Assembly (NCBI GenBank): GCA_947455205.1
Contig: CANGNF010000014.1
Location: 1 to 64,000, forward strand
Reading direction: 5' to 3'
DNA from: Acetobacteraceae bacterium
GTDB taxonomy: Bacteria > Pseudomonadota > Alphaproteobacteria > Acetobacterales > Acetobacteraceae
Length of the DNA stretch: 64,000 nt
Shown here: piece after piece, positions 1-64,000 of the stretch
Layout of the letters: each line of letters starts with the position of its first letter
Numbering within the stretch: the first letter of the stretch is position 1
Translations under genes and position numbers: made by a program
The notes under the pieces: model-generated
What the model saw: the letters and a program-made list of their open reading frames with translations, nothing else
Told to the model about the DNA's origin: nothing
Database searches by the model: none

Positions 1-126
1 AACGGCACGGCACAACCTCGCTCTTCGCGGCGCTCGACGTGAAGGCCGGGACCATCATCGGCAAATGCCTGCCGCGTCACCGCGCGCTGGAGTTCCGCCG
101 CTTTCTCGACACCGTCGAGCAGAACG
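1..126 (+). pseudogene. IS630 transposase, upstream fragment (DDE domain)
   Basis: Reading from base 3 gives RHGTTSLFAALDVKAGTIIG and continues to LDTVEQNV, the core of the DDE superfamily endonuclease domain of IS630 transposases. The frame is open at the window edge, so the N-terminus lies outside. After codon GTG at 126-128 the frame enters the IS21 left end and stops about 13 codons later. The continuation is found at 2748-3097, so this is one gene cut in two, not a short independent gene. Confidence 0.85.
122..126. repeat. Target-site duplication, left copy (GAACG)
   Basis: GAACG occurs directly before the TG end of the IS21 element and again directly after its CA end at 2743-2747. Removing the element plus one copy restores the IS630 reading frame (GAG CAG AAC GTG CCC AAG). 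A 5-bp duplication fits the 4-8 bp usual for IS21. Confidence 0.85.
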
Positions 127-172
127 TGCACAGCGACAATCAGGATGAATGGGCGCGTCAATCAGGATGAAT
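127..172. repeat. IS21 left terminal repeats (two CAATCAGGATGAAT copies)
   Basis: CAATCAGGATGAAT occurs at 137-150 and again at 159-172. IS21 ends typically carry several such transposase-binding repeats. The word GCGACAATC seen at 132-140 recurs near the right end of the element. Confidence 0.8.
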
Positions 173-176
173 GTTG

Positions 177-212
177 AAGTTCTGGGCCGGCCCGCGGGCC
201 GGCCCAGAACTT
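177..212. terminator. Perfect 36-nt palindrome inside the IS21 left end
   Basis: The half-site AAGTTCTGGGCCGGCCCG is followed at once by its exact reverse complement, giving an uninterrupted 36-base palindrome, then TTT at 211-213. It lies between the terminal repeats and istA. The likely role is an intrinsic terminator blocking transcription entering from the host gene; a protein-binding cruciform is the alternative. The sequence is certain, the role is inferred. Confidence 0.6.
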
Positions 213-340
213 TGGCGATGTCCTGAGGGGCGTCGCTTGCGATCGCGGGGCGTGTCGGGATGGAAGGTTCTCAAACGAGGGCCACTCCGTTGCCCGGCAG
301 TTCCATCAACGACCAGCAGGCGAGGCTCTACATGTCATGA

Positions 341-1795
<1,455 letters not shown>

Positions 1796-1796
1796 G

Positions 1797-2621
1797 ATGA
1801 TGCGCATGACCGCTACCACAACCAATGCCGCAGCCACCGATGCCGGCCGCCTGGCCCTGATGCTTGGCGAACTCCGCCTGCCCACCATCGCCCGGGCGTG
1901 GCCCGACCTGGCCGAGGTGGCCAACCGCGAGGGCTGGCCAGCCGCCCGCTTTCTCGCTGCCCTGCTGGAGCACGAACTGGCCGACCGCGCCCGCCGCCGC
2001 ATCGAGCGGCACCTGTTCGAGGCCCGCCTGCCGCCCGGCAAGACCCTCGACAGCTTCGACTTCACCGCCGTGCCGATGGTCAGCCGCGCCCATGTCTTGG
2101 CGCTGGCCGCCAATGATGGCTGGCTCGACGCCGGCCACCACATCCTTTGTTTTGGTCCGCCAGGCTCCGGAAAGTCCCACCTCGCCGCCGGCCTTGGCCA
2201 CGCATTGGTCGAGAACGGCTTTCGCGTCCTGTTCACCCGCACCACCGACCTGGTGCAGCGACTGCAGGTCGCACGCCAGGCACTCGCCCTGGAAGCCGCC
2301 ATCGCCAAGCTCGACAAGTACCACTTGCTGGTCCTCGACGACCTCGCCTACGTCCAGAAATCCCAGGCCGAAACCAGCGTCTTGTTCGAGCTCATAGCCG
2401 CCCGCTACGAGCGCCGCAGCATGCTCATCACCGCCAACCAGCCGTTCAAGGAGTGGGGCAGCATTTTTCCCGAGCCCGCCATGACCCTCGCCGCCGTCGA
2501 CCGCCTCGTCCACCACAGCGTCATCTTCGAGATGAACGTCGACAGCTACCGCCGCCGCGCCGCCAACGCCCGCAAGCCAAAGCAGGCACCACCGCCCGCG
2601 ACAATCAACGCCACAACTTGA
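1797..2621 (+). CDS. istB: IS21-family helper ATPase IstB
   Basis: IstB is the DnaC/DnaA-like AAA+ ATPase that selects the target and stimulates IstA. Walker A is FGPPGSGKSH near residue 120 and Walker B is HLLVLDDLAY near residue 167; ITANQPFKEWGSIF is a typical IstB signature. The start ATG 1797 follows the istA stop by one base (further in-frame ATGs at 1800 and 1806), indicating translational coupling; the longer open frame from 1620 overlaps istA and is not the gene. Length (274 aa) is slightly above the usual 240-265 because of an Ala/Thr-rich N-terminus. It looks intact. Confidence 0.9.
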   Translation: MMRMTATTTNAAATDAGRLALMLGELRLPTIARAWPDLAEVANREGWPAARFLAALLEHELADRARRRIERHLFEARLPPGKTLDSFDFTAVPMVSRAHVLALAANDGWLDAGHHILCFGPPGSGKSHLAAGLGHALVENGFRVLFTRTTDLVQRLQVARQALALEAAIAKLDKYHLLVLDDLAYVQKSQAETSVLFELIAARYERRSMLITANQPFKEWGSIFPEPAMTLAAVDRLVHHSVIFEMNVDSYRRRAANARKPKQAPPPATINATT

Positions 2622-2641
2622 TTGTCGCGCCGCGACAATCA
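2619..2641. terminator. Hairpin at the istB stop codon
   Basis: TGATTGTCGCG and CGCGACAATCA pair around a single C, and the first three bases are the istB stop codon. The same GCGACAATC word occurs at both ends of the element, so this may be a transposase-binding repeat used also as a transcription end. No T-run follows. Confidence 0.5.
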
Positions 2642-2694
2642 GCCATTGCCACCGCGCCCCTCAGCAACAATCATCACTACGCAACGCGATCAAT

Positions 2695-2742
2695 CCATGC
2701 ATCCTGATTGACGCCCGCTTTCAGCCAGATCGTCGCGCTACA
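2695..2742. repeat. IS21 right terminal repeat
   Basis: Read on the minus strand from 2742 it gives TGTAGCGCGACGATCTGGCT and then GTCAATCAGGATGCATG, matching the two repeat units of the left end in order. The terminal CA at 2741-2742 fits the TG...CA rule. Confidence 0.75.
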
Positions 2743-2747
2743 GAACG
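2743..2747. repeat. Target-site duplication, right copy (GAACG)
   Basis: This is the second copy of the 5-bp target sequence; see the left copy at 122-126. Confidence 0.85.
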
Positions 2748-3097
2748 TGCCCAAGAACCTCGACATCCACGTCGTCATGGACAACGCATCCAGCCACAAG
2801 ACTAAGTCGGTCCGCGACTGGTTCGCCAGGCGGCCCAACTGGCACGTGCACTACACGCCAACCTCGGCATCCTGGATCAATCAGGTCGAACGCTTCTTCG
2901 GGCTCATGACCGACGATCAGATCAGGAGCGGCGCTCATCGCTCCACCGCAGAGTTGGAAGCGGCGATCACCGCCTACATCGATGCCCGCAACGCCGATCC
3001 TAAGCCATTCCGTTGGACCAAGACCGCCAACGACATCCTCGCCTCTATCGAGCGGTTCCGCCACCGCACCATCGCTGTCCAGAAACAGTGTGGCTAG
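2748..3097 (+). pseudogene. IS630 transposase, downstream fragment (DDE domain C-terminal half)
   Basis: The frame reads PKNLDIHVVMDNASSHKTKS, with the second catalytic Asp (VVMDN), and WINQVERFFGLMTDDQIR with the final Glu. It continues the upstream fragment (LDTVEQNV joined to PKNLDIH) once the IS21 element and one duplication are removed. The ORF-track start at 2708 lies inside IS21 and is an artefact. The C-terminus is intact, ending at 3097. Confidence 0.88.
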
Positions 3098-3176
3098 AAA
3101 CTTCTCGGTCGGGACACTAGGTCATCGACCGAGCGGGTCGAGGTGCCGTGCATACCCGAGCGGCGCTGCGCTGGTG

Positions 3177-3559
3177 CGCTGGATGCCAGAGGCCGCTGCG
3201 CCGGTGAAGCGGCTGTACGATGCGGGTTATTTCGGTTTCATCGTCAGCCAACGGTCCGGCGTGGCGCATGGATTCTTCCCCGAAGCCCACTGTTCAGAGG
3301 CTCGATGCTTGGATGCTGGAGCAACGGGCACCAGCCGGGGCCAGTATCGATGCCGTTAAGTATTGCCCACATCACCCGGACGGCTCGGTCGCGGCTCATC
3401 GACTGCCGCCGCCGGAAGCCAGCGCCGGGCATGATCAGCGACCTGTTGAAGACATGGCCGGTAGACGAGGTTGCGTCCTTCACGATCGGCGACCGCGACA
3501 CCGATATCGCTGCGGCAAGGCTGCCGGGATTGCTGGGCCCCTACCGGTGTGGCGCAGGC
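3177..3559 (+). pseudogene. Decayed GmhB/HisB-type HAD phosphatase
   Basis: Three frames in succession encode pieces of a D-glycero-D-manno-heptose-1,7-bisphosphate 7-phosphatase-like protein. Frame one gives RWMPEAAAPVKRLYDAGYF and SGVAHGFFPE; frame two, from about 3292, gives DAWMLE and the zinc-loop sequence YCPHHPDGS; frame three, from about 3395, gives RKPAPGMISDLLKTWPVD and FTIGDRDTDIAAA, the last HAD motif. At least two frameshifts separate them, and the N-terminus with the nucleophile DxD is missing, probably lost at the IS630 boundary about 60 bases upstream. It cannot make an active enzyme. The family assignment is by motif recognition. Confidence 0.75.
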
Positions 3560-3721
3560 CAGCCACGGAGGTGGTGGTTGTCTTCCAGTAGCCAGGAAAA
3601 TTGTAGCGCGCAGCCGCTCAGTGCGCAGGGCCCGACAGGGGGTGCGAGCCAAGTTCGCGCTGGCCCAGGCTTCGTCGATCAAGACGAGCCTGGTCGGATC
3701 GAGTGCAACTTCTACAGTTTT
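3560..3721 (-). pseudogene. Second IS630-type transposase scrap (minus strand)
   Basis: The minus-strand frame contains LDPTRLVLIDEAWASANLAR and then LRTERLRATI, matching the start of the IS630 DDE domain (usually LVFIDETWAKTNM...RGERL). The rest of the domain and both ends are absent. It directly abuts the decayed phosphatase, so two remnants of different origin are fused here. Confidence 0.65.
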
Positions 3722-3746
3722 GTCAGCGAATGGATCACGCCGATGA

Positions 3747-4520
3747 TCAGCTGCGGAACTGCGCCCCAGCGTCCACATCCAGCGTGCTGCCGCTCAGATA
3801 GCCGCCGCGCGGGCTGGCGCAGAATACCGCCAGGTCGGCGATCTCCTCGGCCTTGCCGGCACGGCCGAGCGACAACCCGCTCATCATCTCTTCCCAGCGG
3901 CTCTCGTCGCCAAACTTGTTCTTCGCCCGCGTCTTGCTGAGCGTGACAATTCGGTCCGTCATCGTGGCACCCGGCGCGATGCCCACCACGCGCACACCCT
4001 TGTCCGTGCTGCGGCCACCGAGCGCGCCAGTGAAGGCGATCAGCGCCGCATTGCCCGCAGCGCCGCAGATATAGTCCGCGCGTGGCGCCCGCCCGGCCAT
4101 CCCGATGATGTTGACGATGACGCCGGCGCCCCTCGCCTCCAACCCCGGCAGATAGAGCTGCGTTAGGTGAATGTAGCCGAACACCTTGAGGTTCCAGGCC
4201 TCGATCCACTTCGGCAGGCTGATGTCGTGCACCGTGCCACCGGGGATGGCGCCGGCATTGTTCACCAGCACGTCGATCTCACCATGGGCCTTGTGGAGGC
4301 CCTCGCGCGCCGCGGGGTCGCTCAGGTCGGCGGCGTGAGTAGCGACATTGACGTTGTAGCGCGCCTTGATGCCGGCCGCGGCCTTGTCCAACGCCGCGCC
4401 GTCGCGGCTGGCCAAGATCACATCGCAGCCCTCGGCCGCGAAGGCCGTGGCGCAGGCCAGGCCGATGCCCTTCGACGCGCCGGTGACCAGCACGCGCTTG
4501 CCAGCGATTTCCATTTCCAT
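3747..4520 (-). CDS. SDR-family oxidoreductase (subgroup without the YxxxK lysine)
   Basis: A 257-aa Rossmann-fold protein with the cofactor motif TGASKGIG (residues 13-20) and NNAG near residue 92. The start at 4520 (MEMEIAGKRV) has GGAGG 9 bases upstream; the longer frame to 4637 overlaps the preceding gene. In the active-site segment DYICGAAGNAAL the tyrosine is present, but the lysine four residues later, expected in classical SDRs, is alanine. I recall a subgroup with this YIxGxxGNAAL pattern, so this may be a subfamily trait and not decay. Substrate unknown. It lies 37 bp after the TolC-like gene on the same strand and may share its transcript. Confidence 0.85.
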   Translation of the reverse strand: MEMEIAGKRVLVTGASKGIGLACATAFAAEGCDVILASRDGAALDKAAAGIKARYNVNVATHAADLSDPAAREGLHKAHGEIDVLVNNAGAIPGGTVHDISLPKWIEAWNLKVFGYIHLTQLYLPGLEARGAGVIVNIIGMAGRAPRADYICGAAGNAALIAFTGALGGRSTDKGVRVVGIAPGATMTDRIVTLSKTRAKNKFGDESRWEEMMSGLSLGRAGKAEEIADLAVFCASPRGGYLSGSTLDVDAGAQFRS

Positions 4521-4557
4521 GATGCAGAACCTCCCATCCCGTTGGATGGGCCGCACC

Positions 4558-6129
4558 CTACAACCGCGGCGTGATCCCTGAAATCCCCGTCGCCTGTTCC
4601 AGCGTGGCCAGCGCGACAAGATACGCATAGCGCGCATTGTTCGCCGCGGTCCGCGTGCCGTTCAGCGTGCGCAGCGCGTCCATCACGTCCAGCAGGCTGC
4701 GCCCGCCCGCCAAGTAAGCGCGCTCCGAACTCGCATAGGCTTCCTCCGCCCGCGCCACCGCGCCGCCGTTGTACAGTCCCAGCAAGGCCTTCGCCTGCTC
4801 ATACCCCGCCCAGGCTCCGGCGAACTCCGCCCGCGCCTGGAACAGCGCCTGGCGCGCCTGCGCTTCCCACTGGGCCTGCTGCGCCGCCGCCACCGCCAGG
4901 TTCCCCTCGGTGATTGGCCGGGTGAAGATGGGTATCGAGAGCGACAACGCGAACTGGTTGTTGGCGTAGGGCGTGGCATTCGAGATCTGCGGCAGGTTCT
5001 GCGGCAGGCGGGTGCGGTTCCAGCTGGCACCCACCGTCACGTCGCGGGTCCGCGCGGCTTCCACCAGCAGCGTATTGGCCGCCGCCGCGCCGGCCTGGCG
5101 CAACGCCACCAGCACGTCTGGCCGGTTCGGCACCGCCTCGGCCATCTCGTCGCGGCTGACCCCCGGGTCGGCGATGGTGTCGAACCGCCCGCGGATATCG
5201 AAGGCCACCGGGCTCAGCACCGTCCGCACCGTGGTCGGCGCATTGGCCGGCTCGGCGCCACGCGCCGGCGGCGTGGCCCGCCCCGGCCGCACCTGCACCC
5301 TCGGCGCCTCCGGCACGCTCGGCGCAATGCCAAGCGAAGCCAGCGTCCCCGCGCCAGGCTGGAAGGCGCTGGCATCGCTAGCCAGCAGCGCCGCCACCAG
5401 CGCCACGCCCTGGGCATAGGCCTGGGCATTGTTGGTCACATCCGCCTCGAACTGGATGCGGTTGGCCTGGAACCGCAGCAGGTCGCCTTCCGGAATCGCG
5501 CCGTCGCGCAGCTGGCGGCGCAGCAGCGCCTCGGTCCGGTCCAGGCTGGCGCGGTTGGCCAGCGCCACCTCAAGGTTGGCGCGCGCCTGCAACGCACCCA
5601 GGAAGTTCTGCCGCAGCCCAAACAGCTGGCCACGCAGCGCATCCAGCACCTGGGTCTCGGCGACCGAGATGTTCTCCTCGGCCAGCCGGGTCCGCAGCGT
5701 GCGCTTGCCGCCGCGCTCCACCAGCACCGAAAGCCCGGCATTGATGTTGTTCTGCGGCCCCAGGCCCCGCGCGCCGTCGAACGGGTCGCGCCGCGTCTCA
5801 TTGAACTGGGCGGAGGTATTGCCCACCGTCACCTGCGGCGGCGGTAGCGCGCCGGCCACCAGGCGCTGGGCCCGGGCGATGTCCACGCCGCGCCGCGCCG
5901 ACAGCACCAGCAGGTTGCGCTCCACCAGCAGCTTCTCGGCCACGTCCAGCGTCACCACCGGGGTGCCCTGGGGCAGCGGCAGCGGCTGCATGCCGGCGGC
6001 GGTGCCGGGCGCCGCCGGGCGGGGCGCCGGCGCCGGGCGCTGCTGCGCCCCGGCCGGCGGCACCGAAAGCGCGGCCATACCCAGCATCACGGCGGCACCG
6101 CGCCGCACCATGTCACCGACGCTCAGCAT
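4558..6129 (-). CDS. TolC-family outer membrane channel protein
   Basis: The product (about 523 aa) starts with a signal peptide (GAAVMLGMAALSVPPAGA followed by QQRPAPAP) and then shows two copies of the long alpha-helical outer-membrane-efflux-protein domain, for example ERGGKRTLRTRLAEENISVAETQ and the C-terminal AYLAGGRSLLDVMDALRTLN. Such proteins form the trimeric outer membrane exit duct of tripartite pumps. ATG 6129 is chosen because AAGGA lies 9 bases upstream; ATG 6138 sits right on that site and ATG 6111 is a further option. It follows the adaptor gene by about 32 bp, clearly the same operon, but no inner membrane pump gene is adjacent. Confidence 0.85.
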   Translation of the reverse strand: MLSVGDMVRRGAAVMLGMAALSVPPAGAQQRPAPAPRPAAPGTAAGMQPLPLPQGTPVVTLDVAEKLLVERNLLVLSARRGVDIARAQRLVAGALPPPQVTVGNTSAQFNETRRDPFDGARGLGPQNNINAGLSVLVERGGKRTLRTRLAEENISVAETQVLDALRGQLFGLRQNFLGALQARANLEVALANRASLDRTEALLRRQLRDGAIPEGDLLRFQANRIQFEADVTNNAQAYAQGVALVAALLASDASAFQPGAGTLASLGIAPSVPEAPRVQVRPGRATPPARGAEPANAPTTVRTVLSPVAFDIRGRFDTIADPGVSRDEMAEAVPNRPDVLVALRQAGAAAANTLLVEAARTRDVTVGASWNRTRLPQNLPQISNATPYANNQFALSLSIPIFTRPITEGNLAVAAAQQAQWEAQARQALFQARAEFAGAWAGYEQAKALLGLYNGGAVARAEEAYASSERAYLAGGRSLLDVMDALRTLNGTRTAANNARYAYLVALATLEQATGISGITPRL

Positions 6130-6161
6130 CCAATACATTCCTTGCCCGGTACGCCCAGGCG

Positions 6162-7529
6162 TCAATCGATGCGGGCCGCGCGGTCGATGAACAGCGACCC
6201 GCCGGTCACCACGCGCTCACCCTCGCGCAGCCCGTCCAGCACCTGCAGCATGTTGCCGCTGCGCATGCCCAGCGTTACCCGGCGCAGCTCGAAGGTTCGT
6301 TCGTCCAGCGCCGCCCACACGCTGGCCTCGCTGCCGCGGAAGATCACCGCCTGCAGCGGGATCGCCACGTTGCGCGTCGCCTCGCCGACCTCGATCTGGA
6401 AGCTGGCGAACATCTCCGGCTTCAGCAGCCGGTCGGGGTCGCGCACCTCCGCCCGCACCGTCAGCCGGCGCGTCACCGGGTCCAGCCCGGTGCCCAGCGT
6501 GGTGATCACGGCGTCGAACACCCGGTTGGGCAGCGCGCCCACGCGCACCGTCACCGTCTGGCCCAGCCGCATCGCCGGCACATCCACTTCCCGCACCGCC
6601 GCCACCAGCCACATGCTGGACAGGTCCGCGATGGTGAAGACCGGGTCGGCACTGCCGGTGGAGAGCCACTGCCCGGGGCCGACGCGGCGCTGCGTGACGG
6701 TACCCGCGATGGGCGCCACCACCGGCACCACCGCGTTCACCCGGCGGGTCTGCTCGATCTGGGCAATCTCCTCGGCCGGGCGGCCGAGCACGCGCAGCTT
6801 GTCGCGCGCCGCGTCCAGGGTGGCCTGGGCGCTCTTCAGGTCGGATTCGGCCGCACGGGCCGAGGCACGGGCCTGCTCCACCTCTCGCTGAGAGGCCGCG
6901 CGGGCGGCGAACAGGCTGGCCTGCCGGCGTTCCTCGCGCAGCGCCTGGTCCAGCGTGACGCGCGCCTTGCCGGCGGCATCGGCGGCCGAAAGCAGGTCGT
7001 TCGCCGCCCCGGCCAAGTCGGTGGTCTCCACCTCCAGCAGGGTGGCGCCGGCCTGGATATCCTCGCCCAGGCGGGCCAGCGCCCGCACCACGCGGCCGTT
7101 ATACGGCGCGAAGACCGGGGTGGAGCGGTCGTCATTATAGGCGATGCGGCCCTCGGCGACGCGTTCGGCGCGGAACTCCCGCACCGCCATCGCCTCGATC
7201 CGCAGCGCCTTCACCTCGTTCTCGTTCAGCCGAAACTGGCCGGCCGGCAGTACCGGGCCGGCCGGGGCGGCCAGCTTCGGCGCGTGCTGCTCGCCACCGC
7301 CCAGCAGCATCCAGCCCACCGCCAGCGCAGCCGCCGCGGCGCCACCCCACAACAGCCAGCGACGCCGCGGCCCATGCTGGCGCGGCGCTGGTCCCGGCGG
7401 CGGCGGCGCGGCGCCGGTCGGCAGCCCCTCAACCTCCTCGGGCGCCACCTCCGGCAGCAGGCCCTGGGTGGGGTGCATCCCCGCCTGGTGCCCGGTACCG
7501 CTGGCCGGCTGTTGGTGAATCACGTTCAT
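6162..7529 (-). CDS. Periplasmic adaptor (membrane fusion protein), CusB/CzcB type
   Basis: The 455-aa protein has a cytoplasmic Pro-rich N-terminus, one membrane anchor (WLLWGGAAAAALAVGWMLLG, about residues 58-77), a lipoyl/barrel-sandwich hybrid domain (VFAPYNGRVVRALARLGED and VVAPIAGTVTQRRVGPGQWL), a coiled-coil hairpin between them (residues about 170-260), and the beta-barrel and membrane-proximal domains. It resembles adaptors of heavy-metal RND pumps; the N-terminus has scattered histidines (MNVIHQQ, TGHQAGMH). Together with the following TolC-type gene it would bridge an inner membrane pump to the outer membrane, but that pump must be encoded elsewhere. Confidence 0.85.
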   Translation of the reverse strand: MNVIHQQPASGTGHQAGMHPTQGLLPEVAPEEVEGLPTGAAPPPPGPAPRQHGPRRRWLLWGGAAAAALAVGWMLLGGGEQHAPKLAAPAGPVLPAGQFRLNENEVKALRIEAMAVREFRAERVAEGRIAYNDDRSTPVFAPYNGRVVRALARLGEDIQAGATLLEVETTDLAGAANDLLSAADAAGKARVTLDQALREERRQASLFAARAASQREVEQARASARAAESDLKSAQATLDAARDKLRVLGRPAEEIAQIEQTRRVNAVVPVVAPIAGTVTQRRVGPGQWLSTGSADPVFTIADLSSMWLVAAVREVDVPAMRLGQTVTVRVGALPNRVFDAVITTLGTGLDPVTRRLTVRAEVRDPDRLLKPEMFASFQIEVGEATRNVAIPLQAVIFRGSEASVWAALDERTFELRRVTLGMRSGNMLQVLDGLREGERVVTGGSLFIDRAARID

Positions 7530-7577
7530 GGTCGTTCCAGATCAGTCCGGGCGGTCATCCGGCCGGGCTTGCCGCGC

Positions 7578-7601
7578 CCTCCCCCGGCTTTTGGGGGCAG
7601 G
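7578..7601 (-). terminator. Weak hairpin between the ThDP enzyme gene and the adaptor gene
   Basis: CCTCCCCC and GGGGGCAGG can pair with one bulge around a 7-base loop. On the minus strand it lies about 100 bp after the stop of the ThDP enzyme. No T-run follows. The surrounding 7530-7704 gap shows nothing else I can name. Confidence 0.3.
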
Positions 7602-7704
7602 TCGCGACAATGTTCACCAGCCGTAGCATGGCATCCTGCGCCACCCAAGCTTACCGGATTGCTGGGTGAATGCTGAAACCACGGCAACAACCCTGGCCGG
7701 TGCG

Positions 7705-9243
7705 TCAGATATCCAGCTCGATCAGGAACGGCCCCGGCTGGTTGAAGCTCTGCTCCATCAGCTCGGTCACGCCTTCCAGCGTGTTGGTCCGGGCGGCTTC
7801 CACCCCCATGGAGTTGGCCATCTGCACCCAGCTGATATCCGGGTTGCCCAGGTCCAGCATGTCCATGGCGGTGCGCCCGGGGTTGGCGCCCACGTTGCGG
7901 TATTCCCCCAGCAAAATCTGGTACTTGCGGTTGGACAGCAGGATCGTGGTGATCGGCAGTTTCTCCCGCGCCTGGGTCCACAGCCCCTGCACCGTGTACA
8001 TGGCGGAGCCATCCGCCTGCGCCGCGATCACCCGCCGCCCCGGCGCCCCGATGGCGGCGCCGATAGCCACCGGAATGCCATAGCCGATGGCACCGCCGCA
8101 GTTCATCAGCCAGTCATGCGCCGGCGCCGAATGGGTGAACGGGAAGAAACCACGCCCATAGGTGACAGCCTCGTCCACGATGATGCTGTCTTCCGGCATG
8201 ACCGAGGCAATCGCCCGCGCCAGCCCTTCCGGGGAAAGCGCGCCGCGCTGGCGCCCCGGCCGCGGGCCGTTGTCCGGCATGGCCACCTGCGGCGCGCCCA
8301 GTTCGTCGGCCACCGCGCGCAGCGCCGCCTCGGCGTCCTGCTCATAGCGCGTCAGCAGCGCCACGTTGGCGTCGGCCGGGTACAGGATGCTGGGCTTGCC
8401 GGGGTAGCCGAAGAAGCCGACCGGCGCCTTGGCGTTCACCAGCACCAGGTGCTCCACCCCCTTCAGCGCTTCCGTCGCCTGGTCCACCACATAGGGCACG
8501 CGCTCCAGCGGCAGGCGGCCCTGGCCGCGCTGCACGCGGGCGTTGCTGCCCTCGCACATCAGCTTGGCGCCGGTGGCCATGGCGATGCGGTGCGCCTGCT
8601 TCTGCGCGCCTTCCTTCAGCGCCAGGCCGCCCAGCAGCAGCAGCACGTTCTTCTTCTCGCGCAGCAGGCGCGCCACCTGCTGCACCGAATGCGGGTCGGC
8701 GGCCGGCACCGGCGGCACCGCCAGCGCGGGCGCCACCACGCCGCCATCGCCCCATGACGAATCGGAGGGCAGGATCAGCGTGGCGATCTGCCCCGGGCTG
8801 GTCCGCGCCACCTGCACCGCCTGCGCGGCGTCCGCGCCCACTTCCGGCGCGGTGGCCGAGACCTTCACCCAGGCCGAGACGCCGCGCGCCCAGCCTTCGG
8901 TATCGGCGGTCAGCGGCGCGTCGAAGATCCGGTGATAGGTCGCCATGTCGCCGGGGATGTTGACGATGCCGCTGCGCGCCCGCCGCGCGTCGTGCAGGCC
9001 AGCCAGGCCGTTGGCCAGGCCCGGGCCGCAATGCAGCAGGGTCGCCGCCGGCTTTTCCGCCATGCGGAAGTAACCATCCGCCGCCCCGGTGACGATATTC
9101 TCCTGCAGGCCAAGCACGCAGCGCATGCCGGGCACCCGGTCCAGCGCCGCGACGAAGTGCATCTCGGATGTGCCGGGATTGGCGAAACAGACATCAACCC
9201 CGCTGGCCAGCAGGGTGCTGACCAGGCTCTCGGCTCCGTTCAC
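7705..9243 (-). CDS. ThDP-dependent enzyme, acetolactate-synthase-like large subunit
   Basis: The 512-aa protein has the three domains of the POX/AHAS family: an N-terminal pyrimidine-binding domain (FANPGTSEMHFVAALD; the catalytic Glu lies in LGLQENIVTGAADGY), a middle domain, and a C-terminal pyrophosphate domain whose motif reads ADGSAMYTVQGLWTQARE...SNRKY, close to the GDG-N pattern with Ala for the first Gly. GTG 9243 is chosen since GGGAGA lies 8-9 bases upstream and family members start MNGAESLV. No regulatory subunit is adjacent, so it is probably a stand-alone catabolic ThDP enzyme, not the valine-pathway IlvB. Substrate unknown. Confidence 0.85.
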   Translation of the reverse strand: MNGAESLVSTLLASGVDVCFANPGTSEMHFVAALDRVPGMRCVLGLQENIVTGAADGYFRMAEKPAATLLHCGPGLANGLAGLHDARRARSGIVNIPGDMATYHRIFDAPLTADTEGWARGVSAWVKVSATAPEVGADAAQAVQVARTSPGQIATLILPSDSSWGDGGVVAPALAVPPVPAADPHSVQQVARLLREKKNVLLLLGGLALKEGAQKQAHRIAMATGAKLMCEGSNARVQRGQGRLPLERVPYVVDQATEALKGVEHLVLVNAKAPVGFFGYPGKPSILYPADANVALLTRYEQDAEAALRAVADELGAPQVAMPDNGPRPGRQRGALSPEGLARAIASVMPEDSIIVDEAVTYGRGFFPFTHSAPAHDWLMNCGGAIGYGIPVAIGAAIGAPGRRVIAAQADGSAMYTVQGLWTQAREKLPITTILLSNRKYQILLGEYRNVGANPGRTAMDMLDLGNPDISWVQMANSMGVEAARTNTLEGVTELMEQSFNQPGPFLIELDI

Positions 9244-9430
9244 GGCGATCTTCTCCCAAGGAATGACCGCCAGGGTGCTTGAGCCAGCCGCCCGCCGCAA
9301 GGCACGGCGTGCGAAGGCGCCTTCCGGCGGAAGCCGGCCTGCCCAGGCGTCGCGGCGCCGGCGTTACGAATTCCTGGCCGCGCCCGGCGCGGCTGGGCTA
9401 GGCTTGCCGCAACGGGGGAGTTGTTCAGAG

Positions 9431-9868
9431 ATGCAGAAGACCATTCTGATGGGGTTCATCGCCGGCTTCATCGCCGTGCTGGTGTTCCACCAGGGCACCG
9501 CCTGGTTGCTGTACAATTTCGGCAACGACATTCCGTCGGTGGTCAGCTTCTTCGGCCGCACCAACGCACCGTTCAACATGGCGCCGACCAAGCCGCTGGG
9601 CGTGCCGGTGGTGATCAGTCAGGCCTTCTGGGGTGGCATCTGGGGCATCGTGCTGGCCAGCATCCTGCGCCGCGTCCGCGTGCCGGACCTGGCGTTCAGC
9701 GCCATCTTCGGCGCCCTGGCGCTGACCTTCGTCGCCGTCACGCTGGTGCCCTACCTGAAGGGCCTGCCGACCTGGAACGGCGCCATCCCCTGGCGCGGCC
9801 TGCTGTACAACGGCGCCTGGGGCTTCGGCACCGCGCTGATGCTGCGCCCGCTGCTGGGCCGCGGCTGA
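9431..9868 (+). CDS. Four-helix membrane protein, unknown function
   Basis: The 145-aa protein is almost entirely hydrophobic, with segments around ILMGFIAGFIAVLVFHQGTAW, VVISQAFWGGIWGIVLASIL, LAFSAIFGALALTFVAVTLV and LLYNGAWGFGTALMLRPLLG. ATG 9431 has GGGGGAG about 10 bases upstream; the upstream extension in the ORF track runs antisense to the ThDP gene. It is transcribed divergently from that gene, with about 190 bp between them. I do not recognise a family with confidence. Confidence 0.75.
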   Translation: MQKTILMGFIAGFIAVLVFHQGTAWLLYNFGNDIPSVVSFFGRTNAPFNMAPTKPLGVPVVISQAFWGGIWGIVLASILRRVRVPDLAFSAIFGALALTFVAVTLVPYLKGLPTWNGAIPWRGLLYNGAWGFGTALMLRPLLGRG

Positions 9869-9973
9869 ACCCCAACGGTTGCCACCGTCGCCGGCGAAAC
9901 CTTGCGCCGCCGGCGGTTCGTGCCACCTTGCGCCGGGCGGGGTCACCTCCCCGCCCGCCACGGGAGCACAGCA

Positions 9974-11002
9974 ATGTCCAGGCAACGCTTCATCGTCTCG
10001 CGCCGCGCCGCGCTGGGCCTGGCCGCCGGCCCGGCCCTGGTGGCCGCCGCCCCCCGCGCCTTCGCCCAGCCCCGGCTGGACCGGGTCAGCTTCGTCACCA
10101 ACTGGCGCGCCCAGGCGGAACACGGCGGCTACTGGCAGGCGCAGGAAGCCGGGCTGTACCGCCAGGCCGGGCTGGAGGTCGACCTCCGCTCCGGCGGCCC
10201 GCAGATCAACCTGTCCCAGCTGCTGCTGGGCGGCCGGGTGGACATGGCCATGGGCAATGGCCTCGGCGCGCTGAACTTCGTGCGCGAGAACATCCCGTTC
10301 TGCGCCATCGCCGCCATCTTCCAGAAGGACATGGCGGTGCTGCTGGGCCACCCCGGCACGCTGCCGAACTTCGAGGCGCTGCGGGGCCGCCCCATCCTGC
10401 TCGGCGCCGAGACGCGGGCCACCGCCTGGCTCTTCCTCAAGCAGAAATACGGCCTGCGGGACGAGCAGGTGCGCCCCTACACCTTCAACCCGCAGCCCTT
10501 CCTGGCCGACAGGACCTTCGTCCAGCAGGGCTACCTGGGCAGCGAGCCCTTCACCATCCGCGCGGCCGGGGTGAACCCGGACGTGCTGCTGACCCACGAC
10601 GCGGGGTATGAGGATTACGGCGAGACCATCCACATCAGCCGCCGCCTGATCAGCGAGAAGCGCGAGGTGATCCAGCGCTTCGTCGATGCCTCCATGCATG
10701 GCTGGGACCAGTACCTGAAGGGCCCGGCCGGCGGCTTCGACACGTCAGCCGCCAACCGCGCCATCCGCGCCCAGAACACCGACATGCCGGCCGAGGTCAT
10801 CGCCTACGGCACCCGCATGATGAACGAGGCCGGCATCGTCCGCTCCGGCGACGCCGCGACGCTCGGCATCGGCGCCATGACGGAGGCGCGCTGGGGCAGC
10901 TTCTTCCGCGCCGTCTCGGCCGTGGGCGTGCTGCCCGCCAGCCTGGACTTTCGGCGCGCCTACGACCTCAGCTTCGTCAACAAGGGCATCGGCCGCGCGT
11001 GA
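9974..11002 (+). CDS. ABC transporter substrate-binding protein, NMT1/THI5-like
   Basis: A 342-aa periplasmic receptor. It begins with a twin-arginine-like signal (SRRAALGLAAGPALVAAAPR, cut after AFA) and then the NMT1-type fold: VSFVTNWRAQAEHGGYWQAQ, GGPQINLSQLLLGGRVDMAMG and a hinge region FVQQGYLGSEPFTI. Relatives carry thiamine-pyrimidine precursors, riboflavin, sulfonates or nitrate; nothing here fixes the ligand and no TPP or FMN riboswitch is seen upstream. ATG 9974 has GGGAG 8 bases before it. Its stop overlaps the start of the ATPase gene, so the three transporter genes form one operon. Confidence 0.87.
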   Translation: MSRQRFIVSRRAALGLAAGPALVAAAPRAFAQPRLDRVSFVTNWRAQAEHGGYWQAQEAGLYRQAGLEVDLRSGGPQINLSQLLLGGRVDMAMGNGLGALNFVRENIPFCAIAAIFQKDMAVLLGHPGTLPNFEALRGRPILLGAETRATAWLFLKQKYGLRDEQVRPYTFNPQPFLADRTFVQQGYLGSEPFTIRAAGVNPDVLLTHDAGYEDYGETIHISRRLISEKREVIQRFVDASMHGWDQYLKGPAGGFDTSAANRAIRAQNTDMPAEVIAYGTRMMNEAGIVRSGDAATLGIGAMTEARWGSFFRAVSAVGVLPASLDFRRAYDLSFVNKGIGRA

Positions 11003-11748
11003 CCGCGGCGCTCGTCAGCCTCACCAGCCTCGGCAAGCGCTTCGCCTCGGGGACGGAAGCGCTGGCCGGCGTGGACCTGGCCATCGCGGCCGGCGAGTTC
11101 CTGGCCATCCTCGGCCCCTCCGGCTGCGGCAAGTCCACGCTGCTGCGGCTGCTGGCCGGGCTGGCGCCGCCCAGCAGCGGCAGCATCCATTGGTCCCGGC
11201 CGCCGGGGCCGAGGGACATCGGCTTCGTCTTCCAGGAAGCCACGCTGCTGCCCTGGGCCGATGCGCTGGCCAACACCGCCCTGCCGCTGCGCCTGGCCGG
11301 CACGCCGCCCGGGGAACGCAACGCCCGCGCCGCCGAGGCGCTGGCCGCCGTCGGCCTGGCCGGGTTCGAGCATGCCCTGCCGCGCGAGCTTTCCGGCGGC
11401 ATGCGGATGCGCGTCTCCATCGCCCGCGCGCTGGTCACCAACCCCGCGGTGCTGCTGATGGACGAGCCCTTCGCCGCGCTGGACGAACTGACCCGCCACC
11501 GGCTGAACGACGATCTGCTGGCGCTGCATGCCCGCACCGGCGTCACCGTGGTCTTCGTCACCCATTCGGTGTCCGAGAGCGTCTACCTCGCCTCCCGCGT
11601 CATCGTCATGGCGCCCCGCCCCGGCCGCATCGCGCGGGAATTCCACATCGCCGCCGCCTCCCCGCGGCCGCAGGGGTTCCGCACCTCGGTCGCCTATGCG
11701 GAGCTTTGCCACGACGCCTCCCTGGCGCTGGCCGCGGGCATGGCCTGA
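10999..11748 (+). CDS. ABC transporter ATPase, SsuB/TauB/ThiZ type
   Basis: A 249-aa nucleotide-binding subunit with Walker A GPSGCGKST, Q-loop VFQEATLLPW, signature LSGGMRMRVSIARAL, Walker B VLLMDEPFAALDE and H-loop VTHSV. GTG 10999 overlaps the preceding TGA (GTGA), giving translational coupling. It energises the permease encoded next in import of the ligand bound by the upstream receptor. Confidence 0.93.
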   Translation: MTAALVSLTSLGKRFASGTEALAGVDLAIAAGEFLAILGPSGCGKSTLLRLLAGLAPPSSGSIHWSRPPGPRDIGFVFQEATLLPWADALANTALPLRLAGTPPGERNARAAEALAAVGLAGFEHALPRELSGGMRMRVSIARALVTNPAVLLMDEPFAALDELTRHRLNDDLLALHARTGVTVVFVTHSVSESVYLASRVIVMAPRPGRIAREFHIAAASPRPQGFRTSVAYAELCHDASLALAAGMA

Positions 11749-12521
11749 TGCTGGACCGCGCCGTCCCGGCCGCGCTCGGCCTGCTGCTGCTGGTGCTGTG
11801 GGAAGTCCTGGTCCGCGGGCTGCAGGTGCCGCCCTACGTGCTGCCCGGCCCGCTCGCCATCCTGGCCGCGCTGGTGGAGGACCGGGCGCTGCTCGCCACC
11901 TCCCTCCTCGTCACCCTGAAGATCGCGCTGCTGGCGCTGCTGGCGGCGGTGACGCTGGGCGGGCTGCTCGCCATCGGCTTCGCCCAGTCCCGCATGGTGG
12001 AACGCGCGCTGTTCCCCTACGCCGTCATCCTGCAGGTCACCCCCATCGTCGCCATCGCGCCGTTGATCCTCATCTGGGTGGACAGCGTCACCTTCGCGCT
12101 GCTGATCTGCGCCTGGATCGTCGCCTTCTTCCCCATCCTGTCCAACACCGTGCTGGGGCTGAACAGCGCCGACCGCAACCTACTGGAACTGTTCCGGCTG
12201 TACGGCGCCACCCGCTGGCAGACCCTGTTCCTGCTGCGCCTGCCAAGCGCCCTGCCCTATTTCCTGGCGGGGCTGCGGGTGGCCGGCGGCCTGGCGCTGA
12301 TCGGCGCCGTCGTCGCCGAGTTCGTCGCCGGCGCCGGCGGCACCGGCAGCGGCCTGGCCTTCCGCATCCTGGAGGCCGGCTACCAGCTGAAGGTGCCCCG
12401 GATGTTCGCCGCCCTGGCGCTGATCAGCGCCTGCGGCATCGCCATCTTCGCCCTGCTGGGCCTCGTGCAGCACCTGCTGCTGCGCCGCTGGCACGACAGC
12501 GCCCGGGAAACCGAGGGCTGA
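11748..12521 (+). CDS. ABC transporter permease, SsuC/ThiX type
   Basis: A 257-aa inner membrane protein with about six transmembrane segments and the BPD_transp_1 EAA-like loop LFRLYGATRWQTLFLLRLPS. Start ATG 11748 overlaps the ATPase stop (ATGA). It forms the translocation pore of the NMT1-type importer. Of the several ORFs drawn over this region only this frame has a membrane-protein pattern. Confidence 0.92.
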   Translation: MLDRAVPAALGLLLLVLWEVLVRGLQVPPYVLPGPLAILAALVEDRALLATSLLVTLKIALLALLAAVTLGGLLAIGFAQSRMVERALFPYAVILQVTPIVAIAPLILIWVDSVTFALLICAWIVAFFPILSNTVLGLNSADRNLLELFRLYGATRWQTLFLLRLPSALPYFLAGLRVAGGLALIGAVVAEFVAGAGGTGSGLAFRILEAGYQLKVPRMFAALALISACGIAIFALLGLVQHLLLRRWHDSARETEG

Positions 12522-12615
12522 TCCCACGCAGGGGGTCGCCTGGCCCCGCGCGGCACGGTCCGGCATCCATGCCGGCGCGGCTGAGTCCAGGCCGCCAAGA
12601 TTCTGCCTGCAAAAT

Positions 12616-12635
12616 GGTACGGGTTGGCCCGTACC
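12616..12635. terminator. Perfect 8-bp hairpin after the ABC operon
   Basis: GGTACGGG and CCCGTACC pair around TTGG about 95 bp after the permease stop. The 12522-12794 gap also holds CGGCATCCATGCCG. There is no U-tract, so a factor-independent role is only plausible. Confidence 0.4.
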
Positions 12636-12794
12636 TGCTCGCGCCCCGCGCGCAAGTGGAAGAACACAGGGAAAACTTCAACTTTTGGAGATTGCGCTGC
12701 CAGCCCGTCCGCGTCAGGAGTCGGGGCAAGGAGACAAACCGGCCACCGCGTGGGACCCCCCCTATCGCAGGATGGCCACACTGGGAGACCTGCG

Positions 12795-14321
12795 TTGGCA
12801 GCCAAGCAGCAAGGCCGCAAAGCCACGCCCGGTGCCTTGGCCAGTGGCCAGCCGCGCCCGTTCTTCCGCCCCCGCCAGCTGATCCTGCGCGACGGCGACC
12901 AGGTGCATGGCCTGTACCTGGCGCCCTGGCTGCAGAAATCCATGGCCTGGGTGCTCGCCCTGGGCCTGATCTGGGCCAGCGCCGCCAGCCTGGGCCTGTG
13001 GTACCAGTCGCAGCAGGCCGACGAGGCCGCCGAGGCCTTCCGCAACGCCATCGCCGACCTGTCGCGCCAGCAGATGCGCATCGCCGACATCAGCAAGGGC
13101 CTGGAAGGCCAGCGCGCCACGCTCGGCCGCCTGCTGGCCGAGGGCGCCGAGCGCCGCCAGCGCTCAGGCGAGGGCACCCAGCCGCTGCCGGCGTTGGAGA
13201 CCGAGATCGCCGGCCTGCTTGGCCGCATCGGGGAGCTGGAAGGCTCGCTGGACGGCATCCGCAGCAGCCTGGACCTGGCCCATGCCGACCGCCAGGCCAT
13301 TGCGCGGGAACGCGAGGCGATGGCGGAGCGCCTGCGATCCACCGAACGCCAGGCCGCCGCCCGCCTGCATGAGACCGAGCGCCTGGCCGAAGCCCGCTTC
13401 CGCGAGGCCGAGCGCGCCGCCGAGAGCCGCTTCCGCGACGCCGAGCGCCACGCCGAAACCCGCTTCCGCGATGCCGAGCGCCACGCCGCCGCGCGCCTGC
13501 AGGAGGCCGAGCGCAGCGCCGCCGAACGCCAGCACGGCCTGGAACAGCGGCTGGCCGAGGCGACCCGCGCGCACGAGGAAACCCTGGCCGGGCTGCACCG
13601 CCGCACCACCACCACGGTGTCGGAGGTGGAGCGGATTTTGGCCGAGGCCGGGCTGGAACCCGCCCGCCTGCTGCCCGCCCCGCCGCCACCGCCGCCCGGC
13701 GCCCCGCCCAGCCCGGAACGCCCGCGCCGCGCCCGGGGCGGCCCCTTCGTGCCGGCCTCGCTGACACTCTCGTCGCCGCCGGCACCGGCGCCCGCGCCGC
13801 TGACGCCGATGCAGCAATCCGCCCGCGACATCGACCAGCAGGCCGCCTGGCTGAAGCGCCTGGCCGTGCTGCTGCAGGCCAGCCCGGTCTCGGTGCCGCT
13901 GGCCCCCGGCTACCAGGTGGAGAGCAATTTCGGCCGCCGCGCCGACCCCATCCGCGGCCGCGCCGCGCACCACACCGGCATCGACCTGTCGGACGACCAC
14001 GGCACCCCGGTGCATGCCACCGCCCCCGGCCGCGTCACCGTGGCGGGGTGGGAGAACGGCTATGGCCGGGTGGTGGAGATCGACCACGGCTTCGGCCTGC
14101 GGACCCGCTACGCCCATCTCTCGGCCATCGCGGTGGAGGTGGACCAGCAGGTCGCCCGCTTCACCCGCGTCGGCCGCATGGGCTCCTCCGGCCGCAGCAC
14201 CGGCACGCACCTGCACTACGAGGTGCTGCTGGGCGGCCAGCACATGAACCCCGCCCGCTTCATGCAGGGTCGCTACACCCCCGTCTCCACCCCCAGCCCA
14301 GGGAACGGCCCCGGCCGTTGA
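12795..14321 (+). CDS. Membrane-anchored M23 (LytM) peptidase with long coiled coil
   Basis: The predicted 508-aa protein has one N-terminal membrane anchor (MAWVLALGLIWASAASLGLW), a coiled coil of roughly 250 residues containing 11-residue units such as RFRDAERHAETRF, a Pro-rich linker, and a C-terminal M23 domain with zinc-site motifs HHTGIDLSDD and THLHYEV, so it should be an active peptidoglycan endopeptidase in the periplasm. TTG 12795 is chosen because GGGAG precedes it by 8 bases; the frame is open from 12624 but the upstream part looks non-coding. The bactofilin gene follows by 4 bp, the common M23-bactofilin pairing in cell-shape control. Confidence 0.85.
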   Translation: MAAKQQGRKATPGALASGQPRPFFRPRQLILRDGDQVHGLYLAPWLQKSMAWVLALGLIWASAASLGLWYQSQQADEAAEAFRNAIADLSRQQMRIADISKGLEGQRATLGRLLAEGAERRQRSGEGTQPLPALETEIAGLLGRIGELEGSLDGIRSSLDLAHADRQAIAREREAMAERLRSTERQAAARLHETERLAEARFREAERAAESRFRDAERHAETRFRDAERHAAARLQEAERSAAERQHGLEQRLAEATRAHEETLAGLHRRTTTTVSEVERILAEAGLEPARLLPAPPPPPPGAPPSPERPRRARGGPFVPASLTLSSPPAPAPAPLTPMQQSARDIDQQAAWLKRLAVLLQASPVSVPLAPGYQVESNFGRRADPIRGRAAHHTGIDLSDDHGTPVHATAPGRVTVAGWENGYGRVVEIDHGFGLRTRYAHLSAIAVEVDQQVARFTRVGRMGSSGRSTGTHLHYEVLLGGQHMNPARFMQGRYTPVSTPSPGNGPGR

Positions 14322-14325
14322 CACC

Positions 14326-14772
14326 ATGTTCGGCAGCAAGAAATCCACCTCCCCGCTCGCCGTCTCCACCGGGGGCAGCCGCTCGCGCGTGCCGTCCATC
14401 ATCAGCGCCGACACCACGCTGAAGGGCGAGGTCCGCAGCACCGGGGAGTTGCACCTGGACGGCACGGTGGAAGGCGATGTCCACGCCGAGCGCCTGGTGA
14501 TCGGCGAGACCGCCAACGTCACCGGCAACGTCACGGCCGATACGGTGCGGGTCTGCGGCCGGCTGGACGGCAACGTCACCGGGCGGGAAGTGGTGCTGAC
14601 CGCCAGCGCCCGCATGACCGGCGACATCATGCACGAGGTCCTGACGCTGGAACCCGGTGCGCGCTTCTCCGGCGCGGTGCGTCATGCCGAGGCCAAGCCC
14701 GCCGCCCCCGCCCCGCGCTTCGCCGAGCCGGCGCTGGCCGCGCCGCTGAAGGCCAGCGCCGCGCCGGCCTGA
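14326..14772 (+). CDS. Bactofilin family cytoskeletal protein
   Basis: The 148-aa protein has the bactofilin core of short beta-helix turns (ISADTTLKGEVRSTGELHLD, GTVEGDV, GRLDGNVTGREV) flanked by disordered tails, the C-terminal one rich in Ala and Pro. Bactofilins polymerise without nucleotide and position cell-wall enzymes; the M23 peptidase directly upstream is the probable partner. Length and domain organisation are normal. Confidence 0.92.
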   Translation: MFGSKKSTSPLAVSTGGSRSRVPSIISADTTLKGEVRSTGELHLDGTVEGDVHAERLVIGETANVTGNVTADTVRVCGRLDGNVTGREVVLTASARMTGDIMHEVLTLEPGARFSGAVRHAEAKPAAPAPRFAEPALAAPLKASAAPA

Positions 14773-14785
14773 GCCAAGCCCGCCA

Positions 14786-14807
14786 CCGGCGCCCGCACGG
14801 GCGCCGG
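14786..14807. terminator. Bidirectional hairpin between bactofilin and pssA
   Basis: CCGGCGCCC and GGGCGCCGG pair perfectly around GCAC in the 45-bp gap between two convergent genes, the expected site for a shared transcription end. Confidence 0.6.
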
Positions 14808-14817
14808 AGCGCGACGT

Positions 14818-15729
14818 TCAGCCGTTCTCGCGCTCCGCCACGACAACGGGCTCCAGCAGCGCCTCGGCCTCGCGCTTCAGCCGCAGGTAGCTCCGCATCG
14901 CCAGTGGGATCATGCCGGCATAGATGAAGCCGCCGGCGGCCAGCGCCATCCAGGGTTCGCTGACCAGCAGCGCGATGTAGGCCGCGGCGCCCAGCAGCAG
15001 CGGCAGCACGTATTCCGCCGGCACCTTGAAGTTCTTAAAGCTCCAGGTTGGCAGCGTGCTGACCATCAGCGCGCCCACCGCCACCAGGAAGACGATGACG
15101 ACGGCCTTGTGCCGCACCAGTTCCGCCAGCACCGGCAAGTCCCATTCCCGCAGCGCCAGCGAGGCGAAGAGCGGGAACAGCACCAGCCCGGCCCCGGCCG
15201 GCGCCGGCACCCCGGTGAAGAAGTTCTGGCTGTAGGCCGGCTTCGGCGGCTCGGCCCCCAGTGCCAGCGGGCCTTCCACGATGCTGGCGTTGAACCGCGC
15301 CAGCCGCAGCGCGCTGCACACCGCGAACATCAGGCAGGGCGCGAAGCCCAGCCCGTGCATGTCGTGCAGCGCCCACATGTACAAAATCAGCGCCGGCGCG
15401 ACACCGAAGCAGAGGAAGTCCGACAGGCTGTCGAATTCGGCGCCGAACCGGCTGGTCGCCTTCAGCAGCCGCGCCAGCCGCCCGTCCAGGCCATCGATCA
15501 CGGCGGCCACCACGATCAGCGCCGCGGATTGCTGCCACAGCCCATCCAGCGCCACGCGAATGGCGGTGAGGCCGGCGCAGAGGCCGAGCAGCGTCATCAG
15601 GTTGGGGACCAGCCGGTTGAAGCTGGGGCCCTTGTAGCGCGGCCGGGTGCGTGGCCGGAACCGCCGCAGCCTGCCGCGCAGGCCGGGCTTGCCCCCAGGA
15701 GCTCCCGCAGGCCGGCCCGTGCCGCTCAC
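14818..15729 (-). CDS. pssA: CDP-diacylglycerol-serine O-phosphatidyltransferase
   Basis: The 303-aa membrane enzyme joins CDP-diacylglycerol to serine. The CDP-alcohol phosphotransferase signature [20 protein letters not shown], continuing to [14 protein letters not shown], fits D-G-x2-A-R-x8-G-x3-D-x3-D with small changes, and about eight membrane segments follow. GTG 15729 overlaps the psd stop (GTGA), so it is translationally coupled to psd, the next step of phosphatidylethanolamine synthesis. The longer ORF to 15891 lies inside psd and is rejected. Confidence 0.93.
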
Positions 15730-16400
15730 GCCCGCAGGTCCGCCAGTACCGTCTCGCCGCCGATCATGGTCTGGCCTTCCAGCACCAGCGGACGCACGCC
15801 CTCGGGCAGATATACGTCGGTGCGGCTGCCGAAGCGGATGATGCCGAAGCGGTCGCCGGCGCGCAGCATGTCGCCCTGCTTGGCGTCGCACAGAATCCGC
15901 CGTGCGATCAGCCCGGCGATCTGCACCACCGCGATGTCGCGGCCATCCGCCAGGCGGATCGCCATGGCGTTGCGCTCGTTCAGTTCGCTCGCCTTGTCCA
16001 GGCTGGCATTGAGGAAGGCGCCGGCATGGTAGGCGATGCGCGTGACCACGCCATCAACCGGGCTTCGGTTGACGTGCACGTCCAGCACGGACAGGAAGAT
16101 CGCGATCCGGGTGCGCGGCTCGGGCCCCAGGCCCAGCTCCTCCGGCGGCACGGCGGTCTGCACATGCACCACCCGGCCATCGGCGGGGGCAATGACCAGC
16201 CCCGGCCGGGGTGGCGCCACCCGTTCCGGGTCCCGGAAGAAGTAGAGGCAGAAGGCCACGAAGGCCAGGCCGAGCCAGAACAGCCAGGTGCCAAGGAACA
16301 GCAGGCCCACCAGCGCGGCAACGCCGCCACCGATGAGGAAGGGTTTGCCCGCCGGGTGGGGCGGCGCCATCACCATGGCGAGGCTTCGGGTCAATGACAT
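15726..16400 (-). CDS. psd: Phosphatidylserine decarboxylase proenzyme
   Basis: The 224-aa proenzyme makes phosphatidylethanolamine. The self-cleavage site is the GS in [15 protein letters not shown], whose serine becomes the pyruvoyl group; the HVNRSPVDG motif holds the usual histidine. Two membrane segments lie near the N-terminus ([17 protein letters not shown]). ATG 16400 gives [20 protein letters not shown], the typical N-terminus; the 13-residue longer start at 16439 has no better support. It precedes pssA in one operon. Confidence 0.92.
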
Positions 16401-16453
16401 TGTGCCGCGGTTTATGGTCCTTTCACCATGGCTGGACAACCCTGGCGTCCATC

Positions 16454-16858
16454 ATGAACGCCCTCACCCTCGGCCCCTTCTCCGTCGCCCCCGACGGCAT
16501 CCTGCATCCCCTGGACGCGGGGACGCTGCCGGCGCTGCACTTTGCCTGGCGCGGCAGGGCCTGCGACGCCGAGCTGGACGGACCCTTCCTGCGCCTGGCC
16601 AGCGCCGCCGCGCGCATCCCCTCCTCGGCCGAACCGGGCGTTGACCGCAGCCGCGCCTTCGCCGAGCTGGCCGGGCTGCCGGCGCTGCTGCCCAAGGGCT
16701 GGAGCGTGAAGCTGCTGCCGGACCACCGGGTGCAGGTCCAGGCCGAGGCGACGCTGGACTGCCCGCCCACCGCCACCAGCCTGATCGCGGCCATGGTGCG
16801 CTTCGCCCTGGCGCTGGACCCCTACCTGGACCGGCTGGAACGCGCGGGCGTGCGCTGA
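16454..16858 (+). CDS. Hypothetical protein, 134 aa
   Basis: Starts MNALTLGPFSVAPDGILHPL and contains an Ala-rich C-terminal helix (SLIAAMVRFALALDPYLDRL). It is divergent from psd, 53 bp apart. Codon usage matches the neighbours, and the minus-strand overlaps show no recognisable domain. No signal peptide or membrane segment is seen. I do not recognise a family. Confidence 0.65.
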   Translation: MNALTLGPFSVAPDGILHPLDAGTLPALHFAWRGRACDAELDGPFLRLASAAARIPSSAEPGVDRSRAFAELAGLPALLPKGWSVKLLPDHRVQVQAEATLDCPPTATSLIAAMVRFALALDPYLDRLERAGVR

Positions 16859-16948
16859 CCCGGAGGGTGATCGTCGCCTGAGACGCGAAACACACGTGAA
16901 AACAGTCGCTGGAGCCTGCCAGGCGCTTCCATCCGCGCCTGACGGACC

Positions 16949-18067
16949 CTAGCGCGGCAGCGCGAAGACCTGGCCGGGGTAGATCCGCGCGGGGTCGCGG
17001 ATCTGGTCGCGGTTCGCCTCGTAGATCACGGTGTAGCGAACCCCCCGGCCATAGGCCAAACGGGAAAGCCGCCACAGGCTGTGGCCCGGCTGCACCACCA
17101 CGCGGCCGTCGCGCAGCTGGTCCTGCGGCACCACGTCGCGCTGGAACGGCACCTCCACCCGCGCCAGCACCGTGCCGGCGGCGGAAAGCTGGTCGGCCCG
17201 CAGCAAATGCCGCCCCGGCCCCGGCTGGGTGCCCGGGGTCAACGCCCAGCGGCCAACCGAATCGGCCCGCGCATCGCCCAGCAAGGCTTCCCCGACATAC
17301 AGCCGCACCGTGCTGCCCGGCGTGGCGCCACCGGCGAAGCGCATCGCCCCGGCGTCGTTGTAGTCCACCACATCCACCGAAAGCCGGCCCAGCTCCGCCG
17401 CCGCGACCGGCGCCTGCAGCAGGCGGGGCGCGCCCTCCGTGGCGACGGGCGGCAGCAGCATGGCCATGGGGCCGGCCGGCGCGCTGGGCACCGGCTGGGC
17501 GACGGATTGGCTGGCGGGCTGGCCAACCGCTTGGCCAGCGGGCAGCCCGGGCGCCGGCGGGGCGCCGGCCACCGGGCGTTCCGGCACCAGCAGCACCACG
17601 GTCTCGGCGCCGGGCACCGGGTCCTGCCCCGGCAGCCGGGCGGTCAGCGCCAGTTCCCGCAGGCCGGGGGCCAGCGGGTCGCCGGGCAGGATCACCCATT
17701 CGCCGCGCGCATCGGCCCGCGCCCGACCCAATTCGCGGCCGCCCTCGGTCAGCACCACCTCGGCGCCAGGCTCGGCCCGGCCGGCGGTCACCAGCGTGCC
17801 CTGGGCGCCGATTCGCGCCACGTCGAAGCGCGGCGGCCGCACCGCGGGGGCCACGGCGGCGGCGGGCGGGGCCGGCGCGGGCGTGGTGCCGGCGGCGGGT
17901 GCGGGGGTGGTGGCCGGCGCGGTCACCGCGGCGGCCGGGGTGGCAGGCGGCGTCGGCGCCTGCAGCCCGGCGCGCGGCCGCAGGCCGGGAAATGCCTCGG
18001 GCAGCAGCAGCCAGGCGGAGCCAATGGCCGCCAATAGGATAAGTACGATCAGCCCAATGGCCCGCAC
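16949..18067 (-). CDS. Membrane-anchored LysM-domain protein
   Basis: A 372-aa protein with an N-terminal membrane anchor (IGLIVLILLAAIGSAWLLL), a low-complexity Ala/Pro linker, one or two Ig-like repeats (VLTEGGRELGRARADARGEW; VRLYVGEALLGDARADSVGRW) and a C-terminal LysM domain (VVQPGHSLWRLSRLAYGRG to IYPGQVFALPR). LysM binds peptidoglycan glycan chains, so it likely acts in the periplasm at the wall. GTG 18067 is preferred over GTG 18112 since GGAGG lies 7 bases before it and it places the anchor at the N-terminus. Confidence 0.85.
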   Translation of the reverse strand: MRAIGLIVLILLAAIGSAWLLLPEAFPGLRPRAGLQAPTPPATPAAAVTAPATTPAPAAGTTPAPAPPAAAVAPAVRPPRFDVARIGAQGTLVTAGRAEPGAEVVLTEGGRELGRARADARGEWVILPGDPLAPGLRELALTARLPGQDPVPGAETVVLLVPERPVAGAPPAPGLPAGQAVGQPASQSVAQPVPSAPAGPMAMLLPPVATEGAPRLLQAPVAAAELGRLSVDVVDYNDAGAMRFAGGATPGSTVRLYVGEALLGDARADSVGRWALTPGTQPGPGRHLLRADQLSAAGTVLARVEVPFQRDVVPQDQLRDGRVVVQPGHSLWRLSRLAYGRGVRYTVIYEANRDQIRDPARIYPGQVFALPR

Positions 18068-18196
18068 GCTGCCGCCTCCATCCGGGACTCGGCCCAGGTT
18101 CGGCCGCGCCACCGCATCACTTTCCGCTTATTGCCGGTATATTCAAGCACGCAGCGGCGGCGTGGCGCCGCCCGGGGTGGCAACAGGGGGCTAGGC

Positions 18197-18871
18197 ATGA
18201 CCGAGGCGTGGCAGAGAGTGAAGGTCTGGGACGGCTGGGTGCGGCTGTTCCACTGGTCCATCGTGCTGCTGGTGGTGGGGCAGTACGCCACGGCGGAACT
18301 GGCGCTGATGGAGTGGCATTTCCGCCTGGGCTACCTGGCGCTGGCGCTGCTGGTGTTCCGGCTGGGCTGGGGCCTGCTGGGCAGCGACACCGCGCGCTTC
18401 GCCCGCTTCGTGCAATCCCCGCTGGCCGCCCTGGCGCACCTGAAGCACCTGCGCCGGCGCGAGCCGGATACCGAGGTGGGCCACAACGCCGCCGGCGGCT
18501 GGATGGTGCTGGCGCTGCTGGCGCTGCTGCTGGCCCAGGTCGGCACCGGGCTGTTCGCCAACGAGGAACCCGGCGAGAGCTACGGCGCGCACGGCCCCCT
18601 GGCGATGCGCGTGACGGATGGGCTGAGCGGCCTGCTGACCGAATTGCATGAACTCGGCTTCAACCTGCTGGTCGGCGCCATCTGCCTGCATGTGGCGGCG
18701 GTGGTGGCCTATGCGGTGCTGAAGCGGCAGGACCTGGTGCGGCCGATGCTCACCGGCTTCAAGCGGCTGCCCGCCGGGATGGTGGCGCCGCGGCTCGGCC
18801 ACCCCCTGCTGGCGGTGGCACTGCTGGCGCTCGGCCTCGGCCTGGCCTGGTGGCTCAGCACCCAGGGCTGA
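18197..18871 (+). CDS. Cytochrome b561-type membrane haem protein
   Basis: The 224-aa protein has four main transmembrane segments with axial-ligand-type histidines in LFHWSIVLLVVGQYA, GHNAAGGWMVLALLAL, LHELGFNLLVGAICLHVAAV. It belongs to the bacterial cytochrome b (Ni-hydrogenase/b561) family that passes electrons between quinol and soluble carriers. ATG 18197 has GGGGG 8 bases upstream. A c'-type cytochrome lies convergently downstream, a frequent neighbour of such proteins, suggesting functional pairing. Confidence 0.87.
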   Translation: MTEAWQRVKVWDGWVRLFHWSIVLLVVGQYATAELALMEWHFRLGYLALALLVFRLGWGLLGSDTARFARFVQSPLAALAHLKHLRRREPDTEVGHNAAGGWMVLALLALLLAQVGTGLFANEEPGESYGAHGPLAMRVTDGLSGLLTELHELGFNLLVGAICLHVAAVVAYAVLKRQDLVRPMLTGFKRLPAGMVAPRLGHPLLAVALLALGLGLAWWLSTQG

Positions 18872-18896
18872 CCCGCAAGGCAGCCCCAAACGAACA

Positions 18897-18926
18897 GCGC
18901 CGGCCGGGAGCGATCCCGGCCGGCGC
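18897..18926. terminator. Strong 13-bp hairpin between cytochrome b and cytochrome c' genes
   Basis: GCGCCGGCCGGGA and TCCCGGCCGGCGC pair perfectly around a 4-base loop in the 77-bp gap between convergent genes. It likely ends both transcripts. Confidence 0.65.
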
Positions 18927-18948
18927 CAATGCTAGGTTCGTGCGGCGC

Positions 18949-19383
18949 TCAGCGCGCGCGATAGGTCCGGTGGCAGGCGCCGCAGGTCGGGCCCACCGCC
19001 TGCCAGGCGGCCTGGAAGGCAGCGCCGTCGCCACCCACCGCGGCGGTCCGCAGTGCCTGCAGCTTGGCCACCGTATCGGCGGACGCGCCACTGAAGCCGA
19101 CGGAGTCGGACCAGATGGTCGGCAGCGCCTTGGTGTCGCCGGTGCCGCTGCCCACCGGGAAGCGCGCGGGCAGCCCCTGGTAGAAGTTGATCATCTCCTC
19201 GATCGTCGCATTGAACTGGGTGCCGGCGCCCCGCGCATCCGCCACCGCCTTCATCGCGGTCATATGCTCGCCCATGCGCTTCAGCCCGGCGCGCCGCGCC
19301 GAAATGACCTCGCCCTGGGCCCACGCCGCCGTCGCGGCCCCCATCGCCAGCACGGCGATGCCGGCAAGCCAAATCTTCTTCAT
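18949..19383 (-). CDS. Cytochrome c' (class II c-type cytochrome)
   Basis: The 144-aa precursor has a signal peptide (KKIWLAGIAVLAMGAATAAWA, cut before QGEV) and a C-terminal haem site CGACH, the layout of four-helix cytochromes c'. These bind NO or transfer electrons in the periplasm. ATG 19383 has GGGGG about 8 bases upstream; 22 further residues before it in the open frame are not signal-like. Terminates towards the cytochrome b gene. Confidence 0.9.
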   Translation of the reverse strand: MKKIWLAGIAVLAMGAATAAWAQGEVISARRAGLKRMGEHMTAMKAVADARGAGTQFNATIEEMINFYQGLPARFPVGSGTGDTKALPTIWSDSVGFSGASADTVAKLQALRTAAVGGDGAAFQAAWQAVGPTCGACHRTYRAR

Positions 19384-19489
19384 CCAATGTCCCCCTCGAC
19401 CATTTGACACATTCATGCCACGGCAAGCCTGTTCGCCGGCCGGCCACACTACGTTACCTTACTGACCGGAAATGCACGCAGGAGTTTCC

Positions 19490-20077
19490 ATGCCGCACCC
19501 GCTCCGCTCCGTCGCCGTGTTCTGCGGCTCGCGCTTCGGGGCCGACCCGGCGCATGCGGCCGCCGCGCGGGCGCTGGGCCAGGGCCTGGCCACGGCCGGC
19601 ATCCGCCTGGTCTATGGCGGCGGCGGCGTCGGCCTGATGGGCGAGGTCGCCGGCGCCGCCCTGGCCGAGGGCGGCCAGGTCCACGGCATCATCCCCGACT
19701 TCCTGCTGCGCGCGGAACGCCCGCCGCCCAGCGGCATGGCGCTGGAGGTCGTGCCCAGCATGCACGCCCGCAAGACCCGCATGTTCGAGCTGTCGGACGG
19801 CTTCATCGCGCTGTCCGGCGGCCTCGGCACGCTGGACGAGCTGGTGGAGATCCTCACCTGGCGCCAGCTGGGCCTGCACGACAAGCCGGTCGTGGTGCTG
19901 GATATCGGCGGCTGGGCGCAGCCCTTCCTGGCGATGGTGGAAGCGATGATCGGCCAGGGCTTCGTCGCCGAGAGCGGCCGCCGGCTGTTCCAGGTGGCCG
20001 CCGACGTGCCGGCCTGCCTGGAGCTGCTGCGCCAGGCCCCGCCGCCGGACAGCGCCGTCCCCTCCGCCCGGCTGTAG
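19490..20077 (+). CDS. LOG-family nucleoside-5'-monophosphate phosphoribohydrolase
   Basis: The 195-aa protein has the Rossmann-like lysine-decarboxylase fold with the catalytic patch SGGLGTLDELVE (PGGxGTxxE-type) and ARKTRMF carrying the conserved Arg. Relatives release adenine or cytokinin base from nucleotides. ATG 19490 has GGAG 6 bases upstream, better than ATG 19472. The next gene starts 2 bp after its stop, so they are co-transcribed. Confidence 0.88.
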   Translation: MPHPLRSVAVFCGSRFGADPAHAAAARALGQGLATAGIRLVYGGGGVGLMGEVAGAALAEGGQVHGIIPDFLLRAERPPPSGMALEVVPSMHARKTRMFELSDGFIALSGGLGTLDELVEILTWRQLGLHDKPVVVLDIGGWAQPFLAMVEAMIGQGFVAESGRRLFQVAADVPACLELLRQAPPPDSAVPSARL

Positions 20078-20078
20078 C

Positions 20079-20798
20079 ATGGCCGGCTTCGCCCCCATCC
20101 TGGCCCGCGCGACGAAGCGCAAGGGCGGCCGCGCCCAGCTGGCCGCCCTGCTGCCGCCGCCGCCTCCCGGCCCGGCCGCCCTGGCCCGGCTGCCGGATGA
20201 CCGGGTGCTGGCGGAGATGACCCGCCGCATCTTCTGCGCCGGCTTCGTCTGGCGCGTCATCGACCAGAAGTGGGACGGCTTCGAGGCCGCCTTCGAGCAG
20301 TTCCAGATCCCGCCCTTGCTGTTCCAGCCGCCCGAGTTCTGGGAGCGCCTGACCAACGACAAGCGCATCGTCCGCCACGGCCAGAAGATCGGCGCGGTGC
20401 GCGACAATGCCCGCTTCATCGCCGATATCGCGCAGGAACATGGCAGCTTCGGCGCCTTCCTGGCGGCCTGGCCGGCCGACAACCAGGTGGGGCTGCTGGC
20501 GCTGCTGGCCAGGCGCGGCGCCCGGCTGGGCGGCAATACCGGGCAATACCTGCTGCGCTTCCTCGGCTGGGACGGCTTCATCCTGTCGCCCGACGTCATC
20601 GCCTGCCTGCGCGACAGCGGCGTGGAGCTTGCCGACCACCCCACCAGCCAGCGCGACCTGAAGGCGATCCAGGCGCAATTCAACGCCTGGGCGGCGGAAA
20701 CCGGCCTGCCACGCGCCCATCTGTCGCGCATCTGCGCCATGTCGGTGGGCGCAAACCTGATGCTGCACCCCGGCGACGAACCCGGCGAGGAAGGCTAG
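20079..20798 (+). CDS. DNA-3-methyladenine glycosylase I-like protein (Tag family, divergent)
   Basis: A 239-aa helix-rich protein with the Tag-like segments MTRRIFCAGFVWRVIDQKWDGFEAAF and DKRIVRHGQKIGAVRDNARF. It lacks the N-terminal RCxW zinc region of classical Tag and belongs to a shorter subgroup, so whether it excises 3-methyladenine is uncertain. It follows the LOG gene with a 1-bp gap and should be translationally linked to it. Confidence 0.75.
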   Translation: MAGFAPILARATKRKGGRAQLAALLPPPPPGPAALARLPDDRVLAEMTRRIFCAGFVWRVIDQKWDGFEAAFEQFQIPPLLFQPPEFWERLTNDKRIVRHGQKIGAVRDNARFIADIAQEHGSFGAFLAAWPADNQVGLLALLARRGARLGGNTGQYLLRFLGWDGFILSPDVIACLRDSGVELADHPTSQRDLKAIQAQFNAWAAETGLPRAHLSRICAMSVGANLMLHPGDEPGEEG

Positions 20799-20832
20799 TC
20801 TCGCCCCAACACTGCCAGAGGAAACCGCCGCG

Positions 20833-21363
20833 ATGCCGATCTACGCCCTGGGCGACAAGACCCCCACCCTGCCGGAAGCCGACCGCTACTGGGTCGCCCC
20901 CAACGCCACCGTCATCGGCGATGTCCGCCTGGGCCAGGATGTCGGCATCTGGTTCGGCGCCGTGCTACGTGGCGACAACGACCCGATCACCATCGGTGCC
21001 CGCAGCAACATCCAGGAAAACAGCGTCCTCCACACCGACCACGGCCAGCCGCTGACCATCGGGGAAGGCTGCACCATCGGCCACAGCGTCACCCTGCATG
21101 GCTGCACCATCGGCGACGCCACCCTCATCGGCATGGGCGCCACGGTGCTGAACGGCGCGGTCATCGGCAAGCACTGCATCGTCGGCGCCAATGCGCTGGT
21201 GACCGAAGGCAAGGTCTTCCCCGACTATTCGCTGATCGTCGGCAGCCCGGCCAAGGTGGTGCGGGAATTGCCGCCCGAGACCGCCGCCGCGCAGCAGAAG
21301 TCGTCGGACGGCTATGTCCGCAACTGGCAGCGCTTCGCCCGCGACCTGAAGCCCCTGGGCTGA
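20833..21363 (+). CDS. Gamma-class carbonic anhydrase-like protein
   Basis: A 176-aa left-handed beta-helix of hexapeptide repeats (VIGDVRLGQDVGIWFGAVLRGD, IGARSNIQENSVLHTD, IGEGCTIGHSVTLHGC). Three zinc-ligand histidines are present (VLHTD, IGHSVTLHGC). It trims to the usual length of the YrdA/PaaY type, whose activity is often low or unknown. GAGG lies about 12 bases before the ATG. It sits in the same direction as the two genes before it with a short gap. Confidence 0.9.
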   Translation: MPIYALGDKTPTLPEADRYWVAPNATVIGDVRLGQDVGIWFGAVLRGDNDPITIGARSNIQENSVLHTDHGQPLTIGEGCTIGHSVTLHGCTIGDATLIGMGATVLNGAVIGKHCIVGANALVTEGKVFPDYSLIVGSPAKVVRELPPETAAAQQKSSDGYVRNWQRFARDLKPLG

Positions 21364-21445
21364 ACCCGTTGGGCTGAAGCCGGCGCGCGCCGTTGATTCG
21401 GCGCGCCCGCGGCGCTCTACTCCCCGCAACCGGGAGAGAACCGCC

Positions 21446-22429
21446 ATGACCACGCGTCGCGCCCTGCTTGCGGGCCTTGCCGCCCTGCCTGCCCTTGCCC
21501 TGCCGCGCGCCGCCCGCGCCGCCTGGCCGGAGCGGCCGATCCGCGTGATCGTGCCCTTCGCCGCCGGCGGCAACACCGATGTCGTCGCCCGCACCATCGC
21601 CCAGGCGATGCAGGAGATCATCGGCAAGCCCTTCGTCATCGAGAACCGCGCCGGCGGCGCCGGCAGCCTGGGCGCCGAGATGGCCGCGCGCGCGCTGCCG
21701 GATGGCCATACGCTGCTGGCCGGCTCCGGTGGCTCGCTGACCGCCAACCCGGTGATGCAGGCCAGCCTGCCCTACGACACCGAACGCGACTTCGCCCCCA
21801 TCGGCCTGGTCTCCCGCGTGCCGATCGTGCTGGTGGTGGCGCCCGGCTTCCGCGCCCGCAACTGGCCGGAATTCCTCACCTTGGCCAAGGCCACGGCGGG
21901 CCAGCTCAACGTCGCCACCCCGGCCATCGGCACCACGGCGCATTTCGGGCTGGAGATGCTGAACCACCAGGTCGGCGCCCGGCTGACCCATGTGCCCTAT
22001 CGCGGCGGCGGCTCCATGATCACGGACCTGCTGGCCGGCAATTTCGACGGCGCCCTGCTGGAGCTGACCACCGCCCTGCCGCTGCACCAGGAAGGCAAGG
22101 CCCGCATCCTGGCCGTGGCATCCACCCAGCGGGTGACCCAGCTGCCGACGATCCCCACCTTCATCGAGGGCGGCGTCCCCGGCTTCACCAGCACCAGCTT
22201 CACCGCGCTGCTGGCACCCAAGGGCGTGCCGGCCGAGATCATCGCCAGCCTGCGCCTGGCGCTGCTGGGCGGCCTGGCCATGCCCAGCGTGGTGCAGCGC
22301 CTGGTGGGCCTGGGCTGCAATCCCGCCACGCCGGAGGAAGCCTCTCCCGCCGGGCTGGCCAGCTACCTGCATGAGGAACTGGCCAAGTACCGGGAAGCCG
22401 CCCGCCTGGCCGGCATGCGGCCGGAATAG
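21446..22429 (+). CDS. Bug/TctC-family periplasmic receptor, first of three
   Basis: A 327-aa protein with an N-terminal export signal (TTRRALLAGLAALPALALPR) and the Bug fold: WPERPIRVIVPFAAGGNTDV, GKPFVIENRAGGAGSLGAEM and LTHVPYRGGGSMITDLLAG. Such receptors bind carboxylates or amides for TctAB-type transporters or signalling. No tctA/tctB gene is nearby. A GGGAGA site precedes the ATG. Ligand unknown. Confidence 0.9.
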   Translation: MTTRRALLAGLAALPALALPRAARAAWPERPIRVIVPFAAGGNTDVVARTIAQAMQEIIGKPFVIENRAGGAGSLGAEMAARALPDGHTLLAGSGGSLTANPVMQASLPYDTERDFAPIGLVSRVPIVLVVAPGFRARNWPEFLTLAKATAGQLNVATPAIGTTAHFGLEMLNHQVGARLTHVPYRGGGSMITDLLAGNFDGALLELTTALPLHQEGKARILAVASTQRVTQLPTIPTFIEGGVPGFTSTSFTALLAPKGVPAEIIASLRLALLGGLAMPSVVQRLVGLGCNPATPEEASPAGLASYLHEELAKYREAARLAGMRPE

Positions 22430-22544
22430 CCCGCCGGCGCGGGGGCTTCACATGCGCCGGCCGTGGCCCAGATCAGCGGGGCGGGCCATGCCCGGCGGCG
22501 CCTCGCCGTGCCACCATGGCCCCTGACCTGCGGAGAACGACCCC

Positions 22545-22628
22545 ATGCGGCTGCACGGCGCCCCACGGCTGACCCAGGCGCCGGCCACCGCCCGCGCCAC
22601 GGCGCCGGGATACCCGCCGCATGCGTGA
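22545..22628 (+). CDS. Possible 27-codon leader overlapping the glpD start
   Basis: ATG 22545 is preceded by GGAGAACGACCCC and encodes MRLHGAPRLTQAPATARATA plus seven more residues; its TGA overlaps the first codons of glpD. The ribosome-binding site is better than that of glpD itself, which has none obvious, so coupled translation is possible. Composition is low-complexity and it may be chance. Confidence 0.3.
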   Translation: MRLHGAPRLTQAPATARATAPGYPPHA

Positions 22629-24048
22629 CCTGCTGATCATCGGCGGCGGGGTCAACGGCTGCGGCATCGCGCGGGACGCCGCCGGCCGGGGCATGGCGGT
22701 CACGCTGGTGGAACGCGGCGACCTCGCCGGCGCCACCTCCTCCTCCAGCAGCAAGCTGATCCATGGCGGCCTGCGCTACCTGGAGCAGTACGAGTTCCGC
22801 CTGGTGCGCGAGGCCCTGGCGGAGCGCGAGGTCATGCTCCGCATCGCGCCGCACATCGTCTGGCCGCTGCGCTTCGTGCTGCCGCATCGGCCCAGCATGC
22901 GGCCGCGCTGGATGATCCGCGCCGGGCTGTTCCTGTACGACCACCTGGCGCGCCGCGTCTCCCTGCCCGGCGCCGCCACCTGGGACACCAACGGCAGCCC
23001 GCTGAAGCCCGAGATCACCAGCGCCTTCGCCTATTCCGACTGCTGGGTGCAGGACAGCCGCCTGGTGGTGCTGAACGCCCGCGACGCCGCCCGCCGCGGC
23101 GCCGAGATCCGGCGCGGCTGCGAATTCCTGGGCGCCAGCCGAGACCCGGATGGCTGGACCGCCCGCCTCTCGGATGGCTCCACCCTGCGCGCCCGCGCGC
23201 TGGTCAACGCCGCCGGCCCCTGGGTGATGCAGACCCTGGCCACCACCCAGGCGCCGCCGCCCGGCCGCATCCGCCTGGTGCGCGGCAGCCACATCGTGCT
23301 GCCCGCGCTGTACCCCGGCGACCACGCCTTCATCCTGCAGAACGACGACGGCCGCGTGGTCTTCGTCATCCCGTATGAGGGCGGCTTCAGCCTGGTCGGC
23401 ACCACCGACGTGGTGCAGGACACCACCGCGCCGGCGGTCTGCACGGATGAGGAAGTGGCGTACCTGTGCGCCGCCGTCGGCCGCCAGTTCCGCGTGGCGC
23501 CGAAGCCGGAGGACGTGGTCTGGCGCTATTCCGGTGTGCGCCCGCTGTATGATGACGGCGCCGACAACCCCAGCGCCATCACCCGCGACTACGTGCTGAA
23601 GCTGGACCGCGACGGCGCCCCGCTGCTCAGCGTGTTCGGCGGCAAGATCACGACCTATCGCCGCTTGGCGGAGGAAGCGCTGGAGCTGCTGGACGCGCCG
23701 GCCAAGCCCTGGACCGCCGATGCCCCGCTGCCCGGCGGCGACTTCCGAGGCGGGCTGCCGGCGCTGGAGGCGACGCTGGCCGCCCGCCACCCCTGGCTGC
23801 CCGCCGCGCTGCGCGCCCGCCTGGCCCGCGCCTACGGCACCGAGACCTCCGCCCTGCTGGGCGACGCCAAGGCCATGGCCGACCTGGGCACCGACCACGG
23901 CGCCGGCCTGACCGACCGCGAGCTGGACTGGCTGCGGCGGGAGGAATGGGCCCGCACCGCCGAGGACGTGCTGTGGCGCCGCGGCAAGCTGGGGCTGCAC
24001 CTGACCCCGGCGCAGCGGGACGCCGTTGCCATCGCCATGGGCGGCTGA
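22621..24048 (+). CDS. glpD: Glycerol-3-phosphate dehydrogenase (FAD, quinone-linked)
   Basis: The 475-aa flavoprotein oxidises glycerol-3-phosphate to dihydroxyacetone phosphate at the inner membrane face. FAD motif LLIIGGGVNGCGIARDAAGR is at the N-terminus; SKLIHGGLRYLEQYEF and SAITRDYVL are GlpD signatures, and a C-terminal domain follows (FGGKITTYRRLAEEALE). Length is a little below that of E. coli GlpD (501 aa). No glpK or glpF is adjacent. No clear ribosome-binding site lies directly before the ATG; see the overlapping leader. Confidence 0.93.
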   Translation: MRDLLIIGGGVNGCGIARDAAGRGMAVTLVERGDLAGATSSSSSKLIHGGLRYLEQYEFRLVREALAEREVMLRIAPHIVWPLRFVLPHRPSMRPRWMIRAGLFLYDHLARRVSLPGAATWDTNGSPLKPEITSAFAYSDCWVQDSRLVVLNARDAARRGAEIRRGCEFLGASRDPDGWTARLSDGSTLRARALVNAAGPWVMQTLATTQAPPPGRIRLVRGSHIVLPALYPGDHAFILQNDDGRVVFVIPYEGGFSLVGTTDVVQDTTAPAVCTDEEVAYLCAAVGRQFRVAPKPEDVVWRYSGVRPLYDDGADNPSAITRDYVLKLDRDGAPLLSVFGGKITTYRRLAEEALELLDAPAKPWTADAPLPGGDFRGGLPALEATLAARHPWLPAALRARLARAYGTETSALLGDAKAMADLGTDHGAGLTDRELDWLRREEWARTAEDVLWRRGKLGLHLTPAQRDAVAIAMGG

Positions 24049-24121
24049 ATCCACCCCAACCCCGCTTGCGGCCCGCCGCCGCCTCGTCCATTTGGTGGGC
24101 AGCGATTTCGGGGGGCCCGGC

Positions 24122-24346
24122 ATGGACCAGCAGAAGATGAGCAAGGGCCAGAAGGCCTATGAGGAACGCCGCGCCGCCAAGGCCGGGGTCAGCCTGGACA
24201 AGTGGCTGAACATGCGGGAACGCGAGAAGCGCGAGGAAGCCGCCGAAGCCGCCAAGGCGCTGCAGGCCGCCAAGGCGGAAGCCGCCCCGGCCAAGCCCGC
24301 GGGCTTCTTCAAGCGCCTGCTGGAACGCGCCCAGAAGCCGCTGTAG
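24122..24346 (+). CDS. Small charged hypothetical protein, 74 aa
   Basis: Starts MDQQKMSKGQKAYEERRAAK with a G-rich site before the ATG. It is predicted to be one long amphipathic helix rich in Lys, Glu and Ala, ending with FFKRLLERAQKPL. No cysteine, signal or membrane segment. Lies 73 bp after glpD in the same direction. Family not recognised. Confidence 0.7.
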   Translation: MDQQKMSKGQKAYEERRAAKAGVSLDKWLNMREREKREEAAEAAKALQAAKAEAAPAKPAGFFKRLLERAQKPL

Positions 24347-24447
24347 CGCGCGCCGCCGCCGGTGACCTCGCCGGCGGCGTTTCTGTTCAACAGGCAGGGC
24401 GGTCCTTCCAAGCGGATCACGCCCTGGCGCCAGCGCCCGGCCGCACT

Positions 24448-24612
24448 TCAGGTTGCGATGGCGCGCAGCACCGCGAAGCAGGTCGCGCCGATGCTGGCGA
24501 CGCCGATGCCGGCCAGCACCACCTGCAGCGCCGCAAGGGCGATGTCGCCCGCTTTCCAACCCTGCTCCGGGGGACGCCGGGGCCAGGACGGCGGCGGTTG
24601 CTTTGCGTTCAT
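24448..24612 (-). CDS. Possible small single-pass membrane protein, 54 aa
   Basis: The frame from ATG 24612 reads MNAKQPPPSWPRRPPEQGWK and then a hydrophobic stretch IALAALQVVLAGIGVASIGA, a clear single membrane segment. GGAA lies about 8 bases upstream. It occupies the otherwise empty gap between two plus-strand genes. No family known; short length keeps confidence modest. Confidence 0.5.
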   Translation of the reverse strand: MNAKQPPPSWPRRPPEQGWKAGDIALAALQVVLAGIGVASIGATCFAVLRAIAT

Positions 24613-24755
24613 GCCCGAGTTCCGACTTTCCGACCCTGGCAGCCTATGCGGGCAAGCTGACGTCAGGCTGACGGAAGTCGCCCCTGCCACCCGGCTGCGG
24701 CGGCGCGGTTTTTGCGTTACCCTCCCCGCCTGGCCATGCCGTGGAGACCGCCGCC

Positions 24756-26075
24756 ATGATGAGCGCCGAACAGAACCGCCTGCTGACCGAAGCCGGCCCC
24801 GGCACCGCCGGCGGCGCGCTGCTGCGCTGCTACTGGCAGCCGGTGGCGCTGGCCGATGAGTTGGAAGGCGACCGCCCGCTGCGCCCGGTGAAGCTGCTGG
24901 GCCAGGACCTCGTGCTGTTCCGCGATGAAGCTGGGCGCCTCGGCCTGCTGGACCGCGACTGCCCGCACCGCAACGCCGACCTGGCCTTCGGCCGGCTGGA
25001 ACATGGCGGGCTGCGCTGCCCCTTCCATGGCTGGCTGTTCGACGTGGCCGGCACCTGCCTGGAAACCCCGGCCGAGCCGGAAGGCAGCACGCTCTGCCAA
25101 CGCATCAGGCAGGCCAGCTACCCCGTGGTGGAACGCAGCGGCGTCATCTGGGCCTATCTGGGCAAGGGCGCGGCCCCGGCCTTCCCCGCCTTCGACTGCT
25201 TCACCGCGCCGGACACGCATGTCTTCGCCTTCAAGGGCCTGATCAGCTGCAACTGGGTGCAGGCGCTGGAGGTCGGCATCGACCCCGCCCATGCCAGCTT
25301 CCTGCATCGCTTCTTCGAGGATGCCGACGCGTCAGCGAACTACGGCCGCCAGTTCCGCGCCACCTCGGCCGACAGCGACCTGCCGATGACCACCGTGCTG
25401 CGCGAATACCCGCGCCCCGTGATTGAGGTGGAAGCCGCCGACCACGGCCTGCGCCTGACCGCGCTGCGGAAGATCAGCGACACCAAGACCCATGTGCGCG
25501 TCACCGGCCTGGTCTTCCCGCAGGCCTTCCACATCCCGCTCTCCGGCGAGATGACCATCACCCAGTGGCACGTGCCCGTCGATGACACGCATTGCTACTG
25601 GTACGCGATCTTCACCAGCTTCGGCGCGCCGGTAGACAAGGCAGAGATGCGTCGCCAGCGGCTGGAGACCTACAGCCTGCCCGACTACATCCCGAAATAC
25701 GGCAAGCACAACGACTACGGCTTCAGCGCGCAGGAACAGCGCAGCGCCACCTACACGGGCATGGGCCAGGACATCAACGTGCACGACCAGTGGGCGGTGG
25801 AAAGCCAGGGCGCCATCCAGGACCGCCGGCGAGAGCATCTGGCGACCAGCGACAAGGCCATCATCGCCTATCGCCGCATGATGTTCGCGGCGATGAAGGC
25901 GGTGGAGGCCGGCGAGCGCCCGCCCTTGGCCGTGGACGAAGCCGCGGCCCGCCAGTTGCATGGACCCGCCACGATGGATGGCATGGGACCGACCGAGGGA
26001 TGGCAGCAGTACTGGCCGGAAGTGGACCGCCGGCGCCGCGCCAATGCGCCGTGGTCTCGCCTGGCCGCCGAATAG
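24756..26075 (+). CDS. Rieske non-haem iron oxygenase, large subunit
   Basis: The 439-aa protein has an N-terminal Rieske [2Fe-2S] site (CPHRNADL...CPFHGW, near residues 70-95) and a catalytic domain whose mononuclear iron site includes NWVQALEVGIDPAHASFLHR, as in phthalate 4,5-dioxygenase-type enzymes. ATG 24756 has GGAG 9 bases upstream. It is followed 1 bp later by a glutamine-synthetase-like gene and then a Liv-type receptor, so it likely attacks an aromatic or N-substituted substrate imported by that system. No reductase or ferredoxin gene is adjacent. Confidence 0.9.
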   Translation: MMSAEQNRLLTEAGPGTAGGALLRCYWQPVALADELEGDRPLRPVKLLGQDLVLFRDEAGRLGLLDRDCPHRNADLAFGRLEHGGLRCPFHGWLFDVAGTCLETPAEPEGSTLCQRIRQASYPVVERSGVIWAYLGKGAAPAFPAFDCFTAPDTHVFAFKGLISCNWVQALEVGIDPAHASFLHRFFEDADASANYGRQFRATSADSDLPMTTVLREYPRPVIEVEAADHGLRLTALRKISDTKTHVRVTGLVFPQAFHIPLSGEMTITQWHVPVDDTHCYWYAIFTSFGAPVDKAEMRRQRLETYSLPDYIPKYGKHNDYGFSAQEQRSATYTGMGQDINVHDQWAVESQGAIQDRRREHLATSDKAIIAYRRMMFAAMKAVEAGERPPLAVDEAAARQLHGPATMDGMGPTEGWQQYWPEVDRRRRANAPWSRLAAE

Positions 26076-26076
26076 C

Positions 26077-27504
26077 ATGAGCGTCATCGAGCGCGCCGGC
26101 CTCTACAGCCGGGAGCAACAGGACGCCGCGCGCCAGGTGCTGGACCGCGTGGCGAAGGACGGCATCCAGCTGGTGCGCCTGGCCTTCGCCGACCAGCACG
26201 GCATGCTGCGCGGCAAGGCGGTGGTGGCGGAGGAACTGCCCGCGGTGTTCCGCAACGGCGTTTCGCTGACCTCCACGCTGTTGCTGAAGGATACGTCGCA
26301 CCGCACCGTGGTGCCGGTGTTCTCAGCCGGTGCCGGCATGGGGCTGAAGGCGCTGGAAGGCGCCGCCGACGTGCTGATGGTGCCGGACCCCCTCAGCTTC
26401 CGCGTGCTGCCTTGGTTGCCGGACACCGGCTGGCTGCTCTGCGACGTTACCTACCCCAACGGCGCGCCGATGCCGTTCTGCACCCGCAGCCTGGCCCGCC
26501 GCGCCCTGGCCGACCTGGCCGCCGATGGCTACGCGATGTTCAGCGGGCTGGAGGTGGAGTTCCACCTGACCAGGCTGCTGGACCCCAAGCTGGCGCCGGA
26601 AGACGCAGGCCAGCCCGGCACGCCACCCGATGTCGCGCTGCTGACCCAGGGCTACCAGTACCTGACCGAGCTTCGCCTCGACCAGATGGAGCCGATCCTG
26701 GAGATCCTCCGCCGCAACATCCAGGCGCTGAACCTCGGCCTCCGCAGCATCGAGGTGGAGTACGGTCCCAGCCAGGTGGAGTTCACCTTCCGCCCCGCCG
26801 AGGGGCTGCAACCCGCCGACGAGATGGTGCTGTTCCGTGCCGCGGTGAAGCAGGTGGCCCGCCGCCATGGCTTCCACGCCAGCTTCATGTGCCGCCCGCG
26901 CCTGCCCAACGTGATGAGCAGCGGCTGGCACCTGCACCAATCCCTGCTGAAGGGCGGCGACAACGCCTTCATCGGCAGCAACGGCGAGATGCTGTCGGCG
27001 ACCGCGCTGCACTGGATGGGCGGGCTGCTGGCGGAAGCGCAAGGCAGCGCCGCCTTCACCACGCCGACCATCAACGGCTACAAGCGCTTCCGCCCCTATT
27101 CCCTGGCGCCGGACCGCGCGGTGTGGGGCCGCGACAACCGTGGCGTCATGCTGCGCGTGCTCGGCCAGCCCGGCGAGCCCTCCACCCATGTGGAGAACCG
27201 CGTCGGCGAACCCGCCGCCAACCCGTACCTCTATTTGGCCAGCCAGGTGGTCGCCGGCCGCGCCGGCCTGGCCGCGCGGCTGGACCCTGGGCCTTCGGCG
27301 GATACGCCCTACGAGACCAAGGCCGCCCTGCTGCCCGCCACGCTGGAGCATGCGCTGGCCGCGCTGGACGCCAGCGCCACGCTGCGCGCCGGCTTCGGCG
27401 ACGCCTTCATCGACTACTTCCTGCGCATCAAGCGCGCCGAGGTCGCCAGGTTCAACCTGGAGGTCTCGGAATGGGAGCAGCGCGAATACTTCGACCTGTT
27501 CTGA
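26077..27504 (+). CDS. Glutamine synthetase-family ligase
   Basis: The 475-aa protein has the GS beta-grasp and catalytic domains: SGLEVEFHLT (metal site), EVEYGPSQVEFTF, SSGWHLHQSL and ENRVGEPAANPYLYLASQ. It lacks features of the main nitrogen-assimilating GlnA and is more like gamma-glutamyl-amine ligases (PuuA, TdnQ/AtdA1). Being sandwiched between a Rieske oxygenase and a receptor, it may activate an amine substrate by glutamylation, as in aniline degradation. That role is inference. ATG 26077 starts one base after the oxygenase stop. Confidence 0.88.
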   Translation: MSVIERAGLYSREQQDAARQVLDRVAKDGIQLVRLAFADQHGMLRGKAVVAEELPAVFRNGVSLTSTLLLKDTSHRTVVPVFSAGAGMGLKALEGAADVLMVPDPLSFRVLPWLPDTGWLLCDVTYPNGAPMPFCTRSLARRALADLAADGYAMFSGLEVEFHLTRLLDPKLAPEDAGQPGTPPDVALLTQGYQYLTELRLDQMEPILEILRRNIQALNLGLRSIEVEYGPSQVEFTFRPAEGLQPADEMVLFRAAVKQVARRHGFHASFMCRPRLPNVMSSGWHLHQSLLKGGDNAFIGSNGEMLSATALHWMGGLLAEAQGSAAFTTPTINGYKRFRPYSLAPDRAVWGRDNRGVMLRVLGQPGEPSTHVENRVGEPAANPYLYLASQVVAGRAGLAARLDPGPSADTPYETKAALLPATLEHALAALDASATLRAGFGDAFIDYFLRIKRAEVARFNLEVSEWEQREYFDLF

Positions 27505-27517
27505 AGGAGCCACCCGC

Positions 27518-28717
27518 ATGCGCCTGATCCTGTCCGTCCTCGCGCTGCTGGCCGCCGCGCCCGCCGCCCGCGCGCAACTGCCGGAGGTGGTGCGCGTGGG
27601 CGTGCTGACCGACATGTCCGGCCCCTTCGCCGACCAGGTCGGCCAGGGCAGCGTCGTCGCGGCGCAGATGGCGGCCGAGGACTTCAACGCCACCAACCCC
27701 GGCTTCCGCGTGCAGATCGTCTTCGCCGACCACCAGAACAAGCCGGATGTCGGCAGCGGCATCGCCCGCCGCTGGGTGGACACCGAAGGCGTCCACGCCA
27801 TTGTGGACCTGCCCAATTCCGGCGTCGGCCTGGCGGTGATCCAGGTGATGAAGGAGCGCAACCTGACCGCGCTGGCTTCCTCCACCGCCAGCAGCGCCGT
27901 GACCGGCGCCGCCTGCGCGCCGACCACGGTGCAGTGGACCAGCGACACCTGGGCCCAGGGCAACGCGGTGGCCCGCGCCGTGATGCAGCAGGGCGGCAAC
28001 GCCTGGTACTACCTGACCGTGGACTACGCGCTGGGCCATGCGCTGGAAGCCGATACCTCCGCCGCCGTGATGCGCCTGGGCGGCCGCAATGTCGGCAGCG
28101 CCCGGCACCCGCTGAACACCGGCGACATGTCATCCCTGCTGGTGCGGGCGCAGTCCTCCGGCGCCAACGTCATCGCCCTGGCCAATACCGGCACGGATGC
28201 GATCAACGCCATCAAGCAGGCCAGCGAGTTCGGCCTGCTGCGTGGCGGCCGCATGCGCATCGCCGCCACCTTCCTGCAGATCTCGGATGTCCACGCGCTG
28301 GGCCTGCCGGTGGCGCAGGGCCTGCTGCTGGCCGAGCCGTTCTACTGGGACCTGAACGAGACCACCCGCGCCTGGTCCGCCCGCTGGGGCGCCCGCATGA
28401 ATGACCGCCGCCCCACCTTCAACCAGGCCGGCGTGTACTCCGCCACCATGGCCTGGCTGGCCGCGGTGAAGGCCGCCGGCACGGTGCAGGGGGAACGCGT
28501 GGTGGCGCAGATGCGCCAGGGCGTGACCCATGACCCGCTGTTCGGCGATGTCACGGTGCGCCCGGACGGCCGCGCGGTGCACGAGATGCACGTCTTCCGG
28601 GTGAAGACCCCGGCCGAGAGCCGCGGCCCCTACGACTACTACCAGCGCATCGCCACCATCCCGCCGGCCGACGCCTTCCGCCCGCTGACGGAAGGCGGCT
28701 GCCCGCTGGTGCGGTAG
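27518..28717 (+). CDS. Liv-type ABC transporter substrate-binding protein
   Basis: A 399-aa periplasmic receptor with a signal peptide (MRLILSVLALLAAAPAARAQ) and the type-I binding fold: VRVGVLTDMSGPFADQVGQG and FRVQIVFADHQNKPDVG. AAGGAG lies 8 bases before the ATG, 13 bp after the ligase gene. Related receptors serve amides, urea, branched-chain amino acids and aromatic acids. No permease or ATPase is adjacent, so it must use components encoded elsewhere or the cluster is incomplete. Confidence 0.9.
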   Translation: MRLILSVLALLAAAPAARAQLPEVVRVGVLTDMSGPFADQVGQGSVVAAQMAAEDFNATNPGFRVQIVFADHQNKPDVGSGIARRWVDTEGVHAIVDLPNSGVGLAVIQVMKERNLTALASSTASSAVTGAACAPTTVQWTSDTWAQGNAVARAVMQQGGNAWYYLTVDYALGHALEADTSAAVMRLGGRNVGSARHPLNTGDMSSLLVRAQSSGANVIALANTGTDAINAIKQASEFGLLRGGRMRIAATFLQISDVHALGLPVAQGLLLAEPFYWDLNETTRAWSARWGARMNDRRPTFNQAGVYSATMAWLAAVKAAGTVQGERVVAQMRQGVTHDPLFGDVTVRPDGRAVHEMHVFRVKTPAESRGPYDYYQRIATIPPADAFRPLTEGGCPLVR

Positions 28718-28724
28718 CGCAGGA

Positions 28725-28746
28725 CGGGGCGCCGCGTGGCGCCCCG
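28725..28746 (+). terminator. Hairpin after the Liv-type receptor gene
   Basis: CGGGGCGCC and GGCGCCCCG pair around GCGT, 8 bp after the stop. The 15-base word GGGGCGCCGCGTGGC recurs about 40 bp downstream without its partner strand. Confidence 0.6.
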
Positions 28747-28832
28747 AACGGGAAGGGGCAAGCGGGGGCGCCGCGTGGCAACCCGCACGGAAGCGGCGGC
28801 CCCCCCCTGCGGCGGCGGCCACATCACCGCAA

Positions 28833-28853
28833 CCACCGGGCTTGTCCCGGTGG
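28833..28853. terminator. Second hairpin in the gap before the GST gene
   Basis: CCACCGGG and CCCGGTGG pair around CTTGT. It lies between convergent genes together with the hairpins at 28725 and 28908. Confidence 0.45.
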
Positions 28854-28907
28854 TCCAGGGCGCGCCGTGCAGCACCAACCCAGAACCGCCACCGCAGCCC
28901 TGCGGCC

Positions 28908-28933
28908 GGATGCGCGGAACCGTCCGCGCATCC
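28908..28933 (-). terminator. 11-bp hairpin after the GST gene
   Basis: GGATGCGCGGA and TCCGCGCATCC pair perfectly around ACCG, about 30 bp past the stop of the minus-strand GST gene. The rest of 28747-28963 shows nothing else identifiable. Confidence 0.5.
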
Positions 28934-28963
28934 ATGCTGGACCGGCCGCGCCGCGGCCCGCCG

Positions 28964-29698
28964 CTACAGCAGCCCGCCGGCCGGCGCCGGGCGGGCGCGC
29001 TGGTTGTACATGATGGCCGCGCGCCGATCCCGTTCCTCCGGGCTCAGCTTGGTCACGTCCTCCGACAGCTCCGCCCCCACCGCCAGGCCGCGCTGCACCG
29101 CCGGCCGCGCCGCCAACTCCTGGTGCCAGCGCTTGAAGTAGGGAAACTCCTCGATGTCCTGGCCCTGCAGCTTCCAGTTGATGGTCCAGGGGAAGCAGCA
29201 CATGTCGGCCACGGTGTACTCGTCCCCGGCCAGATAGCGGCGGTCGTGCAGCCGGTTGTTCAGCACGCCGTACAGCCGGTTGGCTTCATCCGTGAAGCGG
29301 CGGACGGCGTAGCTCTGGTCCCCCTTGGTGTCGCCCAGGCGGCGGAAGTGACCGCACTCGCCCAGCTTCGGCCCCTGGTTGGCCATCTGCCAGATCAGCC
29401 ATTGCTGCACCTCGGCCTTCTTCCGCGCCGCCTGCGGCAGGAAGCGGCCGAGCTTGCTGGCCACGTACAGCATGATCGCGCCGCTCTCGAACACGCTGAG
29501 CGGCGGGCCGCCATCGGCCGGCGCGTGGTCCACCAGCACGGGCATGCGGTGGTTCGGGTTCAGCGCCAGGAATTCTGGCGTGAACTGGTCGCCGCGGCCG
29601 ATGTTGACCGGCACCACCCGGTACGGCACCCCCAGCTCCTCCAGCAATATCGTGACCTTCTTGCCGTTCGGCGTCGGCCAGTAGTGCAGGTCGAACAT
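28964..29698 (-). CDS. Glutathione S-transferase, YfcG/Nu-class-like
   Basis: The 244-aa protein opens with MFDLHYWPTPNGKKVTILLE, a thioredoxin-like GST N-domain whose TPNG(K)K segment matches the disulfide-reductase YfcG group, followed by FESGAIMLYVASKLG (Glu-Ser of the glutathione site) and a helical C-domain with YTVADMCCFPW. GGAGG lies 8 bases before ATG 29698. A second GST gene lies upstream on the same strand, about 100 bp away. Confidence 0.9.
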   Translation of the reverse strand: MFDLHYWPTPNGKKVTILLEELGVPYRVVPVNIGRGDQFTPEFLALNPNHRMPVLVDHAPADGGPPLSVFESGAIMLYVASKLGRFLPQAARKKAEVQQWLIWQMANQGPKLGECGHFRRLGDTKGDQSYAVRRFTDEANRLYGVLNNRLHDRRYLAGDEYTVADMCCFPWTINWKLQGQDIEEFPYFKRWHQELAARPAVQRGLAVGAELSEDVTKLSPEERDRRAAIMYNQRARPAPAGGLL

Positions 29699-29799
29699 GG
29701 GCGGTGCCTCCATTGGTTGTGCCGGCGCGGGCGTCGAGGCCCGGCGCTGGCGGAAGGCTGGCGCGCCGCGGCGGCCGGCGTCAACCAGGCCCGCGCCAC

Positions 29800-30411
29800 C
29801 TACCCCCGGGGCGGCGGCGCGCTGGCGACCATGGCGGGGTGCGCCAGCAGCCGCTTCACGTAGGCCGCCACCTTCGGCGACGCGGCAATGGCGTCCGCGC
29901 CTTCCTGCTGCATCCTGATGTAGTTGAGGATCGGCACCAGGTCGGCATCGACCGCCGAGAAGCCCATCGGCAGCGCGAAGTCGCCGGCCAGCGCCTCCTC
30001 CAGCCAGGCCACCTGGGCCTGCAGCGCCTTCACCGCCGGCGCCACCGTGCCGCGTTCCGCCTTGGCGAAGACCAGCGGCACGATGAACTGGCGCATCATC
30101 ACCAGGTCGATGGTGGTGTTGATCAGGCTCAGCCATTCCTCGGCCTTGGCCATGGCCACCGGCTCCTGCGGCAGCAGCTTCGGCCCCGGGAAGACGGCGT
30201 CGATGTAGCCGATGATCGCCCGCGTCTCGAACAGCCGCACCGCGCCGTGGCGCATGACGGGAATCTTGCCGAAGGGGTGGATCGCCAGCACCTCCGCGCT
30301 GTGCGGGCGCGCCGGGTTCAGCGTGTACTCCACGCCCTTGAAGGCGCAGCACGCCCGCACCGCCCAGACGAAGTTGCTGAACGGCACACCGATGATTTCC
30401 AGCTCGGCCAT
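29800..30411 (-). CDS. Glutathione S-transferase family protein, second copy type
   Basis: The 203-aa protein has the GST N-domain (IIGVPFSNFVWAVRACCAFK, then HPFGKIPVMRHGAVRLFETR with the cis-Pro and the E-T-R glutathione-binding turn) and an all-alpha C-domain. Only weakly similar to the neighbouring GST, so not a recent duplication. ATG 30411 has GGAGG upstream; the 33 preceding residues in the ORF track are low-complexity. Substrate unknown. Confidence 0.88.
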   Translation of the reverse strand: MAELEIIGVPFSNFVWAVRACCAFKGVEYTLNPARPHSAEVLAIHPFGKIPVMRHGAVRLFETRAIIGYIDAVFPGPKLLPQEPVAMAKAEEWLSLINTTIDLVMMRQFIVPLVFAKAERGTVAPAVKALQAQVAWLEEALAGDFALPMGFSAVDADLVPILNYIRMQQEGADAIAASPKVAAYVKRLLAHPAMVASAPPPRG

Positions 30412-30508
30412 CCGGCCCTCCCTTGCTTGGTCCGGGCAGGCTAGCACGCGTTTTGTTGCATCGGCAGCAGGCTGGCGCGGCGGCGCCGGCCGGGGCAGGC
30501 TGGGCGGC

Positions 30509-31237
30509 ATGTGTGGACGCTACTTCCAGTACCGGGCGCCGGCCGCCATTGCCGCTTACTTCCAGGCCGGCAACCCGCTGGCCAATACGCCGCCCAGCTT
30601 CAACCGCGCGCCGACGCAGGACGGCCTGGTGCTGCGCCGCCACCCCGAGACCGGCGCCCGCCACCTGGACCCGCTGCGCTGGGGCCTGGTGCCGCGCTGG
30701 AGCAAGGACGCATCCGGCGGCGCCCGCATGATCAACGCCCGCAGCGAAGGCATCACCGAACGCCCCGCCTTCCGCGAGGCGATCTGGAAGCGCCGCTGCA
30801 TCGCCACCGCCGACGGCTTCTATGAGTGGCAGGTCAACGGCAAGGCCAAGCAGCCCTTCGCGGTGGCCATGGCCAGTGGCGAGCCGATGCCCCTGGCGGG
30901 GTTGTGGGAAGGCTGGCGCGGGCCGGACGGCGCCGTGCTGCGGACCTTCACCATCATCACCACGGTGGCGACGCCGAGGCTGGCCCCGCTGCATGAGCGC
31001 ATGCCGGTGATTTTGCCGAAGGAGGCCTGGAGCATCTGGCTGGCCGAGGAACCGGCCGAGCCGGAGGCGGTGCTGGCGCTGCTGCGGCCGTTCGATGGGG
31101 CCGCGCTGCGGGTGTGGCCGGTCTCGCCCCGTGTGGGCAAGGTGGCGGAAAATGATGCGGGGTTGCTGGAGCGGGACCCGCTGGCGGTGGTTCCAGCCGA
31201 TCTGGACGATGGGGCGGTGCAGGTCCCCGCCGGCTGA
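30509..31237 (+). CDS. SRAP-domain protein (HMCES/YedK-like abasic-site binder)
   Basis: The 242-aa protein starts MCGRYFQY, so Cys2 is exposed after Met removal; it forms the covalent thiazolidine link to abasic sites in single-stranded DNA. Other conserved parts are MINARSEGITERPAFREAIW, DGFYEW with the catalytic Glu, and LHERMPVIL with the His. Length is normal. It lies next to minus-strand dksA, 25 bp apart and convergent. No other repair gene is nearby. Confidence 0.92.
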   Translation: MCGRYFQYRAPAAIAAYFQAGNPLANTPPSFNRAPTQDGLVLRRHPETGARHLDPLRWGLVPRWSKDASGGARMINARSEGITERPAFREAIWKRRCIATADGFYEWQVNGKAKQPFAVAMASGEPMPLAGLWEGWRGPDGAVLRTFTIITTVATPRLAPLHERMPVILPKEAWSIWLAEEPAEPEAVLALLRPFDGAALRVWPVSPRVGKVAENDAGLLERDPLAVVPADLDDGAVQVPAG

Positions 31238-31262
31238 GCGGGGCGCCCCTGGACGGGACGGG

Positions 31263-31682
31263 TCAGTCGTCCCGATGCACCCGCTCCATCTTCTCGTGGC
31301 GCTCCTGCGCCTCGATGCTCATGGTCGCGATCGGCCGCGCTTCCAGCCGGCGCAGGCCAATCGGCTCGCCCGTCTCCTGGCAATAGCCGTAGCTGCCATC
31401 GCCCACGCGCTCCAGCGCCTGGTCGATCTTGCCGATCAGCTTGCGGGCGCGGTCGCGGGTGCGGAGTTCCAGGGCGCGGTCGGTTTCCACGCTGGCGCGG
31501 TCGGTCAGGTCGCTTTCGGCGATGCCGCCGGCGGTGGAGAGGCTGGCCAGGGTATCCCCGGCTTCCCGCACCAGTTCCTGGCGCCACTTCAGCAGCTTCT
31601 GGCGGAAGTATTCCAGCTGCTGGGGGTTCATGAACTCCTCGGTGTCCGAGGGGCGGTAATCCGGCGGCAAGGTGCTCAGCAT
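31263..31682 (-). CDS. dksA: RNA polymerase-binding transcription factor DksA, zinc-finger cysteines mostly lost
   Basis: A 139-aa protein with the coiled-coil region (LEYFRQKLLKWRQELVREAG, DLTDRASVETDRALEL with the tip acidic residues) and a C-terminal DksA/TraR finger. In the finger only one of four cysteines remains (YGYCQETGEPIGLRRLEARP, then IATMSIEAQERHE), as in other alphaproteobacterial and Pseudomonas DksA2-type proteins that work without zinc. It modulates rRNA and other promoters with ppGpp. ATG 31682 has a GGGG site 9 bases upstream. Confidence 0.92.
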   Translation of the reverse strand: MLSTLPPDYRPSDTEEFMNPQQLEYFRQKLLKWRQELVREAGDTLASLSTAGGIAESDLTDRASVETDRALELRTRDRARKLIGKIDQALERVGDGSYGYCQETGEPIGLRRLEARPIATMSIEAQERHEKMERVHRDD

Positions 31683-31828
31683 GATGGACGACCCCTTGAA
31701 CAGCGGGGCGGCTCCCGAACAAGCCGTCTCCCGAAGCGGGCGGACCATTAACACAAGCGGTGCATCCGCCAATAGGGGGGATGCCTCCAATTCACGGTTG
31801 CGGGGCGGTTTCACGCCATTGCCATGAC

Positions 31829-32233
31829 TCAGCCGCCACGCCGCGCCGCCTCCACCGCGGCGCGCAAGGCGATGGCCTGCACCACGTCCCGCAGCGCCGG
31901 GTCGGCACCCGCCTCGCCCTCCGCCAGCGCCGCCAGCCGGCGCAGGCGCGCGGGGTCGGCCGCGCCGCCCAACATCTCCCGCTGCAGGCCGTCCAGCTCC
32001 TCCAGCAGGGAATCGGCGCGGCGGCGGGCCGCCTGGTCGCGCTCGGCGTCGCCCTGGCCGGATTGCAGCGCCAGCAGGCCGAGCCCCGGTGCCGCCACCG
32101 CCGCAGCCTGGCGCGCTTCCGCCGCACCGGATGAAGCCTCGGTGCCGCCCAGGCTGAAGCCGCCCTTGCCGGGGCGCACCTTGGCCGCCGGCGCCGCCGT
32201 GCCCGGCCCGCCTACCCTGCCGATGCCCTGCAT
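31829..32233 (-). CDS. fliX: Flagellar assembly regulator FliX
   Basis: The 134-aa protein has a flexible Gly/Ala-rich N-terminus (MQGIGRVGGPGTAAPAAKVR) and the helical FliX core, ending DPALRDVVQAIALRAAVEAA. In Caulobacter FliX links completion of early flagellar structures to the sigma-54 activator FlbD. It is divergent from flgI, the same arrangement as in Caulobacter. ATG 32233 is chosen because the 53 residues upstream in the frame run over the promoter region. Confidence 0.85.
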   Translation of the reverse strand: MQGIGRVGGPGTAAPAAKVRPGKGGFSLGGTEASSGAAEARQAAAVAAPGLGLLALQSGQGDAERDQAARRRADSLLEELDGLQREMLGGAADPARLRRLAALAEGEAGADPALRDVVQAIALRAAVEAARRGG

Positions 32234-32341
32234 GACCTTCGCCCTTTTCTGTCGAAGCCGGTTTGTGCCCAGACCCGGCACCATCCGCCGCCACCCGGCA
32301 AAGCCTGCCGCCCGAAACACCCCTTCCGGCCTGGAAAACCC

Positions 32342-32356
32342 TGGCACGGGCCTTGC
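32342..32356 (+). promoter_or_regulatory. Sigma-54 (RpoN) promoter of flgI
   Basis: TGGCACG-GGCC-TTGC matches the -24/-12 consensus base for base, with GG and GC elements 12 bases apart. It lies 42 bases before the flgI start codon, leaving a short leader, and sigma-54 control of flgI is expected in FliX/FlbD organisms. No activator site was identified with confidence in the 32240-32341 stretch. Confidence 0.8.
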
Positions 32357-32397
32357 CCTTGCCCTGTGCCAACCAGGATGGATTGGAGGCACACAAC

Positions 32398-33519
32398 GTG
32401 GCGCGCATAGATTGCTTCAGGGCTAAGATGGCCCTCGCCATGTTGGTGCTTGCCCTGGCACCGGCCTTGGCCTGGGCCCAGCCGGTGCGGATCAAGGACA
32501 TCGCCGACTTCGAGGGCGTGCGCGACAACCAGCTTGTCGGGTACGGCCTGGTGGTCGGCCTGGCCGGCACCGGCGACAAGCTGCGGACCAGCGTCTTCAC
32601 CCGGCAGACCCTGATCGGCATGCTGGAGCGGCTGGGCGTCAACACCCGCGACAACGCGGCGCAGCTGGATACCCGCAACGTGGCCGCCGTGATGGTGACC
32701 GCCAACCTGCCCGCCTTTTCCCATAACGGCAGCCGGGTGGACGTGGCGGTCTCGGCGCTCGGCGACGCCACCAACCTGCAGGGCGGCACCCTGTTGGTGA
32801 CGCCGCTGCTGGGCGCCGATGGCGAGGTGTACGCCGTGGCCCAGGGCGCCGTTGCCACCGGCGCCATTGCGGCGCGCGGCGCCGGCGCCAGCGTGCAGCG
32901 CGGCGTGCCCACCGCGGCGCGCATCGCCAACGGCGCGGTGGTGGAGCGCGACCTGCCCTTCTCCCTGGCCGGGCGGACCACTTTGCGGATTTCCCTGCGC
33001 AACCCGGACCTGACCACGGCGCGCCGCATGGCCAACGCGATCAACACCGCGGTCCGCGCCGACGTGGCCCGGGCGACCGACCCGCGCACCGTTTCCCTGA
33101 ACCTGGTCGGGCGGGACCCCGTCGGCTTCCTGACCGATATCGAACAGCTGCGGGTGCAGCCGGACATGGCGGCGCGAGTCGTCATCGAGGAAGCGTCCGG
33201 CACCATCGTGATGGGCGCGGATGTGCGGGTTTCCACCGTGGCCATCGCCCAGGGCAACCTGACGATCCGGGTGACCGAGACGCCGCAGGTTTCCCAGCCC
33301 GGGCCGCTTTCCAACGGGCAGACCACGACCGTGGCGCGGACCAACATTCAGATCGACGACCAGAACGAGCGCCGCATGGGCGTGCTGCAGCCGGGCGTTT
33401 CCCTGCAGGAGCTGGTGCGCGGGCTGAACGCCCTGGGGGTGGGGCCGCGCGACCTGATCTCGATACTGCAGACCATAAAGGCAGCCGGCGCGCTGCAAGC
33501 CGACCTGGAGCTGCGCTGA
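32398..33519 (+). CDS. flgI: Flagellar P-ring protein FlgI
   Basis: The 373-aa precursor has a signal peptide (ALAMLVLALAPALAWA) and the conserved FlgI start VRIKDIADFEGVRDNQLVGY, plus VGLAGTGDKL and NMEI-like C-terminal VSLQELVRGLNALGVGPRDL. It forms the periplasmic P ring around the flagellar rod. GTG 32398 is chosen as GGAGG lies 8 bases upstream. It is first in an operon with cheL and flbY, overlapping the next gene by ATGA. Confidence 0.95.
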   Translation: MARIDCFRAKMALAMLVLALAPALAWAQPVRIKDIADFEGVRDNQLVGYGLVVGLAGTGDKLRTSVFTRQTLIGMLERLGVNTRDNAAQLDTRNVAAVMVTANLPAFSHNGSRVDVAVSALGDATNLQGGTLLVTPLLGADGEVYAVAQGAVATGAIAARGAGASVQRGVPTAARIANGAVVERDLPFSLAGRTTLRISLRNPDLTTARRMANAINTAVRADVARATDPRTVSLNLVGRDPVGFLTDIEQLRVQPDMAARVVIEEASGTIVMGADVRVSTVAIAQGNLTIRVTETPQVSQPGPLSNGQTTTVARTNIQIDDQNERRMGVLQPGVSLQELVRGLNALGVGPRDLISILQTIKAAGALQADLELR

Positions 33520-33818
33520 TGACCCCCGTTGCGATCCTGCCCGCCCACGACCCTCTGCTGGCCCGCGCCACGCCGAAGATGCGCCAGGCGGCCCAGGCCT
33601 TCGAGGCGCAGGCGCTGGCGCAGCTACTGGGGCCGATCTTCGCCACCGTGGACACCAGCAAGACCGTCATGGGTGGCGGCTCTGGCGAGAGCACCTGGCA
33701 GCCGATGCTGGTGGACGCCATGGCCAAACGAATTGCCGGGGCCGGTGGCCTCGGCCTGGCGCAGCCGGTGCTGCGCGAAATGATCCGCATGCAAGCCAAC
33801 AGGGACACACAGCCATGA
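33519..33818 (+). CDS. Rod-binding protein CheL / FlgJ N-terminal domain protein
   Basis: The 99-aa protein corresponds to the rod-binding half of FlgJ without the muramidase domain: KMRQAAQAFEAQALAQLLGP, GGSGESTWQPMLVDAMAKRI and GLGLAQPVLREMIRM. This single-domain form (CheL) is standard in alphaproteobacteria and follows flgI there. It caps or scaffolds rod assembly; peptidoglycan cutting is done by another enzyme. Starts inside the flgI stop codon. Confidence 0.9.
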   Translation: MTPVAILPAHDPLLARATPKMRQAAQAFEAQALAQLLGPIFATVDTSKTVMGGGSGESTWQPMLVDAMAKRIAGAGGLGLAQPVLREMIRMQANRDTQP

Positions 33819-34219
33819 TGATGGACAGCCTGATCGCCGCCGGCCTGCGCCTGGCCGAAGCGCTGCGCGCCGAGAACGAAGCCCTGGCCACGCTGGACCT
33901 GGGCCGCGCCGCCAGCCTGGCGGACCACAAGATAAAGGCGAGCGACGCCTTCGCCGCCGCCTTTGCCGCCGCGGTGAAGCTGGGGGTGAAGGCCGAAGGC
34001 CCGACCCGCAAGACCACCGCCGAGCTGACCACCCGGCTGGAGAGCCTGGGCGCCGAGAACCGGCGGCTGCTGGAACGCGCCATCGGCATTCAGAGCCGGG
34101 TGATCGAGACGATCGCCGGCGCCGCCATTCCCCGCAGCGTGCCCGGCGGCTACGGCGCGTACGGGCAGCGCACCGTGCCGAAGCAGGCGCCGGCGCTGGC
34201 CTTGGCGCGTCGCGCCTGA
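33815..34219 (+). CDS. FlbY-like flagellar protein (FlgN-type helical protein)
   Basis: The 134-aa protein is mainly helical (LIAAGLRLAEALRAENEALA; TTRLESLGAENRRLLERAIG) with a Pro/Gly-rich tail. Its place after flgI-cheL and its FlgN-like length fit FlbY of Caulobacter, possibly a chaperone or secretion helper. The start overlaps the cheL stop (ATGATG). Assignment rests mostly on context. Confidence 0.75.
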   Translation: MMMDSLIAAGLRLAEALRAENEALATLDLGRAASLADHKIKASDAFAAAFAAAVKLGVKAEGPTRKTTAELTTRLESLGAENRRLLERAIGIQSRVIETIAGAAIPRSVPGGYGAYGQRTVPKQAPALALARRA

Positions 34220-34269
34220 GGCGCGCGGGTGTTGCTGGCCTAGGGCGCGCGGGACGTGGTTGCGTAGGG

Positions 34270-34316
34270 GAGGCCAGGGGCGCTGCCCCTGGACCCCGCC
34301 CGACGCGGGGCGTCGG
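34270..34316. repeat. GC-rich hairpins between flbY and the IS5-type gene
   Basis: GCCAGGGGC-GCT-GCCCCTGG and CCCCGC-CCGAC-GCGGGG are two adjacent stem-loops in the 34220-34328 gap. They could end transcription of both converging genes or be a dispersed repeat. Confidence 0.45.
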
Positions 34317-34328
34317 GGCCCCATGGGT

Positions 34329-34943
34329 TCAGGGTGGGGCCAGGTGTTTGGGGATGCTGACGCGGCCGCCGATGAAGCGGTGCATCCATTTCAGCTCCCG
34401 CAGGGTGGTGCGGAGGCGCCTCTTCGGCTCCTCCAGCGCCCGGATGAACAGGTGGCGCATGACGGGAAGCCACTTTTTGGACAAATCCGGCTTGGGCAGC
34501 AGCCACCACGGGCCCGGCAGGGCGGAAAGCTGTCCTAGCCTCTGGGCCAGGACCAGGCCGGGCAGCTTGAGGATGCGGAGCGCGCGGCGGTAGCAGCGGC
34601 ACACCCAGTGGTGCATGCGGCGGAGCATCAGCGGGCAGTCGGGGTGGGCCATGGCCTGAAGCAGGCGGGTCCAGACCCCGGCATGCGCCCAGCGGCGGAA
34701 CTGGCGGGAGGCGGTGTCGGCCGGCCCCATTTCCGGCGGGAGGTTGCGCCAGGGGCCGTTGTGGCAGGCTACCCAGAAGATGGCGTCCAGCCGGGCGCGC
34801 AAATCGAAGATCGGGCGGCCCGGGCCGCGCTGGCCGGGTCGGGCTTCGAAGAAGGGGCGGAGGACGGCGAACTCGCTGGGGGTGAGGTGGTCCCAGGGGC
34901 GGGTGGTGGCGTAGTGGGAGGGGTAGCCGGGGCGGGAGAGCAT
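34329..34943 (-). CDS. IS5-type transposase relative with only the N-terminal (DUF4096) domain
   Basis: The 204-aa frame begins with the DUF4096 signature WDHLTPSEFAVLRPFFEARP, then RLDAIFWVACHNGPWRNLPP and RQFRRWAHAGVWTRLLQAM, normal for IS5/IS1182-type transposases. The DDE domain that should follow is replaced by a basic unrelated tail (RCYRRALRILKLPGLVLAQR). No inverted repeats or duplications are seen nearby. It could be a remnant or a domesticated DNA-binding protein. No ribosome-binding site is evident. Confidence 0.65.
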   Translation of the reverse strand: MLSRPGYPSHYATTRPWDHLTPSEFAVLRPFFEARPGQRGPGRPIFDLRARLDAIFWVACHNGPWRNLPPEMGPADTASRQFRRWAHAGVWTRLLQAMAHPDCPLMLRRMHHWVCRCYRRALRILKLPGLVLAQRLGQLSALPGPWWLLPKPDLSKKWLPVMRHLFIRALEEPKRRLRTTLRELKWMHRFIGGRVSIPKHLAPP

Positions 34944-34984
34944 GGGTGGGGCGCCTGGGGGATGGGGGGCGCGCAGGGTGGTAG

Positions 34985-35034
34985 GAATTTATGCCGATGT
35001 CGAGGCGCTTATGGGATTGATCTGTCATAAATTC
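34985..35034. repeat. Inverted repeat GAATTTATG / CATAAATTC at the edge of the low-GC island
   Basis: GAATTTATG at 34985-34993 and its exact complement CATAAATTC at 35026-35034 are 32 bases apart, right where composition drops from GC-rich to mixed. It lies 58 bp before the nucleotidase start, so it is either an operator/promoter region or an element end. Confidence 0.55.
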
Positions 35035-35091
35035 AGTAGACAGGAGTTTAAACGACTCCGTATCATTCTGGCCATCAAACCCGGAGATTTT

Positions 35092-36012
35092 ATGGCCTTC
35101 CCTATAGAAGACAAACTCGTCGTGGGTATTACGTCTACCGCTCTATTTGATCTTACGGCCGAGCATGAGATATTCCTCACTAAGGGCTTAGATGCATTTC
35201 GTACCTATCAAATGCAAAACTGTGCGAAAATTCCACCGATGGGATCGGCCTTTCCATTCATTAAGCGACTTCTACATCTGAACAAGCTTTTCCCCGATGA
35301 AAAGCCGGTAGAAGTAGTATTTTTGTCCAGAAATGACCCGGAGGCCGGTCTCCGGATCATGGATGCGGTTTCTTTTTATGATCTTGACATAACTAGGGCT
35401 TTTTTCCTTTCCGGCAAAGCCCCATATCCGTACATGGCCGCAGTGAACGCATGCCTTTACCTAAGCACAAACAAAGAAGAAGTTAAAGACGCGATAAACG
35501 GGGGGTTTCCGGCTGGGCATGTACTGCCCTGCACGTCGTTTGATGACACAAACGATACCCAACTTCGACTAGCGTTTGATTTCGACGGCGTCCTTGTAGA
35601 TGACGAAGCAGAAACTAAATATGCCGACGGAGGCCTACCTCTATTTCAGTATCATGAGGTCGAAAATAAAGATAAGCCTTTGAATGGAGGTCCTCTCATG
35701 CCTCTGCTTCAGAGGATTTCTGCCATTCAAAAAATGGAAGCGATCAACTCAAATCGTACAAATGGTGAGAAAGCCGTCCGGGTTTCCATAGTGACGGCGC
35801 GCAATGCGCCGGCTCACGAGCGGCTCATAACTACGATGAAGCACCTCGGAATCGAGCCCGACGAGCTATTTCTAACGGGAGGCATTGAAAAGAAGAATAT
35901 ACTCGACGTCATGAAGCCGCAGATATTTTTTGATGATCAGCTTGGGCACTTAAAACCGGCATCTGCGAACACGCCCTGCGTTCATATTCCTTTTGGTATA
36001 CGAAACAAGTAA
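35092..36012 (+). CDS. 5'-nucleotidase, cytosolic type I-like (HAD), low-GC import
   Basis: A 306-aa protein of the cN-I-like 5'-nucleotidase family: MAFPIEDKLVVGITSTALFD, VVFLSRNDPEAGLRIMDAVS, and a HAD core LAFDFDGVLVDDEAE (nucleophile Asp), VSIVTARNAPAHER (Thr) and QIFFDDQLGH (metal Asp). It should release phosphate from nucleoside monophosphates in the cytoplasm. GGAG lies 5-6 bases before ATG 35092. Its codons are AT-rich and unlike all neighbours, pointing to recent horizontal gain; the upstream frame extension to 34942 is rejected because it crosses into GC-rich non-coding sequence. Confidence 0.88.
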   Translation: MAFPIEDKLVVGITSTALFDLTAEHEIFLTKGLDAFRTYQMQNCAKIPPMGSAFPFIKRLLHLNKLFPDEKPVEVVFLSRNDPEAGLRIMDAVSFYDLDITRAFFLSGKAPYPYMAAVNACLYLSTNKEEVKDAINGGFPAGHVLPCTSFDDTNDTQLRLAFDFDGVLVDDEAETKYADGGLPLFQYHEVENKDKPLNGGPLMPLLQRISAIQKMEAINSNRTNGEKAVRVSIVTARNAPAHERLITTMKHLGIEPDELFLTGGIEKKNILDVMKPQIFFDDQLGHLKPASANTPCVHIPFGIRNK

Positions 36013-36160
36013 GTTGGCCGAGGTGGCTTTCCGTCAGACAGGTTCCTATGTTGCCAAAGCATAGGCCGTAGGCCGCGACAGGCTCACTCTGGCCCTCCCC
36101 TCCCCTCCGCGCTACAGACCCCCCATCTGTCAGCCGCACCACCCGAGGGAACCGCCAAAA

Positions 36161-38017
36161 ATGCCCGCATACCGCTCTCGCACCACCACCCATGGCCGCA
36201 ACATGGCCGGCGCCCGCGGGTTGTGGCGCGCCACGGGCATGAAGGATGGGGATTTCGGCAAGCCGATCATCGCGGTGGCCAACAGCTTCACCCAGTTCGT
36301 GCCCGGGCATGTGCACCTGAAGGATCTGGGCCAGCTGGTCGCCCGGCAGATCGAGGCCGCCGGCGGCGTGGCGAAGGAGTTCAACACCATTGCGGTGGAT
36401 GACGGCATCGCCATGGGCCATGACGGCATGCTGTACAGCCTGCCCAGCCGGGAGCTGATTGCCGACAGCGTGGAGTACATGGTCAACGCGCATTGCGCGG
36501 ATGCCATGGTCTGCATCAGCAATTGCGACAAGATCACGCCGGGCATGCTGATGGCGGCGATGCGGCTGAACATCCCCACCATCTTCGTCAGCGGTGGGCC
36601 GATGGAGGCCGGGACCGTTGACCTCAAGGGCGTGAAGCGGAAGGTCGACCTGATCGACGCCATGATCATGGCCGCCGACCCCAACATGACGGATGCCGAG
36701 GTTGAGACGGTGGAGCGGTCCTCCTGCCCCACCTGCGGCAGCTGCTCCGGCATGTTCACCGCCAACAGCATGAACTGCCTGACCGAGGCGCTGGGCCTGG
36801 CGCTGCCGGGCAATGGCACCATCGTGGCCACGCACGCGGACCGGAAGGGGCTGTTCGAGGCCGCGGGGCGCAAGATCGTGGAGATCACCCGGGCGTATTA
36901 CGAGACGGAGGATGCCTCCGTGCTGCCGCGCAACATCGCGACCGTGAAGTCGTTCGAGAATGCGATGACGCTGGACATCTCCATGGGTGGGTCCACCAAC
37001 ACGGTGCTGCACCTGCTGGCCGCGGCGCAGGAAGGCGGCGTGGACTTCACCATGGCGGATATCGACCGGCTGAGCCGCCGGGTGCCGGTGCTGTGCAAGG
37101 TGGCGCCGTCCATCATCAATGTGCATTGCGAGGATGTGCACCGGGCCGGTGGCATCATGGGGATTTTGGGGGAGCTGGACCGCGCGGGGCTGCTGGACAC
37201 CAGCACCAGCCGGGTGGATGCGCCGACGCTGGGCGAGGCGTTGAGCCAGTGGGACCTGATGCGCCAGCCGGCCGAGGCGGTGCGGACCTTCTACAGCGCG
37301 GCGCCTGGTGGGGTGCCGACGCAGGTGGCGTTCAGCCAGGCGAGCCGGTTCGAGGAGCTGGACACCGACCGCGATGCCGGCGTGATCCGGCGCAAGGACA
37401 AGGCGTTCAGCCAGGATGGCGGGCTGGCCGTGCTGTTCGGCAACCTGGCGCTGGAAGGCTGCATTGTGAAGACCGCGGGCGTGGATGAGAGCATCCTGAA
37501 GTTCAGCGGCCCGGCGCGGGTGTTCGAGAGCCAGGACAGCTCGGTGGCGGCGATCCTCGGCAAGAAGATCGTGGCCGGGGACATCGTGGTGGTGCGGTAT
37601 GAGGGGCCGAGCGGCGGCCCTGGCATGCAGGAGATGCTGTACCCGACCAGCTACCTGAAGAGCGTCGGCCTGGGGAAGGCCTGCGCGCTGGTGACGGATG
37701 GGCGGTTCTCGGGCGGGTCGTCGGGGCTTTCGATCGGCCATCTGTCGCCGGAAGCGGCGGAGGGTGGGCTGATCGGGCTGGTGGAGGATGGCGACATGAT
37801 CGACATCGACATCCCGAACCGGACGATCAACCTGCGCGTGGCGGAAGACGTGATCGCGGCGCGGCGGGCGGCGATGGAGGCGCGGGGCGCGGATGCCTGG
37901 CAGCCGACCGAGAAGCGGACGCGGGTGGTGAGCACGGCTCTGCAGGCGTATGGCGCGATGGCGAAGAGCGCGGCCTATGGCGCGGTGCGGGACGTGAGCC
38001 GGCTGCGTCGGCGGTAG
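36161..38017 (+). CDS. ilvD: Dihydroxy-acid dehydratase
   Basis: A 618-aa [Fe-S] dehydratase of valine, isoleucine and pantothenate synthesis. Cluster cysteines lie in [10 protein letters not shown] and [38 protein letters not shown] is the C-terminal substrate-site motif. Length and ends are as in E. coli IlvD. It follows the low-GC island by about 150 bp, and no other branched-chain amino acid gene is nearby. Confidence 0.95.
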
Positions 38018-38069
38018 TGATGCCGGCGCGGCTTGCCCTGGCTTGAAGGCCAAGGCAGGTTCGCGCCGC

Positions 38070-38609
38070 ATGCTTGCCCTCGCCCGTCGTCATTCCACGC
38101 TGCTTGCGCTGTCCGCCATCACGCTGGTGGCGGTGGTGCTGGTGCGCGTGCTGAAGGGGCCGGACGCCGTGGCGCATGCCTGGGGCGGGTCGGTCGATCT
38201 CGTCATCGGCATATTGCCGTCCATGCTGATGGGCATGCTGATGGCCGGCTCCCTCCGGCAGCTGGTGCCCACGGGCGCGCTGGCCAAGTGGATGGGGGCG
38301 GAGAGCGGGTGGAAGGGCCTGGTCATCGCCTCGGCGGTCGGGATCGCCACGCCGGGCGGGCCGATGGCCGCCTTCCCCATGGTGCTGGTGCTGAGTGGCG
38401 CCGGGGCTGACATCGGCTGCGTCATCAGCTTCATCGTTTGCTGGGGGCTGAACGGGTTCAACCGGATCCTGGTGTGGGAAGTGCCGCTGCTGGGGCCGGA
38501 TTTCGCGCTGCTGCGCTTCCTCTCGGGCCTGCCGATGGGGTTCATCGCTGGCTGGATCTCTCGCCGGGTGCCGCTGCGCTGGGCGCCGCCGGAGAGCCTG
38601 CCGCGATGA
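38070..38609 (+). CDS. Half-permease A (PGGP-motif membrane protein)
   Basis: The 179-aa protein has about five membrane segments and the motif VGIATPGGPMAAFPMVLVLS in the middle. It aligns with the next gene product: LNGFNRILVWEVPLLGPDFA matches VLAFHRVVMWEIPVLGARFA, so the two are paralogous halves. The fold resembles the DUF318/ArsP-like permeases, but the usual Cys motif of ArsP is missing. ATG 38070 is used; a TTG at 38043 is possible. Its stop overlaps the start of half B. Confidence 0.8.
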   Translation: MLALARRHSTLLALSAITLVAVVLVRVLKGPDAVAHAWGGSVDLVIGILPSMLMGMLMAGSLRQLVPTGALAKWMGAESGWKGLVIASAVGIATPGGPMAAFPMVLVLSGAGADIGCVISFIVCWGLNGFNRILVWEVPLLGPDFALLRFLSGLPMGFIAGWISRRVPLRWAPPESLPR

Positions 38610-39121
38610 CCGGGCGCCTGATCCTGGCGGCGCTGGCGCTGCTGTGCTTCGGCCTGGCGCTGCGCAAGGGCCGGCCGGCGGGGCTGCGGGCATTGCGGGA
38701 AACCAGGGACAACCTGGTGCGCATCATGCCGATGATGCTGGTGGCGATGCCGATGGCGACCTTTCTGGCGGAGCTGGTGCCGGCGGATGTGGCCAGCGGC
38801 TGGCTGGGGCCGGAGAGCGGGCTGACCGGGCTGGTGGTGGCCAGCTTCGCCGGCGGGCTGATCCCGGGCGGGCCTTATGCGAGTTTTCCGCTGGTGCTGA
38901 CCTTTTTGAAGGCCGGGGCGGGGCCGGCGCAGATGGTGGCGCTGATCACCGGCTGGGCGGTGCTGGCGTTCCACCGCGTGGTGATGTGGGAAATCCCGGT
39001 GCTGGGGGCGCGGTTCGCGGTGGTGCGGACCATCTCCTCATTGGCGCTGCCGCTGCTGGCGGGGCTGATCGCGGAGGCGCTGATGCCGCTGTTCCCGCAT
39101 CTGCTGGCGGGGATGCGATGA
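38606..39121 (+). CDS. Half-permease B (PGGP-motif membrane protein)
   Basis: A 171-aa membrane protein with about five segments and the motif FAGGLIPGGPYASFPLVLTF. ATG 38606 overlaps the stop of half A (ATGA) and its own stop overlaps the RibD-like gene start (ATGA), so A, B and the reductase are translationally chained. The pair probably forms one heteromeric transporter. Cargo unknown; the genes that follow suggest a product or precursor of the pathway they encode. Confidence 0.8.
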   Translation: MTGRLILAALALLCFGLALRKGRPAGLRALRETRDNLVRIMPMMLVAMPMATFLAELVPADVASGWLGPESGLTGLVVASFAGGLIPGGPYASFPLVLTFLKAGAGPAQMVALITGWAVLAFHRVVMWEIPVLGARFAVVRTISSLALPLLAGLIAEALMPLFPHLLAGMR

Positions 39122-40026
39122 GCGTCGCGCCGACAGGCGCGCGGCCTCAGGGCACGCCGACAGGCGCGCGGGCTCAGGGCGCACCCGCGGATGGTGCCGA
39201 GTGGGACGCCGCGCTGGCGCTGCGGGCTGGCGGGCCGGTGCCGGCGGGCGGGATGGGCCGGCTGTTCGGGCCGTTGTTCGCGCCGCCGCGCGGGGCGGAT
39301 GGCTGCGTGGTGGTCGGGCGGCTGGCGCAGACGCTGGACGGGCGGATCGCCACGGTTTCCGGCAGCAGCCAGTGGATCGGCGGGCCGGGCGATATCCTGC
39401 ACACGCATCGGCTGCGGGCGCTGTGCGACGCGGTGCTGGTGGGCGCCGGCACGGTGCGGGCGGACAACCCGCGGCTGACCACACGGGAATGCGCCGGGCC
39501 AAGCCCGACCAGGGTGGTGCTGGACCCGTCCTGGCGGTTGGCGGCGACCTACGGGATCTTCGCCGAGGGACCGCCGACCCTGCTGGTGGTGGCGGAAGAC
39601 GCGCCGGCACCGGGGCCGGGGCCTGGGCCGCACGGTGCCGCTGCCGAGCGCCATGGCGCCGCGCGCGAGCGCCATGGCGCCGCTCGCGAGCGCCACGGCG
39701 CCGCGGAGGTGGTGCGGGTGCCGCGGGCCGGCGATGGGCTGGACCTTTCGGCGGTGCTGGCCATGTTGGCGGGGCGCGGGTTGCGGCGGGTCTTCGTGGA
39801 AGGTGGCGGGGTGACGGTGTCGCGGTTTCTGGCGGCGGGCTGCCTGGACCGGCTGCATGTGACGGTGGCGCCGGTGCTGCTGGGCAGCGGCATCCCCGCC
39901 TTCACCCTGCCGGAAGCGGCGCGGATAGCCGATGGGCTGCGGTTTTCCTGGGCGGTGCATGAGATCAGCCCGGATGTGCTGCTGGACATTGCGCTGGACC
40001 GCGCCAGGCCGGGGGTTTGCGCATGA
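39118..40026 (+). CDS. RibD C-terminal-domain reductase
   Basis: The 302-aa protein has the NADPH-dependent reductase fold of RibD-C/DHFR: VVVGRLAQTLDGRIATVSGS, DAVLVGAGTVRADNPRLTTR and VFVEGGGVTVSRFLAAGCLD. The deaminase half of RibD is absent. It probably reduces a pyrimidine or pterin-like intermediate. Two low-complexity insertions are present: a repeated 9-residue unit at the N-terminus and three ERHGAAR-type units near the middle. First of five enzyme genes in a run ending at 43591. Confidence 0.87.
   Translation: MSVAPTGARPQGTPTGARAQGAPADGAEWDAALALRAGGPVPAGGMGRLFGPLFAPPRGADGCVVVGRLAQTLDGRIATVSGSSQWIGGPGDILHTHRLRALCDAVLVGAGTVRADNPRLTTRECAGPSPTRVVLDPSWRLAATYGIFAEGPPTLLVVAEDAPAPGPGPGPHGAAAERHGAARERHGAARERHGAAEVVRVPRAGDGLDLSAVLAMLAGRGLRRVFVEGGGVTVSRFLAAGCLDRLHVTVAPVLLGSGIPAFTLPEAARIADGLRFSWAVHEISPDVLLDIALDRARPGVCA
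39127..39180 (+). repeat. Two tandem 27-bp units inside the RibD-like gene
   Basis: GCGCCGACAGGCGCGCGGCC... and ACGCCGACAGGCGCGCGGGC... are 27-base direct repeats coding for APTGARPQG and TPTGARAQG. They extend the N-terminus ahead of the reductase fold. Confidence 0.85.
39646..39708 (+). repeat. Three tandem 21-bp units inside the RibD-like gene
   Basis: GAGCGCCATGGCGCCGC begins each 21-base unit (39646, 39667, 39688); together they encode ERHGAAR, ERHGAAR and ERHGAAE. The units are nearly identical in DNA, so the expansion is recent. They sit in a surface loop between two strands of the reductase fold. Confidence 0.88.
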
Positions 40027-40135
40027 GGGCATGGGGCCGGGCGCCGGGCGCGCCGCGCGCGGAGAGGGCGCGCCATGGCCGTGGGATCGGCGCTGGCCGG
40101 CCAGGCGACATGCCGGGCAGCAGGGGGTACGGCGC

Positions 40136-41077
40136 ATGAGGGCACTCTGGTACGTCGCGCCCGGCGTGGCGGAGCTGCGCTCTGAGCCGCCGCGCGCGCC
40201 AGGGCCGGATGAGTGCCTGGTGCGGACGCTGTACAGCGGCATCTCGCGCGGGACGGAACGCCTGGTGCTGGCCGGCCGGGTGCCGGAAAGCCAATGGCCG
40301 GTGATGCGCGCGCCGCTGATGGCGGGCGAATTCCCCTTTCCCGTGAAGTACGGCTACAGCCTGGTGGGCACCCGGGCGGATGGCCAGCGGGTGTTCTGCC
40401 TGCATCCGCACCAGGACATCTGCGTGGCGCCGGAAGCGATGTGCGTGCCGGTGCCGGACCACGTGCCCAGCCGCCGCGCCGTGCTGGCGGCCAACATGGA
40501 AACCGCCGTCAACATCATGTGGGACGCGGCGCCCCTGGTGGGGGAACGCGTGCTGGTGGTGGGCGCCGGGGTGGTCGGGCTGCTCAGCGCCTTCCTGCTG
40601 GCCAGGCTGCCGGGGGTGGAGGTGGCGGTCTGCGACGTGGATGCCTCCCGCGCCGAGCTGGTGGAGAGCTTTGGCGCGCGGTTCGTGCTGCCTGAGGATG
40701 CGCCCGGCGAGCGGGATCTGGTGGTGCATGCCAGTGCCTCCCAGGCCGGGCTGCGGCTGGCGCTGCGGAGCTGCGGGTTCGAGGCGCGGATCGTCGAGGC
40801 CAGCTGGTATGGCGATGCCGAGGTCTCGCTGCCGCTGGGCGAGGGCTTCCATGCCAAGCGGTTGAGGCTGGTCTCCACCCAGGTGGGCGCGGTGGCGCCG
40901 GTGATGCGCGGGCGGCGCACGCATGGGCAGCGCCTTGGTCTTGCCCTCGGCTTGCTGGATGATGCGCGGCTGGATGCGCTGCTGGGTCCGGAGGTGGCGT
41001 TCGACGCGCTGCCCAGCGCCCTGCCCGCGCTGCTGGCGCCCGGCGCGCCCGGGCTGTGCCCGGTTGTTGCCTACTGA
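40136..41077 (+). CDS. MDR-type dehydrogenase lacking the zinc-site GHE motif
   Basis: The 313-aa protein is a medium-chain dehydrogenase/reductase: GroES-like N-domain with LYSGISRGTERLVLAGRVPE and KYGYSLVGT, and Rossmann domain VLVVGAGVVGLLSAFLLARL. The usual GHE/Cys catalytic zinc ligands are absent, as in the SGISxGTE subgroup that includes BchC-like enzymes. GGGGG lies 9 bases before ATG 40136. It is part of the reductase-PTPS-glycosyltransferase operon; substrate unknown. Confidence 0.85.
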   Translation: MRALWYVAPGVAELRSEPPRAPGPDECLVRTLYSGISRGTERLVLAGRVPESQWPVMRAPLMAGEFPFPVKYGYSLVGTRADGQRVFCLHPHQDICVAPEAMCVPVPDHVPSRRAVLAANMETAVNIMWDAAPLVGERVLVVGAGVVGLLSAFLLARLPGVEVAVCDVDASRAELVESFGARFVLPEDAPGERDLVVHASASQAGLRLALRSCGFEARIVEASWYGDAEVSLPLGEGFHAKRLRLVSTQVGAVAPVMRGRRTHGQRLGLALGLLDDARLDALLGPEVAFDALPSALPALLAPGAPGLCPVVAY

Positions 41078-41118
41078 GCCCGTGTCCCGTTGTTTCCTAT
41101 CGATAAGGTGAGACCAGC

Positions 41119-41517
41119 ATGTTCAGCCTGACCGTCAGCGACCACATCATGATCGCGCACAGCTTCCGCGGCGAGGAATTCGGCCCGGCGCAGAAGCTGC
41201 ACGGCGCCACCTTCGTGGTGGAGGCGGAGTTTCGCGCCGTGGATATCGACGGGCTGGGGCTGCTGGTGGATATCGGGCTGGCGAAGCAGGAGCTGGGCGT
41301 GGTGCTGGGGGCGCTGAACTACCAGAACCTGGACGCCATGCCGGAGCATGCGGGGAAGAACACCACCACGGAGTACCTGTGCCGGTTCATCCACCAGCAG
41401 CTGGCGGCCAGCGTGAAGGCGGGCAAGCTGGGCAACCAGGGCGTGGGCGTGACGGGGTTGAAGGTGACGCTGCGGGAAAGCCCGAATGCCTGGGCGAGCT
41501 TCGAGGGCGACGTTTAA
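41119..41517 (+). CDS. 6-pyruvoyltetrahydropterin synthase/QueD homologue with altered active site
   Basis: The 132-aa T-fold protein has [20 protein letters not shown] and [13 protein letters not shown], where true PTPS/QueD proteins have a HGH zinc motif and a nearby catalytic cysteine. Here the second His is Ala and no cysteine lies near; the only Cys is in YLCRF. The C-terminal [11 protein letters not shown] keeps the pterin-anchoring Glu. It likely acts on a pterin or 7-carba relative but perhaps with different chemistry. The same pattern in homologues I recall from other alphaproteobacteria suggests a real subfamily. Confidence 0.87.
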
Positions 41518-41519
41518 TC

Positions 41520-42656
41520 ATGCCGCCGGATGGTCGCAGCGCCGCCCTGCCCCATGAAGCATCGCTTCATGGGGACCCCGAGGGCACGCGCGGAGAGCTG
41601 AATCCGTCGGCCAAACTCAACATCGCGCTGCTGGTGCCGGGGCCGTTCGACGCTGTCTCCGGCGGGTATATCTACGACCGGCGGCTGGTGCAGGGGCTGC
41701 GGGCGCTGGGGCATCAGGTTGAGGTGGTGGAACTGGCGGGACGGCACCCGCTGGCCGACGAGGCCGCCGAGGCAAGCGCGCGGGCGGCGCTGGCGCGGCT
41801 GCCGATGACGACGCGGGTGGTGATCGACGGGCTGGGGCTGCCGGCCTTCGCCGGGCTGGCGCGGGAGCTGGTGGTGCGCCGCGCGGTCGGGCTGATCCAT
41901 CACCCGACGGCGCTGGAGCCGGGCTTCTCGGTGGAGGACCAGGCGCGGCTGCGGAGCACCGAGGGGCTGCTGTTCGGCGCGCTGGCGCGGCTGGTGGTGA
42001 CGCATCGCTTCACCGCGGAGCGCCTGGTGGCGCAGTTCGGCGTGGAGGCCGGGCGCGTCGGCGTGGTAGAGCCGGGGACGGATGCGGCTTCGCGCGCGAC
42101 GGGCAGCGGTGGCCCGGGCGTGGCGGTGCTGAGCGTGGGCGCGGTGGTGCCGCGCAAGGGGCACGACGTGCTGCTGCGGGCGCTGGCCGGGGTGGCGGAT
42201 GTGGAGTGGTCGCTGACCATTGCCGGCGGCGAACGCGACCCGGTGCATGCCCACGGCCTGCGGGCGCTGGCCGAGGAGTTGGGCGTGGCGCAGCGCGTCA
42301 CCTTCGCCGGGGAGGTCAGCGACGCGGCGCTGGAGGCGCTGTATGCCCGCAGCGACCTGTTCGCGCTGGCGACGCATTGGGAAGGCTACGGCATGGCCGC
42401 GGCCGAGGCGCTGGCGCGCGGCCTGCCGGTGGCGGTGACGGCCGGCGGCGCGATCGCCGAGGTGGTGCCGCTGGAGGCGGGCATCGTCTCGCCGCCCGGG
42501 GATGTGGTGAGTTTCACCAAGGGGCTGCGGCGGGTGCTGTTCGATACCGGGCTGCGCGCCGCCATGGCGGATGCGGCCTGGGCGGCGGGGCAGCAGCTGC
42601 CGCGCTGGGAAGACCGCGCGGCGCTGTTTGCCGCTGAGCTGGAGCGCGTGGCGTGA
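41520..42656 (+). CDS. GT4-family glycosyltransferase
   Basis: The 378-aa protein has a GT-B fold: N-domain NIALLVPGPFDAVSGGYIYD and C-domain VLSVGAVVPRKGHDVLLRAL with the EX7E motif HWEGYGMAAAEALARGLPVA. It would transfer a sugar from a nucleotide donor. The first 33 residues (MPPDGRSAALPHEASLHGDP...) are encoded by a palindromic repeat and are not part of the fold, but no later start codon precedes the first beta strand. Its stop overlaps the methyltransferase gene. Confidence 0.88.
   Translation: MPPDGRSAALPHEASLHGDPEGTRGELNPSAKLNIALLVPGPFDAVSGGYIYDRRLVQGLRALGHQVEVVELAGRHPLADEAAEASARAALARLPMTTRVVIDGLGLPAFAGLARELVVRRAVGLIHHPTALEPGFSVEDQARLRSTEGLLFGALARLVVTHRFTAERLVAQFGVEAGRVGVVEPGTDAASRATGSGGPGVAVLSVGAVVPRKGHDVLLRALAGVADVEWSLTIAGGERDPVHAHGLRALAEELGVAQRVTFAGEVSDAALEALYARSDLFALATHWEGYGMAAAEALARGLPVAVTAGGAIAEVVPLEAGIVSPPGDVVSFTKGLRRVLFDTGLRAAMADAAWAAGQQLPRWEDRAALFAAELERVA
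41526..41607. repeat. Palindromic element, coding copy within the glycosyltransferase N-terminus
   Basis: CGGAT (41527-41531) pairs with ATCCG (41602-41606); inside are further pairing blocks and an 11-bp perfect stem CCCCATGAAGC/GCTTCATGGGG around ATC (41550-41574). The flanks GATGGTCGCAGCGCCG and GCGGAGAGCTGAATC match the repeat between otnK and otnC at 46440-46551. Confidence 0.75.
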
Positions 42657-43591
42657 GCGAGGAATTCGAGCTCGATTGGCTGGACCTGCGGGAGCCGCAT
42701 GACGCGGCGGCGCGGAGCGAGGCACTGGCCGAGGCGCTGATCGCCCGGCTGCCGGCGCGGCCGCGGCTGATGGATCTGGGCGCCGGCACAGGCAGCCTGT
42801 TCCGCTGGCTGGCACCGCGCATCGGCCGGGCGCAGGCCTGGACCCTGGTGGACCAGAACCGCGAGATGACCGAGGCGGCCTTCGACACCATTGCCGACCG
42901 GGCCGAGCAGGTGGGGCTGAAGGTGACCTTCCCCAACCGCCGCACGCTGCTGGTGCACGCGCCGGGCGGCGCCTGGCGGGTGGAGGCGCTGATTGCCGAC
43001 CTGGCGCATGCGCCGGACAACCTGCCGCTGCAGAATGCCGATGCGGTGGTGTGCAGCGCGCTGTGCGACCTGGTTTCGGCGCCCTGGCTGGCGCGGATGG
43101 CGGCGGCGATCCGGGTGCCGTTCTATGCCGGGCTGAACGTGGACGGGCGCGACCGCTTCCTGCCGCCGGTGCCGGGGGATGCGCTGGTGGCGCGCGGCTT
43201 TGCCCGCGACCAGGGGCGGGACAAGGGGTTCGGCGGCCGGGCGCTGGGGGCCAAGGCGGCGGCCGAGATCGCCCGTGCCTTCGGCGCGCAGGGCTACCAG
43301 GTGCAGGCGGCGGCGAGCGACTGGGTGCTGCGCGGCGGTCCCGCGACATCCCTGCTGAGCGAGCTGGTGTTCGGCCATGCCGAGGCGGCGATCGCGCAGG
43401 ACTTCCGCCATGCCGCGCAGATCTCGGCGTGGCGGGAGCGGCGGTTGCAGCAGGGCAGCCTGGGGCGGCTGCAGGCGCGGATCGGGCACCGGGACGTGCT
43501 GGCGCTGCCGCCGGAGGCGGGATGGCCGGCGGCGGCGCCGGTGCCGGCGCGGGCGGCGATGGCGCCGGCCCTGCCGCGTCGGCGACGCTGA
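42653..43591 (+). CDS. SAM-dependent methyltransferase, class I
   Basis: The 312-aa protein has motif I LMDLGAGTGSLFRWLAPRIG and a Rossmann-like arrangement, continuing through ADAVVCSALCDLVSAPWLAR. GTG 42653 overlaps the glycosyltransferase stop (GTGA), so it is co-translated. Methylation of the glycosylated product or of its precursor is a reasonable guess; no homologous function is known to me. Last gene of the plus-strand run. Confidence 0.82.
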   Translation: MSEEFELDWLDLREPHDAAARSEALAEALIARLPARPRLMDLGAGTGSLFRWLAPRIGRAQAWTLVDQNREMTEAAFDTIADRAEQVGLKVTFPNRRTLLVHAPGGAWRVEALIADLAHAPDNLPLQNADAVVCSALCDLVSAPWLARMAAAIRVPFYAGLNVDGRDRFLPPVPGDALVARGFARDQGRDKGFGGRALGAKAAAEIARAFGAQGYQVQAAASDWVLRGGPATSLLSELVFGHAEAAIAQDFRHAAQISAWRERRLQQGSLGRLQARIGHRDVLALPPEAGWPAAAPVPARAAMAPALPRRRR

Positions 43592-43619
43592 GCGCGACGG
43601 CCGCGCGGAGCGGGGCGCT

Positions 43620-44015
43620 TCAGAAGCGCTGCTGCTGCAGCCAGGCGCAGGCGGTTGGGTTGCGGTCCAGCTGGCAGGCGGTGTTGGCCCGCAGCAGGGA
43701 CACATAGTAATTGCAGGTGGCGGGGTCGCCGCCGAAGCAGTTGCTGCCCATGGCGTAGAGCCGGCAGGCCGAGGCGAAGCCACGGATCTCGCAGGCGTTG
43801 CGGTGGTAGGGCACGCAGTTTTCCGGCCGGCCGGTGGTGATGCAGGCGGCCTCCAGGTTCACGTTGGCCGGGGGGCGGGCGCATTGCAGGGGGTAGCCGT
43901 TCTGGTCGCGGCCGCAGGGGGCGCCGGGGTCCTGCGCGCGGGCCGGCGCAGGCGCAAGCAAGGCAAGCAGCAGGGGCGCGGCGGCCAGTGGCAGCCGTAG
44001 GGACAGGGCGGGCAT
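43620..44015 (-). CDS. Secreted cysteine-rich protein, 131 aa
   Basis: It starts with a signal peptide (LPLAAAPLLLALLAPAPARA, cleaved before QDPG). The mature part has ten cysteines (for example PCGRDQ, QCARP, NCVPYHRNACEIRGF, NCFGGDPATCNYY, TACAWLQ), an even number consistent with five disulfides. No known domain recognised. It is convergent with the methyltransferase gene, 28 bp apart. Confidence 0.78.
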   Translation of the reverse strand: MPALSLRLPLAAAPLLLALLAPAPARAQDPGAPCGRDQNGYPLQCARPPANVNLEAACITTGRPENCVPYHRNACEIRGFASACRLYAMGSNCFGGDPATCNYYVSLLRANTACQLDRNPTACAWLQQQRF

Positions 44016-44155
44016 GGCGGATGCTCCGAGCCGGGGTGCGGACCCTGGCGCGCAGCATAGGCGGCAGCGGCGCCGCGCCTGCCATCAAGGGCGCGTGTGA
44101 TGCCGCCGCCCCTCCCGACGCTGCCGCGCGGTTCAGCCCTTAGGCACGTCGCGCC

Positions 44156-44593
44156 TCAGGGCGTGCGGGGCACGTAGGCGACCGCCTCCACTTCCAGCGC
44201 GCAGCCCATGGGGGTGGCGCCGGCCTGCATGCGGGTGCGGGCGGGCAGGACTTCCTGGCTGCTGAAGTAACTCCGATAAATGCGGTCGAAGGCTTCTTGC
44301 TGCTTCTGGTCCTTCAGCCAGACGATCACCTTCAGCAGGCAGTCCATGTTGCTGCCGGCGGCCTCCACCAGGCGCTTCAGGTGGTTCATCACCACGCGGA
44401 CCTGGTGGTCGAACGGCACGTCCGGGAAGGGCGGCGGCGGCTCGCCACGGCCGCGGGCGGCGCGCAGCGCGGCGCAGTAGTCTTCCTCGAACGGTGGCAG
44501 GCCGGAGACGTAGACCATGTCGCCATGGCGGACGCAGAGGTTGAACGGCCCCGCGGTTTCCGGCACCCCGGCCTGGATGACTTGCTTTTCCAT
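44156..44593 (-). CDS. RidA/YjgF family protein
   Basis: The 145-aa protein has the RidA trimer fold: LCVRHGDMVYVSGLPPF, DHQVRVVMNHLKRLVEAAGS and the C-terminal PARTRMQAGATPMGCALEVE with the conserved Arg that binds enamine/imine substrates. RidA proteins hydrolyse reactive enamines. GGGG lies before ATG 44593. It is divergent from a cupin gene 45 bp away. Confidence 0.9.
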   Translation of the reverse strand: MEKQVIQAGVPETAGPFNLCVRHGDMVYVSGLPPFEEDYCAALRAARGRGEPPPPFPDVPFDHQVRVVMNHLKRLVEAAGSNMDCLLKVIVWLKDQKQQEAFDRIYRSYFSSQEVLPARTRMQAGATPMGCALEVEAVAYVPRTP

Positions 44594-44638
44594 TGGTGCG
44601 CCCCTTTGCTTCGGGGCCCAGGGTAGAGGGAGTTCGGC

Positions 44639-45112
44639 ATGACGGAAAAGCCCATCGCCATCGTCGCCGCCGAGGTGCCGGCGCGCGAGGCCAGCGGCTA
44701 CCCGGCGGATTTGCAGGACCGCGTGCGCGGGCGGCTGAAGCGGGCGCTGGGCGACCGGTTCGGGCTGGGCAGCTTCGGCGTCAACCTGACCACGCTGAAG
44801 CCGGGGGCGCAGAGCAGCCTGCGCCACGCGCATACGGTGCAGGATGAGTTCGTCTATGTGCTGGAAGGCACGCCGACCTTGGTGACGGATGCCGGGGAGA
44901 CGCTGCTGGCGCCCGGGATGTGCGCGGGGTTCAAGGGCGGCAGCGGGGACGCGCATTGCCTGGTGAACCGCAGCGCCCAGGATGTGCTTCTGCTGGAGGT
45001 GGGGGATCGGCAGCCGGGCGATGGCGCGACCTACCCGGATGACGACCTGGCAGTGGTGATGGGCGCGGACGGAAAATACCGCTACAGCCGCCGCGACGGG
45101 ACGTCGCTCTGA
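44639..45112 (+). CDS. Cupin-domain protein
   Basis: A 157-aa single-cupin protein with metal-site segments RHAHTVQDEFVYVLEGTPTL and GDAHCLVNRSAQ (His-x-His, Glu, His). The N-terminus aligns to small cupins annotated as transcriptional or sugar-processing proteins; function unclear. It opens the plus-strand run with otnK and otnC; a short intergenic part (45113-45182) separates it from otnK. Confidence 0.85.
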   Translation: MTEKPIAIVAAEVPAREASGYPADLQDRVRGRLKRALGDRFGLGSFGVNLTTLKPGAQSSLRHAHTVQDEFVYVLEGTPTLVTDAGETLLAPGMCAGFKGGSGDAHCLVNRSAQDVLLLEVGDRQPGDGATYPDDDLAVVMGADGKYRYSRRDGTSL

Positions 45113-45182
45113 TAAAAGGTACGGGACGCCGCTTTAGCGGCTGCGCGCTGCGACTGCCTGCGCGGGAATGAGGGAGAGAGTG

Positions 45183-46439
45183 ATGCCGGTGCTGTTGGGC
45201 TGCATAGCCGATGATTTCACGGGCGCGACCGACCTGGCGAATACGCTGGTGAAGGGCGGCATGACCGCGGTGCAGGTCATCGGGGTGCCGGAAGGCCCGC
45301 TGCCGGACGCCGATGTGGTGATCGTGGCGCTGAAGAGCCGCACCGCGCCGGTGGGCGTGGCGGTGGGGGAGAGCCTGGCGGCCGCCGAGGCGCTGCTGAA
45401 GGCGGGCGCGCGGCAGTTGTTCTTCAAGTACTGCTCGACCTTCGATAGCACGGAGGCGGGGAATATCGGGCCGGTGGCGGATGCGCTGGTACAGCGGTTG
45501 GGCTGCGGCTTCGCGCTGGCCAACCCGGCGTTTCCGACCAATGGGCGCACCGTGTACCAGGGGCACCTGTTCGTCGGCGGCATGCTGCTGAACGAGAGCG
45601 GGATGGAGAACCATCCGCTGACGCCGATGAAGGACGCCAACCTGGTGCGGGTGCTGTCGCGCCAGACGGATGGCACGGTGGGGCTGGTGCCCTTCGTCAC
45701 CGTGGAGCAGGGCGCCCAGGCGATCCGCAAGGCGCTGACGGTGCTGAAGGAGAGCGGGCGGCGCTACGCCATTGTGGATGCGGTGACCGACGCGCACCTG
45801 GTGGCGATTGGCGAGGCGGCGAGCGAGCATGCGCTGATCACCGGCGGCAGCGGCATTGCCATGGGGCTGCCGGCGAATTTCCGCGCCAAGGGGCTACTGC
45901 CGGAGCGCGGCGACAGCGCCGCCGAGTTGCCGCCGATGGTCGGGCATGCGGCGGTGCTGGCGGGGAGTTGCTCTCGCGCGACGCTGGGGCAGATCGGCTT
46001 TGCGCGCGACCATATCCCGACGCTGGAGCTGGATGCGCTGGCGACGCCGGATGCCGGGGCGCTGGCGGCGCAGGCGATGGCCTGGCTGGAGGGCAAGCTG
46101 GGCGCCTCCCCGGTGCTGGTGGCGGCGAGTGCCCCGCCGGACAAGGTGGCGGCGTTGCAGGCCAGGCTGGGGCGCGATGCCGCAGGCGCGCTGGTGGAGC
46201 ACGCGCTGGCCGAGGTGGCGGAGTACATGGTGCGCCAGGGCGTGAAGCGGCTGGTGGTGGCGGGGGGTGAGACCTCCGGCGCTGTCGTCTCGCGCCTTGG
46301 GGTGACGAGCCTCAGGATCGGGCGGGAGATCGACCCCGGGGTGCCGTGGACCTACGCGGAACCAGCGGGCCTGCACCTGGCGCTGAAGAGCGGCAATTTC
46401 GGCACGCGGGACTTCTTCCTGAAGGCGTTCGAGCAGTGA
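45183..46439 (+). CDS. otnK: 3-oxo-tetronate kinase OtnK (four-carbon acid sugar kinase)
   Basis: The 418-aa protein has the two DUF1537-type domains: N-terminal LLGCIADDFTGATDLANTLV and KYCSTFDSTEAGNIGPVADA; C-terminal KRLVVAGGETSGAVVSRLG with the phosphate-binding GGETSGAV. It phosphorylates 3-oxo-tetronate at C4. ATG 45183 has AGGGAG about 6 bases before; ATG 45168 is less likely. The decarboxylase OtnC follows in the same direction. Confidence 0.9.
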   Translation: MPVLLGCIADDFTGATDLANTLVKGGMTAVQVIGVPEGPLPDADVVIVALKSRTAPVGVAVGESLAAAEALLKAGARQLFFKYCSTFDSTEAGNIGPVADALVQRLGCGFALANPAFPTNGRTVYQGHLFVGGMLLNESGMENHPLTPMKDANLVRVLSRQTDGTVGLVPFVTVEQGAQAIRKALTVLKESGRRYAIVDAVTDAHLVAIGEAASEHALITGGSGIAMGLPANFRAKGLLPERGDSAAELPPMVGHAAVLAGSCSRATLGQIGFARDHIPTLELDALATPDAGALAAQAMAWLEGKLGASPVLVAASAPPDKVAALQARLGRDAAGALVEHALAEVAEYMVRQGVKRLVVAGGETSGAVVSRLGVTSLRIGREIDPGVPWTYAEPAGLHLALKSGNFGTRDFFLKAFEQ

Positions 46440-46551
46440 GCCCCGATGGTCGGAGCGCCGCAGGGCGCGGAGAGCTAAATCGGATGGCCCAGCCGGCCCC
46501 CGATGACCGCAGGGGCGAAGGCCCCGAAGGTCTGAATCGGGCGGCCCAGCC
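46440..46551. repeat. Two tandem palindromic units between otnK and otnC
   Basis: Unit one begins CCCCGATGGTCGGAGCGCCG and ends ATCGGATGGCCCAGCC; unit two begins CCCCCGATGACCGCAGGGGC and ends ATCGGGCGGCCCAGCC. Each folds as nested stems with outer CCGAT/ATCGG. The inner stems differ but stay paired (GCGCC/GGCGC versus GGGGC/GCCCC). The unit is shared with the coding copy at 41526. The gap otherwise holds no gene; one open frame runs through both units. Confidence 0.8.
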
Positions 46552-47187
46552 ATGAGCGAGGAGGCGCGGCTGCGCGAAAGGCTGGCGGAGCATGGCGCTT
46601 CGCTGTTCGCGCGCGGGTATTCCGTGGGCAGTGCCGGCAATATCTCGGTGCGGCTGGAGGACGGGTTCCTGATGACCCCGACCAACTCCTGCCTCGGGCG
46701 GCTGGACCCGGCGCGGATCTCCAAGCTCGACCGGCAGTACCGGCATATCGGCGGCGACAAGCCTTCCAAGGAGGTGTTCATGCATCGCGCCTTCCTGGAC
46801 ACCAGGCCGGAAGCGGGCGCGGTGGTGCACCTGCATTCGACGCAGGCGACCGCCATTGCCTGCCTGGCCGCGCCGGGCGAGGACGCGCCGATCCCGCCGC
46901 TGACGCCCTACTTCGTCATGCGCGTCGGCCGGCGGCTGCCGGTGGTGAAGTACTACCGCCCCGGCGACGCGGCGATGGAGCCGGCGATTGCCGAGGCGGC
47001 GCGCGATGCGCGGGCGGTGCTGCTGGCGAACCATGGGCCGGTTGTCTCCGGCAGGACCTTGGACGATGCCGTTTATGCCGCCGAGGAGCTGGAGGAAGCC
47101 GCCAAGCTGGCGCTGATGCTGCGCGGCCAACCGGCGCGGCTGCTGACGCCGGCGGAGATCGACGACCTGCTGGGGACTTTCGGATGA
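46552..47187 (+). CDS. otnC: 3-oxo-tetronate 4-phosphate decarboxylase OtnC (class II aldolase fold)
   Basis: A 211-aa protein of the AraD/FucA-type fold: ARGYSVGSAGNISVRLEDGF, zinc histidines in VVHLHSTQATAIACLA and LLANHGPVVSGRTLDD. It decarboxylates the OtnK product to dihydroxyacetone phosphate. Its stop overlaps the start of the Bug receptor gene (ATGA), suggesting that the receptor binds an acid sugar such as a tetronate. The pathway dehydrogenase and isomerase are not adjacent. Confidence 0.9.
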   Translation: MSEEARLRERLAEHGASLFARGYSVGSAGNISVRLEDGFLMTPTNSCLGRLDPARISKLDRQYRHIGGDKPSKEVFMHRAFLDTRPEAGAVVHLHSTQATAIACLAAPGEDAPIPPLTPYFVMRVGRRLPVVKYYRPGDAAMEPAIAEAARDARAVLLANHGPVVSGRTLDDAVYAAEELEEAAKLALMLRGQPARLLTPAEIDDLLGTFG

Positions 47188-48143
47188 AGCGGCGGGCGCT
47201 GCTGGCGGCCGGGGCCGCCCTGCCCTTCGCTGCCCAGGCGCAGGTGTGGCCGGACCGGCCGATCCGCTTCATCCAGGGCTTCGCGCCCGGCGGCACCACC
47301 GACATCCTGGCCCGGCTGCTGGCGCCGGAGCTGGCGGCGGCGCTGGGCCAGCCGGTGGTGGTGGAGAACCGGCCCGGCGCCGGTGGGACGCTGGCGGCCG
47401 AGGCGCTGGCGCATGCCCGGCCGGATGGCAGCACGATGATGCTGCTGAACAACGGCTTCGCGGCCTCGGCCGCCATCTTCCGCCGGCTGCCCTACGACCC
47501 CGCGCGCGACGTGGCGGTGGCCAGCGTGGTCGCCAGCATGGCGCTGGTGCTGCTGGTGGCGCCGGACGCGCCCTGGCGCAGCCTGGAAGGCTTCCTCACC
47601 GCCGCGCGGCAGCAGCCGGGGGAGCTGAACATCGCCACCGTCGGCGTCGGCAGCACCCAGCACTTCGCCGCCGAGGCGCTGCAGGCGGCCAGCGGCACCA
47701 GGCTGACGCATGTGCCCTACCGCGGCACGCCGGATGCGCTGGTGGCGCTGCGCGCCGGCCAGGTGCAGGCGGTGATGGAGACCGCCGCCGCCGTGCTGCC
47801 CCAGGTGCGCGCGGCCGAGGCGCGGGCGCTGGCGGTGACGACGGCGCGGCGGTTCGACGCGCTGCCGGACGTGCCCGCGGTGCAGGAGAGCGCCGGGCTG
47901 GACGGCTTCCTGCAGGCCACCTGGTACGCCATCGGCTTCCCCGGCGGGACCGATGCGGCGATACTCTGGCGCCTGCAGGCGGAGCTGGAGGCGGCGATGC
48001 GCAAGCCGGCGCTGCGGCAACGCCTGGCCGGGCTGGGGCTGACCCCCATCGGCAGCACGCCCGCCGCCGCCGGCGCCTATGTGCAGGATGAGATCGAGCG
48101 GGCGCGCCGGCTGGTGATGACCGCGAATATTCCCCAACAGTAG
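47184..48143 (+). CDS. Bug/TctC-family periplasmic receptor, second of three
   Basis: A 319-aa receptor with signal MKRRALLAAGAALPFAAQAQ and Bug fold motifs WPDRPIRFIQGFAPGGTTDI, VVVENRPGAGGTLAAEAL and LTHVPYRGTPDALVALRAG. ATG 47184 overlaps the otnC stop, the strongest context link of any Bug protein here; a four-carbon acid sugar is the natural candidate ligand. No TctA/TctB gene nearby. Confidence 0.9.
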   Translation: MKRRALLAAGAALPFAAQAQVWPDRPIRFIQGFAPGGTTDILARLLAPELAAALGQPVVVENRPGAGGTLAAEALAHARPDGSTMMLLNNGFAASAAIFRRLPYDPARDVAVASVVASMALVLLVAPDAPWRSLEGFLTAARQQPGELNIATVGVGSTQHFAAEALQAASGTRLTHVPYRGTPDALVALRAGQVQAVMETAAAVLPQVRAAEARALAVTTARRFDALPDVPAVQESAGLDGFLQATWYAIGFPGGTDAAILWRLQAELEAAMRKPALRQRLAGLGLTPIGSTPAAAGAYVQDEIERARRLVMTANIPQQ

Positions 48144-48158
48144 ACCCTGGAGCACGTC

Positions 48159-48764
48159 ATGCAGCTTGCCACCCCGCCGGACCGCGAAGCCCCGGCCGAC
48201 CACCCGATCGAGGCCAATATCCGCCGGCGCTGGAGCCCGCGCAGCTACGCCGAGACCACGGTGAGCCAGAGCGCGCTGCACAGCCTGCTGGAAGCGGCGC
48301 GCTGGAGCGCCAGCTGCTTCAACCTGCAGCCGTGGAACTTCATCGTGCTGCGCAAGGACGAACACGCCGCGGCGCATGAGAAGCTGTTCGGCTGCCTTTC
48401 GGTCAACAACCAGGGCTGGGCCGGCAAGGCGCCGGTGCTGATGCTGGCGGTGGCGCGCACGACCAAGCCGGCCGATGGCACGCCCAACCCCTATGCCTGG
48501 TACGACACCGGCGCGGCGGTGGCCAACCTGGCGGCGCAGGCGGGGCCGCTGGGCCTGCAGGTGCATTCCATGGCCGGGTTCGATGGCGCCAAGGCGCGCG
48601 AGGCCTTCAACATCCCCGAGGGCTTCGACCCCGTCTGCGCGCTGACGGTGGGCTACCCCGGCCCGGCCGAGGCGCTGCCGGAAGCGCTGAAGCAGCGCGA
48701 GACCGCGCCGCGCGTGCGCCGCAAGGTGGAGGAGTTCGCGTTCTTCGGCGGGTGGCAGGGCTGA
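48159..48764 (+). CDS. Nitroreductase-family flavoprotein
   Basis: A 201-aa FMN enzyme: RRRWSPRSYAETTVSQSALH, EAARWSASCFNLQPWNFIVL (FMN-binding) and YDTGAAVANLAAQAGPLGL. It uses NAD(P)H to reduce nitro or quinone compounds, or may dehydrogenate. Its stop overlaps the next start (TGATG). Substrate unknown. Confidence 0.88.
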   Translation: MQLATPPDREAPADHPIEANIRRRWSPRSYAETTVSQSALHSLLEAARWSASCFNLQPWNFIVLRKDEHAAAHEKLFGCLSVNNQGWAGKAPVLMLAVARTTKPADGTPNPYAWYDTGAAVANLAAQAGPLGLQVHSMAGFDGAKAREAFNIPEGFDPVCALTVGYPGPAEALPEALKQRETAPRVRRKVEEFAFFGGWQG

Positions 48765-49381
48765 TGGACGCGGAGACCGCGGACCGGATCGCGATCCGCG
48801 CCCTGGTGGAGAACTGGGCGGTGTGGCGCGATGCCGGCCACTGGGACCGCTTCGCCACCTGCTGGCACGAGGACGGCTACATGATGGCCACCTGGTGCCA
48901 GGCGCATTGGCGCGACTTCATCGCCGCTTCGGTGGCGGGGTGGGACAAGGGTGTCTCGATCCTGCACTTCCTGGGCGGGCACAGCGCGGACGTGAACGGC
49001 ACGCGCGCGATCAGCCAGACCAAGATGACGATCAGCCAGCGCGCCGAGGTTCATGGCGTGCTGGTGGACGTGGTCTGCACCGGGCGGTTCTACGACTTCC
49101 TGGAGAAGCGCGAGGGCAAGTGGGGCGTGGTGCTGCGCCAGCCGATCTATGAGAAGGATCGGATGGACCCGGTGAGCCCTTCCGCGACCCTGGCGCTGGA
49201 CGCGGCGCTGCTGGAGAAGTTCCCGGAGGGGTATCGGCACCTGGCCTATGCGCAGACGCAGATCGGCTACGAGGTGAAGACCGACATGCCGGGCCTGAAG
49301 GGCGACATCGTGGCGGCGCTGTACGCACGCGGCGCGCAGTGGCTGGCCGGTGGGCCGCATGGTGGGCCGGTGCCGGCCTGA
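48764..49381 (+). CDS. NTF2-like (SnoaL-type) protein
   Basis: A 205-aa protein with the NTF2/SnoaL-like half-barrel: IAIRALVENWAVWRDAGHWD, FATCWHEDGYMMATWCQAHW and VCTGRFYDFLEKREGKW. Family members are dehydratases, isomerases or dioxygenase small subunits; the catalytic role is unknown here. ATG 48764 is the last base of the nitroreductase TGA, so the two are coupled. Confidence 0.85.
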   Translation: MDAETADRIAIRALVENWAVWRDAGHWDRFATCWHEDGYMMATWCQAHWRDFIAASVAGWDKGVSILHFLGGHSADVNGTRAISQTKMTISQRAEVHGVLVDVVCTGRFYDFLEKREGKWGVVLRQPIYEKDRMDPVSPSATLALDAALLEKFPEGYRHLAYAQTQIGYEVKTDMPGLKGDIVAALYARGAQWLAGGPHGGPVPA

Positions 49382-49455
49382 CCGCTGACCGCCGCCGGTG
49401 GCAGCACCGGCGGCGTGGAGCGGCCTGGTGGCCTTGAGGCCAGCGCAAACGAAAA

Positions 49456-49481
49456 GGGCGCCACCCCTGCGGGTGGCGCCC
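49456..49481. terminator. 11-bp hairpin between the NTF2-like gene and the histone-like gene
   Basis: GGGCGCCACCC and GGGTGGCGCCC pair perfectly around CTGC, preceded by AAAA, so on the minus strand the hairpin is followed by TTTT. It ends both convergent genes. Confidence 0.75.
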
Positions 49482-49506
49482 CATTCTCGCCGGGATCAGG
49501 CGGCGA

Positions 49507-50160
49507 TCAGCTCTCGGTCGTCTCGGTCACTTCCGGCGCCGGGGCGGCGGCGGCAGCGGCGGCAGCGGCCTTCTTCGCGGCGCGGGTAGCAGCGGCCTTC
49601 TTCGCCGCTTCCGAACGCGCGGACGGCGCGGCCTGGGCGGCGACGGCCTTCTTCGGCGCGGCCTTCTTCGGCGCGGCAGCCGGCTTCTTGGCGACGGCGG
49701 CGCGGCGGGCGGCCGGCTTCTTCGTGGCGGCGGCCTTCTTCGGCGCGGCCTTCTTCGCGGCCACCGGCTTCTTCACCGCGGCCTTCTTGGCGGCCGGCTT
49801 CTTGGCGACGGCCTTCTTGGCCACGGCCTTCTTGGCAGCCGGCTTCTTCGCGGCGGCGGCCTTCTTCGGCGCGGCTTTCTTCGGCGCGGCCTTCTTCGGG
49901 GCGGCCTTCTTCGCGGCCGGCTTGCGGGCGGCAACCTTCTTCGGCGCGGCCTTCTTCGCGGCCGGTTTCTTCGCCGCCGGCTTCTTCGCGGCAGCGGCCT
50001 TCTTCGGCGCGGCCTTCTTCGGGGCGGCCTTGGCGGCGGGCTTCTTCGCGGCGACGCGGGCGCGGGCGGTTGCCGGCTTCTTCGCGGTGCGGCGGGTGGT
50101 GGCCATGGCCATCGCCTGGGCGCGCGGGGCCTCGGGGGTTTCGATCGTGTCGTCGGTCAT
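49507..50160 (-). CDS. Ala/Lys/Pro-rich histone H1-like protein
   Basis: The 217-aa protein has an acidic N-terminus (MTDDTIETPEAP), a long array of AAPKKAA and KKPAAKK units and an Ala-rich tail ending EVTETTES. Such low-complexity proteins (HctB/AlgP/H1-like) bind DNA non-specifically and compact the nucleoid. AAGGAG lies 9 bases before the ATG. The DNA repeats make the array length variable by slippage. The opposite-strand ORF (AAFFGAAF-type) is its shadow. Confidence 0.88.
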   Translation of the reverse strand: MTDDTIETPEAPRAQAMAMATTRRTAKKPATARARVAAKKPAAKAAPKKAAPKKAAAAKKPAAKKPAAKKAAPKKVAARKPAAKKAAPKKAAPKKAAPKKAAAAKKPAAKKAVAKKAVAKKPAAKKAAVKKPVAAKKAAPKKAAATKKPAARRAAVAKKPAAAPKKAAPKKAVAAQAAPSARSEAAKKAAATRAAKKAAAAAAAAAPAPEVTETTES

Positions 50161-51014
50161 GCGGAATCTCCTTGGGCTTGAAGCAGAGGAAGCTCAGCGG
50201 GGTTGGTCGTGCGAAGGCGACACGGCGCGGATCCCGAAGCACGCGGTGCCGCACTGTTCGCTGCCCAGGCCTTGCGAACGGAAAGCCACGGCGGCAGCAT
50301 CACGACGTAGCATCGCCGTTGCCCGACCCCTGCTTCCCCACAGCCGAACATCAAGCGGATGCCGTGCTGCGGCGAGGGTGTTGCGACGAAAGTAACGCCG
50401 CCTTCCCTGCGCGTTTGCGGTCCATGGACCGTCCTTCCCTGCTGCGGCACTGGTTGACAGCTTCAGCGAATTCCCACTCCTGCGAATCGCGTCGGCAAAC
50501 TTGGTGCGCGCGAATCACGCTATCTGCACGCACGTATGGACTGTCAACAAAATCCGCATCCGCACCCACTATTTTTCTGCGTGACGGCGTGCAAGCACGC
50601 GCGATGTGTGCATGCGACGACGTCGCGCGTGCAATTGCGGCGCGATGGTGGCGCTGCGTCAGCGCATGCGCGATGCGCTGCGTGATGCGCGCGACGATGC
50701 GTTGTGGTGCGCCGCGATGCTGATGCACGCGGTGCGGCGACGCCGATGCGATGACGCGGCGCAAGCGTGAACGGCGTGATGCCGCGCTGACGGACAGGCG
50801 CCAGCTTAACGCCGGTTAATGCGCGCCCGCGGCGTGCGTGCGCCGCAAACGCGAACGGCCGCCGGGGGAACCGGCGGCCGTGTGGGATGTGCGATACGGT
50901 GCAACCCGCCGCCAGGGATGGCGGCACCGCGGTGTCAGCGCGCCGCCATCGGCAGCGCGCCTTGGTTCAGCGTGCCGACACAGGCGGCGTCGCGCCGCAG
51001 GCGTGCCTCTTGGT
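50161..51014. other. Gene-poor 850-bp stretch upstream of the histone-like gene
   Basis: No frame here has a recognisable domain or good start. On the minus strand, TTGACA followed 17 bases later by GATAGC (about 50513-50541) is a possible promoter, about 350 bp before the histone-like gene. The part 50575-50770 is rich in alternating purine-pyrimidine words such as GCATGCGCGATGCGC. A long leader, a small RNA or a protein-binding region are possible. Confidence 0.4.
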
Positions 51015-51028
51015 TCAGCGTGCCGACA
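50961..51028. repeat. Direct repeat of the prpC 3' end
   Basis: CTTGGTTCAGCGTGCCGACA occurs at 50961-50980 and at 51009-51028, a 48-bp spacing. The second copy contains the prpC stop codon; the first is a duplicated remnant downstream. Confidence 0.85.
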
Positions 51029-52151
51029 TCGGCGGCACGGCGCGCTGCTCCAGCCCGGTGTAGTAGCTCAGCGGGCGGATCAGGCGGTTGTCGGCGCCCT
51101 GCTCGAACACATGCGCCGCCCAGCCGGTGATGCGGCTGGCCACGAAGATCGGCGTGAACAGGGGGATGTCGAAGCCCATCAGGTAGTAGGCGGGGCCGGC
51201 CGGGAAATCGAGGTTGGGGTGGATGTTCTTTTCCTTGAGCATCTTCGCCGCCAGCACGCGGCTGGTTTCCATCCAGCGGCGGTCGCCGACCACCTCGGCC
51301 ATCTTCTCGGCGTACTTGGTCATCGTCGGCACGCGGCTGTCGCCGCTCTTGTAGACGCGGTGGCCGAAGCCCATCACCAGCGCCTTGTGGTCGAAGCGGG
51401 TGGAGAGCCACTCCTCGGCCACGTCGGGGCTGCCGATTTCCTTCAGCATGTGCATCACGGCTTCGTTGGCGCCACCGTGCAGCGGGCCCTTCAGCGCGGC
51501 GATGCCGGCGGTGATGGCGCCGTGGATGTCGGCCATCGTGCTGGTGACGGTGCGCGCCGTGAAGGTGGAGGCGTTGAAGGTGTGCTCGGCGTAGAGGATC
51601 AGCGACACGTCGAAGCTCTTCAGCACCTCCGGCGCCGGCACCTTGTCGAAGACCAGGTTGAAGAAGTTCTCGGCGAAGGTGTGGCTGGGGTTCGGCGCGA
51701 CGGGCAGCAGGCCCTTGGCGGCGCGCGTCGCCGCGGCGATGCAGGTGGGGATCTTGGCCAGCAGGCGCATCGCCTTGCGGCGCTGGGCGGCGTCGCTGGT
51801 GTCGCCGGCCTCGGGATCCTCAAGACCCAGGAAGCTGACGCAGGTGCGGATCGCGTCCATCGGGTGCGCGTCCTTCGGGAACGCCTTGATCACCGCGTGC
51901 AGCGACGGGCTGATCTCGCGCTCCGCGGCCTCGGCGGCGCGGAAGTCGGCCAGCTGGGCGGCGGTGGGCAGCTCGCCATTCCACAGCAGGTAGGCCACTT
52001 CCTCGAAGCAGCACAGCTCGCACAGGTCCTGCACCGCGTAGCCGCGATAGGTCAGGCTGTTGGTCTCCGGCATCACCTTGGAGACCGCTGACACGTCGGC
52101 ATAGACGCCGACCAGGCCCTTGTAGATGGTGGGCTCGTTGGAACCGCTCAT
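51015..52151 (-). CDS. prpC: 2-methylcitrate synthase / citrate synthase
   Basis: The 378-aa protein has the short type-II-like citrate synthase form with the catalytic His-His-Asp set in LHGGANEAVM, MGFGHRVYKSGDSR and HPNLDFPAGPAYYLMG. The length and the prpD gene 204 bp upstream on the same strand favour 2-methylcitrate synthase of propionate breakdown, joining propionyl-CoA and oxaloacetate. GGGAG precedes ATG 52151. Confidence 0.9.
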   Translation of the reverse strand: MSGSNEPTIYKGLVGVYADVSAVSKVMPETNSLTYRGYAVQDLCELCCFEEVAYLLWNGELPTAAQLADFRAAEAAEREISPSLHAVIKAFPKDAHPMDAIRTCVSFLGLEDPEAGDTSDAAQRRKAMRLLAKIPTCIAAATRAAKGLLPVAPNPSHTFAENFFNLVFDKVPAPEVLKSFDVSLILYAEHTFNASTFTARTVTSTMADIHGAITAGIAALKGPLHGGANEAVMHMLKEIGSPDVAEEWLSTRFDHKALVMGFGHRVYKSGDSRVPTMTKYAEKMAEVVGDRRWMETSRVLAAKMLKEKNIHPNLDFPAGPAYYLMGFDIPLFTPIFVASRITGWAAHVFEQGADNRLIRPLSYYTGLEQRAVPPMSAR

Positions 52152-52310
52152 GGGGGTCGCTCCCGTTCGATGGTGGTGAGGCCCCTCCCCCGGGTTGGCC
52201 CGGCGGAGGGGTTCTAGGCATATACTAACGGCGCGAGGCCTGGCCTGGTGCCGAGGCGCCGAACGGCGCCGGCCGCGGATGCGGCGATCGCCAGGGCCGC
52301 GGATGCGGCC

Positions 52311-52344
52311 GCGTCATGCCGAAGGCATCCCCTCGGCATGACGC
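52311..52344. terminator. 12-bp hairpin between prpD and prpC
   Basis: GCGTCATGCCGA and TCGGCATGACGC pair perfectly around a 10-base loop in the 204-bp gap. Two copies of CCGCGGATGCGGC (52273, 52297) lie beside it. It could reduce transcription from prpD into prpC or protect the mRNA. Confidence 0.5.
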
Positions 52345-52355
52345 GTCTGAGGGCA

Positions 52356-53906
52356 TCAGAAGATGCCGGGCTTGCCTTCGGCCAGCGTGCCGGCCGGCAG
52401 CGTCACGTTGAGAACGTGCAGCTCCCCCGCCGGGATCTTCGCCAGGTCCTGCACATCCGCCAGGAAGCGGTTGACCTCGCGCGCCGTCAGGATGCCGTCC
52501 GTCAGGGTGCGGAACTTGTGGATGTACTGCTCCCGGCCGAAGGGGCGGGCGCCGTTCGGGTGGGCGTTGGCGACGCCCAGCTCATCCACCAGCTTGGAGC
52601 CGTCCTGGAAGAAGATCTCGACCTTGCCGCCGAAGGACAGCTCGTTGGGGTCCTTGGAGTGATACTTGCGGGTCCACTCCGGGTCCTCGATGGTCTCGAT
52701 CTTGTGCCACAGCGCCACGGTGTCCTTCCGCGCCGCGCGCTTGGGGGCGTAGCTGTCCACGTGGTGCCAGCTGCCGTCCTGCAGGGCGACGGTGAAGATG
52801 TACATGATGGAGTGGTCCAGCGTTTCGCGGCTGGCCTTGGGGTCCATCTTCTGCGGGTCGTTGGCGCCGGTGCCGATCACGTAGTGGGTGTGGTGGCTGG
52901 TGTGGATCACGATCTTCGCGATGTCCTCCAGCTTGCGGCCGCTCTCGGCGATGTCGGCCTTCATCTTGAAGGCCAGGTCGATCAGCGCCTGGGACTGGTA
53001 CTCCGCGGAATGCTCCTTGGTGTAGCTGTCCATGATGGCGCGCTTGGCTTCGCCGGCGCCGGGCAGCGGCACCTGGTAGTAGGTGGGGTCGTAGACCGTC
53101 TTGCGGCCCTTGCTGTCGGCCTGCGTGCGGCCGTTAAGCACCCAGGCGATGACGCTGTCCTCGCCTTCATAGATCGGGTTCGGCGCGCCCTCGCCGCGCA
53201 TGGCGCGGTCCACGGCCTCGATCGCCAACTTGCCGGCATGGGCGGGGGCGAAGGCCTTCCAGCTGCTGATCTCGCCCTTGCGGGACTGGCGGAAGCTGAT
53301 GGAGGTGTGCAGCGCCTGCTGCACCGCCTGGAAGATCACGTCCTGCTTCAGCCCCAGCAGCGTGCCGACGCCGGCGGCGGCGGAAGGCGCCAGGTGGGCG
53401 ATGTGGTCCACGCGGTGTTCATGCAGGCAGATGGCGCGGACCAGGTCGATCTGGATCTCGTAGCCGGTGGCCAGGCCGCGGATCAGGTCCTTGCCCGACT
53501 TTTCCATGGTCTGCGCGACCGCCAGCACCGGCGGGATGTTGTCGCCGGGGTGGGAGTAGTCGGCGGCCAGGAAGGTGTCGTGGAAGTCCAGTTCACGCAC
53601 CGCGGTGCCGTTGGCCCAGGCGGCCCATTCCGGGCTGACGCGGACCGTGTTCTTCATGCCGAACACCGTGGCGCCGCCCTTCTTCGCGTGGCCCAGCGCC
53701 ATGTCGCGGGCCGAGGTGACCGGGCGGCGGTTGATGGCGGCAACGGCGACCGAGGCGTTGTCGATGATCCGGTTGATGATCATCTCCTGCACGTCCTTCT
53801 GGACGGCGACCTTGTCGGCGGCGACGCCGGCGATCTTCCAGGCAAGCTGGTCCTCGCGCTTCAGCAGTGCCTTGGACGGGTGAACCTTGACGTCGTGCAG
53901 TTGCAT
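52356..53906 (-). CDS. prpD: 2-methylcitrate dehydratase, MmgE/PrpD family
   Basis: The 516-aa protein has the MmgE/PrpD fold: [30 protein letters not shown] and [20 protein letters not shown], normal for PrpD. It converts 2-methylcitrate to 2-methylaconitate, no cofactor needed. ATG 53906 has AGGGA 9 bases upstream; the 19 extra residues in the ORF track are unsupported. It is divergent from a lysR gene 244 bp away. A methylisocitrate lyase (prpB) is not in the window. Confidence 0.93.
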
Positions 53907-53981
53907 GTGCGGCGTTCCCTTTGCGGTCAATGGCGCGATGCCGCTTTGTGTCGCCGCTGGCAAGGCTTTACCAGCCCCTTT

Positions 53982-54030
53982 GGCATTCCGATTGACGGCC
54001 GCTCACGATAGGTTTTCCGTATTGAATGCC
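53982..54030. promoter_or_regulatory. Possible LysR operator between prpD and lysR
   Basis: GGCATTC (53982-53988) and its complement GAATGCC (54024-54030) lie 35 bases apart in the most AT-rich part of the divergent gap. LysR proteins often bind such dyads in their own divergent promoter. Sequence is certain, function is inferred. Confidence 0.35.
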
Positions 54031-54150
54031 CTCAAGCGCCGGGCGCCGCCATCCGGCGGCTTGGCTTGCGCCGCACAAGCGGCGACGGCCGTTCGGCCTT
54101 GCGGCCCTGGCGGGCCGTGGCTCTCAGCCGGGGCGCAAGGGGGCAGGCGC

Positions 54151-55080
54151 GTGGACTTTCGCATCGTCAGGCGGCTCGGGCATTTCCTCGCGGTGGCGGA
54201 GGAAGGGCATTTTGGCCGGGCGGCGGCGCGGCTCGGCATCAGCCAGCCGCCGCTGACCGCGCAGATCCAGGCGCTGGAGGCGGAGCTTGGCGTGCAGTTG
54301 CTGGAGCGCACCCGCAAGGGCGCCCGGCCGACGCGCGAAGGCGAGGCGCTGCTGCCCATTGTGAGAAGGTTGGCCGAGGATGCCCGCCAGGTGGAGAGCC
54401 TGGCGCGGGAGCTGCGCGTCGGCCGGCACGCGCCGATGGCGCTGGCCTGCGTGACCTCCGCGCTGTTCGACTTTCTGCCGCCGCTGGTGCGGGCGTTGCG
54501 GAGCGAGCTGCCGGACGCGGCGATGAGCGTGCAGGAGATGGACACCTCCGACGCGGTGGAGGCGCTGCGGCGGGGCGAGGTGGACTTCGCCCTGGCCCGG
54601 CTGGACGCCGACCGGCCGCCGCTGCGCGTGTTGCCGCTGGGCGACGAGATGATGGTGGCGGCGCTGCCGGAGGCGCATCCGCTGGCGCAGGAGGAAGGGC
54701 CGCTGCCGCTTGGCGCGCTGGCGGCGGAGACACTGATGGCGCTGCCGCGCAGCATCAGCCCGGCCTATTTCGACCGGCTGATCACCGCCTGCCGCGCCGC
54801 GGGGTTTGAGCCGAACACGGTGCGGGAGGTGGGCAGCGCCATGGCGCAGCTGGCCTTCGTGGCGGCGGGGCTGGGCGTGGCGCTGGTCTCCACCGGCATG
54901 GCGCGGCTGCGGCCCACGGGCGTGACCTTCCGCCCGCTGGCGGACCCGGTGGGGTCAGTGCCGGTGGCGCTGGTGTGGAACGCCGAGCGCGAGACGGATG
55001 CGGCGCGGGCGGCGGTGGCGGTTGCGCGGCGGCTGTTCCACGGCGATGCTGCGCCCAACGTGCTGCTTGGAGTTGAGTGA
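54151..55080 (+). CDS. LysR-family transcriptional regulator
   Basis: The 309-aa protein has an N-terminal winged helix-turn-helix (HFLAVAEEGHFGRAAARLGI, SQPPLTAQIQALEAELGVQL) and a LysR substrate-binding domain (RVLPLGDEMMVAALPEAHPL). GTG 54151 has GGGGG 8 bases upstream; the longer frame from 53887 would enter prpD. It is divergent from prpDC and overlaps the hydantoinase gene (its TGA shares a base with the next ATG), so it may control either or both. Confidence 0.92.
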   Translation: MDFRIVRRLGHFLAVAEEGHFGRAAARLGISQPPLTAQIQALEAELGVQLLERTRKGARPTREGEALLPIVRRLAEDARQVESLARELRVGRHAPMALACVTSALFDFLPPLVRALRSELPDAAMSVQEMDTSDAVEALRRGEVDFALARLDADRPPLRVLPLGDEMMVAALPEAHPLAQEEGPLPLGALAAETLMALPRSISPAYFDRLITACRAAGFEPNTVREVGSAMAQLAFVAAGLGVALVSTGMARLRPTGVTFRPLADPVGSVPVALVWNAERETDAARAAVAVARRLFHGDAAPNVLLGVE

Positions 55081-56468
55081 TGGAACCGCTGGCTTTCGAC
55101 CGGGTGATTCGGGGCGACCTGGTGCTGCCGGATGGCGTGCTGTGGGACGGCTACGTGGCGATACGGGGCGAGGTGATCGCCGCCATCGGCCAGGGCGCGG
55201 CGCCGCCGGCCAAGGGGACGCTGGATTTCCGTGGCAGGTTCGTGCTGCCGGGGCTGGTGGACGGGCACATGCACACCTCCTCGGCCCTTGGCTGGCCGGG
55301 GATCGAGGGGGCCAGCAAGACGGCGGCGGCGGGCGGCGTGACCACCTGCGTGGACATGCCCTACGACATTCCCCGCCCGGTGACGGATGCCGGGATCCTG
55401 GCCGAGAAGATCCAGGTGGTGAACGCCACGTCGCATGTGGACATGGCGCTGTACGGGACCATCAAGAAGGAAGGTGGCGTGGATGCCATCGCCGGGCTGG
55501 CCGAGGCGGGTGTCTGCTCCTTCAAGCTGTCCACCTATGAATACGACGCGGTGCGCTTCCCGCGGATCGACCACCCGACCATGGTCGCGGCCTTCCATGA
55601 GATCGCCCGGACCGGGCTGATGGTGGCGATCCACAACGAGGACCAGGAGCTGGTGGTGAAGCTGACCGAGCAGGCGCGCGCCGCCGGCCGGACCGATCCC
55701 ATCATGCATTGCCGCACCAGGCCGCCGCTGGCGGAGAGCATGGCGAACCTGGAGATCTTCGAGATTGGGCTGGAGACGGGGGCGCATGTGCACATCGCGC
55801 ACAGCTCCATCGCCCGCGGGTTTGAACAGGCCGAGTTGTTCCGCCGCATGGGCGGGCTGGCGAGTGGCGAGGCCTGCCTGCAGTACCTCTGCATGACCGA
55901 GGAGGACATTGTCCGGCTGGAAGGCTTCGGCAAGTGCAACCCACCCTTCCGCACCGCCGAGGAGGTGGAGCGCATGTGGGGCGCGCTGGTGGCGGGCAAG
56001 GTCAGCTACATCTCCACCGACCATGCGCCCTGGCCGTACGAGCGGAAGGTCTACAAGGGCGATATCTTCGCCCCTGGCGCCGGGCTGACGGGGATGCAGA
56101 GCTTCGCGCCGGTGATGTTCACGCTGCTGCGGGAACGCGGGCTGCCGCTTTCCTTGATGGCGAAGTACTGCGCCGAGGAGCCGGCGCGCTTCCATGGGCT
56201 GGCGCCGAAGAAGGGCGCGATCCGGATCGGCGCAGACGCCGATCTGTGCGTGATGGAGGAAGGCGACTTCACCTTCAACGCCGCGGATATCCAGGACCGC
56301 GAGGAGAATCGCTGGTCGCCGTATGACGGCCGCAAGGTGCAGGCGCGGGTGGTGGCGACCTTCCTGCGCGGGTCGTGCATCTGGGACGGCAGCGCGGTGC
56401 TGGCCAAGCCGGGGACCGGGCGGTTCGTGCCGCGCCAGGGGAAGGACATCTATATCGGCGCCGGTTGA
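55080..56468 (+). CDS. Cyclic amidohydrolase, hydantoinase/dihydropyrimidinase/allantoinase type
   Basis: A 462-aa TIM-barrel enzyme. Metal ligands are His63 and His65 (VDGHMHT), a carboxylatable Lys149 (CSFKLSTYEY), His185 (VAIHNEDQE), a second histidine in HIAHSSIARG and Asp in ISTDHAPWPY. It opens hydantoin or dihydropyrimidine-type rings to N-carbamoyl acids. Two N-carbamoylases and a racemase nearby make a hydantoin pathway likely; allantoin is the alternative. The start codon overlaps the lysR stop. Confidence 0.9.
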   Translation: MEPLAFDRVIRGDLVLPDGVLWDGYVAIRGEVIAAIGQGAAPPAKGTLDFRGRFVLPGLVDGHMHTSSALGWPGIEGASKTAAAGGVTTCVDMPYDIPRPVTDAGILAEKIQVVNATSHVDMALYGTIKKEGGVDAIAGLAEAGVCSFKLSTYEYDAVRFPRIDHPTMVAAFHEIARTGLMVAIHNEDQELVVKLTEQARAAGRTDPIMHCRTRPPLAESMANLEIFEIGLETGAHVHIAHSSIARGFEQAELFRRMGGLASGEACLQYLCMTEEDIVRLEGFGKCNPPFRTAEEVERMWGALVAGKVSYISTDHAPWPYERKVYKGDIFAPGAGLTGMQSFAPVMFTLLRERGLPLSLMAKYCAEEPARFHGLAPKKGAIRIGADADLCVMEEGDFTFNAADIQDREENRWSPYDGRKVQARVVATFLRGSCIWDGSAVLAKPGTGRFVPRQGKDIYIGAG

Positions 56469-56501
56469 CCGGGACGGGTTGCCCGGCACGGGCACGCGCA
56501 G

Positions 56502-56533
56502 GGGCACGGGCACGGGCGCGGGCGCGGGCGCGG
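56502..56533. repeat. Hexanucleotide microsatellite, GGGCRC-type
   Basis: GGGCAC and GGGCGC repeat about five times in the 129-bp gap between hydantoinase and carbamoylase genes. Slippage is possible; no function is evident. Confidence 0.75.
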
Positions 56534-56597
56534 CAGGTTGACCGGGGCGGGCGGGCGCATCAGCTTGGCGGCTTCGCCAAGCCATCAGGGTGTGCCC

Positions 56598-57545
56598 ATG
56601 CCTCGTCAGATTCGCCTCGCCGGTGCCCAGCTGGGGCCGATCCAGCGCGCCGATAGCCGCGCCGCGACCCTGCAGCGGCTGATCGCGCTGCTGGAAGCGG
56701 CGGCGAAGGACGGCGCCGAGCTGGTGGTGTTTCCGGAGCTGGCGCTGACCACCTTCTTTCCGCGCTGGTACATGCCGGATGGCGATGCGGAGCTGCTGGG
56801 CTACTTCGAGAAGTCGATGCCCAACCCGGCCTGCCAGGCGCTGTTCGACCGGGCGAAGCAGCTGGGGGTGGGCTTCTACCTGGGCTATGCCGAGCTGACG
56901 CCGGACGGGCACCGCTTTAACACCGCCATCACGGTGGGGCCGGATGGGGCGGTGCTGGGCAAGTACCGCAAGATTCACCTGCCCGGCAGCAAGGACTTCC
57001 GCCCGGCGCAGGAATTCCAGCAGCTGGAGAAGCGCTACTTCGAATACGGCGACATGGGCTTCCCGGCCTTCCGCGGGCCTTCCGTGTGGAACAGCCCGGT
57101 GCTGGGCATGCTGGTCTGCAACGACCGCCGCTGGCCGGAAGGCTGGCGCGTGCTGGGCCTGCAGAGCGTGGAACTGGTGATGGTGGGGTACAACTCCGCC
57201 AGCTACGACCCCAATGGCGGGCCGAACGAGAACCTGGAGCGGCGGACCTTCCATTCCGTGCTGGCGGCGCAGGCCAATGCCTACATGAACGCGACCTGGG
57301 CCATTGCGGTGGCCAAGGCCGGCGTTGAGGACGGCGCCGGGCTGATCGGCGGGTCCTGCATCGTGGACCCCAACGGCATCGTGGTGGCGCAGGCCAAGAC
57401 GCTGGGGGATGAGCTGATCATCGCCGATGTGGACTTCGACGCCTGCCTGCAGGGCAAGGAGAAGATGTTCAACTTTGCCCAGCACCGCCGGCCGCAGTGG
57501 TATGGGCCGATCGTGGAGCAGGTGGGCGCGGTGCCACCGAAGTGA
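56598..57545 (+). CDS. N-carbamoyl-D-amino-acid hydrolase (nitrilase superfamily), copy 1
   Basis: The 315-aa enzyme has the catalytic triad Glu47 (VVFPELALTT), Lys125 (YRKIHLPG) and Cys174 (LGMLVCNDRRWPEGW), near the E47/K127/C172 positions known for this family. It removes the carbamoyl group, yielding amino acid, CO2 and ammonia. It follows the hydantoinase, its likely upstream partner. The next gene overlaps its stop (GTGA). Confidence 0.92.
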   Translation: MPRQIRLAGAQLGPIQRADSRAATLQRLIALLEAAAKDGAELVVFPELALTTFFPRWYMPDGDAELLGYFEKSMPNPACQALFDRAKQLGVGFYLGYAELTPDGHRFNTAITVGPDGAVLGKYRKIHLPGSKDFRPAQEFQQLEKRYFEYGDMGFPAFRGPSVWNSPVLGMLVCNDRRWPEGWRVLGLQSVELVMVGYNSASYDPNGGPNENLERRTFHSVLAAQANAYMNATWAIAVAKAGVEDGAGLIGGSCIVDPNGIVVAQAKTLGDELIIADVDFDACLQGKEKMFNFAQHRRPQWYGPIVEQVGAVPPK

Positions 57546-57787
57546 GCGAGCGGGAGGACGAGATCACGGCGCTGCGGCGGGAGGTGGCCGAAGGCCGCGT
57601 TCTCACAACCGTAGGCGTGAAAGCGGCAATCTCGGCGTTGCTGGCGGTCGAGGAGGCGCTGAAGGTGATCCAGCCTCGCAATGCACTGGCGCCACGCGAT
57701 CCGCATCTGGATCTTGCGGAAGCCCACGTAAGTCGGGGCCTGGAAGTGCTTCGGAAAGCCTTCGAGGAGGCGCCTGATGGCGCGTGA
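57542..57787 (+). CDS. Small helical protein of phage-like gene pair, 81 aa
   Basis: From GTG 57542 it reads MSEREDEITALRREVAEGRV with a coiled-coil-like first half and a polar second half (LDLAEAHVSRGLEVLRKAFE). No domain known. It overlaps the carbamoylase stop and the next start. Codon use is less GC-biased than in its neighbours. Function not recognised. Confidence 0.65.
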   Translation: MSEREDEITALRREVAEGRVLTTVGVKAAISALLAVEEALKVIQPRNALAPRDPHLDLAEAHVSRGLEVLRKAFEEAPDGA

Positions 57788-58214
57788 GAGGGAAACTCAG
57801 GACTACTGGCGTGCAAGTTTGGCTCAGCGCCAAGGCGCTAACGACGCGGCCCTTGCCCACGGCGGCGGCGATGGCCATCCTCCAGGCATGGAAACCGAGG
57901 TCGCCCTTCTGAAGCAGCGCGCCGACCAGTCCGACATTCGCCTGGCGCGGATGGAGGAAAAGCTCGACCGCATCAGCGACCAGCTCGGGCAGGTTGCCAC
58001 TAAGGCCACGGTCTGGACCGCGCTCGGCACCGGTGGCGGCATTGCTTTGGCGATCATCGCGCTGTTCGTCGATATCCTCGCCTATCTTCAGGACGAGCGG
58101 GTCGCCAGCACCAGTGCGCCGCCGCCGCAACCCAGCTTTACGTTGAACATGCCGGCCTGGCCGACGCCACCGGCCTCCCCCGCGGCCCCAGCGGTGGCGC
58201 CAGCCCGGCCCTGA
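57777..58214 (+). CDS. Coiled-coil single-pass membrane protein, phage-like
   Basis: The 145-aa protein has a coiled coil (METEVALLKQRADQSDIRLA, MEEKLDRISDQLGQVATKAT) followed by one membrane segment (VWTALGTGGGIALAIIALFV) and a Pro-rich tail. This layout (helix, hydrophobic segment, short tail) recalls small phage lysis-module or XhlA-like proteins. It overlaps the previous gene. A prophage origin is inference from layout only. Confidence 0.65.
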   Translation: MARERETQDYWRASLAQRQGANDAALAHGGGDGHPPGMETEVALLKQRADQSDIRLARMEEKLDRISDQLGQVATKATVWTALGTGGGIALAIIALFVDILAYLQDERVASTSAPPPQPSFTLNMPAWPTPPASPAAPAVAPARP

Positions 58215-58290
58215 GCCGGCGAACCTCGCGTTAGTTGCCGCCGGGCCGCGCGCCCGGCATCCTGCCGTAAAACCACGGGAGGATCGCGCC

Positions 58291-59265
58291 ATGCAGCGCC
58301 GCCATCTCATTGCCGCCGGGCTTGCCCTGCCCGGCCTTGCCCTGCCCGCCATCGGCCGCGCGCAGGAGGCCTGGCCGTCCAAGCCGGTGCGGATCGTGGT
58401 GCCCTATCCGCCGGGCGGGCCGAACGACTTCCTCGCGCGGCTCTATGCCCAGCAGCTGGGGCCGATACTGGGGCAGCAGGTGGTGGTGGAGAACCGGGCC
58501 GGCGGCTCCGGCGTGATCGGCACCGATACCGTGCTGAAGTCGGCGCCGGATGGCACCAGCTTCGCGATCTGCGACGGCGGCAGCCTGGTGATCGCGCCGC
58601 ATACCCAGGCCATGCCGTACAAAGTGCCGGACGAGGTGGCGCTGATCTCGGTGGTGACGGAGGTGCCGGAGGCGCTGGTGGCCAGCCCGCGGCTGGGGGT
58701 GAAGACGCTGCCGGAGCTGCTGGAGCTGGCGAAGCGGCAGCCCGGCAAGCTGAACATCGGCACCGCCGGGGCGGCGGGGATCAGCCACCTGGCGGCCTGG
58801 TCCTTCAAGCGGCAGACCGGGGCGGAGGTGGAGGTCATCACCTATCGGGGCGCGGCGCCGGCGGTGACGGACCTGATTGCCGGGCAGATCCAGCTGCTGT
58901 TCGCCGACCTGCCGCCGCTGATGCCGCACATTGCCGCCGAGGCGCTGGTGCCGCTGGCGCTGGCGGCGCGGCGGCGCAGCCCTTCCCTGCCCAACCTGGC
59001 GACCACGGTGGAGCATGGCTTCCCGCGGCTGCTGGCCGAGAACTGGTACGCCTGCGTCGGCCCGGCGCGGTTGCCGGCGGCGGTGCAGCAGAAGATGTCG
59101 GCGGCGCTGCGCCAGGCCAGCGAGGTGCCGGCGCTGAAGCAGGCCTTGGCCGCGCAGGGCGCCCAGGCCTACTGGTGCAGCCAGCGCGACTTCGCCGCGC
59201 GTGTGGCCGAGGAAAGCCCGATGTGGGCCGAGATTGCCGCCGCCGCGCATGTGCGGGCGGACTGA
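58291..59265 (+). CDS. Bug/TctC-family periplasmic receptor, third of three
   Basis: A 324-aa receptor with signal MQRRHLIAAGLALPGLALPA and Bug motifs WPSKPVRIVVPYPPGGPNDF, QQVVVENRAGGSGVIGTDTV and VEVITYRGAAPAVTDLIAG. It sits between the two carbamoylase genes, so a hydantoin, ureide or N-carbamoyl compound is the likely ligand. Transport subunits are not adjacent. GGGAGG precedes the start. Confidence 0.9.
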   Translation: MQRRHLIAAGLALPGLALPAIGRAQEAWPSKPVRIVVPYPPGGPNDFLARLYAQQLGPILGQQVVVENRAGGSGVIGTDTVLKSAPDGTSFAICDGGSLVIAPHTQAMPYKVPDEVALISVVTEVPEALVASPRLGVKTLPELLELAKRQPGKLNIGTAGAAGISHLAAWSFKRQTGAEVEVITYRGAAPAVTDLIAGQIQLLFADLPPLMPHIAAEALVPLALAARRRSPSLPNLATTVEHGFPRLLAENWYACVGPARLPAAVQQKMSAALRQASEVPALKQALAAQGAQAYWCSQRDFAARVAEESPMWAEIAAAAHVRAD

Positions 59266-59283
59266 GGAAGGCGACGGCCGGCA

Positions 59284-59434
59284 GCGGTAAGCGCCACCGC
59301 CCGCGAGCGGGCGGATTGAGGGAGGCTACGGGCCGCAAGCGGTAAGCGCCACCGCCAGCGAGCGAGCGGATTGAGGGCGCCCGAACGCAAGCGGTAGGCG
59401 CCACCGCCCGCGAGCGGGACGGACCGAAGACGCC
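59284..59434. repeat. Three tandem copies of a palindromic 52-55-bp unit
   Basis: GCGGTAAGCGCCACCGCC begins at 59284 and 59339, and GCGGTAGGCGCCACCGCC at 59391. Each is followed by a short inverted repeat: unit one has CCGCCCGC-GA-GCGGGCGG, and the middle unit is degenerate. They fill the gap between the receptor and the second carbamoylase. Confidence 0.85.
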
Positions 59435-59496
59435 GGCCGCCGCTTGATTGTGCGGGCGCGGGGTGCATGCTGGCGCGAACCTGGAGTTGACCCCGC

Positions 59497-60462
59497 ATGA
59501 CCCGTCGCCTCGTCCTTGCCGCCGCACAGCTCGGCCCGATCCAGAAGGCCGAGGGGCGCGACGTGGCCGTGGCGCGCATGGTGCGGCTGATGGAAACCGC
59601 CGCGCGCCGGGGTGCCGAGGTGGTGGTCTTCCCCGAACTGGCGCTGACGACGTTCTTTCCGCGCTGGTATGAGGAAGACCTCTCCCACGCCGACCATTGG
59701 TACGAGCACGCACTGCCGTCCAACGAGACGGCGCCGCTGTGGGCGGCCGCCAGGAAGCACGGCATCGGCTTCCACCTGGGCTATGCCGAGAAGACGCCGG
59801 ACGGGCACCGCTACAACACCGCTGTGTATGTGCACCCGAATGGCGAGACCGTGCTGAAGTACCGGAAGGTGCACCTGCCCGGGCACAAGGAGTTCGACCC
59901 GGTGCGCAAGGTGCAGCACCTGGAGAAGCGGTATTTCGAGCCGGGCGACCTGGGCTTCCCCGTGGTGCGGGCGCCGGTTGGTGGCGCCGGGCCGGTCAAC
60001 CTCGGTATCCTCATCTGCAATGACCGGCGCTGGCCGGAAGCCTGGCGCGTGCTGGGGCTGCAGCAGGTGGAGCTGGTGATGTGCGGCTACAACACGCCCA
60101 GCCTGAACGCGGAGAACCGCGGTTTCGAGGCGCATCACCTGCGGGTGGCGCACAGCCACCTGGCCATTCAGGCCGGGTGCTACCAGAACAGCTGCTTCGC
60201 CGCCGGCGTGGCCAAGGCGGGGACCGAGGACGGGCACGAGCTGTTCGGCCATTCCATCATCGTCAACCCGCAGGGCGAGATCATGGCCCAGGCGACCAGT
60301 TGGGATGACGAGCTGATCATCGCCGATTGCGACCTGGACATGTGCGAGCTGGGGCGGACCACGATCTTCGACTTCGCCCGGCATCGGCGGGTGGAGCACT
60401 ACACCCGGATCGTGGAGCAGACCGGCAGCGTGGCGCCGGCGGCGTGGGCGCCGAAGGGGTAG
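59497..60462 (+). CDS. N-carbamoyl-D-amino-acid hydrolase (nitrilase superfamily), copy 2
   Basis: The 321-aa enzyme has the triad Glu47 (VVFPELALTT), Lys124 (KYRKVHLPG) and Cys174 (ILICNDRRWPEAW) and closely follows copy 1 throughout (TTFFPRWY; LGYAE.TPDGHR.NTA). The two are diverged paralogues, not a recent duplication. Different carbamoyl substrates or stereochemistry are likely. It follows the palindromic repeat cluster and has weak ribosome-binding sequence (CTGGAGTTGACCCCGC). Confidence 0.92.
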   Translation: MTRRLVLAAAQLGPIQKAEGRDVAVARMVRLMETAARRGAEVVVFPELALTTFFPRWYEEDLSHADHWYEHALPSNETAPLWAAARKHGIGFHLGYAEKTPDGHRYNTAVYVHPNGETVLKYRKVHLPGHKEFDPVRKVQHLEKRYFEPGDLGFPVVRAPVGGAGPVNLGILICNDRRWPEAWRVLGLQQVELVMCGYNTPSLNAENRGFEAHHLRVAHSHLAIQAGCYQNSCFAAGVAKAGTEDGHELFGHSIIVNPQGEIMAQATSWDDELIIADCDLDMCELGRTTIFDFARHRRVEHYTRIVEQTGSVAPAAWAPKG

Positions 60463-60582
60463 CGCCGGCACCATGCCCGGGATGTGATCCGGCAAGCCGG
60501 ATTGGGCGTGCCGCGACTTGCGGCGGCGCAAGGCGTTGCAGCCTCGGCGGGCGCATGGTTGGCGCCCATGGAGGATGCCCCG

Positions 60583-60885
60583 ATGCGCTATGCCGTTGCC
60601 GTGCTTCTGCTGCTGGTCGCCGCGCCCGCCGGGGCGCAGGCCCCTACCCCCGGCGCCGCGATCGGCGCCGAGAACCGGCTGAACCGCGCGTTGGAGCAGG
60701 ACCGCCAGCGCGACCAGGCGCGCGACCTGCGCGGACCGATCCCGGAAGGGCCTTCCAGCACGCGGGCGATGGAGGATGACCGCCGGTCCCTCGGGCCGAG
60801 CGTCGGGCGGCCGGAGGTCGGCGGGCGGCTGGAACCCGGCGGGGAGCGCGGCGCGCTGACCGGCGGGATGAACCCGCAGCGGTAG
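60583..60885 (+). CDS. Small secreted protein, 100 aa
   Basis: It has a signal peptide (MRYAVAVLLLLVAAPAGAQA) and a polar mature part rich in Arg, Gly and Pro (LNRALEQDRQRDQARDLRGP). GGAGG lies 8 bases before ATG 60583. No cysteine or known domain. It seems to be periplasmic or surface-associated; function unknown. Confidence 0.7.
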   Translation: MRYAVAVLLLLVAAPAGAQAPTPGAAIGAENRLNRALEQDRQRDQARDLRGPIPEGPSSTRAMEDDRRSLGPSVGRPEVGGRLEPGGERGALTGGMNPQR

Positions 60886-60924
60886 CGGCCGGGTCGAGCC
60901 GCCGGCGCGGGCCGGACGCTGGCC

Positions 60925-61140
60925 TCAGCCGCCGGCGTCGCGGCCCATGCGGCCCAGCGCGGCGCCGATATGGCCCAGCATGGTCGGGTCCGCCACGGCG
61001 CGGGACAGCGCGGCTTCCATCAGCCGGGCGGATTCCTCATAGGCCACCGGCGCCAGGTCGCGGGGCGGCACGCTGCCGCGCGGCTTGCCGGTATGGGCCA
61101 GCAGGCCCAGCGCGGTGGGCAGGTGGGCGTCGTGCTTCAT
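60925..61140 (-). CDS. Hypothetical 71-aa protein downstream of hydantoin racemase
   Basis: Starts MKHDAHLPTALGLLAHTGKP and ends ADPTMLGHIGAALGRMGRDAGG. The ATG lies 2 bp after the racemase stop in the same operon. The sequence is amphipathic and without cysteine or signal. No family is recognised. The larger minus-strand ORF from 61941 joins it to an out-of-frame region and is not real. Confidence 0.6.
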   Translation of the reverse strand: MKHDAHLPTALGLLAHTGKPRGSVPPRDLAPVAYEESARLMEAALSRAVADPTMLGHIGAALGRMGRDAGG

Positions 61141-61142
61141 GG

Positions 61143-61817
61143 TCAGGCTACCTGTTGCATGGCGGCGGGGGCGCGGCCGGCCACGGCCAGCAATGCTGCA
61201 AGTCCGGCAGCCTGGCAGGGTTCGATGACAGGTATGCCAGCGGCGTCCTCGGCCGCGGCGGCGTGGCTGGCCAGGCCGGTGCAGCCCAGCACGATCGCCT
61301 CGGCGCCCTCGGCGGCCAGCTCGCGCGCCGCCTGCTGGATCCGGGCGCGCGGGGCCTGCGGGTCGGTCAGGGTTTCCATCGGCAGGTTCAGCGGGATGAA
61401 GCCGGCCAGCCGTGCCTCCAGCCCCATGGCCTGCAGCACCCGGCGCTGGCGCGGGCGGCTGGTTTCCATGAAGCCGATCATGCCGAAGCGTTCCCCGCGG
61501 GTCAGCGCCGCCGCCACGGCGCAGCGCAGCATGCCCAGCACCGGCTTGGTCGTCGCCATGCGGACGGCTTCCAGCCCCGGGTCGCTGACGCAGCCGATGA
61601 CGTAGCAGGCGGCGTCCTCGCGCTCCACCATGCGGGCCAGGGGTTCGGCCACGCTGTACCAGTCCCGCCAGGTGGCGATGGCCGGCGGCCCGCCCGGCAG
61701 CGACACGACCTCGAACGGAGCGAGGTGCGGCGCGTTGAAGGGAGCCATGGCGGCGGCCATGCCGCGCGTGCAGTTGACGGAGCTGTTCGGGTTGATGACA
61801 AGGATGCGGTTGCTCAT
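61143..61817 (-). CDS. Hydantoin racemase (Asp/Glu racemase fold)
   Basis: The 224-aa protein has the two-domain Asp/Glu racemase fold with its cysteine pair: CVSDPGLEAVRM and IVLGCTGLASHA. It starts ILVINPNSSVNCTRGMAAAM. In hydantoin pathways it interconverts the D and L 5-substituted hydantoins, so both enantiomers feed the D-specific or L-specific carbamoylase. ATG 61817 is chosen; the longer frame begins in intergenic DNA. It faces the carbamoylase genes on the other strand. Confidence 0.9.
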   Translation of the reverse strand: MSNRILVINPNSSVNCTRGMAAAMAPFNAPHLAPFEVVSLPGGPPAIATWRDWYSVAEPLARMVEREDAACYVIGCVSDPGLEAVRMATTKPVLGMLRCAVAAALTRGERFGMIGFMETSRPRQRRVLQAMGLEARLAGFIPLNLPMETLTDPQAPRARIQQAARELAAEGAEAIVLGCTGLASHAAAAEDAAGIPVIEPCQAAGLAALLAVAGRAPAAMQQVA

Positions 61818-62002
61818 GCGGCCAAGCCTTGCGCGAGAAGGGCTTGTGGCGCAAGTCCCGGGCAGCGCAGGCGGCGATCTGCGCAATAGTTGATCGCAGG
61901 CCTTGAAGCCTTGCCACCTTCCGCGCCATATTGCGTTGCACAATAAGCGCCCGCGCCGCACGCCCGATCCGGCGGCCTCCAGGCCCTGAGGAGTATTGCG
62001 CC

Positions 62003-62446
62003 GTGCGCTGGGAACCGAACCGTGAAGCCGCCCCGCTGCCCTGGGCCGCGCCGTCCTACGGCGCCGGGCTGGGCCGTGGCCTGGCCAACCATTGCCCCTG
62101 CTGCGGCCAGGGCACCGTGTTCAAGCCGGGGCTGCGGAACTGGCTGAAGGTGGTGGACAAGTGCGAGCACTGCCGCGCGCCGCTGGGCGAGTTGCGGGCC
62201 GATGACGCGCCGCCCTACTTCACCATCCTGCTGACCGGTCACCTGCTGGTGCCCTTCATCTTCATGGTCGAGCGCGCCTACGAGCCGCCGATGTGGCTGC
62301 ACATGGTGGTGTGGCTGCCGCTGTTCACCCTTGCCTGCATCCTGCTGCTGCGGCCGATCAAGGGCGCCGTGGTGGGCTGGATGTGCGCGCTGGGCTTCGA
62401 GAGCGAGCCGGAGGCGCCGGCGCCGGCGCGACCCACCGATGCCTGA
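62003..62446 (+). CDS. DUF983 zinc-ribbon membrane protein
   Basis: The 147-aa protein has a double Cys site (NHCPCCGQG and KCEHCRAPLG) typical of DUF983, followed by two membrane segments (FTILLTGHLLVPFIFMVERA; LHMVVWLPLFTLACILLLRP). GTG 62003 has GGAG 9 bases upstream. Many alphaproteobacteria carry it near cytochrome oxidase or UPF0262 genes. Function unknown. Stop overlaps the next start. Confidence 0.9.
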   Translation: MRWEPNREAAPLPWAAPSYGAGLGRGLANHCPCCGQGTVFKPGLRNWLKVVDKCEHCRAPLGELRADDAPPYFTILLTGHLLVPFIFMVERAYEPPMWLHMVVWLPLFTLACILLLRPIKGAVVGWMCALGFESEPEAPAPARPTDA

Positions 62447-62942
62447 CGTGGCCAGCCAGCGGGTGCCGCCTCCGCCCACGGCGCGGCTGGTGCGGCTGGA
62501 ACTGCCGGACGCCTCGCCGCTGCCCTCCCCCTATGCCGAGGCGGACCGACGCCAGGCGGTGAGCGACCTGCTGGCGCGCAACGTCTTCGCCCCCGCCGGG
62601 CTGCCGCCAGGCCCCTACGCGCTGCACCTGGCGGTGCGCGACGGTCGGCTGCTGTTCGACATCCGCGACGCCGAGGACGCGCCGCTGCATGCGCTGGTGC
62701 TGGCGCTGGGGCCGTTCCGCCGGCTGATCAAGGACTACCACCTGGTGGTGGAGAGCCATGAGCAGGTGGTGGCCGAGGGCGGCCACGAGGCGCGCATCCA
62801 GGCGATCGACATGGGCCGGCGCGGCCTGCACAACGAGGGCGCGGAGCTGCTGGTGGCGCGGCTGGCGGGGCGCGTGGAGCTGGATTTCGAGACGGCGCGG
62901 CGGTTGTTTACGCTGGTGTGCGCGCTGCATCAGCGGATCTAG
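62439..62942 (+). CDS. UPF0262 family protein
   Basis: A 167-aa protein with the UPF0262 pattern: VRLELPDASPLPSPYAEADR, RRLIKDYHLVVESHEQVVAE and IDMGRRGLHNEGAELLVARL. Alphaproteobacterial family of unknown function. ATG 62439 lies inside the end of the DUF983 gene, so the two are co-translated. Confidence 0.9.
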   Translation: MPDVASQRVPPPPTARLVRLELPDASPLPSPYAEADRRQAVSDLLARNVFAPAGLPPGPYALHLAVRDGRLLFDIRDAEDAPLHALVLALGPFRRLIKDYHLVVESHEQVVAEGGHEARIQAIDMGRRGLHNEGAELLVARLAGRVELDFETARRLFTLVCALHQRI

Positions 62943-62963
62943 GGCGCGCGGGTCCGCCCTGGC

Positions 62964-64000
62964 TCAGGGCAGGTCGCGGGCCAGGCGCAGGCCGGCGTCG
63001 TGCCCGCGGAGATCCGGCGGGACGCCCCAGCGAAAGGCAACGCGCAGCTCGCGCGGGTCGTCGTCCCAGCTGCCGCCGCGCTGCAGGCCGTCGCAGCCCG
63101 GCGTTGCCGGGCGGGGGCTGCCATCGGCCGGGGTGCCGTCCAGGCTCTCGGTATAGCAATCCGCCACCCATTGCCGGGCATTGCCGCCCATGTCGTGCAG
63201 GTTGAAGCCGTTGGGTGGGAAGTGGCCGACCGGGTTTGTGCGGGCGAAGCCGTCCGTGCAGGGGGCGACGGCGGCCGTGGCGCCGGGGTGGCTGGCCTGG
63301 TCGGCGCCATTGGCGCTGGCGCATTGCCGGGCGGCGTCGCTGCCCCACCACCAGGCCGAGGTCCCGCCGGCGCGGGCGGCGTATTCCCATTCGGCCTCGG
63401 TGGGCAGGCGGTAGCGCTGGCCGCTGCGGGCGGAAACCCAGGCGGCGTAGTCGAGCGCGTCCTGCCGGTTGACGCAGACCACGGGGTCCTGGTCGGTCTG
63501 CGGAAAGCCGCGGTTGCGCCAGCTGGCGCCGCGCCGGTCCACCACCTCGCCATTGACCAGGATGCTGCAGCTGGGCGGGTCCGGCCGGGCGGTGGCGGTG
63601 ACGAAGGCGCGCCACTCGCCGACGGTGACCGGGTAGCGGCCGAGCGCAAAGCGGCGGGCGATGGTGATGGCCTGCTGCGGTCCCTCATCCGGGTCGCGCT
63701 CGGGCTCGGTGGCCGGGGAGCCCATGGTGAAGCGGCCGGGCGGGATCACCACCAGCTCGGGGCAGTCCGCGCAGTCGCGGAAGACCGATCCGGGGGCGCC
63801 GGCCGCGAGGCTGGGGGCCGGCTTCGGCATCGGTTGGGACGCCGGGGCGCCGCTGGGCTGGGCGGGCGGGGCCGGGAGGGGCGGGATGACCCAGGCGCTG
63901 AGGGGCGCCGGCGCGCCGCGGGGCGGCAGCGGTTGGGGCGGCGGGGCCGGGCGCTGCGGAATGACCCAGGCGCCGCTGGGCGTGGGGGCCGGGCCGGGTG
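62964..64000 (-). CDS. Formylglycine-generating-enzyme-family protein, 5' end outside the window
   Basis: The frame is open to the window edge. The C-terminal SUMF1-type domain contains FTMGSPATEPERDPDEGPQQ, RYRLPTEAEWEYAARAGGTS, FPPNGFNLHDMGGNARQWVA and GGSWDDDPRELRVAFRWG. The usual catalytic cysteine segment of true FGE is not evident, so it is more likely a structural or regulatory relative. Upstream residues (QPMPKPAPSLAAG) are a Pro/Ala-rich linker containing two similar AWVIP units, suggesting a secreted or membrane protein with its N-terminus beyond position 64000. ATG 63830 inside the linker is a possible but less likely start. Confidence 0.8.
   Translation of the reverse strand, partial: PGPAPTPSGAWVIPQRPAPPPQPLPPRGAPAPLSAWVIPPLPAPPAQPSGAPASQPMPKPAPSLAAGAPGSVFRDCADCPELVVIPPGRFTMGSPATEPERDPDEGPQQAITIARRFALGRYPVTVGEWRAFVTATARPDPPSCSILVNGEVVDRRGASWRNRGFPQTDQDPVVCVNRQDALDYAAWVSARSGQRYRLPTEAEWEYAARAGGTSAWWWGSDAARQCASANGADQASHPGATAAVAPCTDGFARTNPVGHFPPNGFNLHDMGGNARQWVADCYTESLDGTPADGSPRPATPGCDGLQRGGSWDDDPRELRVAFRWGVPPDLRGHDAGLRLARDLP

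Follow-up and report, generated by a model that had tools for sequence, protein, structure and literature searches.

Integrase-free hotspots and nucleotide-depleting defences

Hotspots that lack an integrase and undergo recombination at their flanking core genes have been described by Oliveira et al. 2017 (PMC5635113), and recombination in the flanks has also been suggested for the core defense hotspots of P. aeruginosa (PMC10250203). The locus described here lies in the window, by which we mean the whole stretch of 64,000 nucleotides of Acetobacteraceae DNA that was analysed. It resembles the hotspots of both studies in having fixed flanks, a cargo of lower GC content that is particular to each genome, and candidate defence genes. 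It differs from them in being much smaller (about 1-3 kb) with no adjoining tRNA or tmRNA, and in being represented by four informative genomes in which few cargo genes have a confirmed defence match.

The single cargo gene of the window encodes a 5'-nucleotidase that matches the PADLOC model PDC-S08. PDC-S08 was put forward as a phage defence candidate by guilt-by-embedding and has not been validated, and among 100 P. aeruginosa strains its carriers were divided 50/50 between resistant and susceptible, so that it did not track resistance (PMC10855318). Depletion of nucleotides is itself established in defence, both for a HAD phosphatase effector, the CARF-HAD protein Chp (PMC12715507), and for dNTPases such as Clover (PMC12265719). 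The window gene shares with these systems a nucleotide-dephosphorylating enzyme as the proposed effector. Unlike them, it has neither a CRISPR nor a nucleotidyltransferase partner, and Clover is an HD enzyme. A CARF-HAD effector of the Chp type was considered for the window protein and rejected, since PF06189 is its only Pfam domain and a CARF domain is absent. The match to PDC-S08 is near full-length and is to a single gene, as in the model, whereas here the gene is solitary in a core-gene junction outside any known defence island. Taking the evidence together, we put a probability of about 0.58 on the reading that this is a one-gene cargo exchanged at a hotspot through its flanks, and that the nucleotidase most likely acts as a stand-alone antiphage defence.

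The DUF4096-ilvD junction and its cargo

Along the window the GC content drops from approximately 72% to 45-50% near 35000 and recovers near 36050. The AT-rich island that the first-pass annotation had placed from approximately 34985 to approximately 36040 is therefore real by windowed GC, and it holds exactly one gene, as was claimed, a full-length match to PF06189. The island has a GC content of about 47% against a window mean of 0.709. The lowest 1-kb value of the whole window (0.469) is found at 35001, and the second-lowest place reaches 0.618. A dip at 2101-3600 (0.62 over 1 kb) is shallower than that of the island. In the alignment with congeners, the variable cargo segment, whose DNA is absent from them at the same site, extends over positions 35005-36096 (no strand assigned). 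It is bounded on the left by an intact gene for a DUF4096 protein of 204 aa (34329-34943, reverse strand) and on the right by the dihydroxy-acid dehydratase gene ilvD (36161-38017, forward strand). A tRNA search found none within the window, no integrase was seen at the DUF4096-ilvD site, and there were no phage genes around the nucleotidase gene.

The junction was compared with that of five other genomes of the genus (G001-G005), in all of which PF06189 is absent. Four of the five have an ilvD gene 88-94% identical to that of the window; G002 yielded no close ilvD, and the assembly of G004 breaks at the junction. In G001 and G003 both flanks align while the DNA between them differs, being mostly of low GC in each. 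The cargo of G001 includes a 387-aa protein of no known family and a 176-aa putative membrane protein, among others. In the cargo of G003 a 212-aa protein, which matches Mrr_N weakly, is followed by a Phd/YefM antitoxin and a weakly PemK-like protein. In G005 part of the left flank and ilvD align around yet another cargo, again mostly of low GC, in which a 233-aa nucleotidyltransferase (weakly PDC-S09-like) lies next to a pentapeptide-repeat protein and a 99-aa product is also encoded. This cargo is followed by an incomplete copy of the start of ilvD, a TctC gene and then the intact ilvD; the copy is 135 nt long and adjoins the cargo (L034:7900-8102 and L034:6927-7877). We report it as what a second insertion here may have left behind, its origin not being revealed by the comparison.

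Relatives thus share the same flanking core genes and differ in the content between them, which is the pattern that defines a hotspot, and we regard the DUF4096-ilvD junction as a likely hotspot at which cargo is swapped recurrently. Recognised defence among the cargo consists of the clear PDC-S08 match, the weak PDC-S09-like nucleotidyltransferase and toxin-antitoxin genes; the rest is unmatched, and the G001 and G003 cargo gave no match to PADLOC models. No empty DUF4096-ilvD site was seen among the genomes compared, no donor genome was found with the nucleotidase cargo between these flanks, and no known defence gene was found beside the nucleotidase in the source genome. Comparison of the ilvD junctions, as proposed in the first-pass annotation, found the island absent from the three relatives that span the site, with other DNA in its place in G001 and G003. 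Of the "compact recent gain" that had been claimed, the gain relative to the genus stands, since PF06189 is absent from the congeners, other DNA occupies the site in G001 and G003, and the closest homologues come from several families. Its recency does not, since composition cannot date the gain.

The flanks themselves are unusually similar between species. The dS of the DUF4096 gene is 0.089 versus G001 and 0.068 versus G003, and that of the first 600 nt of ilvD is 0.06-0.11 versus the same two genomes, while most other genes of the window have a dS of about 0.2-0.45 or more. The lowest values elsewhere are 0.131 (G001) and, outside ilvD, 0.195 (G003). When G001 and G003 are compared with each other the same trough appears at the flanks, so that it is found on both sides of the cargo in three pairwise comparisons, from few genomes. 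Since the more distant G005 has a dS of 0.27-0.70 in the same ilvD segment, synonymous sites at the start of ilvD are free to change. The several-fold drop in dS beside the cargo fits an exchange of cargo by homologous recombination in the flanks. Since the cargo differs in each species and synonymous divergence falls on both sides of it, we propose that cargo may arrive or be replaced by double homologous recombination through the DUF4096 and ilvD flanks, with no need of an integrase of its own.

The DUF4096 gene had been taken for an IS5-type remnant and hence a possible vehicle for its neighbour. Its product matches only the N-terminal part of the IS4/5 (IS5) transposase, namely the DUF4096 part, and has no recognised catalytic domain. 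Since G001 and G003 each have an intact orthologue in the corresponding position (dN/dS 0.13-0.17), the gene is, as judged from this conservation, an old resident under purifying selection and not an island-associated insertion sequence. DUF4096 proteins of about 200 aa number 6-7 in each of G000, G001 and G003 (for example G000:C107:8718-9299, G001:C73:9737-10318 and G003:C10:56574-57164). These paralogues share only about 52-60% identity with the window copy, and look like a genus-level, transposase-derived family that has been kept without a catalytic domain.

A 9-nt inverted repeat (34985-35034, no strand), with GAATTTATG at 34985-34993 and CATAAATTC at 35026-35034, had been read as marking the edge of the island. 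The repeat exists but is at chance level: at least one inverted repeat of 9 nt occurs in 21% of composition-matched random sequences, another lies inside the island, and the fold z-score is -0.9. Furthermore, the left arm falls within conserved flank sequence, since G001 carries GGAATTTAT at the same position.

The cN-I-type nucleotidase and its relatives

The open reading frame listed for the cargo gene runs from 34942 to 36012 (356 aa). We moved its start to the ATG at 35092, since the homologues and the Pfam match begin there and a GGAG precedes it at 35083-35086, giving a gene at 35092-36012 on the forward strand and a protein of 306 aa. The gene has a GC content of 0.47 and a GC3 of 0.48. 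Its sole Pfam domain, the PF06189 "5-nucleotidase" family, occupies residues 51-356 of the 356-aa frame and was matched at 1.1e-109, with 366 bits against a cut-off of 28.2 and over profile positions 1-302 of 302. The PDC-S08 match (3.5e-119) covers profile positions 10-317 of 323. All six HAD catalytic residues of the DxD, T, K and DD motifs (D163, D165, T235, K267, D281 and D282) are present, and in an alignment they are invariant across 14 homologues from alpha- and gammaproteobacteria. Since the profile match is complete and the catalytic residues are intact, the product is assigned by sequence to the HAD-type cytosolic 5'-nucleotidases of the cN-I family, and it is probably an active nucleotidase. 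From the rest of that family it is set apart in belonging to a bacterial, horizontally mobile lineage.

The AlphaFold2 model of the protein is confident (pLDDT 85.7, pTM 0.87). A fold search of the PDB with this model gave no convincing full-length match, only weak partial HAD matches of low TM-score (6cgj and 1z88); sequence searches of the PDB found nothing and hence no solved structure, and no biochemically characterised close relative was found. Against viral models, the top match carried no name. Upstream of the gene a promoter-like TAGACA-18-TATCAT (35037-35066, forward strand) is no better than chance, with 2 such matches found versus 1.2 expected. On the 3' side a small hairpin, CCTATG/CATAGG (36045-36065, forward strand), read from the sequence, may represent the 3' end.

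PF06189 was found in 6 of the 300 genomes of the family and 8/385 of the class. The window protein falls in a supported group (98/100) with proteins of Acetobacteraceae MAGs (82-85% identical to it), Sphingopyxis and Sphingomonas (76%) and one genome of another family (70%). Five further copies from the same family are 35-46% identical and are placed elsewhere in the tree. The search for closest homologues thus placed the nearest copies in several alphaproteobacterial families, with most same-family copies being distant, and it follows that the nucleotidase moves between families. In the close group the gene has a GC of 0.43-0.50 within loci of 58-65% GC. Since the close homologues are equally low in other high-GC hosts, low GC is a lasting trait of the nucleotidase lineage from which the arrival cannot be dated, and we rejected its use as the mark of a recent low-GC donor.

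Several of these relatives have neighbours of their own interest. In two same-family genomes the cN-I gene stands straight after a type ISP restriction gene; it overlaps this preceding restriction-modification gene (L082:9342-15603 and L083:9408-15514), which at one of the two loci is split across two frames, and the pairing suggests a combined operon. In two other genomes of the family (L081:9025-9936 and L084:9291-10262), a low-GC cN-I gene was seen by eye near a hemB-like gene, possibly a second insertion area. A Panacea antitoxin lies near the Sphingopyxis copy, and a YoeB-like toxin near that of Sphingomonas. In Sphingomonas albertensis (L074:8001-8926) the copy is split by a frameshift and lies beside the YoeB-like toxin and a TraY-domain protein. 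On a Zymomonas plasmid the gene is beside those for a SIR2 protein, a non-canonical purine NTP pyrophosphatase and an adenosine deaminase, a set similar to the Kongming system (PMC12948488), although this is a resemblance only; the copy on this plasmid, pZMOB01 (L078:6902-10462), holds one internal stop. In E. coli PF06189 occurs in 98 of 5426 genomes. Eight regions were read out of the 98 carriers, and they include leuX-type (tRNA-Leu) and selC islands with integrases, in which the neighbours are Dsr1, a SIR2 protein, type I restriction and a phosphorothioation-dependent endonuclease.

Function of the nucleotidase

Both the match to PDC-S08 and the neighbours of the homologues elsewhere support the defence setting raised in the first-pass annotation, for a protein whose activity is predicted. 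We consider an antiphage function of the nucleotidase plausible, and somewhat favoured. In such a role the enzyme would dephosphorylate nucleoside or deoxynucleoside monophosphates, and their loss may lower a pool that the phage needs or block the re-use of the breakdown products of host DNA. To our knowledge there is no experiment in which any PF06189 protein blocks phage, and our search of the literature found none.

The alternative that survives best, which we hold possible but doubtful, is that a mobile nucleotidase here serves metabolism or house-cleaning, acting in salvage or on damaged or non-canonical monophosphates, and is carried in variable regions as a chance passenger that plays no part against phage. 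Eukaryotic cN-I enzymes serve ordinary AMP or IMP metabolism, so that both fold and family are metabolic there, and in two genomes (G063 and G183) the gene is found alone among housekeeping genes. The failure of PDC-S08 to track phage resistance in P. aeruginosa would also be expected of such an enzyme. However, the very patchy distribution in both family and class speaks against a metabolic passenger, as do the repeated adjacency to defence and toxin-antitoxin genes and the presence on prophage-like contigs.

A more specific proposal, to which we give little weight, is that the protein acts as a stand-alone effector or as the helper of an NADase system, which on infection would destroy monophosphates such as dNMP or NMN and thereby keep the phage from re-using host DNA or NAD+ from being rebuilt. 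If this were true, the adjacency to SIR2-type genes, that is to Dsr1, to the SIR2 protein and to the SIR2-NTP pyrophosphatase-adenosine deaminase set, would be functional.

It is improbable that the gene is instead a phage or plasmid fitness gene which remodels nucleotide pools during phage replication and remains here as a relic of import. Phage T5 does use a deoxynucleoside monophosphatase, Dmp, for its own benefit (PMC12265719), and homologues of the window protein occur in phage records, including cyanophage AS-1, and on viral contigs, some of them near integrases by eye reading. However, among 50,697 phage records only 3 hold a homologue, the viral contig scan gave 5 PF06189 loci, no PHROG family was matched, and bacterial islands dominate the contexts. 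The last alternative, a small self-contained mobile element (an IS5-related unit or MITE-like cassette) with the inverted repeat as its boundary, had the IS5-like N-terminus of the adjoining DUF4096 protein and the repeat at the left edge in its favour, but is largely refuted and very improbable, since both repeat arms lie at one edge and are not significant, no full transposase or significant terminal inverted repeats of an insertion sequence or composite element exist, and the resident DUF4096 gene stands beside unrelated cargo in other species.

A widespread defence candidate, PDC-S08, is now placed in a clear exchange hotspot, and the signature of synonymous divergence shows how its cargo may move without an integrase. 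For this group of bacteria, the DUF4096-ilvD hotspot offers a simple place to search for more defence genes of small size. If the nucleotidase is protective, a 5'-nucleotidase acting at the level of monophosphates would join the nucleotide-depleting defences.
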